This document shows positions 1-34,056 of a DNA stretch of 34,056 nt, one piece after another (positions within the stretch are counted from its first letter, which is position 1; each line of letters opens with the position of its first letter). The translations under genes and the position numbers were made by a program. Under the pieces are notes generated by a model. The model searched no databases. It was not told the origin of the DNA and saw nothing but the letters and a program-made list of their open reading frames with translations. Location of the stretch: IMG/VR virus record IMGVR_UViG_3300023184_000047, positions 1 to 34,056 of that record; one strand, written 5' to 3'. Source of the stretch: a virus.

Positions 1-236
1 TTGATCATACCTATCTTATTGCTGAAGATGATCCTTTCCTCCCAAAAGCAATGGAAATGTTTTGGACAGGTATAGTCCAACTAAGAGTAATACCAGCTAC
101 AGGAGCAGAACAATTTGCTAAATTTATTTACGAAAAAGTATCTGAATTTATTAAAATAGAAACAGAAGGAAGAGTAAGAGTAGTGAGCGTAGAATTTAGA
201 GAACACGGTAAAAACTCAGCGATATATACAGAATAA
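1..236 (+). CDS. queD: QueD, 6-carboxytetrahydropterin synthase (C-terminal part, 5' end outside the window)
   Basis: The reading frame is already open at base 3, ahead of the first ATG at 51, so this is the end of a gene that begins upstream. About 77 residues are visible. They fit the C-terminal half of the QueD/6-pyruvoyl-tetrahydropterin synthase fold: an N-terminal DHTYL segment, a helix around AEQFAKFIYEKV, and a final strand pair VRVVSVEFREHGKNSAIY, where known QueD proteins have V.V.E....A.Y. In the known pathway QueD turns dihydroneopterin triphosphate into 6-carboxytetrahydropterin, the step between FolE and QueE, and all the partner genes are in this window. Only one base separates its stop from the thioredoxin gene. 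The zinc-binding histidines would lie upstream and cannot be checked. A related 6-PTP synthase is the main alternative. Confidence 0.72.
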   Translation, partial: DHTYLIAEDDPFLPKAMEMFWTGIVQLRVIPATGAEQFAKFIYEKVSEFIKIETEGRVRVVSVEFREHGKNSAIYTE

Positions 237-237
237 T

Positions 238-489
238 ATGAAAAAAGTAATTAGATACACAGCATCATGGTGTGGACCATGTAAAGTATTTGCTCCTACA
301 TTTGATAAAGTAGCAGCAGAAACACCAGGAATACAATTTGAAACAGTTGATGTAGATTCAGGACATCAATCAATTACAGAATATGGTATTAGAAATGTAC
401 CTACAACTGTTGTAGTTGAAATAGATGGCACTATAAGAAAACAAAGTGGAAACATGAGTGCAGACGCATTAAAAACATTTATTGGATAA
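238..489 (+). CDS. Thioredoxin-like protein
   Basis: An 83-residue protein with the redox motif WCGPC at residues 11-15 and the cis-proline motif VPT near residue 55, both hallmarks of the thioredoxin fold. It is short (bacterial thioredoxins are about 105 residues) because the N-terminal strand and helix are missing, as in other small phage thioredoxins and glutaredoxins. It should be a cytoplasmic disulfide reductase, typically a donor for ribonucleotide reductase. It lies between queD and the DpdA-like gene and overlaps the latter by one base (TAATG), so it is probably co-translated with the base-modification genes. Whether it serves them or nucleotide reduction cannot be told from sequence. 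Confidence 0.88.
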   Translation: MKKVIRYTASWCGPCKVFAPTFDKVAAETPGIQFETVDVDSGHQSITEYGIRNVPTTVVVEIDGTIRKQSGNMSADALKTFIG

Positions 490-1277
490 TGAAGATATCT
501 CACGAATTACCACTTAGCCTACTAGAATATAGTATGGGTTGGAATGATTATGAATATTGTTTACCCCACTTGCTGGACAAACATGCCGACTATAGACAGT
601 ATTTCTTAGACTCTAGAGAACGAGAGAGATTTATTATCATGGATAATGGATTATTTGAAGGAGTAACACATACTACTCAAGATTTATTAGACAAAATCAA
701 CCTTATCCAACCAGATATCTTTATTGTTCCGGATGAGTGGAATAACAAAGCAATAACTGCTAAAAATGCTAAACATTGGTTACAATATGAGTTACCTGAA
801 CGTACTAATTTAATGGTAGTAATGCAAGGTACAACTATAAGTGAGATGCATCAATTATATCAACAGTGTATCGATCTAGGTTATACCCACTTTGCATTCA
901 ATCACTCTTCAGTATTATACCATGAACTATGCCCTACAGAAAATTTAACAGCAAATCAAGCTGTTGGTAGAGTATTGCTTTTAGAGAATATGAAGAATGA
1001 AAATTTAATCAAATCACACCACTACATCCACCTACTGGGATGTTCAGTACCTCAGGAATTTACTCATTATAGAGATAACTGGGAACCTGGAATAATTGAT
1101 TCAGTCGATACTTCAAACCCAATTATATGTGGTGCTTTAGGTATTAAATATGGTGAGATTGGATTGCTAGAAAAACCATCAAATAAAATTGAAGAATTTA
1201 TGGAAAAAGATTTGGAAAAGCAATTAGAAGATATTAAATTTAATGTAGAGAGATTTAAAAGATTTTGCAACAAATAA
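489..1277 (+). CDS. dpdA: TGT-like transglycosylase, probable DpdA (7-deazaguanine insertion into DNA)
   Basis: A 262-residue protein with the look of the tRNA-guanine transglycosylase TIM barrel. Visible landmarks are MDNGLFEG at 51-58 (where TGT has its DSGGFQ loop), PDIFIVPDEW at 75-84, VMQG at 111-114, HLLG at 181-184 and SVDTSNP at 205-211, the place of the nucleophile-bearing segment. The C-terminal CxCxxC zinc site and extra length of bacterial TGT (about 370 residues) are absent, as expected for phage DpdA-type enzymes, which swap guanine in DNA for preQ0 or a derivative. It sits among queD, queC, queE and folE, which supports that role over tRNA modification. I cannot run a profile search, so the subfamily is an inference. 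The last 30 residues form a charged helix. Confidence 0.62.
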   Translation: MKISHELPLSLLEYSMGWNDYEYCLPHLLDKHADYRQYFLDSRERERFIIMDNGLFEGVTHTTQDLLDKINLIQPDIFIVPDEWNNKAITAKNAKHWLQYELPERTNLMVVMQGTTISEMHQLYQQCIDLGYTHFAFNHSSVLYHELCPTENLTANQAVGRVLLLENMKNENLIKSHHYIHLLGCSVPQEFTHYRDNWEPGIIDSVDTSNPIICGALGIKYGEIGLLEKPSNKIEEFMEKDLEKQLEDIKFNVERFKRFCNK

Positions 1278-1293
1278 AAACAAAAATAAAGTT

Positions 1294-1437
1294 ATGAGTA
1301 AAACATCTTCAAAAAGTAAGTACGAGCAACTAATGGTATGGTTACCCACATTAGGACAATCTAAAAATTCTAAAGTAGAAAAACAGTCTACTAAATTCTC
1401 TAAAGGAGATTATTATAAACAACAAGGAGTAAAGTAA
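1294..1437 (+). CDS. Small basic protein, 47 aa, unknown
   Basis: A short ORF that fills the gap after the DpdA-like gene. It starts MSKTSSKSKYEQLMVWLP and ends GDYYKQQGVK; it is rich in Lys and Ser, with a single hydrophobic patch (LMVWLPTLG). The ATG follows an A-rich stretch like those before other starts here, and its stop is two bases before the next small ORF. I do not recognise a family. Support is positional only: uninterrupted same-strand packing and a codon use like the neighbours. Confidence 0.5.
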   Translation: MSKTSSKSKYEQLMVWLPTLGQSKNSKVEKQSTKFSKGDYYKQQGVK

Positions 1438-1439
1438 TC

Positions 1440-1583
1440 ATGTTTGAAATCATAAAACATAGTTTAGGACTGTGTGGTGAAGGTCATATTAGTCTTTTAA
1501 ATTGTTCTCCGTTTGTTGTTGGAGGAGTAGGATATTTTACGTATATTAAATCAAAATTAAAATTATGGAAAACCAAGAATTAA
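1440..1583 (+). CDS. Small protein, 47 aa, with KHSLGLCGEGH motif
   Basis: A 47-residue ORF starting MFEIIKHSLGLCGEGHISLL. The segment KHSLGLCGEGH, followed by a hydrophobic stretch around PFVVGGVGYFTYI and a basic tail, resembles a small conserved protein I recall from T4-like phages, though I cannot name a family with certainty. The middle could be one membrane-spanning segment. It overlaps the next ORF by 19 bases in another frame, which is common in compact phage genomes. No function is proposed. Confidence 0.5.
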   Translation: MFEIIKHSLGLCGEGHISLLNCSPFVVGGVGYFTYIKSKLKLWKTKN

Positions 1584-1795
1584 AACCATACATGATGTCA
1601 CTTTATGAGTATTTAGGTTATGCTGCTGGTACTGAAACGGGTAAAGAAGTGTATGATACAGCAAATAAATTACGCGAAACTATTAAAACTCAAAATGTTT
1701 CTAACCCTAAATATACTGGGAAAGTAATGTTATATCGTAGAGAATTCTTAGATGAATATTTTGGAAATAAAGTATACGAAGGAGAGAAAAAATAA
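1565..1795 (+). CDS. Hypothetical protein, 76 aa
   Basis: A 76-residue soluble, mostly helical protein starting MENQELKPYMMSLYEYLGYAAG. There is no signal peptide, membrane segment or cysteine. The N-terminal half has an aromatic/small pattern (SLYEYLGYAAG) and the C-terminus is charged (EGEKK). It lies just upstream of queC, separated by a 51-base gap with a weak hairpin. I do not recognise the family. Base composition and packing match the neighbours, so it is probably a real gene. Confidence 0.6.
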   Translation: MENQELKPYMMSLYEYLGYAAGTETGKEVYDTANKLRETIKTQNVSNPKYTGKVMLYRREFLDEYFGNKVYEGEKK

Positions 1796-1796
1796 T

Positions 1797-1819
1797 AACG
1801 TTTGCCTATACGTTTTAAA
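1797..1819 (+). terminator. Weak hairpin before queC
   Basis: AACGT at 1797-1801 can pair with ACGTT at 1810-1814 around an 8-base loop, followed by TTAAAT. The stem is short, so this may be a weak terminator, an attenuator or chance. It is the only structure I see in the gap before queC. I looked for a preQ1-type pseudoknot here and did not find one. Confidence 0.25.
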
Positions 1820-1846
1820 TACCTGGCACAAATTAAATTATAAATT

Positions 1847-2764
1847 ATGTCTAAAAAACATGTTGTAGTATCCTTAAGTGGAGGAATGGACAGTAGCACA
1901 CTATTGCTTAGATGTCTAAAAGAGTATGATAGTGTAACAGCTATTTCATTTGACTATGGTCAAAAGCACAGAGTAGAGCTAGAAAGAGCTCAATCATTAG
2001 TAAATTACTTGAATGGTAATGTTGAAAAAACAGAACAAGATCAATTAGGTACAATCACAGTAGTAGGAAAAAACTACAATGAAATTAATTATCGTCAAAT
2101 CCAATTAAACGGATTAGTTGATCTATTAGATTCAGCTTTAGTAACAGGAGGTGAAGATGTACCTGAAGGTCACTATGCAGAAGATAATATGAAAGCAACA
2201 GTTGTTCCTAACAGAAACAAAATATTTGCTTCCATTACTCAAGCAGTAGCTTTATCAGTTGCAAATCGTACAGGAGAGACTTGTGATATTGCTTTAGGCA
2301 TTCATGCTGGGGATCATGCTATTTATCCGGACTGCAGACAAGAATTTAGAGATGCAGATGATGCAGCTTTTAGAATTGGAAACTGGGAAGCAGAAAGAGT
2401 AGGATACTTTACACCTTACTTAGAAGGAGATAAATTTACTATCTTACAAGACGGAGAAGTATTATGTGAAGAATTAGGATTAGATTTTGATGAAGTTTAC
2501 AGAAGAACTAATACTTCTTACAAACCAATTCAACTACTAGTAGAGGGAGTTAACAAAGTGAAGATAAACGATAAGGAAACTCGTTATGAACCTAAATTTG
2601 AATGGTTCTCAGATTATAAATCAGCTTCATCAGTTGAGAGAGTAGAAGCATTTATCAAGTTAGGAAGAAAAGATCCAGCTCCTTATGCAGACGAAACAGG
2701 ACCAGTAACATGGGAACATGTAGTAACAGAAGTAACAAAAGTATTAGAAAACCATAACAAATAA
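1847..2764 (+). CDS. queC: QueC, 7-cyano-7-deazaguanine (preQ0) synthase, without the usual zinc cysteines
   Basis: A 305-residue protein with the PP-loop ATP pyrophosphatase motif SLSGGMDSST at 9-18 and the following DYGQKHRVEL, diagnostic of QueC. QueC converts 7-carboxy-7-deazaguanine to preQ0 using ATP and ammonia. The protein is longer than typical QueC (about 220-230), with an insertion between the P-loop region and the VVPNRNKIF segment. QueC normally binds zinc through four C-terminal cysteines (a SCY segment and a CGxCxxC cluster ahead of ERxEAF). Here the matching places read NTSYKP (222-227) and YKSASSVERVEAF (257-269), with no cysteine, while the rest of that region (ERVEAF...DPAPY) is kept. 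It is therefore recognisable as QueC but altered at a hallmark site. A short gap leads to the next gene. Confidence 0.9.
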   Translation: MSKKHVVVSLSGGMDSSTLLLRCLKEYDSVTAISFDYGQKHRVELERAQSLVNYLNGNVEKTEQDQLGTITVVGKNYNEINYRQIQLNGLVDLLDSALVTGGEDVPEGHYAEDNMKATVVPNRNKIFASITQAVALSVANRTGETCDIALGIHAGDHAIYPDCRQEFRDADDAAFRIGNWEAERVGYFTPYLEGDKFTILQDGEVLCEELGLDFDEVYRRTNTSYKPIQLLVEGVNKVKINDKETRYEPKFEWFSDYKSASSVERVEAFIKLGRKDPAPYADETGPVTWEHVVTEVTKVLENHNK

Positions 2765-2768
2765 AAGC

Positions 2769-3146
2769 ATGAACGAAACAACAACATTCTTAGGAACAAC
2801 AGGAACAACAGTAGGCTACTCAGGAACTTATGGAGGAGGATTTGCAACACCACTTAACGGAGGTAGTGGTACAACCATTTACACAGACAATACAATTTTA
2901 AGTACAGGAGTAACATTATCACAAGCAATAACAAATTCAAATAACATGAGCAAACAAGTAAAAGTAGCTGTATTTACAGTAGAAAGAAACGACAAAAATG
3001 AAGTAACATCTTCTAAATTTGTAAAAGAATTTTGGGTAGAACAAAAGAACGGAGGTTCAGTTGTATTAGCAGCAGCTAAACAATTAGATAAAGACTTCGA
3101 TCCAGACACGATTATGATTAGAGAAGTACAAGTAGTACAGTTCTAA
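2769..3146 (+). CDS. Thr/Gly-rich hypothetical protein, 125 aa
   Basis: Residues 1-58 are low complexity, rich in Thr, Gly, Ser and Asn (for example TTTFLGTTGTTVGYSGTYGGG). Residues 60-125 look like an ordinary small alpha/beta domain (MSKQVKVAVFTVERND ... MIREVQVVQF). An internal ATG at 2946, exactly at the start of the folded part, is a plausible alternative start, giving a 66-residue protein. The frame stays open from 2769 and the low-complexity part has coding-like codon use, so I keep the long form. I do not recognise either part. Gly/Thr-rich segments occur in phage structural proteins, but nothing nearby supports that. Its stop borders the RNA locus. Confidence 0.6.
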   Translation: MNETTTFLGTTGTTVGYSGTYGGGFATPLNGGSGTTIYTDNTILSTGVTLSQAITNSNNMSKQVKVAVFTVERNDKNEVTSSKFVKEFWVEQKNGGSVVLAAAKQLDKDFDPDTIMIREVQVVQF

Positions 3147-3150
3147 AAAT

Positions 3151-3468
3151 AAAACACCTCCCAGTAGATAGGTCCGCCAAGAAAGTCTTTAAACAACGTG
3201 GGAACTGCGGCTCTCCCAATGTGGCTGGAATGTTTTATAAAAAAGTAACCCTAGTTATAAGGTCTTAAGTGGATAGGAAGCCCAGAGAAAATCGAAAGTG
3301 GATAGAATAATTTAAGAAGCTAAGTAATAGGGTACAAAATAAAAACTACTTGAGTAAGTGGGAGTGGTCAATCAACAACCCAAAGAAGTTCCAGGTAAAT
3401 CAATATGATATGGGATAGGCGAGCCTAAATCAGTAAGTAGCAAGTTAGTGTGTTTTTTCAAGGATTGA
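3151..3468 (+). ncRNA. Candidate structured noncoding RNA, unknown class
   Basis: No ORF of any useful length occurs here, yet nested complementary segments do. Domain 1: AAAACA 3151-3156 with TGTTTT 3231-3236, then CCAG 3161-3164 with CTGG 3225-3228, enclosing a hairpin TGGGA 3199-3203 / TCCCA 3214-3218 whose loop has GCGG (3207-3210) able to pair with CCGC 3174-3177 as a pseudoknot. Domain 2: ACCCTA 3248-3253 with TAGGGT 3328-3333, and inside it TCTTAA 3263-3268 with TTAAGA 3312-3317; it also holds two copies of GTGGATAG (3269, 3298). Domain 3: CTACTT 3346-3351 with AAGTAG 3435-3440, plus hairpin TAGG/CCTA 3416-3427. TCAATC 3368-3373 could pair with GATTGA 3463-3468. Just downstream are tRNA-like genes and a tmRNA. 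Pairings were found by eye; class and exact ends are unknown. Confidence 0.45.
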
Positions 3469-3493
3469 ATAGTTTTTAACATTAGCGAAAAAT

Positions 3494-3570
3494 AGTCAGG
3501 TGGTGTAATGGTAGCAGTTCCAACGTCCACAAAACTAGGAAGAGTACAGGTTCGAATCCTGTCCTGATTA
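3494..3570 (+). tRNA. tRNA-like gene with an enlarged anticodon loop (identity unassigned)
   Basis: The acceptor stem AGTCAGG 3494-3500 pairs with CCTGATT 3563-3569 (one G-U), followed by discriminator A. The T arm ACAGG-TTCGAAT-CCTGT (3546-3562) is perfect, and the D arm GTGTAATGGTAGCA is typical. CCA is not encoded. The anticodon arm is abnormal: placing 27-31 at TCCAA (3519-3523) and 39-43 at TAGGA (3536-3540) gives four pairs with one A-A mismatch and leaves a 12-base loop instead of 7, making the RNA 77 bases long with a short variable region. No anticodon can be assigned; CCA preceded by T (3526-3529) is one option. The 3' end from 3545 is identical over 23 bases to that of the second tRNA-like gene. 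It may be a decayed, insertion-bearing or otherwise unusual tRNA. Confidence 0.6.
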
Positions 3571-3576
3571 CAATGA

Positions 3577-3717
3577 GTTGATTACTCAGACAGCTATGTC
3601 TAGCTAGAAAGACATCGACATACTCTTGGGCGCAGACAAGAGCGGGTTTTGAAATCTATTTTCGCCGTTACGGAAACTAGGCTCGGAAGGCAACATATTT
3701 CGTGAGGTCTAATCAAC
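3577..3717 (+). ncRNA. Folded spacer RNA between the two tRNA-like genes
   Basis: The segment is closed by an exact 8-base complementarity, GTTGATTA 3577-3584 with TAATCAAC 3710-3717. Inside are two clean hairpins: AGACA 3588-3592 / TGTCT 3597-3601 with loop GCTA, and CTCTTG 3623-3628 / CAAGAG 3637-3642 with an 8-base loop, plus a small CCG/CGG hairpin near 3665-3673. There is no credible + strand ORF. It could be a separate small RNA, a degenerate tRNA, or part of a larger RNA including the tRNA-like elements. The fold was found by eye. Confidence 0.35.
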
Positions 3718-3730
3718 CATAATTGCAAAC

Positions 3731-3825
3731 AGTCAGGTGGCGGAATGGTAGACGCTAAAGAGTCAAAGAGTCGTGCTTCTAAACTCTGAGGTAACACCAT
3801 ACAGGTTCGAATCCTGTCCTGACTA
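3731..3825 (+). tRNA. Class II (Leu-like) tRNA gene with tandem duplication and enlarged anticodon arm
   Basis: Acceptor AGTCAGG 3731-3737 pairs perfectly with CCTGACT 3818-3824, then discriminator A. The D arm GGCGGAATGGTAGACGC is typical of tRNA-Leu; the T arm ACAGG-TTCGAAT-CCTGT is at 3801-3817; a variable hairpin GGT-AAC-ACC is at 3790-3798. The length, 95 bases, is about ten more than usual. The excess is in the anticodon arm, where AAAGAGTC occurs twice in tandem (3757-3764, 3765-3772). The stem AGAGT/ACTCT can form with either copy, leaving a loop of 11 bases (second copy) or more. The last seven loop bases CTTCTAA would give anticodon TCT, but a Leu-like body with an Arg anticodon is odd, so I leave it unassigned. 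Confidence 0.62.
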
Positions 3826-3840
3826 CTATTTATACAAAAC

Positions 3841-4205
3841 GGGGATGACTGGTTTTGACAAGTTATAAGTAATTAATACAATTCAGCCCAGAGAGAGAAC
3901 TGGTAAAAACTAAGGTGAAATTAATAAATGGCAAAAACAATTCTCGTGTAGTGGCTCTAGGAGCAAACGCACAAATCGAAGCTAACATGAACAAAGTATT
4001 CTCTTTAATCGGAGAAGAAGTTGCTGTAGCAGCCTAAATTAAACAAGATTTCTTAGTTAGATTAAACTGAGTGGTGGTTTCGCTGGCTTAATTGTCGGCC
4101 CTAGAGTGCGCCTGTAGACTCTTTAAATAAGTATGGGGACAAAAGCTGTATAAAGTTGTATTGAAGAACATGGTTTGGACGCGGGTTCGACTCCCGCCAT
4201 CTCCA
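3841..4205 (+). ncRNA. ssrA: tmRNA (transfer-messenger RNA)
   Basis: The 5' end GGGGATG 3841-3847 pairs with CATCTCC 4198-4204 (one G-U), followed by discriminator A; CCA is not encoded. The 5' part continues GACTGGTTTTGACA, the typical tmRNA D-loop region, and the 3' part has the T arm GCGGG-TTCGACT-CCCGC. Helix P2 can form from AATACAA 3875-3881 and TTGTATT 4156-4162. A pseudoknot-like segment (CCAG ... CTGG) precedes the tag frame, and hairpins such as GAGT ... ACTC follow it. The total of about 365 bases is normal. tmRNA with SmpB rescues stalled ribosomes and adds a degradation tag. Phage-encoded tmRNAs are uncommon. The acceptor and T arm leave little doubt; details of the pseudoknots are not resolved here. 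Confidence 0.93.
3930..4037 (+). other. tmRNA tag reading frame, predicted 35 residues
   Basis: The frame begins GGC AAA AAC AAT (GKNN) and ends in GEEVAVAA before TAA at 4035-4037. GGC is nucleotide 90 of the RNA, the same place as the resume codon of E. coli tmRNA, and its context (TTAATAAAT then GGC) matches what I recall for Bacteroidetes tmRNAs, whose tags read GENNYALAA or similar. The tag then runs on far longer than the usual 8-11 residues. Other resume points in the same frame, GCT 3954 and GCA 3963, each have TAG five bases upstream and would give 27 or 24 residues. All versions end in AVAA, a ClpXP-type degron end. Confidence 0.65.
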
Positions 4206-4232
4206 CTATTTTTAATTTTTAATTTAATCGTT

Positions 4233-4451
4233 ATGGCAAAGACCAAACTAAACCGCACTGCAAAGTTAGCATTTTACAATGCTCGCGAGCGTAAAGACGA
4301 CACAAATCGTTTAGCAGAAACTACAGGTTATACACCTCGTTTCATCAATTATGTAAAAAATGGTGAAAGAAAAGTAAATGATCCATTAGCAGACGCTATG
4401 TACAATCTTGCTCGAAGACGTGCAAAAAACAGCGCAGTATCTGCGAGTTAA
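4233..4451 (+). CDS. Small basic helix-turn-helix protein, 72 aa
   Basis: The frame is open further upstream, but that part lies inside the tmRNA 3' end, so the ATG at 4233 (MAKTKLNRTAKLAFYNA) is the sensible start; it follows an A/T-rich leader. The centre, RLAETTGYTPRFINYVKNGERKV, has the spacing of a helix-turn-helix like that of small XRE/Cro-type regulators, with conserved hydrophobics and an arginine-rich end (ARRRAKN). It is probably a DNA-binding regulator. A terminator hairpin follows the stop directly. It is transcribed just after the tmRNA, perhaps in the same transcript. The family assignment is by motif only. Confidence 0.72.
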   Translation: MAKTKLNRTAKLAFYNARERKDDTNRLAETTGYTPRFINYVKNGERKVNDPLADAMYNLARRRAKNSAVSAS

Positions 4452-4464
4452 TCAATTCAAATAT

Positions 4465-4490
4465 GCCCCTTATAGGAGGGGCTATATTTA
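4465..4490 (+). terminator. Intrinsic terminator after the HTH gene
   Basis: GCCCCT 4465-4470 pairs with AGGGGC 4477-4482 around loop TATAGG, followed by TATATTTATT. A GC-rich stem in such an AT-rich region, placed 13 bases after a stop codon, is typical of a Rho-independent terminator. It ends the RNA/HTH unit. Confidence 0.7.
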
Positions 4491-4506
4491 TTAAAACTAT
4501 TAAAGT

Positions 4507-4743
4507 ATGGATGAATTTTTAAAATTTCCTGAATTAACAGATGAAGAATTAGATCAAATAATGATTGAATTTTTTGAATGGGATGCATTACAAGATTATG
4601 ATTTGGTAAATGAATTTGATGATTTTATTTATATCTCATATGATGAAGTTTTAAATAACCCAAATGATATTGAATTAGGTGCCTTAGTTAGAAAACGGTA
4701 CATAGAAACTCAAGATAAATTAAAAGAAAGTTCCTTATTGTAG
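4507..4743 (+). CDS. Small acidic protein, 78 aa, unknown
   Basis: A strongly acidic protein starting MDEFLKFPELTDEELDQIMIEFFEW, with many Asp and Glu and a pattern of predicted helices. There is no membrane segment, cysteine or known motif. Small acidic phage proteins sometimes act as inhibitors of host nucleic-acid-binding proteins, but nothing here shows that. The gene stands between two terminators, so it may have its own promoter; its final codons form the left arm of the downstream hairpin. Confidence 0.65.
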   Translation: MDEFLKFPELTDEELDQIMIEFFEWDALQDYDLVNEFDDFIYISYDEVLNNPNDIELGALVRKRYIETQDKLKESSLL

Positions 4744-4757
4744 GAACTTTTAATATT
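4727..4757 (+). terminator. Intrinsic terminator overlapping the acidic gene's stop
   Basis: AAAGTTCC 4727-4734 pairs exactly with GGAACTTT 4743-4750 across an 8-base loop that contains the TAG stop codon; TAATATTTA follows. The stem is 8 bp with a U-rich right side. Overlap of a stop codon with the hairpin is a space-saving arrangement. It separates the acidic gene from the lysis cassette. Confidence 0.68.
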
Positions 4758-4829
4758 TATACTAAATAAGTTCTGTAATTAATGTTTTATAATTAGGTTA
4801 TACTTTAATCAATTTAAAAACATATTATT

Positions 4830-5072
4830 ATGGGATTTTTTAGTATTTTTAAGAAATCAAATGATTATAACGAAAAAGTTATAATAGGATTTCTATCATT
4901 TATGATAATGGTCATTGCAATCGCAGTAGACTTAATTACAGGCTACATGGGTAAGGCACTTGAGTTAAATGAATACATCTTCGACGCATTCATGTATATC
5001 ACATTAGGTAGCTTTCTTCCTGACGTAATTGAAAAGTTTGCTGGTTTTAGAGGAGGAAATAAATCTGAATAA
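4830..5072 (+). CDS. Small membrane protein with two TM segments
   Basis: An 80-residue protein with a short charged N-terminus (MGFFSIFKKSNDYNEK), a hydrophobic segment at about 18-37 (VIIGFLSFMIMVIAIAVDLI), a polar turn and a second, weaker hydrophobic stretch at about 50-66 (FDAFMYITLGSFLPDVI). This is the size and shape of holin-like or holin-partner proteins. It opens the lysis/envelope cassette and its stop is 11 bases from the next start. Family not recognised; the role is inferred from location. Confidence 0.65.
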   Translation: MGFFSIFKKSNDYNEKVIIGFLSFMIMVIAIAVDLITGYMGKALELNEYIFDAFMYITLGSFLPDVIEKFAGFRGGNKSE

Positions 5073-5083
5073 AACCAAAAATC

Positions 5084-5479
5084 TTGAAGAACTTAAATGA
5101 ATTTATACCTGCATTTTTAAATGGAGGGTGGGTAGTATTACTAATCGGAGCAGCAGGAATGATTGCCCGATTGGTTACCTCTAACTCTCCAGAGGAAACT
5201 AGCGCTAATAATATTATAAAAAATATTTTGGCGGCTATGATCACTTCTCTATTAGCTTGGTTTATTTTAGAGCAATTTGAGATTGATTCTCTATACAAGG
5301 CTCTAATATACGGCTTAGGGGGTTTAAATTCGCCTGAAATTTTAGGAGGTATCCTAAAAATATCCACATCATTCTCAAACAATCCAGGTGAATTCCTATC
5401 AAATATAAAATCAGGTAAGATACAAACTCCACCTAAAAGAGCAACAAGAGCTACAAAAAAACCAGTTAAAAGAAAATAG
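5084..5479 (+). CDS. LydA-type holin-like membrane protein with Lys/Arg tail
   Basis: A 131-residue protein. The frame is closed by a TGA at 5066-5068 and the only usual start after it is TTG at 5084, so a TTG start is required unless a much later ATG at 5159 is used. Residues 15-35 (GWVVLLIGAAGMIARLV) and 48-64 (ILAAMITSLLAWFILEQF) are membrane segments, and the pattern continuing through SLYKALIYGLGGLNSPEILGG resembles LydA-like phage holins. The last 20 residues are Lys/Arg/Thr-rich (ATRATKKPVKRK), a cytoplasmic tail. It lies in a lysis cassette ahead of the endolysin. Exact family not certain. Confidence 0.72.
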   Translation: MKNLNEFIPAFLNGGWVVLLIGAAGMIARLVTSNSPEETSANNIIKNILAAMITSLLAWFILEQFEIDSLYKALIYGLGGLNSPEILGGILKISTSFSNNPGEFLSNIKSGKIQTPPKRATRATKKPVKRK

Positions 5480-5483
5480 TCAT

Positions 5484-6188
5484 ATGAACAATCAAAAAAC
5501 ATTTATGTTAGTTTTAACCTCAATCGTTTTACTTATTGCAGGTTATGGAATTTATGTAGAGAAGAATATAAAAGCTTCTGCTACTACAATATTGGAGGAT
5601 AGATTAAAACCTGTACCTCTTATCTCTCACAGATTTGATTATTACGGAACTACCATTCAGGATAACTTCTCAAGTAATGTTGTGAACTATGAACAGTTAT
5701 TAGCTAATAGAGGAGAAATACAAAAAGTTAAAAAAGAAACTGAAGAAGGGTGGGAGACTTATAAAGCAACATATTTAACTCCTGAAGAAGCAAAACTTGT
5801 AGATCATGCACAAGAAGGAATGGATGAGGTTGATGCTTTAGTTAGTATGTTACTTGAAAAAGCAGTTACTAATAGAAAAGCAGTAGATAGTATACTTAAG
5901 ACAGGAATACTAAATGAAAAGATTACTCCTGTACTTGATGATACAAATGCTTTAATGGATTTACAAACAGAGGTAGGTAAGCAAGAAACTATAAAAATGA
6001 TTGACTTACTTAAGAACTTCTCAAACTTTATGATGGGGGCTTTAGCTCTAGCCATTGTACTGTTAGGTTCTATTATATATCCAATGATAAAGAAACCAGC
6101 AGAACAACCAAAAACAAGAAGAAAAACTCCAATTAAAAAACCTGCAGCTAAAAAAACAACAACAACTAGAAGAACAGTTAAAAAATAA
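5484..6188 (+). CDS. Two-TM protein with helical ectodomain (chemoreceptor 4-helix-bundle-like) in the lysis cassette
   Basis: A 234-residue protein with TM segments at about 7-24 and 182-202 flanking some 155 residues of predicted long helices (for example EIQKVKKETEEGWETYKATYLTPEEAKLV, split over 75-105, and DEVDALVSMLLEKAV). Topology and helical pattern resemble the four-helix-bundle sensor domain of bacterial chemoreceptors, but no HAMP or signalling domain follows; instead there is a 32-residue Lys/Thr/Arg-rich tail. It sits between a holin-like gene and the endolysin, and shares TAATG with the next gene. It could sense the periplasm to time lysis, or be an antiholin or spanin-like link. 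The domain resemblance is by eye. Confidence 0.55.
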   Translation: MNNQKTFMLVLTSIVLLIAGYGIYVEKNIKASATTILEDRLKPVPLISHRFDYYGTTIQDNFSSNVVNYEQLLANRGEIQKVKKETEEGWETYKATYLTPEEAKLVDHAQEGMDEVDALVSMLLEKAVTNRKAVDSILKTGILNEKITPVLDDTNALMDLQTEVGKQETIKMIDLLKNFSNFMMGALALAIVLLGSIIYPMIKKPAEQPKTRRKTPIKKPAAKKTTTTRRTVKK

Positions 6189-6628
6189 TGAAGAAACTTT
6201 TTATTTTTATTATATTACTTGTGTCTATGATGAGTTATTCTCAAACTAAGCACTATGTATGTTTTGCACCAAATATAGCTTTTAATTCAACCGTTAAAGA
6301 TGTAAATAATTTATTGGGATGTACTGTAGAAGTAGGAAAGTATATAGGAGATAGTGCAATAGGAATTACCACAGGATTTTATTCCTTACAAAGCAATTCA
6401 TTATACTCAGAGTTAATTGTAACTGTTCCTATTAGTAAAGAACTTCCAATTACAGTATCAGCAGGAATAGGATGGTTCTATTTTCAAAAAGATATTACAA
6501 TGGAATATGATATTAATTATGCCTTTCGGCTTAGGGACGATCTATCGCTTATAGTAACCTATAATGCTCAAAGTGCTTTTGGAACGACTGTGCAAGCTTT
6601 TTGTATAGGATTAAATAAGGATTTCTAA
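6188..6628 (+). CDS. Secreted outer-membrane beta-barrel-like protein
   Basis: A 146-residue protein starting with a clear signal peptide (MKKLFIFIILLVSMMSYSQ), of the style common in flavobacteria. The mature part shows alternating hydrophobic strands and turns (SAIGITTGFYSLQSN, LPITVSAGIGWFYFQ, FRLRDDLSLIVTYNAQ) and ends in phenylalanine (GLNKDF), the usual C-terminal signal for outer-membrane assembly. It is about the right size for a small 8-stranded barrel. In this cassette it may alter the outer membrane at lysis or block superinfection by other phages. Its start overlaps the previous stop (TAATG). Family not recognised beyond the fold. Confidence 0.68.
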   Translation: MKKLFIFIILLVSMMSYSQTKHYVCFAPNIAFNSTVKDVNNLLGCTVEVGKYIGDSAIGITTGFYSLQSNSLYSELIVTVPISKELPITVSAGIGWFYFQKDITMEYDINYAFRLRDDLSLIVTYNAQSAFGTTVQAFCIGLNKDF

Positions 6629-6631
6629 TTA

Positions 6632-6648
6632 AATATTTATTATAAATA
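6632..6648 (+). promoter_or_regulatory. AATATTTA / TATAAATA box before the endolysin gene
   Basis: AATATTTA (6632-6639) is followed at once by TATAAATA (6641-6648), identical to the T4 late promoter core, eight bases before the ATG. The same pair of boxes recurs before the gene at 10713. The short distance would leave almost no leader, and AT-rich sequence before starts also favours translation in Bacteroidetes, so promoter function is uncertain. Confidence 0.3.
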
Positions 6649-6655
6649 AAATAGT

Positions 6656-7267
6656 ATGAGTCTAAAATCACTACAAACTAAAATTGGAGTAACGGCAGAC
6701 GGAGTATTTGGTCCAGGTACAATGAAAAAAGCAATGGAGTTTTATAAACTAACTCCAGTTAGAGCAGCACATTTCTTTGCTCAAACAGCACACGAAACAG
6801 GAGGGTTTAAAGCATTTGCAGAAAATTTAAACTACTCAGCAGAAGGATTACAAGGTATCTTTGGAAAATATTTCCCAGGTAATTTAGAAGAATCTTACGC
6901 TAGAAATCCTGAAAAAATTGCTAACAGAGTTTATGCATCAAGAATGGGTAATGGAGCAGAAGCTTCAGGAGATGGATGGAAATTTAGAGGAAGAGGTGCT
7001 CTTCAATTAACTGGAAAAGACAACTATACAGCTTTTGCCCAGTATTTACAAAAACCGGAGATCATGACTACCCCAGATCTAGTAGCAACTACTTACTCAT
7101 TTGAATCAGCAATGTTTTTCTTTGATAAAAATAAATTGTGGTCAATATGTGACCAAGGAATCAATGATGCCGCTATCTTAGCTCTTACAAAAAGAATTAA
7201 CGGTGGTACTCATGGGTTAGCAGATCGCTCAGAGAAAACTAAAAAATATTACGAATATATTAAATAA
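6656..7267 (+). CDS. Endolysin: GH19 (chitinase-like) muramidase with N-terminal peptidoglycan-binding segment
   Basis: A 203-residue protein. Residues 4-26 (KSLQTKIGVTADGVFGPGT) look like a shortened peptidoglycan-binding repeat. The rest is glycoside hydrolase family 19: AQTAHETGGF at 42-51 with the catalytic glutamate E47, AENLNYSAEGL at 55-65 with the probable second acid E56, and the conserved RGRGALQLTGKDNY at 111-124. GH19 phage enzymes cleave the glycan strands of the cell wall and act as endolysins. No signal peptide is present, so export depends on a holin, and candidates lie on both sides. Twelve bases separate it from the downstream holin gene. Confidence 0.92.
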   Translation: MSLKSLQTKIGVTADGVFGPGTMKKAMEFYKLTPVRAAHFFAQTAHETGGFKAFAENLNYSAEGLQGIFGKYFPGNLEESYARNPEKIANRVYASRMGNGAEASGDGWKFRGRGALQLTGKDNYTAFAQYLQKPEIMTTPDLVATTYSFESAMFFFDKNKLWSICDQGINDAAILALTKRINGGTHGLADRSEKTKKYYEYIK

Positions 7268-7278
7268 GTTGCCATAAG

Positions 7279-7698
7279 ATGAAAACATCACTATTAATTA
7301 CATTATCATTGACAACAGCATTAGCATTTATTGGTACATATTTTATGCACCTAACAGCAGATAACATCGAACAATTCTTAGCAGTTGGGTTGGTTGTCTT
7401 TGCTGATGGTTTCTTTGGTATATGGGCAGGAGTTAAAAGAGAAGGTTTTCAAACTTGTAAAGCATTAAAGGTATTAAAGACATTTGGATTTTGGATGGTA
7501 ATGTTGGCTTGTATTCTTTCAATTGAAAAAGGATTTACAGGAACAAGTTGGTTAAGTGAAACTATCATAGCACCATTTATGGTATTCCAACTAATATCAA
7601 TACTAAAAAATGCTTCAATGGTAGGAGTTGTTAAGAATGAATTACTAACTCAAATATTAGACAGACTAGACAAACATAAAGGAGAAAGAAATACCTAA
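7279..7698 (+). CDS. Phage holin (phage_holin_4 / toxin-secretion holin type)
   Basis: A 139-residue membrane protein with hydrophobic segments at about 5-25, 33-50, 66-82 and 92-110. The core FADGFFGIWAGVKREGF and the following ALKVLKTFGFWMVML ... IIAPFMVFQLISILKN fit the phage_holin_4 family, where a loop carrying (A/V)D...G...A..R and a later PF...E/Q.ISILEN region are typical. The C-terminus is a charged helix (NELLTQILDRLDKHKGERN). It follows the endolysin directly and precedes a strong terminator, closing the lysis cassette. Together with the LydA-like gene it makes two holin-type proteins in one cassette, one of which may be an antiholin. Confidence 0.82.
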   Translation: MKTSLLITLSLTTALAFIGTYFMHLTADNIEQFLAVGLVVFADGFFGIWAGVKREGFQTCKALKVLKTFGFWMVMLACILSIEKGFTGTSWLSETIIAPFMVFQLISILKNASMVGVVKNELLTQILDRLDKHKGERNT

Positions 7699-7722
7699 AA
7701 TAAACAAAATTTTATTAAGCTT

Positions 7723-7750
7723 GGTTGGATATTGTCCAACCTTTTCTTAT
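7723..7750 (+). terminator. Intrinsic terminator closing the lysis cassette
   Basis: GGTTGGA 7723-7729 pairs exactly with TCCAACC 7735-7741 around loop TATTG and is followed by TTTTCTTAT. This is a classic Rho-independent terminator, 25 bases after the holin stop codon. Confidence 0.82.
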
Positions 7751-7755
7751 CTTTA
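7725..7755 (+). promoter_or_regulatory. Candidate Bacteroidetes-type promoter for queE
   Basis: TTGG 7725-7728, a 19-base spacer and TATCTTTA 7748-7755 resemble the Bacteroidetes sigma-factor pattern (TTTG or TTG, about 19-20 bases, TAnnTTTG). It overlaps the terminator stem, a position where a new transcript would be expected. The last base of the -7 box differs from consensus. Confidence 0.3.
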
Positions 7756-7771
7756 CAAAAATTAATAATAA

Positions 7772-8545
7772 ATGAAAAGAATAGAAGATTATAATAAAAC
7801 ACTTCCCGTTGTAGAGCTTTATACAGCTGTACAATCAGAAGGAAGTAGAGCAGGTTATCCAACAGTAGTAATCAGAACAACAGGGTGTACTCACAGATGT
7901 TGGTTTGGTGAAGGTGGATGGTGCGATTCTTGGTACACAAGTATCCATCCTGAGAAAGGGCATATTAGTTTCCAAGACATTATTAACATGTACGATGCAA
8001 ATCCTCACATCACAGAGATGATGTTAACAGGAGGATCACCAACTATGCACCCAGCATTAGTAAACGAACTAACACATTTTGCACATGAAAGAAAAATATT
8101 TATCACTATTGAAACTGAAGGAAGTCATTTTCTGGAGACTGACTATCCTATTAATTTACTTTCCATATCACCTAAGTTTAGTAATTCGGTTCCTAAAATC
8201 GGAGTACTTACTCCTCAAGGAGCGGTTACGGATGAGAAAATGATTACTCAACACAACAAGTTAAGACTTAATTATGATGCCATTTCAAAATCAATCTCTT
8301 ACCATTCTGATTATCACTTAAAACCAGTATGGGATGGAGAGGATCAAGAAGCATTAGCTGAAATTATGGCTTGCATTAAAATGTTAGACATTCCAGAAGA
8401 CAAAGTATGGTTCATGCCAGCAGGAGATTCAAGAGAAGCTTTATTCAAATCATATCCAAAAATGTTTGATTGGGTAAGAGATAATGGTTATAGATTGACC
8501 TGGAGACCTCACATCATTGCATTTGAAGATCAAAGAGAAGTATAA
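7772..8545 (+). CDS. queE: QueE, 7-carboxy-7-deazaguanine synthase (radical SAM), with unusual cysteine spacing
   Basis: A 257-residue protein with the QueE pattern: VQSEGSRAGYPTVVIRTTGC at 20-39, the cysteine motif, LTGGSP at about 90-95 (SAM-binding GGE-type motif) and TIETEGS near 113. QueE contracts 6-carboxytetrahydropterin to 7-carboxy-7-deazaguanine. The iron-sulfur cysteines are C39, C43 and C51, that is CX3CX7C ending CDSW, instead of the usual CX3CX2C; five residues (around FGEGG) are inserted between the second and third. Other QueE groups also have altered spacing, so it may still work. The protein is also a little longer than bacterial QueE (about 210-250). It starts a new unit after a terminator and is joined by TAATG to the next ORF. 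Confidence 0.9.
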   Translation: MKRIEDYNKTLPVVELYTAVQSEGSRAGYPTVVIRTTGCTHRCWFGEGGWCDSWYTSIHPEKGHISFQDIINMYDANPHITEMMLTGGSPTMHPALVNELTHFAHERKIFITIETEGSHFLETDYPINLLSISPKFSNSVPKIGVLTPQGAVTDEKMITQHNKLRLNYDAISKSISYHSDYHLKPVWDGEDQEALAEIMACIKMLDIPEDKVWFMPAGDSREALFKSYPKMFDWVRDNGYRLTWRPHIIAFEDQREV

Positions 8546-8760
8546 TGAGATTAAAAGAAGCACATATGACAGAATTTGATTTACTAAATTCACTTTGGTG
8601 GTTATGGTGTAATCAAAAAATTAGTATAGGTGATGTAAAATTCTATGTAAAAGATTTGGATCTTGAATTAGACTTTATTACATTAGACGGATATAAATTT
8701 ATAAGTACAGATAAAAAAACAACTTATTCTTATGACAGAAAACAGAAAAAAGATTCATAA
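8545..8760 (+). CDS. Hypothetical protein, 71 aa, between queE and folE
   Basis: A 71-residue ORF sharing TAATG with queE and overlapping folE by 29 bases. A second ATG at 8566 (MTEFDLLNSLWWLW) could be used instead. The N-terminal half is aromatic and helical (LLNSLWWLWCNQ), the C-terminal half is strand-like and basic. No known motif. Its placement and overlaps suggest translational coupling of queE, this gene and folE, but no function can be given. Confidence 0.6.
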   Translation: MRLKEAHMTEFDLLNSLWWLWCNQKISIGDVKFYVKDLDLELDFITLDGYKFISTDKKTTYSYDRKQKKDS

Positions 8761-9427
8761 CGATTTAGAAATCGTTCCTGTAGGTTATGCAAACGGTGTA
8801 GCACCAGGTTTTCCATTTACCGAAAAAGAAAAACAATCTATGATTGAAGACGCTGCTAAGGCATATGGTAAATTCTTAGATGCATTAGGGTGTGATTGGA
8901 AAAACGATCCTAATAGTGATAACACTCCAATGAGAGTAGCTAAAGCCTATGTTAATGACTTATGGAAAGGTAGATATACAGCAATGTCTGAAATTACTTC
9001 ATTTCCTTCTGATGGTTATGATGGAATCGTAATTGAAAGAAACATTCCATTAACTTCAATGTGTTCACATCACCATCAAACCATTGGAGGAGTAGTTCAT
9101 ATTGGTTATGTAGTAGGTGAAAATGGTAGAGTAATTGGTTTATCCAAATTAAACAGAATAGTGGAACTATTTGGTAGAAGAGGAGCAATACAAGAACAAT
9201 TAACTTCTGCTATTCATAATGCAGTAGATAAAATTTGTGAAAACAATAGAGGTGTAATTGTAACTGTAGTAGGTACTCACAACTGTGTTTCATGTAGAGG
9301 AGTTAGACATCAAGGTGCTTCAATGGTTACAACTAAAGCAGCAGGTGTGTTTATGGAAAATGGGAATTTAGCTCGTGAAGAGTTTTTTGATTCAATCAAA
9401 ATTAATAACGGAACACACCCAGTATAA
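8732..9427 (+). CDS. folE: GTP cyclohydrolase I
   Basis: A 231-residue protein with clear GTP cyclohydrolase I signatures: DNTPMRVAKAY near residue 63, MCSHHHQTIGGVVHIGYV near 110 with the zinc-binding Cys and His, GLSKLNRIVELFGRR near 137, and the second zinc cysteine region THNCVSCRGVRHQGA near 183. It makes dihydroneopterin triphosphate from GTP, the first step towards preQ0 via QueD, QueE and QueC, all of which are in this window. The length is normal for FolE. It shares TAATG with the phosphoribosyltransferase gene downstream. A role in folate synthesis is possible but less likely in a phage that has the three downstream Que enzymes. Confidence 0.95.
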   Translation: MTENRKKIHNDLEIVPVGYANGVAPGFPFTEKEKQSMIEDAAKAYGKFLDALGCDWKNDPNSDNTPMRVAKAYVNDLWKGRYTAMSEITSFPSDGYDGIVIERNIPLTSMCSHHHQTIGGVVHIGYVVGENGRVIGLSKLNRIVELFGRRGAIQEQLTSAIHNAVDKICENNRGVIVTVVGTHNCVSCRGVRHQGASMVTTKAAGVFMENGNLAREEFFDSIKINNGTHPV

Positions 9428-9828
9428 TGGCTCTAACAATAAATAATAAAATCTATTTAGATTGGGATGATGTTAATGATTTAGTTAATACTCTTTGTGA
9501 AAAAATCATCATTGATCTTCCTAATATTGATTCAATTTATGGTATTAAACGAGGTGGGTTAATCCCCGCCGTATTAATATCGCATAAATTAGGTTTACCA
9601 TGGTCTGACGTGATGTTACCTAATACATTAGTTATAGATGATATTGCTGATACCGGAGAAACATTAAAGAATACAATAGGTTGCTATACAGCAGTATTGC
9701 ATTATAAACCCCATACATCATGTTATATGCCTAATTTATGGGCGTATGTGCATGAAGGAGATGAATGGATTATTTATCCATGGGAACGAAAAGATTCACA
9801 ACCAATACAAGATTATTTAAACAAATAA
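9427..9828 (+). CDS. Phosphoribosyltransferase (purine/xanthine PRT-like)
   Basis: A 133-residue protein with the type I phosphoribosyltransferase PRPP loop TLVIDDIADTGETL at 67-80 and the upstream IYGIKRGGLIPAV at 37-49. The C-terminal EWIIYPWE segment is found in small xanthine/hypoxanthine-type PRTs. It is compact compared with cellular enzymes (about 150-180). It could salvage a purine base, or act on a deazapurine made by the neighbouring pathway; the latter is speculation from location. It is preceded by a TAATG overlap with folE and followed after three bases by the MazG-like gene. Confidence 0.85.
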   Translation: MALTINNKIYLDWDDVNDLVNTLCEKIIIDLPNIDSIYGIKRGGLIPAVLISHKLGLPWSDVMLPNTLVIDDIADTGETLKNTIGCYTAVLHYKPHTSCYMPNLWAYVHEGDEWIIYPWERKDSQPIQDYLNK

Positions 9829-9831
9829 ATT

Positions 9832-10356
9832 ATGATTACAAATCCAAAAGTACCTTTTATTGACGAGGTAGAAGAATTTAACACCGTAATGGGTAAACCA
9901 AACAACTATGAATCAACAATCCCCGAAAGAAAAGAATGGGAATTTGTATACAATTTCATCCTTGAGGAATTGGAAGAATATAGAGAAGCTTGCGAAAGAG
10001 GAGACATCGTTGAGGTTCTGGATGCTTTGTGCGATATTACTTATGTTTCCCTTGGGAACGGTGCTATGTTACATGGCCTTAAGGATAAGATATGGCCAGC
10101 ATATCAAGAGGTACAAGCATCAAATATGTCAAAAGCTTGCAAAACAGAAGACGAAGCTTTACAAACTGTCATTAAGAGAACGGTCGAACAAAATGAAGCA
10201 TGTCATCATGAAAAAGTTGGAGACTATTATATCGTCTATAGAACAAGAGATAGAAAAGTAATGAAAAATATCAATTACTTTAGACCAAATTTAAAACAAT
10301 TTTTTACAGACAAAGAAATTCAAAAATCACATTTAAAACAATTAACAGGAATCTAA
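9832..10356 (+). CDS. MazG-like all-alpha NTP pyrophosphohydrolase
   Basis: A 174-residue protein whose first 105 residues fit the MazG/PRA-PH/dUTPase-2 superfamily: FNTVMGKP near 16, EELEEYREA at 45-53 and EVLDALCDITYV at 61-72, which supply the metal-binding acidic residues (E45, E46, E49, D64, D68). These enzymes remove pyrophosphate from nucleoside triphosphates and are common in phages. The last 65 residues are a charged extension without a known motif. Next to folE and a PRT it fits a nucleotide-pool role, for example clearing unwanted dNTPs when DNA bases are modified; that is inference. Confidence 0.82.
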   Translation: MITNPKVPFIDEVEEFNTVMGKPNNYESTIPERKEWEFVYNFILEELEEYREACERGDIVEVLDALCDITYVSLGNGAMLHGLKDKIWPAYQEVQASNMSKACKTEDEALQTVIKRTVEQNEACHHEKVGDYYIVYRTRDRKVMKNINYFRPNLKQFFTDKEIQKSHLKQLTGI

Positions 10357-10372
10357 TTTAAAAACAAAAAAC

Positions 10373-10687
10373 ATGACAACAGCAGTATTAATTTTAGTAG
10401 GAATAATAGCAATCGCAGCCTATCTAACACACACCCTTGACAAAAACAACGAATTACCAACAGTACAGCCTTATACAAAAGAGGAACTAGAAAACATTAA
10501 ACTTGCCGAAGAATTATACGACAAGGATTTAAGACCAGTAGTAGCTAAGAAAACCAAACCAAAACCAGCACCAGAACTTAAAGCAGTTGAACCGGAATTT
10601 ATACCAAAGGAAGCTAAATCTGAGTTCCCAATTGATAAGCCAGCAAAGAAAAAAAGAAAATATTATCCTAAAAAGAAAAAACAATAA
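10373..10687 (+). CDS. Single-TM protein with Lys/Pro-rich tail
   Basis: A 104-residue protein with an N-terminal membrane segment (TAVLILVGIIAIAAYLTHTL, 2-21), an acidic middle (KEELENIKLAEELYDKDL) and a C-terminal third rich in Lys and Pro that ends KKKRKYYPKKKKQ. The layout, N-terminal anchor plus basic cytoplasmic tail, resembles the tails of two lysis-cassette proteins in this window. No family recognised. It might bind nucleic acid or acidic lipid at the membrane. The following gap holds AT-rich promoter-like boxes. Confidence 0.62.
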   Translation: MTTAVLILVGIIAIAAYLTHTLDKNNELPTVQPYTKEELENIKLAEELYDKDLRPVVAKKTKPKPAPELKAVEPEFIPKEAKSEFPIDKPAKKKRKYYPKKKKQ

Positions 10688-10706
10688 TATTTATAAAATA
10701 TAAATA
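10686..10706 (+). promoter_or_regulatory. AATATTTA / TATAAATA box before the first glycosyltransferase
   Basis: AATATTTA 10686-10693 and TATAAATA 10699-10706 lie seven bases before the ATG at 10713, the same pair of motifs as ahead of the endolysin gene. TATAAATA equals the T4 late promoter core. AT-richness alone could produce it. Confidence 0.28.
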
Positions 10707-10712
10707 AACGTT

Positions 10713-11993
10713 ATGTCTGTTAAAAAGGTTTCGAAGGAACTAATATTTGTTCAAATAGCATCATATAGAGATCCTGAATTATTACCCACTATTAAAGATT
10801 GTTTAGCCAATGCTAAATATCCTGAAAATCTACGCATTTGTATTGCTTGGCAACACGCTGAAGAAGATACATGGGATAATTTAGATGATTATAAAAACGA
10901 TCCACGTTTTAAAATAATGGACATCCATTATAAAGATGCTAAAGGAGTATGTTGGGCTAGAAATAGATTACAAAGACACTATAACGGAGAAAAATACACA
11001 TTACATTTAGATTCTCATCACCGGTTCTCTAAGGACTGGGATGAGACCCTAATTAATATGCTAAAAAATCTCCAAAAGAAAGGTCATAAAAAACCACTAC
11101 TTACTGCCTATCTACCAGGATATTTCCCTAATAATGATCCTGAAGGGCGTAATAATGAAGTATGGTTTACCAATTGTGATAGATATATGCCTGAAGGGCC
11201 TATCTTTATTGCCCCTGGTCATGTACAAGATTGGGAAACTTTTAAAGAACCAATACCCGCTAGATTTTATTCAGGACATTTTGGGTTTACTTTAGGTGAA
11301 TTTACTCACGATGTACCTCACGACCCAGAACTTTATTTTCATGGGGAAGAAACATCTATATCTGCTCGAGCATTTACTCACGGATATGATTTATTTCACC
11401 CTCACATTCCTGTTATTTGGCATGAATACACTAGAGATGGAAAAAAACGCCATTGGGACGATCATCAATTTTCTCCATTAGATAAAGCTTCATTTAAAAA
11501 GTATAGAGCATTATTTGGTATAGACGGTGAAAGTAGAGAAGGTATGGATTTTGTCGGGTTTGATCTAGGAAAAGAACGTACATTAGCCGAATTTGAACGT
11601 TATATCGGAGTAGATTTTAAAGGTAAACGAATTCAAAAGCACACATCTGAACAAAAAATGCTTCCTATACCTGAAATGACAGAAGAAGAATGGGAATCAA
11701 ATTTTGTAAATCGTTTTAAATATTGTATTGATCTTTATAAACCCTCTGTACCTGATGAAGATTATGATTGTTGGGTAATAGCATTTAAAGATAAAGACGG
11801 TGTTGAGATAGCTAGAATGGATGCTGATATAAATGAAATCGCTCAAATTAAACAATCTAATCCTGGTGGTCACTTCTACAACATATGGAGAGAATTTGAC
11901 TGTTTAGAACACCCTAAAAGCTGGTTATTATGGCCACACAGCCCATCTAAAGAATGGGATCATGAAATTATACAAAATGAAATACCTTACTAA
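10713..11993 (+). CDS. GlcNAc-transferase-like glycosyltransferase (Skp1-HyPro GnT family), copy 1
   Basis: A 426-residue protein whose N-terminal 300 residues fit the GT60-like GlcNAc transferase family first known from Skp1 hydroxyproline GlcNAc transferase: FVQIASYRDPELLPTIKDCL at 12-31, RICIAWQ near 41, ARNRLQRHY near 82, LHLDSHHRF at 97-105 (metal-binding DxH-type motif), FYSGHFGF near 186, YFHGEE near 208 and THGYDLFHPH near 218. The last 110 residues are a separate acidic domain shared with copy 2. It should transfer a sugar from a nucleotide donor, in the cytoplasm, to a protein or glycan. It overlaps copy 2 by one base (TAATG). The acceptor is unknown. Confidence 0.82.
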   Translation: MSVKKVSKELIFVQIASYRDPELLPTIKDCLANAKYPENLRICIAWQHAEEDTWDNLDDYKNDPRFKIMDIHYKDAKGVCWARNRLQRHYNGEKYTLHLDSHHRFSKDWDETLINMLKNLQKKGHKKPLLTAYLPGYFPNNDPEGRNNEVWFTNCDRYMPEGPIFIAPGHVQDWETFKEPIPARFYSGHFGFTLGEFTHDVPHDPELYFHGEETSISARAFTHGYDLFHPHIPVIWHEYTRDGKKRHWDDHQFSPLDKASFKKYRALFGIDGESREGMDFVGFDLGKERTLAEFERYIGVDFKGKRIQKHTSEQKMLPIPEMTEEEWESNFVNRFKYCIDLYKPSVPDEDYDCWVIAFKDKDGVEIARMDADINEIAQIKQSNPGGHFYNIWREFDCLEHPKSWLLWPHSPSKEWDHEIIQNEIPY

Positions 11994-13279
11994 TGAAAAA
12001 ACCAAATAGTAGAAAAATATTTATTCATTTACCAGCATATAGAGAACCAGAATTAATTCCAACAATTAAATCGGCTTTAGAAAATGCTAAGTATCCAAAA
12101 CGTTTAGTATTTGGTATTTGTAGACAATTTAATCCTGAAGATGGGTTTGACAATATTGATGAGTATAGAGATGATAAACGTTTTAAAATTATAGATATAC
12201 CTTACGAGCAAGCTAAGGGATTACCTTATGCTCGTTATCAAATTAACACATTGTTAACTGATGAAGAATATATTTGTCAATTAGATTCACATCATAGATT
12301 TGCACAAGATTGGGACGTTACATTAATTGAAATGCACGATCAATTAAAAGCTAAAGGACATAAAAAACCTATATTAGCTGCTTATTTACCTTACTACAAT
12401 CCATTTAACGATCCTGCTGAACGTACTATGGAACCATGGCAACAAACATTTGCTTGTTTCTACCCTCACGGTACTATATTTATCCAACCTTCATTATTAC
12501 ACGGATGGGAAAATATGACTGAACCACCACCATCAAGATTCTTATCAGGGCATTTTAGCTTTGCTGATGGACATTGGGCTAAAACAGTTTTACATGATGC
12601 TGATATCTTCTTTAGCGGTGAGGAATTAAATTTAACTGTACGTTCTTATACTCACGGTTATGATATGTTCCACCCTCATAAATTAGTTATATGGCATGCT
12701 ACTATGAGAGAAGAACGTAGTGGTAAATTAGTGTGGGACGACCAATCTAAACGAGGTGAAGATTGGTGGACTCAACAAGATATCGCTAGATCTAAAATTA
12801 GACAGTTACTTCAAACCGAAGACAATGGGTTTGATTTAGGTGAATATGGTTTAGGAACAGAACGTACTTTAAGAGATTACGAAAAATATGCTGGTATACA
12901 CTTTAAAAATAGATCAGTACAAAAATATACTTTAGACCATAATTATCCTCCTAACCCATATTATTTAGATGATCAAGAATGGGAAAATTCATTTATGTTT
13001 TCCTTTTATCACTTAATCCAATTTAGTAAAGCTACATTTAAACATGATGATTATGATTTTTGGATTTGTGCCTTTGATGATGAAAATGGAGAGCCTATTT
13101 GGAGAGAAGATTACCAAGAACATCAAATCAGAAACATACTAAGTTCCCCAGGTGATTGGTATAGTGAAGAAAAATTCTTCCTAACTGAAAAAATTCCTAC
13201 TCGTTGGGTAGTTTGGGCACATAGTAAATCTCAGGGGTGGGTAGAGCGAATTGAAGAACAAGTTAATTATAAAAAATAA
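11993..13279 (+). CDS. GlcNAc-transferase-like glycosyltransferase, copy 2
   Basis: A 428-residue paralogue of the gene before it, collinear throughout: LPAYREPELIPTIKSALENA near 13, ARYQINTLL near 80, CQLDSHHRF at 95-103, FLSGHFSF near 183, FFSGEE near 206, THGYDMFHPH near 217, and the same C-terminal domain (DDYDFWICAFDDENG against DEDYDCWVIAFKDKDG in copy 1). The two have diverged widely while keeping the catalytic landmarks, so both are probably active, perhaps adding sugars in sequence or to different acceptors. Three bases separate it from the methyltransferase gene. Confidence 0.82.
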   Translation: MKKPNSRKIFIHLPAYREPELIPTIKSALENAKYPKRLVFGICRQFNPEDGFDNIDEYRDDKRFKIIDIPYEQAKGLPYARYQINTLLTDEEYICQLDSHHRFAQDWDVTLIEMHDQLKAKGHKKPILAAYLPYYNPFNDPAERTMEPWQQTFACFYPHGTIFIQPSLLHGWENMTEPPPSRFLSGHFSFADGHWAKTVLHDADIFFSGEELNLTVRSYTHGYDMFHPHKLVIWHATMREERSGKLVWDDQSKRGEDWWTQQDIARSKIRQLLQTEDNGFDLGEYGLGTERTLRDYEKYAGIHFKNRSVQKYTLDHNYPPNPYYLDDQEWENSFMFSFYHLIQFSKATFKHDDYDFWICAFDDENGEPIWREDYQEHQIRNILSSPGDWYSEEKFFLTEKIPTRWVVWAHSKSQGWVERIEEQVNYKK

Positions 13280-13282
13280 ATA

Positions 13283-13981
13283 ATGGATCTAAATATATTA
13301 AAACCAAAAAATACTAATCATAAAAAAATTAGACTAGGTCCCCCAGAGGATGGGGGGTATGTAATGCCCGAAATTGTACTTGAAACTTGTACTGCTTTAT
13401 TTACATACGGAGTAGGAAATGAAATTCGATATGAATTAGAATTTGCTCAAAAATATAATAAACCTGTCCATATGTTTGATCATACAATAGGTAGAGAAAA
13501 CTATTCAATAAATGAACTTATACATTTCTATGCTGAAGGTTTAGGGTTTGAAGAAAAATGTAAAGATGTAATTGAACATTATGATGAATTAAAAATAGAA
13601 GGTGATATTTTTTTAAAAATTGATATTGAGGGCGCTGAATATGATTATTTGTTGCAAATTAATATTAAAAAAATAGCATCTTTTACAAATGGTATTAATT
13701 TAGAAATCCATTGGATAGATGATATTAATAATAGAAACAAACTTATTCAAGTATTGGATAGTTTAGCTCCTTATTTTACATTATGTCATATTCATGGAAA
13801 TAACTGGGGGGGTTTATGGCAATATAAAGGATTTGATATACCAAAAGTACTTGAATTATCCTTTATAAATAAAAAATTAGTAGAATTAGAAGAAGAAGAT
13901 AAACAAACTTACCCAATTAATGGGTTAGATGTAGCTAATAATCCTAATGTTCCTGATTATTTATTAACTTATATAAATTAA
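13283..13981 (+). CDS. FkbM/METTL24-like methyltransferase
   Basis: A 232-residue protein starting with KKIRLGPPEDGGYVMPE (14-30), the N-terminal signature of FkbM-like and METTL24-like SAM methyltransferases, followed by LFTYGVGNEIRYELEFA (SAM-binding strand and helix) and FLKIDIEGAEYDYL near 111-124, the usual catalytic-domain motif. Such enzymes O-methylate sugars or small molecules. In the middle of a glycosyltransferase run it most likely methylates a sugar of the phage-directed glycan, a capping step in many surface glycans. The substrate is not known. Confidence 0.8.
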   Translation: MDLNILKPKNTNHKKIRLGPPEDGGYVMPEIVLETCTALFTYGVGNEIRYELEFAQKYNKPVHMFDHTIGRENYSINELIHFYAEGLGFEEKCKDVIEHYDELKIEGDIFLKIDIEGAEYDYLLQINIKKIASFTNGINLEIHWIDDINNRNKLIQVLDSLAPYFTLCHIHGNNWGGLWQYKGFDIPKVLELSFINKKLVELEEEDKQTYPINGLDVANNPNVPDYLLTYIN

Positions 13982-14002
13982 TATTAATAAACTATAAAAA
14001 TT

Positions 14003-14812
14003 ATGAATCAAGTCGTAATAACACTTACCACTATCCCCTCTCGATTAATCCCTGAAGCTCTTGAACATGGAATTATAAGCAACATTAATTCATTGTTAAA
14101 TCAAGATTATGAAAATGAATATGAAATACATCTTAATGTACCTTCTATATTAAAACATACTGGTGAACCTTATATTATACCTGAAGAGATAAGAGAAATT
14201 GCAAATAATAATCCTAAATTTAAAATATTTGATAATCTAGAAGATTTAGGTCCTGTTACTAAATTAGCTCATACCTTAAAACGTATAACCAATCCCGAAA
14301 CAATTATAATTGTATGCGATGATGATCTAATCTACCATCCAGGTATGATAGCAGAACAAGTAAACAATCAACATAAATATCCTAATACCGCTGTAGGGTA
14401 TGATGGTTGTGGTGCCTTAGATCCTACTGTATTTGACGATGTAAGAAATCACTACGTAGTATCAATATTTAAAGATATAGAAGTAAATATGCTACAACAT
14501 TATAAAACTATATCATACAGACGTAGATTTTTTGAAGATGACTTCTTTACAGATTTTGCTCCTCACTCTTGGAATGATGATATAGCAGTATCAGCATATA
14601 TGGGTAAACAAGGGATTAAAAAATTAGTTACTCATTATACACATGAAGAGCCTTTATATACTATTGAAGAATGGAGAGCAAAAGGTGGTGTTACTACATT
14701 TCCTGTACTAGGACATACTTCTCATATTCGTGAAGAAGGATGTACATTGTATAGAGATAACCAAATAGATGACAATTACATGTACTTTCATAGAGCAGGA
14801 TATATAAGATAA
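14003..14812 (+). CDS. Glycosyltransferase, GT-A type
   Basis: A 269-residue protein with an N-terminal strand and loop VVITLTTIPSRL (4-15), a nucleotide-sugar domain with IIIVCDDDLIYHPGM near 100-116 (DxD metal motif) and a later SWNDDIAVSAYMGKQGI segment that resembles the acceptor-side ED/DD motif of GT-A enzymes. The ITLTTIPSR opening is common among poorly studied phage and bacterial glycosyltransferases. Cytoplasmic, no membrane segment. Eight bases separate it from the next gene in the run. Confidence 0.75.
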   Translation: MNQVVITLTTIPSRLIPEALEHGIISNINSLLNQDYENEYEIHLNVPSILKHTGEPYIIPEEIREIANNNPKFKIFDNLEDLGPVTKLAHTLKRITNPETIIIVCDDDLIYHPGMIAEQVNNQHKYPNTAVGYDGCGALDPTVFDDVRNHYVVSIFKDIEVNMLQHYKTISYRRRFFEDDFFTDFAPHSWNDDIAVSAYMGKQGIKKLVTHYTHEEPLYTIEEWRAKGGVTTFPVLGHTSHIREEGCTLYRDNQIDDNYMYFHRAGYIR

Positions 14813-14820
14813 TATATAAA

Positions 14821-16647
14821 ATGGGTATAATTATAAAAACAGAAGATACTGCTTTTAATTTAGAAAATATTAAATCTCAATTAAATAATCTAAACGCAGA
14901 TGAAAAAAATACTTTAATAGAGTATTTGTCTACTTCACAGTTAAACATAACAAATAATGATATAACATTAGTTACTGGACTTTGGGATATAGGTCGAGTA
15001 GGTAGAGATTTTAATCATTATATTGAACATTTTAAAAACTTCTTAGATATTCCTATGAAAATGTTTATATATGTTCCTAAAGATTTAGAGTATCTAGTTT
15101 GGGAAAAACGTTCCCGAGAAAATACACATGTTAGAATATTTGAATTAGAAGATATTAAAAATAACTTTTATGCTCCATTCTGGGATAAAACTCAAGAAAT
15201 TAGAACTAGCCCGGAATGGTTGGATCAAACTGGAGAACATGGGTGGTTACCTAATAGTCCTCAAGCATCCAATGAGTGGTATAATCCGATTGTGCAGTCA
15301 AAAATGTTTATGGTCCATGATGCTAAAGTTATGAATATATTTGATACTGACTATTTCTTATGGTTAGACGCGGGAATCAGCAATACAGTATATGACAAAT
15401 ATTTTAGTGATAATAAATGTTTAGATAAAATTACTCCATATTTAAGTACATTTTTATTTTTAAGTTATCCTTATCAAGCAAATGATGAAATCCATGGGTT
15501 TGATTTTAAAGCAATAAATAAATATGCTAGAGAAGAAGTAAAATATGTTTGTAGAGGTGGATTATTTGGAGGACATAAAGATTTCCTTTCCCAAGCCAAT
15601 GGAACCTACTACACATTACTCCAAGACACATTAAATTCAGGTTACATGGGTACTGAAGAGAGTATTTTTAGTATAATGGCACATTTAGAACCTCACATTT
15701 ATAGACGTTATGCTTTAGATGATAATGGTTTAATTGTAAAATTTATTCAAGCATTGTTAGATGATGAAGTAAAATTAGAAAATAGTAGTACCCGTGCTCA
15801 TGTTTTACCTAAAGGAACTTATACTCCACACAAAACCAAAACATCACTATATATGCTTACATTTAACTTCCCAGAACAAATAGAACATACTCTGAAAACA
15901 TGGGAAGAAAATTCAATGGATTGGCTTGAAAAACCCAGACTAATATTATTAGATAATTCAACGGATGAAGCTGCAAAAGAAGATAATAAATTAGTTGCTC
16001 ACCAATACGGGTTTGAATACATTTCATTAGAAGGAAACACAGGAATAAATGGTGGAAGATTATTTGCGGCTAAACATTTTGATGAATCTGATAGTGATTA
16101 TTATTTTTTCTTTGAAGACGATATGGGGTTAAACCCGGCAAGTGATTCGGGCTCATGTAGAAACGGATTTAAAAATCATATTCCTAATCTATATAGATAC
16201 GTTCATGAAATAATGGCTCGAGAAGATTTTGATTTTTTAAAATTATCATTTACAGAAGTATACATGGATAATAATATCCAAGTATCATGGTATAATGTAC
16301 CTCAAGAATTTAGAAGTTTCCTTTGGCCCGATTATGATCAACTACCAGTTTCTGGTCTAGACCCATATGCTCCGAGAACCAAATTTGATAAGATAGAAGT
16401 CTACAATGGGGTATCGTATATTTCGGGAGAAATTTATTATTGTAACTGGCCTATGATTGTAAGCAGAGCAGGTAATAAAAAAATGTTTTTAGATGTAGAA
16501 TGGGCACACCCATATGAACAAACATGGATGAGCTACATGTTCCAAGAAACAGTTAAAGGCAACATCAAACCAGCAGTATTATTAGCTTCTCCTGTATGGC
16601 ATAATAGAATAGTTTATTATAAACCTGAAGAAAGACGTGAGAATTAA
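14821..16647 (+). CDS. Bifunctional protein: HtrL/YibB-like domain fused to a GT2-like glycosyltransferase
   Basis: A 608-residue protein of two parts. After a helical lead of about 45 residues, residues 48-330 resemble the HtrL_YibB (WlaTC) family: TLVTGLWDIGR at 49-59, MKMFIYVPKDLEYLVW near 80, PIVQSKMFMVHDA near 157, FLWLDAGI near 179 and a GGLFGGHKDF segment. Residues 338-608 look like a GT-A enzyme: YMLTFNFPEQIEHTLKTW, LILLDNST, EGNTGINGGRLFAAKHF and FFFEDDMGLNPA near 430. The two parts each carry an acidic metal motif, so it could be a bifunctional transferase adding two sugars in turn. It ends the first glycosylation block, 27 bases before the polymerase. Confidence 0.75.
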   Translation: MGIIIKTEDTAFNLENIKSQLNNLNADEKNTLIEYLSTSQLNITNNDITLVTGLWDIGRVGRDFNHYIEHFKNFLDIPMKMFIYVPKDLEYLVWEKRSRENTHVRIFELEDIKNNFYAPFWDKTQEIRTSPEWLDQTGEHGWLPNSPQASNEWYNPIVQSKMFMVHDAKVMNIFDTDYFLWLDAGISNTVYDKYFSDNKCLDKITPYLSTFLFLSYPYQANDEIHGFDFKAINKYAREEVKYVCRGGLFGGHKDFLSQANGTYYTLLQDTLNSGYMGTEESIFSIMAHLEPHIYRRYALDDNGLIVKFIQALLDDEVKLENSSTRAHVLPKGTYTPHKTKTSLYMLTFNFPEQIEHTLKTWEENSMDWLEKPRLILLDNSTDEAAKEDNKLVAHQYGFEYISLEGNTGINGGRLFAAKHFDESDSDYYFFFEDDMGLNPASDSGSCRNGFKNHIPNLYRYVHEIMAREDFDFLKLSFTEVYMDNNIQVSWYNVPQEFRSFLWPDYDQLPVSGLDPYAPRTKFDKIEVYNGVSYISGEIYYCNWPMIVSRAGNKKMFLDVEWAHPYEQTWMSYMFQETVKGNIKPAVLLASPVWHNRIVYYKPEERREN

Positions 16648-16659
16648 AGAAAGAAATCG

Positions 16660-16667
16660 TATATTTA
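16660..16667 (+). promoter_or_regulatory. TATATTTA box before the DNA polymerase gene
   Basis: TATATTTA lies eight bases before the polymerase ATG. It matches the TAnnTTT pattern also found ahead of queE and the clamp gene, but no TTTG-like element is seen at the expected distance, so support is weak. Confidence 0.22.
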
Positions 16668-16674
16668 AAAGGTT

Positions 16675-19260
16675 ATGTATCAAAGTATTTATTACAATAG
16701 AAGCGCAAAGCAATATCATTTAAGAGATGACAAGAAAGGATGGATTGAATTCCAATACCGTCCTACTTGTTATATTGCTAACGAAGGAGGTGAATATGAG
16801 ACCTTAGAAGGCTCTAGAGTAACTCCAACTAAACAGTATAGTTATAAAGATCCTAATGCTTATGAAAGCGATGTGGATAAATTTACACGGATCCTAGTAG
16901 ATACCTACTACGACTCAGATGACACACCATCTTATCAAAATATAGTTTATTTAGATATTGAGTGTGAAATAGCAGGAGCCCTTACCCAAGATAGTGTTCG
17001 AAACCCTCAAGGTAAAATAACTGCTATTGCTGTGTATGATAATAATTCTACAACTTACTACTGTTATATTTTAGATGAAGCGCAAGCTATGACTCCATCT
17101 GAAACAGAAGGCAGAAGCATTATACCCTGCCCATCAGAAAAAGACTTATTAGCTCGATTCCTCAATAAATGGGAAGAATTAGACCCAACAATAATATCAG
17201 GTTGGAACAGTGAATTCTTCGATATACCGTACTTATATCACCGAATGGCCAAGGTATTGGGAAAAGAAGAGGCCGCGCGTATATCGCCGTTAAATCAAGT
17301 AGATGACACCGAATTCTTAGGAGTTAAAACCACTACTATAGCAGGTTTAAACCATCTTGATTATATGTTATTATTTAAAAAATATGTAACAACTCAAGAA
17401 CCATCTTATGCTTTAGGTAATATAGGTGAAAAATATGTTAAATTAGGTAAACTTGAATATTTAGGATCTTTAGATAAGTTATTTAAAGATGATATTCAAA
17501 AATTTATAGATTACAACATTCGAGATGTTGAAATTATCATTGAACTAGAAAAGAAACTTAAATTTATTGATTTAACTGTTACGGTATGTCATTTATGTCA
17601 TGTCCCTTATGACCAGATTTACATGTCGACTATGTTAAATGAAGGTGCTATTTTAACTTATTTAAAACGTAAAGGAATAGTTTCACCAAACAAACCTACA
17701 ACATATAATCCTTCATTACGAGATATTAAAGAAGAATACGCTGGTGGTTATTTAAAAGATCCTACTCCGGGATTATATGAATGGGTTATTGATTTGGACT
17801 TTACATCACTATATCCATCAATTATCCGTTCATTAAACATAGGTATTGAAACTTTAGTAGGACGTATTGTAAATAGAGACAAATATGATAATCAATGGTC
17901 TCTTAAAGAACTTAAAACACTTAATCCTGAAACTGAAGTTACTATTGAACGAATTAATACTAATCGAGGAGTAGTTCGATCTACAGTAAAAATAGAAAAA
18001 CTAATTAATCTAATCGAACAAGAAAACTGGATTATATCAGCTCCTGGGGTTATATTTAGAAAAGATAAGGAAAGTGTAGTATGTGAAATATTAACAGATT
18101 GGTTTAATAAAAGAAGTGAATATAAGGCGTTAATGAAAGATGCCTTTAAAGTTAAAAAAGATCCAATATTAGGAGACTTTTATAATAGACGCCAACATGC
18201 TTATAAAATTAAATTAAATGACGTTTATGGGTGTTACGCTATTAATGGGTGGAGATACACTGACGGGCATAAATTTATATCTAAAGCCATTACTTTAACA
18301 GGACAACGCTTAATTCAAGAATCTATTAAACATGTGAATAAATGGATGAACAATCAAATCAATACAGAAGGTATTGATTACATTGTAACTTCAGATACTG
18401 ATTCACTTTTTATTCAAGTTAAAGATTTGTTAAGACAAAGATATCCTGACTTAGATTTAAACAATAGAGAAGAAACAGTTAAATATGTTTTAGAAATTGC
18501 TACAGAAGTGCAAAAAATAGCGAATGATAATTTGCATGGTTTAGTAGTTGAATTATTTAATCTACATGATAGAGAACATTATTTTGATTTAAAACAAGAA
18601 GTTGTACTTGAACGAGGTTATTTCGCTGGTAAAAGACGTTATGCTCAGTTTATAGTAAATAAGGAGGGAGTTCCTGTAGAAGAATTAGATATTAAGGGAT
18701 TAGATTTAATGAAATCAAATTTTCCACCTTATTTTAGAGATTTTTCAAAACAATTACTTCAAGACATTATGTTTGGTAAATCTAAACCTGAAATAGATAA
18801 ACAAATAATAACCTTTAGAGAGAGTATAGACACTGTAGATTGGAAACTTTTATTAAAACCTACTGGATTGAAAAATGTAAGTGAATATATTGCATCATCT
18901 CCTAGATCTGGTGAAATATTTTCCAAATTAGAATTAAAATGCCCTATCAATACTAAATCGGCTATATACTACAATGATTTACTTAGATTCAAAAAATTAG
19001 ATAAACAATACAATACATTCCAAATTGGAGATAAAATGTTTATTGCTTATTTAAAAGATAATCCTTATAAAATAGAAGTAATAGGTTTTAATGGATATAA
19101 CGATCCTCCCTTCATTACAGAGTTTATAGAAAAATACTTAGATAAAACTAAAATTTTTGATTCTGTTATAAAAAACAAATTAGAAACTATTTATGAGGAT
19201 TTAAAATGGGGTAAACCTATATTCAATAATAACATAAATAAATTCTTTAAATTTGGATAA
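16675..19260 (+). CDS. 43: DNA polymerase, family B (T4 gp43-like)
   Basis: An 861-residue replicative polymerase with both activities visible in order. 3'-5' exonuclease: YLDIECE near 91-97 (Exo I), SGWNSEFFDIPYL near 175-187 (Exo II), YNIRDVEII near 280 (Exo III). Polymerase: DLDFTSLYPSIIRS near 373 (motif A), KIKLNDVYGCYA near 511 (motif B) and TSDTDSLF near 572 (motif C, catalytic aspartates). The length is close to T4 gp43 (898). The C-terminus ends INKFFKFG, a hydrophobic tail that could bind the sliding clamp, as in gp43. It begins the replication block; the clamp gene follows after a 27-base gap with its own promoter-like boxes. Confidence 0.97.
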   Translation: MYQSIYYNRSAKQYHLRDDKKGWIEFQYRPTCYIANEGGEYETLEGSRVTPTKQYSYKDPNAYESDVDKFTRILVDTYYDSDDTPSYQNIVYLDIECEIAGALTQDSVRNPQGKITAIAVYDNNSTTYYCYILDEAQAMTPSETEGRSIIPCPSEKDLLARFLNKWEELDPTIISGWNSEFFDIPYLYHRMAKVLGKEEAARISPLNQVDDTEFLGVKTTTIAGLNHLDYMLLFKKYVTTQEPSYALGNIGEKYVKLGKLEYLGSLDKLFKDDIQKFIDYNIRDVEIIIELEKKLKFIDLTVTVCHLCHVPYDQIYMSTMLNEGAILTYLKRKGIVSPNKPTTYNPSLRDIKEEYAGGYLKDPTPGLYEWVIDLDFTSLYPSIIRSLNIGIETLVGRIVNRDKYDNQWSLKELKTLNPETEVTIERINTNRGVVRSTVKIEKLINLIEQENWIISAPGVIFRKDKESVVCEILTDWFNKRSEYKALMKDAFKVKKDPILGDFYNRRQHAYKIKLNDVYGCYAINGWRYTDGHKFISKAITLTGQRLIQESIKHVNKWMNNQINTEGIDYIVTSDTDSLFIQVKDLLRQRYPDLDLNNREETVKYVLEIATEVQKIANDNLHGLVVELFNLHDREHYFDLKQEVVLERGYFAGKRRYAQFIVNKEGVPVEELDIKGLDLMKSNFPPYFRDFSKQLLQDIMFGKSKPEIDKQIITFRESIDTVDWKLLLKPTGLKNVSEYIASSPRSGEIFSKLELKCPINTKSAIYYNDLLRFKKLDKQYNTFQIGDKMFIAYLKDNPYKIEVIGFNGYNDPPFITEFIEKYLDKTKIFDSVIKNKLETIYEDLKWGKPIFNNNINKFFKFG

Positions 19261-19283
19261 CCAAAAAACCATTATTATATTTA
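19252..19283 (+). promoter_or_regulatory. Candidate Bacteroidetes-type promoter for the sliding-clamp operon
   Basis: TTTG 19252-19255, a 20-base spacer and TATATTTA 19276-19283 closely follow the Bacteroidetes promoter pattern TTTG-N19/20-TAnnTTTG, with A for the last G. Transcription would start about at the ATG (19288), giving a leaderless or nearly leaderless message. Of the promoter candidates in this window this fits best. Confidence 0.42.
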
Positions 19284-19287
19284 CAAT

Positions 19288-20028
19288 ATGATTAAAAAAT
19301 TAGACTTAGTAGAAAATATTGAAAAATACTACCTTGGTGGTATTGTTGAAGGTGTTAAATGGAATATATCCAATAAAAAACTTCATATTAACTTTGTATC
19401 TCCTCATCAAGACTTAGTAGGTCATATTGAGTGTGATGTTGATTTAACTGATGGAATATTAGGAATATTCAACACTAGTGCTTTATTAAAATTGTTAAGT
19501 ATTTTAGATATGGATATTCTAATTACTGTTGAACAACAATTTAAAACACCCGTAAAACTATTGATTGAAGATTCTAATTTTTCACTTCAATACTCATTAG
19601 CTGATCCTTACGTTATTGCTCCCTCCCCTTCAATAGATGAACCGGAGTATGAAACTACATTTATTATTGATGCTGAATTTATAACTAGATTTTCTAAAGC
19701 AAAGAGTGCATTAGGATCAAATACTAAAGACATATGCCGACTATCTAATACAGTACATGAAGATGGAAACAAACAAATAAAATTTGTATTAGGAGAACCA
19801 ACATCACATTCTAATAAAATAGAATTTACTTGTGATGCTTCATATGAAACAAACCATTCTAATATCCTCCCCTTTAATTCAGCACATATTAAAGAAATTC
19901 TTAATGCTAATAAAAATGATATTACCGAAGCTAAGGGATCAATCAGTATGAAAGGACTGCTTAAACTAGAATTTACTACAGAAACCGGAAAATCAATTTA
20001 TTACTTACCTGAATTAAGAACTACATAA
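19288..20028 (+). CDS. 45: Sliding clamp (T4 gp45-like, PCNA fold)
   Basis: A 246-residue protein of the size and position of phage sliding clamps (T4 gp45 is 228). It has two halves of similar alpha-beta layout, as in trimeric PCNA-type rings: an N-terminal half with LSILDMDILITVEQ and a middle linker rich in Pro and Glu (APSPSIDEPEYE, about 112-123), then ETTFIIDAEFITRFSKAKSALG opening the second half. It lies between the polymerase and the clamp loader genes. Sequence conservation in this family is low, so location and length carry much of the weight. The stop overlaps the next start (TAATG). Confidence 0.83.
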   Translation: MIKKLDLVENIEKYYLGGIVEGVKWNISNKKLHINFVSPHQDLVGHIECDVDLTDGILGIFNTSALLKLLSILDMDILITVEQQFKTPVKLLIEDSNFSLQYSLADPYVIAPSPSIDEPEYETTFIIDAEFITRFSKAKSALGSNTKDICRLSNTVHEDGNKQIKFVLGEPTSHSNKIEFTCDASYETNHSNILPFNSAHIKEILNANKNDITEAKGSISMKGLLKLEFTTETGKSIYYLPELRTT

Positions 20029-20237
20029 TGGAACAGATAATTAGAGTAAATGATGATTTATTTTTAATAAAAAGAACAACTAATGAATTATATGAACGTT
20101 TTGCAAGTTTATGGAATGAAACATCTATAAACCATAAAACATTTAAAAAAGATGGCCGAATGTACTTCTGTGAACTTATAGAAGAGGCCCAAATTATAGA
20201 AGATAATATTAACCAAAAACAAGAAAACAATGATTAA
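20028..20237 (+). CDS. Small hypothetical protein, 69 aa
   Basis: A 69-residue soluble protein (MEQIIRVNDDLFLIKRTTNELYERF ... IEDNINQKQENND) joined by TAATG to the clamp gene and overlapping groES by 8 bases. It appears to be one strand pair followed by charged helices. Family not recognised. Tight coupling on both sides argues that it is translated together with the clamp and the co-chaperonin. Confidence 0.65.
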   Translation: MEQIIRVNDDLFLIKRTTNELYERFASLWNETSINHKTFKKDGRMYFCELIEEAQIIEDNINQKQENND

Positions 20238-20526
20238 AGCAGTATGGGATGCCATAATTGTACAGGCAGACGAAAAAAATGATCGTATGCATGGAAAATT
20301 TATTATTCCCGATTTAACGCAAGAAAAAGCAATAATTGGAACAATTATTGACGTAGGACCAGGAAAATGGAATGCAGCTGGAACTGAAAGAGTTCCTATG
20401 TCTTTTAAAGTAGGAGACAGAGTATTACTACCTCAAGTAGGATTAACTAAATTAGAATGGGACGGAATAGAATACTTAGCAACATCTGAGGCTACAGTAT
20501 TAGGATTAATTGAAGAACAAAACTAA
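20230..20526 (+). CDS. groES: GroES-like co-chaperonin
   Basis: A 98-residue protein with the GroES fold signatures: a start like MIKAVWDAIIVQADEK, a mobile-loop region around DRMHGKFIIPD (18-28) with the hydrophobic triad that contacts GroEL, IIGTIIDVGPGK at 36-47, and FKVGDRVLLPQVG near 60. The length equals that of cellular GroES (about 97) and not the longer T4 gp31 (111). It is followed after two bases by a full-length groEL, so the phage brings its own folding pair, presumably for capsid or other proteins that the host chaperonin handles badly. Confidence 0.93.
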   Translation: MIKAVWDAIIVQADEKNDRMHGKFIIPDLTQEKAIIGTIIDVGPGKWNAAGTERVPMSFKVGDRVLLPQVGLTKLEWDGIEYLATSEATVLGLIEEQN

Positions 20527-20528
20527 AT

Positions 20529-22160
20529 ATGAAAACAGCCTTTAATCAAGACGCTAAAGAGAAATTAGCAAAGGGTATTAAAACCGTAGCAGACGCTGTA
20601 GGTTCTACCTTAGGTCCATATGGACGAAATGTATTATTCCTTGACGAATATGGGAGTGTACGTAGTACAAAAGATGGTGTAACTGTAGCTAAAGAGCTTA
20701 AAAAACTTGAAGACCCTATTGAAAATATGGGAGCACAAACAGTAAAACAAGCATCTATTAAAACTGCTGATAAAGCAGGAGACGGTACTACTACATCAAC
20801 TGTATTAGCTAATGAATTAATTCAAAAAGCATTTAATAGTATCAACGCCAATACTAATGTTGTATTAGTAAAAAAAGGTATTGAAGCAGGAGCTGCTGAA
20901 GTATTAACAGGTTTAAAACAAATTAAACGTGAAATTACTTCTCCGGAGCAAATTAAGCAAGTAGCCACTATCTCTGCTAACAACGACGACGAAATTGGAG
21001 CATTAGTTGCTGAAGCTATGGAATTAGTAGGACAAGATGGTGTTGTAACTGTTGAAGAATCTAAAACAGGAGAAACATCATTAGAAACAGTTGAAGGTAT
21101 TCAATTTGACAGAGGATATAAATCAATGTACTTTGTAACAGATAACAATTCAATGTCCGCCACATTACAAGACCCAGTAATCTTAATTTATAATGGGCGT
21201 TTAGTATCAGTTAAAGAATTACTTCCAATTCTTGAAGGTGCTTCTCAAACAGATAGTTCATTGTTAATCATTGCTGAAGACATTGATGGTGAAGCTTTAT
21301 CTACGTTAATCGTAAATAAAATGAGAGGTATGTTAAAAGTAGTAGCGGTTAAAGCTCCTGACTTTGGAGATAGACGTGCTGCCGTTTTAGAAGATATTGC
21401 TACTGTAACGGGTGGAACTGTAGTGTCACCTGAAAAAGGTATGAAATTAGATAGATTTAATTCTGATTGGTTTGGTACTTCTAGAGTTGTAACTGTAACT
21501 AAAGATACTACTACAATTGTAGATGGTAGAGGTGAAGAAACTGCTGTTCAAGAACGTGTAGGTGAATTAAAAGAACACATAGGAAAAGCCACCTCAGCAT
21601 TTGAAAAAGAACATTTACAAGAACGTTTAGGTAAATTAGTAGGTGGTGTAGCTGTAATCAATATTGGTGGTGCTACTGAAACTGAAATTAAAGAGAAAAA
21701 AGATCGTATCGATGATGCTCTTCAAGCAACAAAAGCTGCTTTAGAAGAAGGATTATTACCTGGTGGCGGTATTGCTTTGTTAGAAGCTAGAGAAGGAATT
21801 ACTCAAAATAAAACAGACGGAGGTGACTTTAACTTAGGTAAAAGAATTGCTCATGCTGCTTGTGGAGCTCCATTCTTAAAAATTCTTACAAATGCTGGTA
21901 TTGAAACTACAAGTGAAATTATTTTCGCTCTTCGTAAAGCTAGAGAGGATAACCCAGAAAAAGGTCGTACATTTGGATATGATATAAAAACAGAAACAGT
22001 AACAGATATGTTTGAAGCTGGTATTATAGATCCAATGAAAGTAGTACGCACAGCGTTAGCAAATGCTGTATCCGTTGCCGGAACTATACTGTTAACAGAG
22101 TGTGTAATTTATGATGAACCTAAAAAAGATAAAGATGATCAACAACAGCTTATGGGTTGA
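20529..22160 (+). CDS. groEL: GroEL-like chaperonin, full length
   Basis: A 543-residue group I chaperonin, near the 548 of E. coli GroEL. Conserved sites include STLGPYGRNVLFLD at 26-39 (nucleotide pocket), KDGVTVAKE at 48-56, KAGDGTTTSTVLA at 82-94 (Asp and Thr for ATP hydrolysis), GGATETEIKEKKDRIDDA near 385 with the catalytic Asp, and EEGLLPGGGIALLEA near 410. The apical segment is well conserved. The C-terminus ends QQQLMG instead of the usual GGM repeats. It forms double rings that work with the adjacent GroES. Few phages carry both genes. The end of the gene overlaps the clamp loader start by 26 bases. Confidence 0.97.
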   Translation: MKTAFNQDAKEKLAKGIKTVADAVGSTLGPYGRNVLFLDEYGSVRSTKDGVTVAKELKKLEDPIENMGAQTVKQASIKTADKAGDGTTTSTVLANELIQKAFNSINANTNVVLVKKGIEAGAAEVLTGLKQIKREITSPEQIKQVATISANNDDEIGALVAEAMELVGQDGVVTVEESKTGETSLETVEGIQFDRGYKSMYFVTDNNSMSATLQDPVILIYNGRLVSVKELLPILEGASQTDSSLLIIAEDIDGEALSTLIVNKMRGMLKVVAVKAPDFGDRRAAVLEDIATVTGGTVVSPEKGMKLDRFNSDWFGTSRVVTVTKDTTTIVDGRGEETAVQERVGELKEHIGKATSAFEKEHLQERLGKLVGGVAVINIGGATETEIKEKKDRIDDALQATKAALEEGLLPGGGIALLEAREGITQNKTDGGDFNLGKRIAHAACGAPFLKILTNAGIETTSEIIFALRKAREDNPEKGRTFGYDIKTETVTDMFEAGIIDPMKVVRTALANAVSVAGTILLTECVIYDEPKKDKDDQQQLMG

Positions 22161-23046
22161 GAAATATAGATCACAAACTTTAGAACAATACGTTGGAAAT
22201 GAGGGTATAAAAGCCTTCATTTCTAAGTGTATTACTAATAATGATATCCCTCACCTATTATTTTATGGTAAAGCAGGTACAGGTAAAACTACCTTAGCTA
22301 AACTAATTACTAAAAATATTAAATGTGATTTGATGTATATTAATGCATCTGATGAGAGAGGTATAGATACTATTAGAGAAAAGATTGTTGATTTTGCTTC
22401 TGTAAATAGTTTTAATCCTATAAAAATTGTTATTCTAGATGAAGCTGATTATATTACGCCTCAAGCACAAGCTGCTTTGCGTAATGTTATGGAAACCTAT
22501 TCTGATAAAACTAGATTTATATTAACCGCAAACTATGCTGAGCGTATAATTGATCCGTTAAAAAGTAGATGTCAAACATTTCACATTGAACCACCTACAA
22601 AAGGGGAAGTAGCTAAACATGTAGCGGGTATTCTAGACCAGGAAGAAGTAACATATGAACTACCTATATTAGCGGGTATAATCAAAACATACTACCCAGA
22701 TATTAGAAAAATCATCAATGTTGCTCAACAATCTATAGATGATAACAACACATTAAATCCTGGAGCATTAATTGCTAATGTAGAAGATGTATTAAATACC
22801 ATTATACTGTTATTAAAAGCACGACCTAAAAGTGTTTGGACAGATATACGACAAGCAATAGTCGATGAAGATATCAACGATTTTATACCGTTATTTACAG
22901 GGTTATATGAGCGAGCAACAGAATATACTTCATCTCCTCCTGATGTAGTAATACATTCAGCTCAATACATGTGGCAAAACAATTCAATAGCTGATAAAGA
23001 ATTAAATTTTATGGCTTTTATATCTCAAATATTAAAAATTAAATAA
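22135..23046 (+). CDS. 44: Clamp loader ATPase subunit (T4 gp44/RFC small-subunit-like)
   Basis: The start at 22135 (MINNSLWVEKYRSQTL) is preferred over the ATGs at 22111 and 22114 because clamp loaders begin close to the conserved WVEKYRP-type motif; this leaves a 26-base overlap with groEL. The protein is 303 residues. Walker A is GKAGTGKT at 45-52, Walker B VILDEAD at 99-105, sensor 1 TANY at 131-134 and the arginine finger SRC at 144-146. These are the features of AAA+ RFC-type loaders that open the sliding clamp. The T4 partner gp62 is matched by the gene at 23270. A zinc-ribbon gene lies between them. Confidence 0.95.
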   Translation: MINNSLWVEKYRSQTLEQYVGNEGIKAFISKCITNNDIPHLLFYGKAGTGKTTLAKLITKNIKCDLMYINASDERGIDTIREKIVDFASVNSFNPIKIVILDEADYITPQAQAALRNVMETYSDKTRFILTANYAERIIDPLKSRCQTFHIEPPTKGEVAKHVAGILDQEEVTYELPILAGIIKTYYPDIRKIINVAQQSIDDNNTLNPGALIANVEDVLNTIILLLKARPKSVWTDIRQAIVDEDINDFIPLFTGLYERATEYTSSPPDVVIHSAQYMWQNNSIADKELNFMAFISQILKIK

Positions 23047-23048
23047 AA

Positions 23049-23267
23049 ATGAATCAAAAAGAATTAAACATGAATGTGGCTTTGAAAGACACAACAGCTA
23101 TTGCCTGCGAAGAATGTGGACATAATGTATTTCAAGAAGGAGTATTACTTCGTAAAATATCTAGATTTGTAACAGGAACCGCTCAAGATGCTCTTATGCC
23201 TATCCCAGTATTTTCATGTTCTAAATGTGGACATGTAAACGAAGAATTTATGCCTAAAGATAAATAA
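23049..23267 (+). CDS. Small zinc-ribbon protein, 72 aa
   Basis: The protein has two cysteine pairs, C20-x2-C23 (CEECGH) and C57-x2-C60 (CSKCGH), each followed by Gly-His, the spacing of a zinc ribbon with a 33-residue insert between the knuckles. The insert (LLRKISRFVTGTAQD) is basic. Similar small proteins occur in T4-like phage replication clusters, but I cannot name one. It lies between the two clamp loader genes with gaps of 2 bases on either side, so it is surely co-expressed with them and may bind DNA or a replisome part. Confidence 0.75.
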   Translation: MNQKELNMNVALKDTTAIACEECGHNVFQEGVLLRKISRFVTGTAQDALMPIPVFSCSKCGHVNEEFMPKDK

Positions 23268-23269
23268 AA

Positions 23270-23719
23270 ATGACAATATTTGATTGGATGAAACAGGTAA
23301 CCTATATAAGGGACCCATGGCATACCTTTAGTGATGAAGATAAAGAAAGTTTTAATACCTACATGCTTCACAAAGTTATATCAATGCATGAACCTTATAT
23401 TGAATTAGCTAATTATTTACAAAAGCTATGGTTATTAACACCTGAGCAAATTTATAATATATATTGCGGTTATTTACCTGAAAATAAAATATTTGCTAAA
23501 TACATTAAATCAAGTAAAATTAAAGTAAATAATGATCTAGTTAATATATTAGCTAATCATTATCAAGTATCAACAAGGGAGATAAAATCTTATCTACACA
23601 TATTAAGTGAAGATGAAATAAAAAATGTCTTAATTAGTAGAGGAATAAATGATGATGAAATACAAAAACTATTAAATGAAAAAGGTACCAAAGCATCTAA
23701 AACCTCTACTGGAGTATAA
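23270..23719 (+). CDS. 62: Clamp loader small subunit, gp62-like
   Basis: A 149-residue helical protein starting MTIFDWMKQVTYIRDPWHTFS. The segment SFNTYMLHKVISMHEPYIELANYLQKLW (27-54, split here as SFNTYMLHKVISMHEP and YIELANYLQKLW) is typical of the gp62 family in T4-like phages, whose members have FN.Y...R.LSM...... there. T4 gp62 (187 residues) lacks ATPase motifs and joins four gp44 subunits. Position after the gp44-like gene supports the call. The C-terminal 60 residues are helical and Lys-rich. Its end overlaps the nuclease gene by 44 bases. Confidence 0.72.
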   Translation: MTIFDWMKQVTYIRDPWHTFSDEDKESFNTYMLHKVISMHEPYIELANYLQKLWLLTPEQIYNIYCGYLPENKIFAKYIKSSKIKVNNDLVNILANHYQVSTREIKSYLHILSEDEIKNVLISRGINDDEIQKLLNEKGTKASKTSTGV

Positions 23720-24617
23720 AGCCGAAGAGATTAATTGGGAAACGGATAAAATTGTATCTTATTCCCAATTCTCAACTTGGAAACAATGTCCTCATAAGTG
23801 GAAACTTCAAAATGTAGATAAACTTAAAAACCCACCTAGTATCCATTTAATCTTCGGTACAGCAATACACACTGCTATACAACATTATTTAAAAGTAATG
23901 TATGAACAAAGTGGAGCAGCTGCCGATAGAGAAGATATAATTCAATTGTTTGAAAATAGTCTTAGAGAAGAATATAAAAAAGGTTTTGAACAAAATAAAC
24001 AGAATCATTTTTCAAACGCTGAGGAAATGACTGAGTTTTTTGAAGATGGTAAAATTATATTAGAATACTTTAAAAGAAAAAAAGGTGGATACTTTTCAAC
24101 TCGTAAAACACATCTTGTAGGAATAGAATTTCCTTTATCTTATGCACCACATGAAAATTATCCTAATGTAAAATTTAAAGGATTTATTGATCTTATATTC
24201 TACAATGAAAACACAGAAAAGTTATATATTTACGACATAAAAACTTCAACTCGTGGATGGAAAGATCAAGATAAAAAAGATGAAACAAAAACATCTCAAA
24301 TCCTACTTTACAAATCCTACTTTAGTAAAATATTTAATTGGGATGTAGATAAAATAGATGTTGAATTTTTTATTGTAAAAAGAAAAATATGGGAGGACAG
24401 TGATTATCCTATTCCTAGAATTCAAGAATTCATCCCCCCGTCAGGAACTCGAAAACGTTTGAATGCCACAGAAGCCTTTCGTACATTTATTGAAGATTGC
24501 TTTACCACAGAAGGTAAACCTCAAGAAAAAGAATTTATAAAAAATATGAGTCCGTTATGTAAATGGTGTCAATTTAATGATGATTCTTCTTTATGTAACA
24601 AAGTTAATTCTTTATAA
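23676..24617 (+). CDS. PD-(D/E)XK nuclease of the Cas4/AddB (RecB-like) type with four cysteines
   Basis: A 313-residue protein. VSYSQFSTWKQCPHKWKL (27-44) is the usual N-terminal RecB-nuclease box with C38; GTAIHTAIQHYL (61-72) has the active-site His65; KFKGFIDLIF (167-176) carries D172 and YIYDIKTS (184-191) carries D187 and K189, the PD-(D/E)XK core; QILLYKSYF is the following Q/Y motif. C38 with C295, C298 and C307 gives a four-cysteine set of the kind that holds a 4Fe-4S cluster in Cas4 and AddB. It probably acts as a single-strand exonuclease in replication or recombination, and may replace a T4 nuclease. There is no CRISPR array or other cas gene here. Confidence 0.85.
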   Translation: MKKVPKHLKPLLEYKAEEINWETDKIVSYSQFSTWKQCPHKWKLQNVDKLKNPPSIHLIFGTAIHTAIQHYLKVMYEQSGAAADREDIIQLFENSLREEYKKGFEQNKQNHFSNAEEMTEFFEDGKIILEYFKRKKGGYFSTRKTHLVGIEFPLSYAPHENYPNVKFKGFIDLIFYNENTEKLYIYDIKTSTRGWKDQDKKDETKTSQILLYKSYFSKIFNWDVDKIDVEFFIVKRKIWEDSDYPIPRIQEFIPPSGTRKRLNATEAFRTFIEDCFTTEGKPQEKEFIKNMSPLCKWCQFNDDSSLCNKVNSL

Positions 24618-24651
24618 ATTCACATATATTTATATCCAAATATATAATATT

Positions 24652-24855
24652 ATGGCAAGTAAAAACGAAAAATTAATTTTAACTAGTGTAAAAGTACACG
24701 AAGAGCTATTTGATGAATTCAAAGTAGCTAGTATTAAAAACAAATTTAATTTACAAAAACTTACAAATCGCGCAATGCATCTTTATTTAAACAATGATGA
24801 ATTTCGCAAACAATTACACAATCACACTGAATTAGTGTTAAGTGGTAGTCTTTAA
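24652..24855 (+). CDS. Ribbon-helix-helix-type DNA-binding protein, 67 aa
   Basis: The start at 24652 (MASKNEKLILTSVKVHEELFDEF) is preferred; the open frame upstream runs through an AT-rich gap and overlaps the nuclease gene. ILTSVKVHEELFDEFKVASIKNKF is the strand plus first helix of an Arc/MetJ/CopG fold, and NLQKLTNRAMHLYLNNDEF the second helix. It would bind DNA as a dimer through the paired strands. It sits between the replication and the second glycosylation block, a sensible place for a regulator. A TATATTTA box lies 20 bases upstream. Confidence 0.75.
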   Translation: MASKNEKLILTSVKVHEELFDEFKVASIKNKFNLQKLTNRAMHLYLNNDEFRKQLHNHTELVLSGSL

Positions 24856-24873
24856 TATCTTTTAAAATCTGTT

Positions 24874-26316
24874 ATGAAAGAAAATTACATCCCGCAGGGA
24901 CAACGAAAAAAAATCCTGTTATTATCTGATGACATCCGCACAACATCAGGAATAGCAACTATGGCTAGAGAAATTGTATTGGGAACATGTCATCACTACA
25001 ATTGGGTAAATCTGGGAGCTACAATTCAAAACCCCGATGAAGGTAAAAAATTAGACTTAAGTGAAGACTCTAACAGTTTTGCTCAAATTACTGATGCAAA
25101 TGTTACACTCTATCCTTCTTCAGGATATGGTACCATTGAAAGAATCAGAGATCTAATCCAGACAGAAAAACCAGACGCTATTATGTTATTTACGGATCCT
25201 CGTTATTGGGAGTGGTTATGGATGCATGAACGAGAAATACGCTCGCAAATTCCTATTTTATATCTTAACATTTGGGATTCTTTACCTTATCCACTTTATA
25301 ATAGAGGTTACTATGAATCGTGTGATTTATTAATGGCTATCTCAAAACAAACCGAAAATATTAATAGATCAGTATTAGGTAAAGCAGCTAATAGTAAAGT
25401 AATAGGATATGTTCCTCATGGTATTAATGAAGATGTATTTTTCCCTATCACTGAGGGAAATATAGGATGGAACGAGCTTCAAGAATTTAAAAAGAACTTA
25501 TTTGGGGATAAAGAATATGAATTTGTACTAATGTTTAACTCTAGAAACATCAGACGTAAATCTTTTCCAGATACATTACTAGCTTGGAAATTATTTGTTG
25601 ATAATCTCCCTGAAGATAAAAAAGATAAAGTAGCATTTATAGCTCATACTCAACCTATAGATGAAAATGGGACAGATATACCAGCAGTGATTGAAATGAT
25701 TTGGGGTAAAACACCACCAAATGTGTTTATTACTGGATTAAATAGGTTTATTCCTGAACAAATGAATTTATTATATAACTGTGCTGATGCTAGTATATTA
25801 ATATCTTCAAATGAAGGGTGGGGGTTATCTTTAACAGAAGCAATGATGTGTGGTAAACCTATTATTGCAAACGTAACTGGAGGTATGCAAGATCAAATGC
25901 GTTTTGAAGATGAAAATGGTGATTGGATTAAATTCACAGAAGAATTTGGATCAAATCATTTTGGAAAATACAAAAAATGTGGCGAATGGGCATTCCCCGT
26001 ATTTCCTAATAATATGAGTCTAATCGGCTCAGTACCAACACCTTATATATTTGATGATAGAGCAGATTTTAGAGACGCTGCTACTCAAATTCAAGCAATT
26101 TATGATTTAGATTCTAAAGAACGCAAACGTCTAGGAGAATCAGCACGTAAATGGACTTTATCGGATGAAGCTATGATGACTTCAACCAATATGGGTAAAA
26201 ATGTTATTAAATATATTGATCAAACATTTGATACTTGGATACCAAGAAAATCCCATGACTTTATTAAAATAGAAGAATTATCTGCAAAACAAAATAAAAC
26301 TATAATTTCGTTATGA
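24874..26316 (+). CDS. Glycosyltransferase family 4-like
   Basis: A 480-residue GT-B enzyme. The N-terminal Rossmann domain starts KKILLLSDDIRTTSGIATMARE (13-34, with the Gly-rich acceptor loop TSGIA). The C-terminal donor domain has NSRNIRRKSFPDTLLAWKLF near 224, ADASILISSNEGWGLSLTEAM near 311 (the EX7E-type motif, E and E) and CGKPIIANVTGG next to it. These are standard GT4 features. It probably adds a sugar to a growing glycan from a UDP- or GDP-sugar. It overlaps the next gene by four bases (ATGA), another GT4, so the pair is coupled. Substrates unknown. Confidence 0.9.
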   Translation: MKENYIPQGQRKKILLLSDDIRTTSGIATMAREIVLGTCHHYNWVNLGATIQNPDEGKKLDLSEDSNSFAQITDANVTLYPSSGYGTIERIRDLIQTEKPDAIMLFTDPRYWEWLWMHEREIRSQIPILYLNIWDSLPYPLYNRGYYESCDLLMAISKQTENINRSVLGKAANSKVIGYVPHGINEDVFFPITEGNIGWNELQEFKKNLFGDKEYEFVLMFNSRNIRRKSFPDTLLAWKLFVDNLPEDKKDKVAFIAHTQPIDENGTDIPAVIEMIWGKTPPNVFITGLNRFIPEQMNLLYNCADASILISSNEGWGLSLTEAMMCGKPIIANVTGGMQDQMRFEDENGDWIKFTEEFGSNHFGKYKKCGEWAFPVFPNNMSLIGSVPTPYIFDDRADFRDAATQIQAIYDLDSKERKRLGESARKWTLSDEAMMTSTNMGKNVIKYIDQTFDTWIPRKSHDFIKIEELSAKQNKTIISL

Positions 26317-27611
26317 GTAAACCAATTTGTATAGTAAGCTGTCCTATTGACACATTTAGTGGATACGGAGCTAGATCACGTGATTTTGTAAAGTCACTTA
26401 TTGCCTCTAAAGGTGAGGAATGGGATATTAAAATATTATCCCAAAGATGGGGACAAACCCCGTTTGGAGCATTAGATGAAAATATTCCTGAAGAAAAAGA
26501 TTTAAAAGATAGAATAGTAGGGGCTTTAACTATGAATCTTTCCCAACAACCTGAAGTTTGGATTCAAATCACAGTACCAAATGAATTCCAACCAGTAGGA
26601 AAATTTAATATAGGAGTAACAGCAGGTATAGAAACTACAGTTTGTGATCCTAGTTGGATTGAAGGATGCAATAGAATGAATTTAACGCTAACATCATCAG
26701 ATCACTCTAAAAAAGTATTCCAAGCTAGTCGATTTGAACAACGAAACCAAACGGGACAAGTTATTGGAGCCATTGAATTAAAAACCCCGGTTGAAATTTT
26801 ATTTGAAGGAGCAGATTTAAGTAAGTATTTTAAAACTACAGAAAAATTAGATTATGATGTGTGTAAAGATTTAGATACAATTCCTGAAAATTTCTGTTAT
26901 CTGTTTGTAGGACATTGGCTTCAAGGTGAATTTGGAGAAGATAGAAAAAATGTTGGTTACACTATAAAAGCATTTTTAGAAGTATTTAAAAATAAGAAAA
27001 ATAAACCTGCTTTAATATTAAAAGTATCTCACGGTGCTACTTCTATTCTGGATAGAGATAAAATTTTAAAAAGAATAGATGATGTTAGAAAAACAGTATC
27101 CGGTAAAAATTTACCTAATATTTACGTAATACACGGCGATTTAAGCGACAATGAAATAAATGCCATATACAATCATTCAAAAGTAAAGGCAATGGTTAAT
27201 CTCACAAAAGGTGAAGGATTTGGAAGACCTTTATTAGAATTTAGTATTGTTGGAAAACCTATTATTGCTTCTGGTTGGAGTGGTCATATTGATTTCTTAC
27301 CTTTAGAATTCACAGGTTTGGTTGGTGGTACATTAAATAATATACATCCAAGTGCTCATGTCCCTAATGTAATATTAAAAGAAAGTCAATGGTTTAAACC
27401 GGATGACAATCAAGTAGGACATGCTTTTACTGATATGTTTGAAAAATATAAAGATTATCAAGAAAAAGCAAAACGTCTTGCATTTAGAAACAAACAAAAT
27501 TTCTCACTAGATAAAATGACTGAAACTCTAAATAAATTACTAGCACAACACACCCCAGAATTCCCAAAACATGTTGAACTTAAATTACCAAAATTAAATA
27601 AAATTAAATAA
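26313..27611 (+). CDS. Glycosyltransferase family 4-like, second copy type
   Basis: A 432-residue GT-B enzyme. It begins ICIVSCPIDTFSGYGARSRDFV (5-26), with the Gly-rich loop, and has the donor-domain signature KAMVNLTKGEGFGRPLLEFSIVG near 291 (E...E motif) followed by KPIIASGWSGHIDFL. The middle GADLSKYF and FVGHWLQGEFGEDRKNVGYTIKAF segments fit the GT4 hinge and phosphate region. It shares the fold with its upstream neighbour but not much sequence, so it is not a recent duplicate. It likely acts in the same glycan pathway. Confidence 0.88.
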   Translation: MSKPICIVSCPIDTFSGYGARSRDFVKSLIASKGEEWDIKILSQRWGQTPFGALDENIPEEKDLKDRIVGALTMNLSQQPEVWIQITVPNEFQPVGKFNIGVTAGIETTVCDPSWIEGCNRMNLTLTSSDHSKKVFQASRFEQRNQTGQVIGAIELKTPVEILFEGADLSKYFKTTEKLDYDVCKDLDTIPENFCYLFVGHWLQGEFGEDRKNVGYTIKAFLEVFKNKKNKPALILKVSHGATSILDRDKILKRIDDVRKTVSGKNLPNIYVIHGDLSDNEINAIYNHSKVKAMVNLTKGEGFGRPLLEFSIVGKPIIASGWSGHIDFLPLEFTGLVGGTLNNIHPSAHVPNVILKESQWFKPDDNQVGHAFTDMFEKYKDYQEKAKRLAFRNKQNFSLDKMTETLNKLLAQHTPEFPKHVELKLPKLNKIK

Positions 27612-27612
27612 C

Positions 27613-28044
27613 ATGAATGATAATTTAATAAAATGTCCTCATTGTGAGGCTGAAATGTGTTATGAATACCATAATCCCCAATACATCCAATGGATGTGTT
27701 TTAATTGTGGTTATGGAAGTACTTCACATATGGTTAAAGATAGTGATTTTGTAAAATCATCTAGAGATGTATTACCTGAACTAATCAAAGATTTAGAATT
27801 TACTGATGAAAATAATTTTGTTTGGTACCCAAGTACAATTAATATTCCTGAAAAAGGTATATTATTTCCTAATGGGACAGGTAAAGATACCTGGGGGTGG
27901 TCAGTTGCACCTTTAATTTTAATTAAAAAGGAAGAAAAATCTAAATTTCCTAAAAATCAAACACATAAAGTTAATTTAGCAGGTATGGAAAATTTTCCAA
28001 AAGAGTCATATGCTGCTGCTGTTACAAGATTAAATGCATTATAA
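27613..28044 (+). CDS. Zinc-ribbon protein, 143 aa, unknown
   Basis: The N-terminus carries a zinc ribbon, CPHCEAEM with C8 and C11, and CFNCGYG with C29 and C32. The rest, from 45 to 143, is an unknown domain (LEFTDENNFVWYPSTINIPEKGILFPNG) with a tail that contains KNQTHKVNLAGMENFPKES. Similar ribbon-plus-domain proteins occur in other large phages, without a known function as far as I recall. It lies one base after a glycosyltransferase and three before the next, which suggests co-expression rather than a shared reaction. Confidence 0.7.
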   Translation: MNDNLIKCPHCEAEMCYEYHNPQYIQWMCFNCGYGSTSHMVKDSDFVKSSRDVLPELIKDLEFTDENNFVWYPSTINIPEKGILFPNGTGKDTWGWSVAPLILIKKEEKSKFPKNQTHKVNLAGMENFPKESYAAAVTRLNAL

Positions 28045-28047
28045 ATA

Positions 28048-28662
28048 ATGAAAATAAGTTATGCAATAACAGTTTGTAATGAATTGGAGGAAGTAAAAAG
28101 ACTAGTCAACTTCCTCCTTTCTAACAAACGAGAACAGGATGAAATAGTCATCTTGTTTGATGATAAAGGCACTAAAGAAGTTTGGAATTATCTGCTTAAA
28201 ATAGAAAATCAAATAACCTTACTACATAGAGCATTATTTAATAATGACTTTAGCCAATGGAAAAACCTACTAACAAAATTATGTACCGGATGCTACATCT
28301 TCCAGATAGATGCTGATGAGATTCCTCACATTAATTTAATCCAAAATCTGCCTACATTGTTAGAAGGCAATTACGTTGATATGGTTAGGATTCCTAGAGT
28401 AAATACTGTGGAAGGATTAACTAAGGAACACATCCAGAAGTGGGGTTGGAATGTAAATGAGAAAGGATGGATTAACTGGGCTGACTGGCAAATGAGAATC
28501 TATAAGAATGCGCCACACATAAAGTGGGTTAACAAAGTACATGAGGTATTGGATGGATTTAAAACACATGGAATGCTCCCCCCAGAAGAGGAGTGGGCTT
28601 TATATCATCCTAAGACAATCGAAAGACAAGAAAGACAAAATAATTATTACAATACTTTATGA
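28048..28662 (+). CDS. Glycosyltransferase family 2-like
   Basis: A 204-residue GT-A protein starting ISYAITVCNELEEVKRLVNFLL (3-24), the common GT2 opening, with EIVILFDDKG near 32 and YIFQIDADEIPH near 85-96, where DADE is the DxD metal motif. The WADWQMRIYKNAPHIKWVNKVHE segment is typical of small GT2 enzymes of the WaaE/KdtX type that act on LPS cores. It is shorter than most GT2 enzymes (about 250). It overlaps the nucleotidyltransferase gene by four bases. Confidence 0.85.
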   Translation: MKISYAITVCNELEEVKRLVNFLLSNKREQDEIVILFDDKGTKEVWNYLLKIENQITLLHRALFNNDFSQWKNLLTKLCTGCYIFQIDADEIPHINLIQNLPTLLEGNYVDMVRIPRVNTVEGLTKEHIQKWGWNVNEKGWINWADWQMRIYKNAPHIKWVNKVHEVLDGFKTHGMLPPEEEWALYHPKTIERQERQNNYYNTL

Positions 28663-29276
28663 AAGCATTAATACCATGTGCCGGTTTTGGTACTAGAATG
28701 AGAATGGCACCTCATCAAGCTAAAGAATTACTTCCGGATGAGACCGGAGCCCCAACAATTGAATGGTCTTTAAATATATGTAAAGAAAACAATATAGACC
28801 CTATTATCATTACTCGTCCTGAAAAAGAAGAATTTAACAAATATCTAGATAAAAATAATATTACTTATGTATTTGATGATGGAAATTCAGTAGGAGAATC
28901 ATTATTAAAAACTCAACCTTATTGGGATGCTACTAATATAGTAATATTACCTGATACTCGTTTTGATTACCCTAAAAATTTCTTTTTAGATACCGATAAA
29001 TGTATGAAAGCAGGTAATAATTATGTGTTTGGATTATTTGAGGTATTTGATTATCATAATTGGGGTATTATTTGTAATAATGTGTTTTTTGAAAAACCTA
29101 AACATAAATTTACAGAATATGATTATGCATATGCCTGGGGAACAATAGCGTTTAAAAAATCAAAAGGAGAAGCATTGCTAAATAGTTACAATTTAGTATC
29201 AAAGCCTTTTGAGTTAAAAAATGCAGGATATTTGTTTATTGATAATTTTAGAGATATAAGTAGAAAATACGTGTAG
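28659..29276 (+). CDS. Sugar-1-phosphate nucleotidyltransferase-like
   Basis: A 205-residue protein with the N-terminal nucleotide loop MKALIPCAGFGTRMRM (1-16) and AKELLP (20-25), the GxGxRxRP...K(E)LLP signature of NDP-sugar pyrophosphorylases; VILPDTRFDYP near 91-101 supplies the metal-binding aspartate. Proteins of this type activate a sugar phosphate with NTP. The usual Pro and Thr of the signature are replaced by MAPHQ. It is a bit shorter than RmlA-like enzymes (about 240-290) and lacks the C-terminal part. It suggests that the phage makes its own nucleotide sugar. Confidence 0.82.
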   Translation: MKALIPCAGFGTRMRMAPHQAKELLPDETGAPTIEWSLNICKENNIDPIIITRPEKEEFNKYLDKNNITYVFDDGNSVGESLLKTQPYWDATNIVILPDTRFDYPKNFFLDTDKCMKAGNNYVFGLFEVFDYHNWGIICNNVFFEKPKHKFTEYDYAYAWGTIAFKKSKGEALLNSYNLVSKPFELKNAGYLFIDNFRDISRKYV

Positions 29277-29278
29277 AT

Positions 29279-29929
29279 ATGGCAAATGGAATATATAAAA
29301 TAACAGAGGATTTTGAAAAAGCATTAGCTGACTATACAGGAGCAAAATATGTAGTTACTTTAGATAATATGAGTAATGCATTGTTTTTAGCATTATATTA
29401 TGAACATTATATAAAAAAAAGCATAACATCTCCAACAATAAAAATCCCTAACAGAACCTACCCCTCAGTACCCTGCGAAATTATCCATGCTGGTTTAAAG
29501 GTAGAATTTGAGATTGTTAATGGAAAAACTATAAGAGGAGCCTATAATTTAAAGGGAAGTAACGTTTGGGACTCTGCTTTATCTTTTACAGCAGATATGC
29601 ACAAACCAAATACGCATATGTGTGTTTCATTTACTGGTCCTTATAAGCATTTTAAATTATCAAAAGGAGGAGCAATATTAACAGATGATTATGATGCTTA
29701 TCTTTGGTTTAAAAGAGCAAGGTATAGCGGAAGACGTGAATGTTCATATCATGATGATAATCTAGATATGCTAGGATGGAATTTTTACATGATGCCTGAA
29801 TTAGCAGCTCGAGGAATACTATTAATGAACCAATTTTATAACATAGACGGAAGTAAAAAACATAACCCCGATCTAGAATTACCCTACCCCGATTTATCTA
29901 AATTTAAAATATATACTAACTCTAATTAA
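29279..29929 (+). CDS. DegT/DnrJ/EryC1-type aminotransferase-like protein, half length
   Basis: A 216-residue protein whose pattern follows the large domain of sugar aminotransferases: FEKALADYTGAKYVVTLDNMSNALFLAL (13-40, given as FEKALADYTGAKY and NMSNALFLAL), KIPNRTYPSVPCEIIHAG near 60, NVWDSALSF near 96 (Asp that contacts the PLP ring) and FKLSKGGAILTDD near 123-135, with the PLP lysine expected in this stretch. Family members have about 370 residues; here the C-terminal small domain is cut to roughly 60. It could be a minimal enzyme, or a remodelled pseudo-enzyme. Between a nucleotidyltransferase and an acyltransferase it fits an amino-sugar pathway. Confidence 0.65.
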   Translation: MANGIYKITEDFEKALADYTGAKYVVTLDNMSNALFLALYYEHYIKKSITSPTIKIPNRTYPSVPCEIIHAGLKVEFEIVNGKTIRGAYNLKGSNVWDSALSFTADMHKPNTHMCVSFTGPYKHFKLSKGGAILTDDYDAYLWFKRARYSGRRECSYHDDNLDMLGWNFYMMPELAARGILLMNQFYNIDGSKKHNPDLELPYPDLSKFKIYTNSN

Positions 29930-29931
29930 TT

Positions 29932-30540
29932 ATGAAAAACTTATTTGAATGGCCAAACCAAAAACCCAATGTACCTCAGAGTGGCCACCATTGGTGTCAT
30001 GAAACCAATGCAACTGTTTTACAACAGATGATAGCTCATATGAATCCTAAATTTATCCTAGAATTAGGTAGTTGGACGGGTGCTGGTTCTACAACACTTA
30101 TAGCAAATAATGCACCTAATGCTCAAATTATTTGTGTAGATCATTGGAGTAAAGATCTAAATGATTTTGTTCAAGATGAATGTGGTTTAGAACAATTAAA
30201 AGAATTTGAACCCCAAATTGAAGTATTATGGGAAACTTTTTTAGTTAATATGTGGGAACACAAACACCATGTTACTCCACTCAGAGCTACAACTAAAGAA
30301 GGTTTAAAAACTCTTAGTACTTTAAATATACCTTTTGATATAATATATATCGATGCTCACCACGATTATGCTCCCGTAAAACTAGATATAGAAATGTCCC
30401 ATAAAAATTGGCCAAACGCTACTATTATAGGAGATGATTATAGTTGGAAAACTGTAAGTAAAGCTGTTCATGATTATGCTGATGAAAATAATTTAAAAGT
30501 AGAAACTCATGGGAACTGTTGGTGGTATTTAATTAATTAA
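29932..30540 (+). CDS. Class I SAM-dependent methyltransferase-like
   Basis: A 202-residue protein with the Rossmann SAM-binding site FILELGSWTGAGSTTLIAN near 38-56 (motif I, ELGSWTGxGS) and ICVDHWS near 65. The FDIIYIDAHHDYAPVKLDIE segment near 134-153 carries the acidic/His motif of the Methyltransf_24 and cephalosporin-hydroxylase-like group, and IIGDDY follows. Such proteins methylate sugars or other small compounds. Context suggests modification of the glycan or its precursor. It is in tight order with the aminotransferase and acyltransferase genes. Confidence 0.82.
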   Translation: MKNLFEWPNQKPNVPQSGHHWCHETNATVLQQMIAHMNPKFILELGSWTGAGSTTLIANNAPNAQIICVDHWSKDLNDFVQDECGLEQLKEFEPQIEVLWETFLVNMWEHKHHVTPLRATTKEGLKTLSTLNIPFDIIYIDAHHDYAPVKLDIEMSHKNWPNATIIGDDYSWKTVSKAVHDYADENNLKVETHGNCWWYLIN

Positions 30541-30541
30541 A

Positions 30542-31117
30542 ATGAAAAGAGCATTAATAGGTTATGGAGGTCATGCTCGAGAAGTATTGGCCCAAATGGG
30601 AGAAAACATTCCCTGCTTTGTAGATGATCAGTATATAACAAAAGATACTTTTTCCTTATCTTCTTTTGATCCTACAGAATATGAAGTATTAGTAGCAGTT
30701 GGATCTTCCAAAGATAGATATGATATTGTACAAAAACTTCCTAAAGAAACTAAATACTTTACTTTTATACACCCCACAGCACTTATAGCAGGTGATGTTG
30801 AAATAGGAGAAGGCAGTTTTATAGGAGCTTATTCAATATTAACTACTAATATTAAAATAGGTAAACATACTTTACTAAACAGAGGAAATCAAATTGGACA
30901 TGACACTACAATAGGAGACTACTTCAGCGCTATGCCCGGAGCTATCGTATCTGGAAATGTAACAATATATGATTTAGTGTATATGGGTACTAATTCATCA
31001 ATAAAAGAAAAAATATCAATCCATAGTTTATCTACAATTGGTTCTAATGCTGCTGTAGTAAAACATATTAAGGAATCAGGTACATATGTTGGTGTACCTG
31101 CTAAAAAAATAACATGA
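30542..31117 (+). CDS. PglD/NeuD-family sugar acyltransferase
   Basis: A 191-residue protein with the bipartite plan of the NeuD/PglD family. The N-terminal small Rossmann part is ALIGYGGHAREVLAQM (4-19, the UDP-sugar contact motif GxGGHA). The C-terminal part is a left-handed beta helix of hexapeptide repeats (HPTALIAGDVEIGEGSF, IGAYSILTTNIKIGKH, NQIGHDTTIGDY) with catalytic His in NQIGHD, and it ends YVGVPAKKI, the usual end. Family members acetylate an amino sugar such as in bacillosamine or sialic acid synthesis. That pairs well with the aminotransferase-like gene. It overlaps the next gene by four bases. Confidence 0.92.
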   Translation: MKRALIGYGGHAREVLAQMGENIPCFVDDQYITKDTFSLSSFDPTEYEVLVAVGSSKDRYDIVQKLPKETKYFTFIHPTALIAGDVEIGEGSFIGAYSILTTNIKIGKHTLLNRGNQIGHDTTIGDYFSAMPGAIVSGNVTIYDLVYMGTNSSIKEKISIHSLSTIGSNAAVVKHIKESGTYVGVPAKKIT

Positions 31118-31791
31118 TACATATAATATATAGACACACAAGTAATGCTAGTGGTTTAGGAAAAAATAGACCACATTGGTTCTCCTATGATAAAAGTTTA
31201 AATAACATATTATCAACAATTGAAGGAATAGACTTTGTTAAATTCCATTTAGTATATGATGGTGAATACAAAGGAAATGATCCTCGGATACACCACATAG
31301 AAAATTTTCAAGGTGGGTCAGATTGGATATCATATGTTTATGCTTGGAATTATGCTAAAAAATTAATTTTAGAAGATAATGATTTAATTTACTTTGTAGA
31401 AAATGATTATGCTTTTACTCCTAACTGGTCTTATAAAATCCAAGAACTCTTTAATACCTATGATGAATTAGATTACGTCACCCCATATGACCACCCTGAC
31501 TTCTATAATCCTAACAACTACCCAGGATTAATGGCTTATATGTTTACAACGAAAACCCATCATTGGAAAACGGTTCCAAGTTCAACAGGTAGTATAATTG
31601 TAACTAAAAGAATATTAAATGAAGACTTTGATGTTCATACTACAACACCGAGTGATAGAGGAAGATTTGAATTTTTACAAGCTAGTAAAGGGAGAAATGT
31701 ATTAGCACCTATACCAAGTTTAACAACTCATTGTGAAGTCGAATGGTTAGCTCCTACCATTGATTGGGAAACAATTTATAAAAACTATTAA
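31114..31791 (+). CDS. Glycosyltransferase, GT-A-like, 225 aa
   Basis: A 225-residue protein whose middle LIYFVENDYAFTPNWSYKIQELF (about 91-113, shown as LIYFVENDYAFTPNW) has the strand-plus-acidic motif of a GT-A active site (VEND). KTVPSSTGSIIVTKRIL near 150 resembles the acceptor-side loop. The N-terminus IHIIYRHTSNASGLGKNRP is not the usual GT2 opening. It is probably a divergent family 2-like transferase. It lies in an unbroken series of sugar genes and its end abuts the next gene. Confidence 0.62.
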   Translation: MIHIIYRHTSNASGLGKNRPHWFSYDKSLNNILSTIEGIDFVKFHLVYDGEYKGNDPRIHHIENFQGGSDWISYVYAWNYAKKLILEDNDLIYFVENDYAFTPNWSYKIQELFNTYDELDYVTPYDHPDFYNPNNYPGLMAYMFTTKTHHWKTVPSSTGSIIVTKRILNEDFDVHTTTPSDRGRFEFLQASKGRNVLAPIPSLTTHCEVEWLAPTIDWETIYKNY

Positions 31792-31792
31792 T

Positions 31793-32524
31793 ATGAAAAC
31801 ACTAGTAGCAATACTCCAATACAACACATTTGAACTAACAGATAGTTTATATGAAACTTTAAAACCATATGAACAAGATATTTATGATCTTATAGTAGTT
31901 GATAATGGTTCTCATACAGACAAAATTAGTAAATATACAACTCATGCACTAAATGAAAATGTTTTTTATGGTGGTGGTGTAAGTGTTATTTTAGATTTAT
32001 TTTTAGAATCTTCTCAATATGATTCCGTTATTATTTTAAATAATGATTTACATCTACATGGTTTTAATTATATTAAAACTTTAAGAGAAGAAATGATAAA
32101 AGGAGATTTTAAACTGATATCTCCTTGTGTTTTAGAACCTCATACCGGGGAACAATCATGTTGGAGATCTATGAGACCTTGGCATACTGGGACTACTAGA
32201 GAAGTACCTTATATTGACTATCAAGCTCCTATGTTTAGTAGAGAATTAGCAAAAAAAATGCATCCGATTCCTCAAGAATTATTTTATGGTTGGGGGATAG
32301 ATATTCTTTCTAGTATAATATGTGAAGAAAATAATTGGAAAATAGGAGTATGTGATAAAACACCTACTATACATTTAGTAAGTCAAACATTAAAGTTAAA
32401 TCCTAATGAATTATCCAACGTTAATAATTTAGCTGAGAGAAATATGTTTTCTTATTTTGAAACCTCAGGAAAATTTAGTAAATTCATAGAAATAAGAAAT
32501 AAAGCTTTTAATTATGAAATATAA
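31793..32524 (+). CDS. Glycosyltransferase family 2-like, 243 aa
   Basis: Start chosen at 31793 (MKTLVAILQYNTFELTDSLYETL), since upstream codons overlap the preceding gene and an N-terminal strand right after Met is the usual GT2 form. LIVVDNGSHTDKI near 39 and SVIILNNDLHLHGF near 82 are the standard nucleotide-sugar loops, with NND in place of DxD, as in rhamnosyltransferase-type GT2. FYGGGVSVILDLFLES corresponds to the N.G...G motif. It overlaps the next gene by 11 bases. Donor and acceptor unknown. Confidence 0.85.
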   Translation: MKTLVAILQYNTFELTDSLYETLKPYEQDIYDLIVVDNGSHTDKISKYTTHALNENVFYGGGVSVILDLFLESSQYDSVIILNNDLHLHGFNYIKTLREEMIKGDFKLISPCVLEPHTGEQSCWRSMRPWHTGTTREVPYIDYQAPMFSRELAKKMHPIPQELFYGWGIDILSSIICEENNWKIGVCDKTPTIHLVSQTLKLNPNELSNVNNLAERNMFSYFETSGKFSKFIEIRNKAFNYEI

Positions 32525-33386
32525 TTTTTTGTGTACTTTGCATATAATGTGGTATGAGAGTGAAATGATAAATGAAACTCTTGATTCTCTTCAACAAGCA
32601 ATATCAAATGCCACTACTCCTATACAATTAATCATTTGTTTAAATTCACAAACATATATGGAACAACCAGATGAAAGTTTTATTCCTGAACAAATGTTTA
32701 ATATATTCTTAAATCATCCTGTATTAGAGAATGCTATTATAATTAAAAAAACAGACAACGATCCTTTTTATAATATTGGAGACTGGGCAAGGGAAATTTA
32801 TGGATCTGAATATGAAGCAAAGTATACAGTATGGTTAGAAAGTGATTGTTTAGTGCCTAATGATTATTTCTTCCTATTAGAGAATATTGAAATTGATCAC
32901 CCACATACTATCTCACTAGCAAATCGAAAAATGTGGGATAATACCTGGGATGAATTAGAGCACCCTGTCGTACAACAAATTCCTCGAACTGGCCCTCCAG
33001 AAGAACCCCAGCAAAATGCCCCAGAACCTTTAGGTGTAGGTCATTATATAAGTCAAAAAGATTTAAACGAATTTAATGATAAATTTGAACCTAAATTAAT
33101 TAAATTATCTCAACCTAAGGTAGATGGTGCTATGACTGCTGTTTCAAGCAATTTTCCTTATCCTTTTATAGCAGAAGGTGTTCATTTAGGGGGTCATGAT
33201 TATTATATGGAAATGTTTATGAAAAAACATAATATTCCTCAATACCATATATCTACTAGATTAAAAGGACATAATTGTGCTCATCCTAAAAAACGATTAG
33301 GAACAAGTACACCAAGAGGAGGAGAATTTTATAAAAAATGTGAAAAACAATGTAATGAACTAATTTATAAATTAATCAATGGATAA
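32514..33386 (+). CDS. Glycosyltransferase, GT-A-like, 290 aa
   Basis: A 290-residue protein starting MKYNFLCTLHIMWYESEMINETLDSL, similar to the ESxM-type opening of phage GT-A enzymes, with TPIQLIICLNSQTY near 36, KYTVWLESDCLVPNDYFFLL near 103 (ESD as the metal motif) and a long C-terminal part of about 130 residues containing AEGVHLGGHDYYMEMFMKK. A Pro/Glu-rich insert (RTGPPEEPQQNAPEP, near 160-174) is unusual. It likely transfers a sugar in the same glycan route. Its end overlaps the fucose synthase-like gene by 8 bases. Confidence 0.68.
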   Translation: MKYNFLCTLHIMWYESEMINETLDSLQQAISNATTPIQLIICLNSQTYMEQPDESFIPEQMFNIFLNHPVLENAIIIKKTDNDPFYNIGDWAREIYGSEYEAKYTVWLESDCLVPNDYFFLLENIEIDHPHTISLANRKMWDNTWDELEHPVVQQIPRTGPPEEPQQNAPEPLGVGHYISQKDLNEFNDKFEPKLIKLSQPKVDGAMTAVSSNFPYPFIAEGVHLGGHDYYMEMFMKKHNIPQYHISTRLKGHNCAHPKKRLGTSTPRGGEFYKKCEKQCNELIYKLING

Positions 33387-34056
33387 AAATTCTAAAATAC
33401 TAGTAACAGGATCAACAGGAATGGTAGGATCGGCTGTTGTTAAAATATTAAAAGAGATGGGTTATACCAATTTATTAACCCCCCCTCGAAAAGAACTTAA
33501 CCTAACTAACCCTCAAGAAGTTAATACATATTTTGCTTCTAATAAACCAGAATATGTTTTTCTTATAGCTGCTAAAGTAGGAGGAATTCACGCTAACATG
33601 ACTTATCGAGCAGATTTTATCTTTGATAATCTAATGATGCAGAGTAACACAATAAATGCTAGTAAAGAAAATAATGTTAAAAAAATATTATTTGTTAGTA
33701 GTGGATGTGTTTACCCAAAATGGGCAGATAATCCAATTGTTGAAGATGCTATGTTAACTGGGAAATTAGAACCTTCCAATGAACATTATTCTATAGCTAA
33801 AATAGCAGGAATCAAGATGTGTGAAGCTTATCATTTGCAGTATGGATTAGATTATGCTGTTGTTATTCCTAATAACATTTATGGTCCTGGAGATAATTAT
33901 CATCCTGAAAATTCTCATGTAATGGCTTCTTTAATTAAAAAATTTCATGAAGCTATTCAAAATAAAACTGATGTTGAAATATGGGGAAGTGGAAAACAAA
34001 TGAGAGAATTTGTATATGTTACTGATGTTGCAAAAGCATGTGTTTCTCTAATGGAT
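33379..34056 (+). CDS. fcl: GDP-L-fucose synthase-like SDR (3' end outside the window)
   Basis: The first 226 residues are visible. MDKNSKILVTGSTGMVGSAV has the NAD(P)-binding GxxGxxG. VFLIAAKVGGIHANM, the FVSSGCVYPK motif (Ser and Cys of the active site) and HYSIAKIAG (YxxxK catalytic pair) follow the order seen in GDP-fucose synthase (Fcl/WcaG), as does PNNIYGPGDNYHPENSHV. The enzyme turns GDP-4-keto-6-deoxy-mannose into GDP-L-fucose. A GDP-mannose dehydratase is not in the window and may be downstream or come from the host. The ATG overlaps the preceding gene by 8 bases. No stop is reached. Confidence 0.88.
   Translation, partial: MDKNSKILVTGSTGMVGSAVVKILKEMGYTNLLTPPRKELNLTNPQEVNTYFASNKPEYVFLIAAKVGGIHANMTYRADFIFDNLMMQSNTINASKENNVKKILFVSSGCVYPKWADNPIVEDAMLTGKLEPSNEHYSIAKIAGIKMCEAYHLQYGLDYAVVIPNNIYGPGDNYHPENSHVMASLIKKFHEAIQNKTDVEIWGSGKQMREFVYVTDVAKACVSLMD

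Follow-up and report, generated by a model that had tools for sequence, protein, structure and literature searches.

In organelle transcripts, the tRNAs that lie between protein genes set the ends of the RNAs, an arrangement called tRNA punctuation; the minimal substrate of RNase P is an acceptor stem with a T arm. Structured RNAs, such as GOLLD and ROOL, lie beside the tRNA islands of phages, and to our knowledge their function is not known. GOLLD and ROOL are each single phage or prophage RNAs of several hundred nucleotides, which form nanocages and are often encoded near tRNA islands (PMC12286853). In the mammalian RNA MALAT1, a tRNA-like element is excised by RNases P and Z, and the new end is a protective U-A-U triple helix (PMC12609000); MALAT1 and NEAT1 have been described as the only lncRNAs that tRNA-processing enzymes mature (PMC12941219).

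The window analysed here is 34,056 bases long and starts at the first base of an IMG/VR record of 117,779 bases. A non-coding region within it, 3151-3468, is flanked on one side by a QueC gene and a 125-aa ORF, and on the other by two tRNA-likes, a spacer and a tmRNA. An earlier note on this DNA had called the region free of ORFs, and indeed no ORF of at least 50 aa is present on the plus strand from 3147 to 4160. The features of the locus are as follows.

2769..3146, plus strand: 125-aa ORF, with its stop codon (3144-3146) just 5' of module A; used as query for fetching relatives
3150..3237, plus strand: module A, a pseudoknotted RNA of about 88 nt (75 IMG/VR stretches, covariance model, covariation); helices P1 3150-3156/3231-3237, P2 3161-3164/3225-3228, a two-pair helix 3194-3195/3222-3223, P3 3199-3203/3214-3218, and a pseudoknot 3174-3177/3207-3210
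3248..3333, plus strand: module B, a hairpin domain closed by ACCCTA/TAGGGT, with an inner TCTTAA/TTAAGA helix and two copies of GTGGATAG
3340..3490, plus strand: module C, a pseudoknot-capable RNA (covariance model, covariation); helix 3347-3352/3434-3439, 3' stem 3444-3451/3479-3486, candidate pseudoknot (PK2) 3368-3373/3463-3468; A5C at 3341-3346 can pair with GU5 at 3472-3477; second U tract 3453-3458
3494..3570, plus strand: tRNA-like t1 (Rfam tRNA, 40.4 bits; ARAGORN finds none)
3573..3725, plus strand: module F, a helix-closed spacer, GTTGATTA...TAATCAAC, between t1 and t2 (nhmmer, alignment)
3731..3826, plus strand: tRNA-like t2, with a Leu-like D arm and an abnormal anticodon region; called Phe(aaa) by ARAGORN
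3841..4206, plus strand: tmRNA, with tag ANAQIEANMNKVFSLIGEEVAVAA
4465..4482, plus strand: terminator-like hairpin after a small ORF 3' of the tmRNA (consensus scan)

The hairpin at 4465..4482 is a possible transcript end. Module F is conserved, with homologues in L024, L028, L052 and L080 detected by nhmmer and alignment. Elsewhere the window encodes QueC (1847-2764), a T4-type DNA polymerase (16675-19260; best cultured match 36% identity) and a GroEL-like chaperonin (20529-22160). Upstream of A in the related locus L033 lies TATATTTG, which we take to be a Bacteroidetes-type -7 sequence, and the related modules D and EB are present in Flavobacterium and Cellulophaga phages, immuto and phi14:2 among them; from these two observations only, we infer that Bacteroidota are the host group.

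The sequence words listed in the earlier note all lie where it placed them: AAAACA at 3151 and TGTTTT at 3231, ACCCTA at 3248 and TAGGGT at 3328, TCTTAA at 3263 and TTAAGA at 3312, CTACTT at 3346 and AAGTAG at 3435, the candidate pseudoknot words CCGC (3174)/GCGG (3207) and TCAATC (3368)/GATTGA (3463), and the repeat GTGGATAG, present at both 3269 and 3298. It had counted at least three helix-closed domains; three were confirmed at the coordinates given above, and their homologues show that the domains are real. Its further view, that the pairings are more orderly than expected by chance, receives no support from this sequence alone. The native region was matched or bettered in folding by 87 of 100 shuffles (MFE z-score +1.11), and perfect 6-bp inverted pairs within 130 nt numbered 8, compared with 7.1 +/- 3.4 in dinucleotide shuffles. 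Because the pairings in the single sequence are no better than chance, the case rests on relatives.

Twenty relatives were fetched with the neighbouring 125-aa protein as query. Comparison by blastn revealed three distinct conserved blocks, with breaks at the borders of the helix-closed domains: block A (about 3146-3241) was 91-98% identical in seven loci, block B 88% over 85 nt in L010/L011, and block C 94% in L006 and 90% in L017. Pattern scans of IMG/VR then raised A to 36 and subsequently to 75 stretches, some of them in contigs of more than 300 kb, and C to 12. Scans of cultured phages and plasmids for A, B and C found none. A search of 84,980 genomes of bacteria and archaea gave three matches to the core of A; we rejected all three as module A because their flanks differ and they appear to belong to a single conserved coding sequence. 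We found no earlier description of these modules in the open-access literature, a scope that leaves out most subscription papers and preprints.

Covariance models were run against 30 whole records, which had been chosen for holding related loci, so that the counts are not population frequencies; the E-values are rough. The A model matched 21 records, with one clear copy in each (E 1e-22 to 1e-25), and the C model matched 15, again with one copy each. One record had a second, insignificant match to the A model (E 0.73). A match in L103 (16.9 bits, many broken pairs) was excluded from the A count.

The covariation check that the earlier note had called for supports module A, including its pseudoknot, as well as the 3' stem of C. 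Among 16 distinct sequences of A, 13 of the 22 pairs show compensatory changes on both sides, and 98.5% of cells are paired, compared with 24-48% when the partners are slid by one to three columns. The covariation score of A is 0.349, against 0.136 in shuffles; these alignments draw on related and partly redundant sequences from one collection, and the shuffle statistics are not exact probabilities. P1 occurs as TAAAACA/TGTTTTA, ATTATCA/TGATGAT, AAAGCA/TGCTTT and AAATTA/TAATTT, and P2 as CCAG/CTGG, TCGG/CCGA, CTAG/CTAG and TCAG/CTGA. The pseudoknot varies between CCGC/GCGG, CTGC/GCAG and CTGT/ACAG, all of them complementary, and P3 is invariant across the clear members. The stop codon of the upstream gene overlaps the first helix of A in 13 of the 14 group-1 copies tested; in the window it just precedes A. 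A borderline A-like element also lies between tRNA-Asp and tRNA-Met in L020 (8848-8934; 17.1 bits, E 0.06-0.7 depending on search size). It keeps the CCGC/GCGG pseudoknot, and by eye P3 can be read as TCAGT/ACTGA, which suggests a family wider than the clear A members.

Module B is the weakest-supported of the three. It has one distinct homologue, in L010/L011, and a pattern search gave no further one. In the same two loci its interior also occurs within EB, a larger phage RNA of about 350-500 nt, as the insert of the 3' domain; EB was found in about 67 IMG/VR stretches. The layout of EB is AGGTTAAACATTGAATACC...TGTGTTGTTCCCTTGAGAAAGGAA...CAACACAAATGAGTTCTCAGC...ACCCTACTCTTAT[insert]ATAAGAAAGAGGGT, and clear covariation is seen in TGTGTTG/CAACACA, ACGTGAG/CTCACGT and TGCGTT/AACGCA. 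The cultured crAss-like Cellulophaga phage phi14:2 carries it. Copies were placed at the following positions.

L005, 1747-2100: EB
L018, 5320-5610: EB
L011, 8460-8850: EB
L058, 1413-1862: EB

Searches of Rfam with the EB copies of L005 and L058 (E <= 2-5) yielded nothing that reached gathering. A further insert, AAGCYCCGTAACTGATAACTCGG..GCT, is common to the D module and the EB 3' domain (L002, L033, L043, L120), where it is preceded by CTCTTRTA and followed by TAYAAGAAAG in both settings. Judged from these shared flanks, we take it to be a peripheral domain that can be swapped between the two RNAs, which share a receptor for it. The D-module pseudoknot core (GGTTAATAGTAGTC...CAGTAACC...GAAAGACC) also occurs inside the tmRNA of phi14:2 (L058, about 2744-2800, tmRNA 2532-3001), as if a spare module had replaced a tmRNA pseudoknot.

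In module C, both-sides changes affect 7 of 36 pairs, and six of these fall among the eight pairs of the 3' stem. The stem has been fully swapped in L185/L187 (ATTTTAACA/TGTTAAAAT), yet remains complementary, and both U tracts and GATTGA are retained there. PK2 (TCAATC/GATTGA) can pair in all 19 distinct copies and is invariant save for one U-G; because it never covaries, it is allowed rather than proven. Of the two pseudoknots claimed in the earlier note, the one in A is thus backed by compensatory changes, while the one in C is compatible with every copy and has no covariation. Pairing of A5C with GU5 is likewise possible in 19/19 copies, and the second U tract has at least four U in every row; all are invariant, so covariation supports neither the A5/U5 pairing nor PK2. 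If the second U tract lay across the pairing of A5C with GU5 in the 3'-stem loop, the arrangement would be that of a U-A-U triple helix. In seven phages of a second group, C opens exactly with the stop codon that ends the ORF upstream (UAAAAAC).

We also considered whether A and C might be coding, the result that the earlier note had named as counting against a structured RNA. About the first 20 codons of the aligned C copies are open in one frame, after which frames and stops diverge. Homologues of A and C contain in-frame stops and indels whose lengths are not divisible by three, and a coding reading was rejected for both; their longest translations had no match in Pfam.

A tRNA-like begins 1-3 nt 3' of the end of the C model in 12 of 19 distinct copies by a strict test that required a 7-bp acceptor, a 5-bp T stem and a TTCRA loop, and in 15 of 19 by eye. 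The same test was passed by 30 of 4000 random positions (0.75%). Four copies have no immediate tRNA-like (L062, L065, L063, L185), and in L185/L187 a hairpin resembling an intrinsic terminator takes its place after C. These tRNA-likes are 74-143 nt long. Their mean identity is 0.91 in the 5' strand of the acceptor, 0.80 in the T arm and acceptor 3' strand, and 0.44 in the middle. ARAGORN recognized none of the 15 as an ordinary tRNA and found seven only with an assumed intron. In the window, t1 starts 3 nt past C with its acceptor (AGTCAGG/CCTGATT) and T arm intact. It does not have the standard anticodon arm of a functional elongator tRNA (5-bp stem, 7-nt loop); the possible stem would enclose a 16-nt loop. 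In the tRNA-likes that follow C, the acceptor and T arm are kept and the decoding half is degenerate.

Arrays on a single strand in related phages combine A and C with tRNA-likes and further modules (D, E/EB, F, G, H, I, J, K, L), and most linkers are 2-11 nt long. The orders seen include A-C-t, A-D-t, A-G-D and A-E-B-G-D-t, and also A-B-D-t, D-C, A-D-t-F and t-C-I-t, where B denotes the EB 3' frame. Whenever a tRNA or tmRNA lies within 2 kb, the nearest is on the same strand as the module (A 25/25, C 15/15, D 19/19). Because the three turn up separately, alone or reordered in relatives, A, B and C do not make up one GOLLD- or ROOL-like RNA; they are three independent conserved modules, which related phages reuse in varied order. 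In the second phage group (L095, L116, L133, L142, L156 and others), two recurrent elements, J (AAGAAACAGAG...GTTTCTT) and L (AGTAGTTTAAGAGACAGAG...TACTCTGC), often come after A, with a tRNA or tRNA-like next in line. Small ORFs within arrays are bracketed by the inverted repeats ACTACCGTTCTTTGAAA ... AAAAGAACGGTAGTT (L011 6130-6465, L012, L020), through which the ends of their mRNAs could pair.

Since the modules are small, shuffled and tied in position to stop codons and decayed tRNAs, they allow a testable proposal about function. Our proposal, to which we give a little less than an even chance, is that A, B and C serve as structured 3' elements in a transcript punctuated by tRNAs, and that C with its tRNA-like forms and protects RNA 3' ends. 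The transcript would run from the stop codon of the protein gene through A, B, C, t1, module F and t2 to the tmRNA. RNase P would cut at the 5' end of the tRNA-like, as the retained acceptor stem and T arm lead us to infer, and leave an RNA with module C as its new 3' end. There, A5 would pair with U5 in the 3'-stem loop, and the second U tract may sit in the groove as a U-A-U triple, so that the triple helix of C would shield the RNA end from 3' exonucleases. A and B would be upstream folding units of the same RNA tail.

For module A this proposal meets three difficulties. Only 6 of 49 copies of A have a tRNA-like within 15 nt. A has long invariant stretches of loop beyond its helices, and this conservation exceeds the needs of a pure end-block, which counts against a 3' tail. 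The promoter-like sequences just upstream of A in a few phages (L033, L002) would place it at an RNA 5' end, again counting against a tail. A trans-acting role for A is a serious rival, given that its loops are conserved beyond the helices and each phage has one copy. The modules would then be small RNAs parked in the tRNA operon, freed by tRNA-processing enzymes, that bind a host target (ribosome, RNA polymerase or RNase) during takeover. Consistent with this, the single-copy, 88-nt A is near-identical in phages whose adjacent 125-aa protein is only 46-83% identical, and the modules have tRNA-like closed ends and short linkers. The association of C with stop codons and with sites 5' of tRNA-likes points instead to a role in cis, and no target was found; on balance we think action in trans somewhat unlikely. 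In 42 of 47 copies of A, a tRNA-like lies downstream on the same strand within 1 kb. This, and the position of A, which mostly leads its module string on the tRNA strand, would suit elements that act on RNA polymerase, as the antitermination RNAs PUT and EAR do, or that insulate tRNA folding, and would thereby secure full transcription and processing of a long untranslated array. However, A stands mid-array in the second phage group, C lies at gene ends, and Rfam shows no likeness to known antiterminators, and we consider such a role improbable.

The earlier note had seen one large ornate RNA beside the tRNA and tmRNA genes, perhaps a new or divergent relative of GOLLD and ROOL. A structured multi-domain region is indeed present there, A, B and C are contiguous in the window, and the separate EB RNA, itself 350-500 nt, carries the interior of B in L010/L011. 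That the three would be domains of a single RNA is contradicted by the shuffling of the modules, and Rfam searches of window positions 3100-3850, strict (gathering score) and loose (to E = 10), returned tRNA and tmRNA only, with neither GOLLD nor ROOL; we rate this reading as very improbable. We give the slimmest of chances to decoys, in which the tRNA-likes and modules would bait anticodon nucleases or other phage defences that target tRNAs. Although the degenerate anticodon regions vary between phages, as bait in an arms race would, A and C themselves are nearly invariant, and the variable half is the one that anticodon nucleases would have to recognize.

Returning to the RNA 3' ends that C with its tRNA-like would make and protect, we know of no such way of making or protecting them in bacteria or their viruses. 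A broader form of the proposal, which we think rather unlikely and which is drawn by analogy, is that Bacteroidota phages have a convergent MALAT1-like device, with a triple-helix C on the stop codon, a tRNA-like that has lost decoding as the RNase P signal, and exchangeable upstream modules. If C with its tRNA-like does make and protect RNA ends, RNase P cleavage combined with a triple helix would have arisen separately in mammals and phages, and many annotated phage tRNAs would be processing signals, not decoders.

Among known systems, A, B and C resemble GOLLD and ROOL in being structured non-coding phage RNAs near tRNA genes, and differ in being 85-150 nt long, shuffled, also solitary, and without an Rfam match. 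The tmRNA (RF00023), with its tRNA-like top half lacking an anticodon, is a member of this array; A, B and C are modules separate from it and not parts of the tmRNA. As in organelle punctuation, the phage tRNA-likes lie between protein genes and would be expected to define RNA ends, whereas here they are degenerate in the decoding half and have dedicated structured modules 5' of them. The 3' ends of MALAT1 and NEAT1 are like C in having two U tracts and an A tract, set in a stem-loop or pseudoknot element, directly 5' of a non-decoding tRNA-like. In MALAT1, where cleavage and triple helix have been demonstrated, the A tract lies 3'; in C, for which both are predicted from sequence, it lies 5' of the stem, and the likeness between the mammalian and phage elements implies no common ancestry.

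Follow-up and report, generated by a model that had tools for sequence, protein, structure and literature searches.

The window, meaning the whole 34,056-nt stretch of DNA analysed here (positions 1 to 34,056 of IMG/VR record IMGVR_UViG_3300023184_000047, a viral record of 117,779 bp from a virus of Bacteroidota), carries a tmRNA gene on its plus strand. A covariance-model search places Rfam family RF00023 at 3841-4208 with 94.2 bits (gathering score 47) and an E value of 1.1e-35, covering full model positions 1-374, and ARAGORN independently calls the gene with bounds 3841-4206. Both agree with an earlier note, made by a model from the letters, in which a full tmRNA had been recognised. Two tRNA-like genes lie directly upstream (3494-3570 and 3731-3826); both are detected by Rfam and only the second by ARAGORN, as an odd 96-nt tRNA-Phe(aaa). 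Elsewhere in the window, inspection by eye shows apparent genes for QueC, a QueE-like radical SAM protein and FolE (1847-2764, 7772-8545 and 8732-9427), a 7-deazaguanine pathway possibly used for DNA modification, as well as GroES-like and GroEL-like genes in tandem at 20230-22160. The tmRNA gene has the following parts:

3841..4208, plus strand: whole tmRNA gene (ssrA), from the RF00023 match and ARAGORN
3841..3847, plus strand: 5′ strand of the acceptor stem, GGGGATG, with G3 at 3843; pairs with 4198-4204
3889..3919, plus strand: conserved element CAGAGAGAGAACTG..AAACTAAGGTGAA, located after helix P2 and before the tag frame, at the usual site of PK1
3925..3929, plus strand: TAAAT, the five bases 5′ of the resume codon, same as the flavobacterial host consensus
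3930..4037, plus strand: tag reading frame with its stop codon, GKNNSRVVALGANAQIEANMNKVFSLIGEEVAVAA; frame kept in relatives and under purifying selection
3972..4010, plus strand: conserved core of the tag, here QIEANMNKVFSLI; found in 90/91 distinct frames, with synonymous codon variation
4020..4034, plus strand: C-terminal VAVAA, presumed ClpX-type degron; 78/84 distinct tags end in AA, hosts in ALAA
4052..4071, plus strand: hairpin directly 3′ of the stop codon, CTTAGTT / AACTGAG, with compensatory changes in relatives
4181..4197, plus strand: T arm GCGGGTTCGACTCCCGC, stem covarying in 82/82
4198..4205, plus strand: 3′ strand of the acceptor stem, CATCTCC, with U70 at 4202, and discriminator A; CCA is not encoded

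Throughout the 82 aligned relatives the alanine identity pair G3:U70 is invariant and the T arm is intact, and many compensatory changes are seen in the neighbouring acceptor pairs, in helix P2 and in the T stem. Similarly, the pairing of the hairpin at 4052-4071 is restored in relatives by combinations such as CTCTGTT/AACAGAG and CTCTATT/AATAGAG. Judged from these alignments, the phage RNA is under selection as a tmRNA. Expression and charging of the RNA are presumed. At 3889-3919 RNAalifold, which is blind to pseudoknots, did not recover the canonical PK1 and gave a 3-bp hairpin only. Five relatives (L086, L104, L106, L107 and L121) harbor a group I intron (RF00028, 92-96 bits) in the T loop of the tmRNA, located at about 3210-3470 in L086, L104, L106 and L121 and at 420-643 in L107.

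The tag frame starts at the GGC codon at 3930, nt 90 of the tmRNA gene, and runs for 35 sense codons to a TAA at 4035-4037. Its site reads UAAAU/GGC (the slash marks the start of the resume codon) followed by AAA AAC AAT, and the encoded tag ends in VAVAA. Flavobacterial hosts present UAA[ACU][UC]/GGC GAA AAY AAY ..., which yields the 9-residue tag GENNYALAA, with TAAAT, TAAAC or TAATT as the pentanucleotide before the resume codon. Two sets of host tmRNAs were considered: 71 from a tag-based scan, parsed by ARAGORN, and a set drawn with Rfam, independently of the tag, from some 100 genomes of Flavobacteriaceae. The second set comprises 30 fetched tmRNAs and three earlier ones, of which 31 were parsed by script and 28 have 9-residue GENNYALAA-like tags; three parses look spurious. 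The phage GGC lies 10 nt past the conserved element, a spacing of 10-12 nt in 102/102 distinct relatives among the matches listed, and T-5, A-4 and A-3 before it are invariant in 76/76 relatives. We place the resume codon at 3930 because the site is identical to that of hosts, because the Rfam alignment puts this GGC at the RF00023 resume codon and because TAA[ACT][TC]/G[GA] is the sole candidate site common to the 102 distinct relatives among the matches listed. The earlier note had proposed the same codon and a 35-residue tag, as if a normal tag had been opened after GKNN and extended; the comparison of host GENNYALAA with phage GKNN...VAVAA at a shared resume site bears this out.

The same note had offered alternative starts at 3954 and 3963, for tags of 27 or 24 residues. 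With such a start, the upstream codons would have a role in the RNA only. ARAGORN does pick 3963, the UAGUG just before 3954 resembles the UAGUC box of E. coli, and the closest relatives hardly vary at GTGTAGT, yet the stretch is missing in many relatives, among them L290 (GKDQVSANM...) and L323 (GKQIDANM...), and both the Rfam placement and the host-like site 10-12 nt from the conserved element stand against it. We consider these starts highly improbable: 3954 was rejected and the 24-residue ARAGORN tag is a mis-call, meaning that a widely used annotation tool misplaces the resume codon in such long-tag genes.

Relatives were collected by two routes. A search of IMG/VR with the tag peptide gave 76 loci, and a tag-independent search with the DNA that precedes the frame, CAGAGAGAKAACTGN{0,6}AAACTAAGRTGAA, in which the conserved element at 3889-3919 was the probe by which the tmRNA family was found, gave at least 120 stretches. 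The resulting family set mixes tag-found and upstream-DNA-found members and holds 102 distinct sequences and 84 distinct tags among the matches listed; it is a sample and not a census, with many metagenomic contigs. A few relatives that end at a contig edge were left out of parsing, as was L382, which has no recognised resume site. Tags range from 24 to 49 residues with a median of 35, most being up to 45 with one outlier at 49 (84 distinct tags among the matches listed), and all parsed members that were picked by upstream DNA and not by tag are equally long-tagged (24-49). A chance open frame of 35 codons is possible in a single sequence, but all 102 listed relatives keep 24-49 codons, under amino-acid selection. 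The earlier note had set the comparison with related phages beforehand as a refuting test: no relative among the matches listed has a short or frameshifted tag. The other refuting result, a resume codon lying close to the 3′ end of its frame, was not seen either.

Cultured members of the family include the FpV4 group of Flavobacterium psychrophilum phages, FpV4 itself having no annotation for the tmRNA, and the Cellulophaga phages Calle, phi38:1, phi40:1 and crAss-like phi14:2. Given that very different phage lineages carry it, the tmRNA seems to move horizontally. Modules on the N- and C-terminal sides recombine around one core: GNTNNSVVSLEDNAQ precedes three different tails, the tail GDDTQEE(A/S)SYEVELA occurs behind two different heads and, generally, the tail parts vary freely in both sequence and length. 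L313 (2427-2793, minus strand) has a 49-residue tag without the ANM core, GNIDNDAQEVVDINYTFSTPMMVVHKGERKSVSPSQDLSWGTRQVAIAA, explained either by a frame shift or by replacement of the core; L385 starts like L313 but is incomplete. Another Bacteroidota phage tmRNA, at 5904-6283 of L072, encodes an unrelated 24-residue tag, GEEKSSFTFEDALAFVGADYAVAA. A scan of viral contigs for host-like GENN tags returned mostly non-tmRNA matches, along with a few tmRNAs bearing the 9-residue tag GEDNFALAA.

Of 91 distinct frames, 90 contain a core inside the tag, Q-[VI]-x-A-N-M-x-x-V-x-x-[LI]-[LI], L313 being the exception. Since the 102-sequence set mixes both searches, the selection test was repeated on members found by upstream DNA alone, whose cores were reduced to 20 differing by at least 8 of 42 bases. 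In these 20 cores pN/pS is 0.42 in frame (bootstrap over codons 0.22-0.65), the two shifted frames give 0.90 and 1.33, and pS is 0.72, near saturation; the alanine codon of the core occurs with each of the four bases in third position, but its first two bases are invariant. RNA structure was rejected as the cause of core conservation, as RNAalifold gave no signal (consensus energy 0.0). As in-frame pN/pS is low, synonymous sites are nearly saturated and RNA structure was not detected, the constraint falls on the peptide, and the core is, on codon-level evidence, kept by selection as a peptide. Selection on an interior motif shows that the extension of the tag carries sequence-specific information. 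In the FSLL(R/G)EE subclass a local RNA hairpin may explain part of the codon-level conservation, and at codons 2-8 of the linker amino-acid constraint is weak.

Searches beyond the family returned little. No relative of the tag was found in 84,980 bacterial and archaeal species, nor in 301 Flavobacteriaceae genomes, a search run without a positive control; the core profile gave no convincing non-tmRNA match in six-frame translations of the collected loci, and a PDB sequence search with the tag gave no match. The AlphaFold2 model of the tag is one helix (mean pLDDT 78), which on its own carries little weight, and helical amphipathicity of the core is mildly above shuffles (0.35 vs 0.24), an excess so mild that it is not counted as evidence.

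At the C-terminus, 78 of the 84 distinct tags among the matches listed end in AA, the VAVAA of the window being of the hydrophobic-A-A type, and none has an NYAFA-type end. The Calle/phi38:1 tag ends in VGV, so the -AA degron is not universal. In 21 phage records no smpB was found, and neither Lon nor ClpP was found above cut-off; the record of the window lacks smpB. Host SmpB and host proteases therefore presumably serve.

The reading that we favor, and consider reasonably probable, is an alanine-accepting phage tmRNA that relies on the AlaRS and SmpB of its host and encodes a three-module tag with a docking core. During infection it would rescue stalled ribosomes with these two host factors and append alanine followed by the encoded tag to the stalled chains, with ...A-GNNTNAVNAQIEANMEAV... 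as the expected junction. Module 1, directly behind the resume codon, would be a linker some 2-14 residues long, module 2 the 13-residue core Q[VI]xANMxxVxx[LI][LI] and module 3 a variable C-terminal stretch with a host-like -AA degron at its end, presumably read by host ClpXP. The core is a putative docking site for a host or, less likely, a phage protein, most probably a protease adaptor, a chaperone or an AAA+ protease, and through docking the phage would govern what becomes of tagged chains. It is best read as a docking motif in the light of a precedent, the longer tag of M. florum, which is read by Lon (PMC9382460). As a piece inside it is kept by selection across scores of viruses, the long tag probably has a further role and does more than mark proteins for destruction.

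Two other accounts of the long tag were weighed. If the tmRNA were an ordinary one, the tag would simply be a longer unstructured handle for ClpXP, its interior having no specific partner, which would fit the -AA ends kept by most tags, the long tags of unrelated phages and the freely varying tail; but a passive handle should not retain A-N-M in 90 of 91 frames when synonymous sites are nearly saturated, and we regard this account as unlikely. Slightly less unlikely is that the tag acts as a decoy or effector that titrates or redirects a host protein (candidate targets being a protease, an adaptor, a chaperone or a ribosome factor), in an anti-host or counter-defence role and not in proteolysis. 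Conservation of the core does not depend on the C-terminal end, one lineage dispenses with -AA (VGV) and searches of bacterial genomes did not return the motif, all of which agree with such a role, as does the single-helix model, itself weak evidence; the -AA of 78 in 84 tags points instead to degradation. A bolder reading, which we put forward tentatively, is a mobile Bacteroidota-virus tmRNA family whose tag is a three-module effector, its core docking every rescued polypeptide onto a specific host or phage protein during infection and thereby redirecting or hijacking quality control instead of only labelling chains for decay.

Compared with Flavobacteriaceae tmRNA (RF00023), the phage gene shares the G3:U70 tRNA-like domain, the UAA[ACU][UC]/GGC site, the G-x-N-x start and the -AA end, whereas its tags have 24-49 residues with a conserved core against 9 in the host, the canonical PK1 was not recovered and smpB was not found on the phage records. 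Mycoplasma and Mesoplasma florum are alike in having a long tag in the tmRNA, adapted to a particular protease; the M. florum ssrA tag has an NYAFA end and, in the absence of ClpXP, serves the organism's own Lon (PMC9382460), while the phage tags keep -AA and no phage Lon or above-cut-off ClpP was found. Mycobacteriophage tmRNAs are also phage-borne and long-tagged, with ARAGORN tags of 31 residues in Kumao (L493) and 25 in Bixzunavirus Kamryn (L496), but their tag sequences are unrelated and the core is not shared.

Long tags as such are thus already known, both from these mycobacteriophages and from reviews that give 8-35 residues (PMC8012679; PMC3968760), which corrects the earlier note, where ordinary tags were put at about 8-11 residues. 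The tag in the window has 35 residues against 9 in the host, a length that reaches the upper limit of the published range and does not exceed it. The annotated tmRNA of Cellulophaga phage Calle is a member of the same long-tag family; its publication speaks of 'one tmRNA' only, in passages that give no description of the tag (PMC8776804). A conserved, peptide-selected core across a phage tmRNA family has no description in the literature searched, which included few subscription journals, and as far as found the core is apparently undescribed.

Our observations extend tag lengths past the published 8-35 residues, mostly up to 45 with the one outlier at 49, and do so in a large, diverse family that includes cultured phages and in which the tag itself is selected as a peptide. 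For that reason, mass spectrometry and pull-downs using the 13-residue motif offer a direct test of why phages carry a tmRNA.

Other features were seen on the collected records. For L490 (Calle_1), 601-962, the GenBank tmRNA coordinates are off by about 50 nt. Two tmRNA-carrying phage contigs harbor further structured RNAs: a GOLLD RNA near tRNAs at 6195-6708 of L389 and a Hatchet ribozyme at 3304-3454 of L382.
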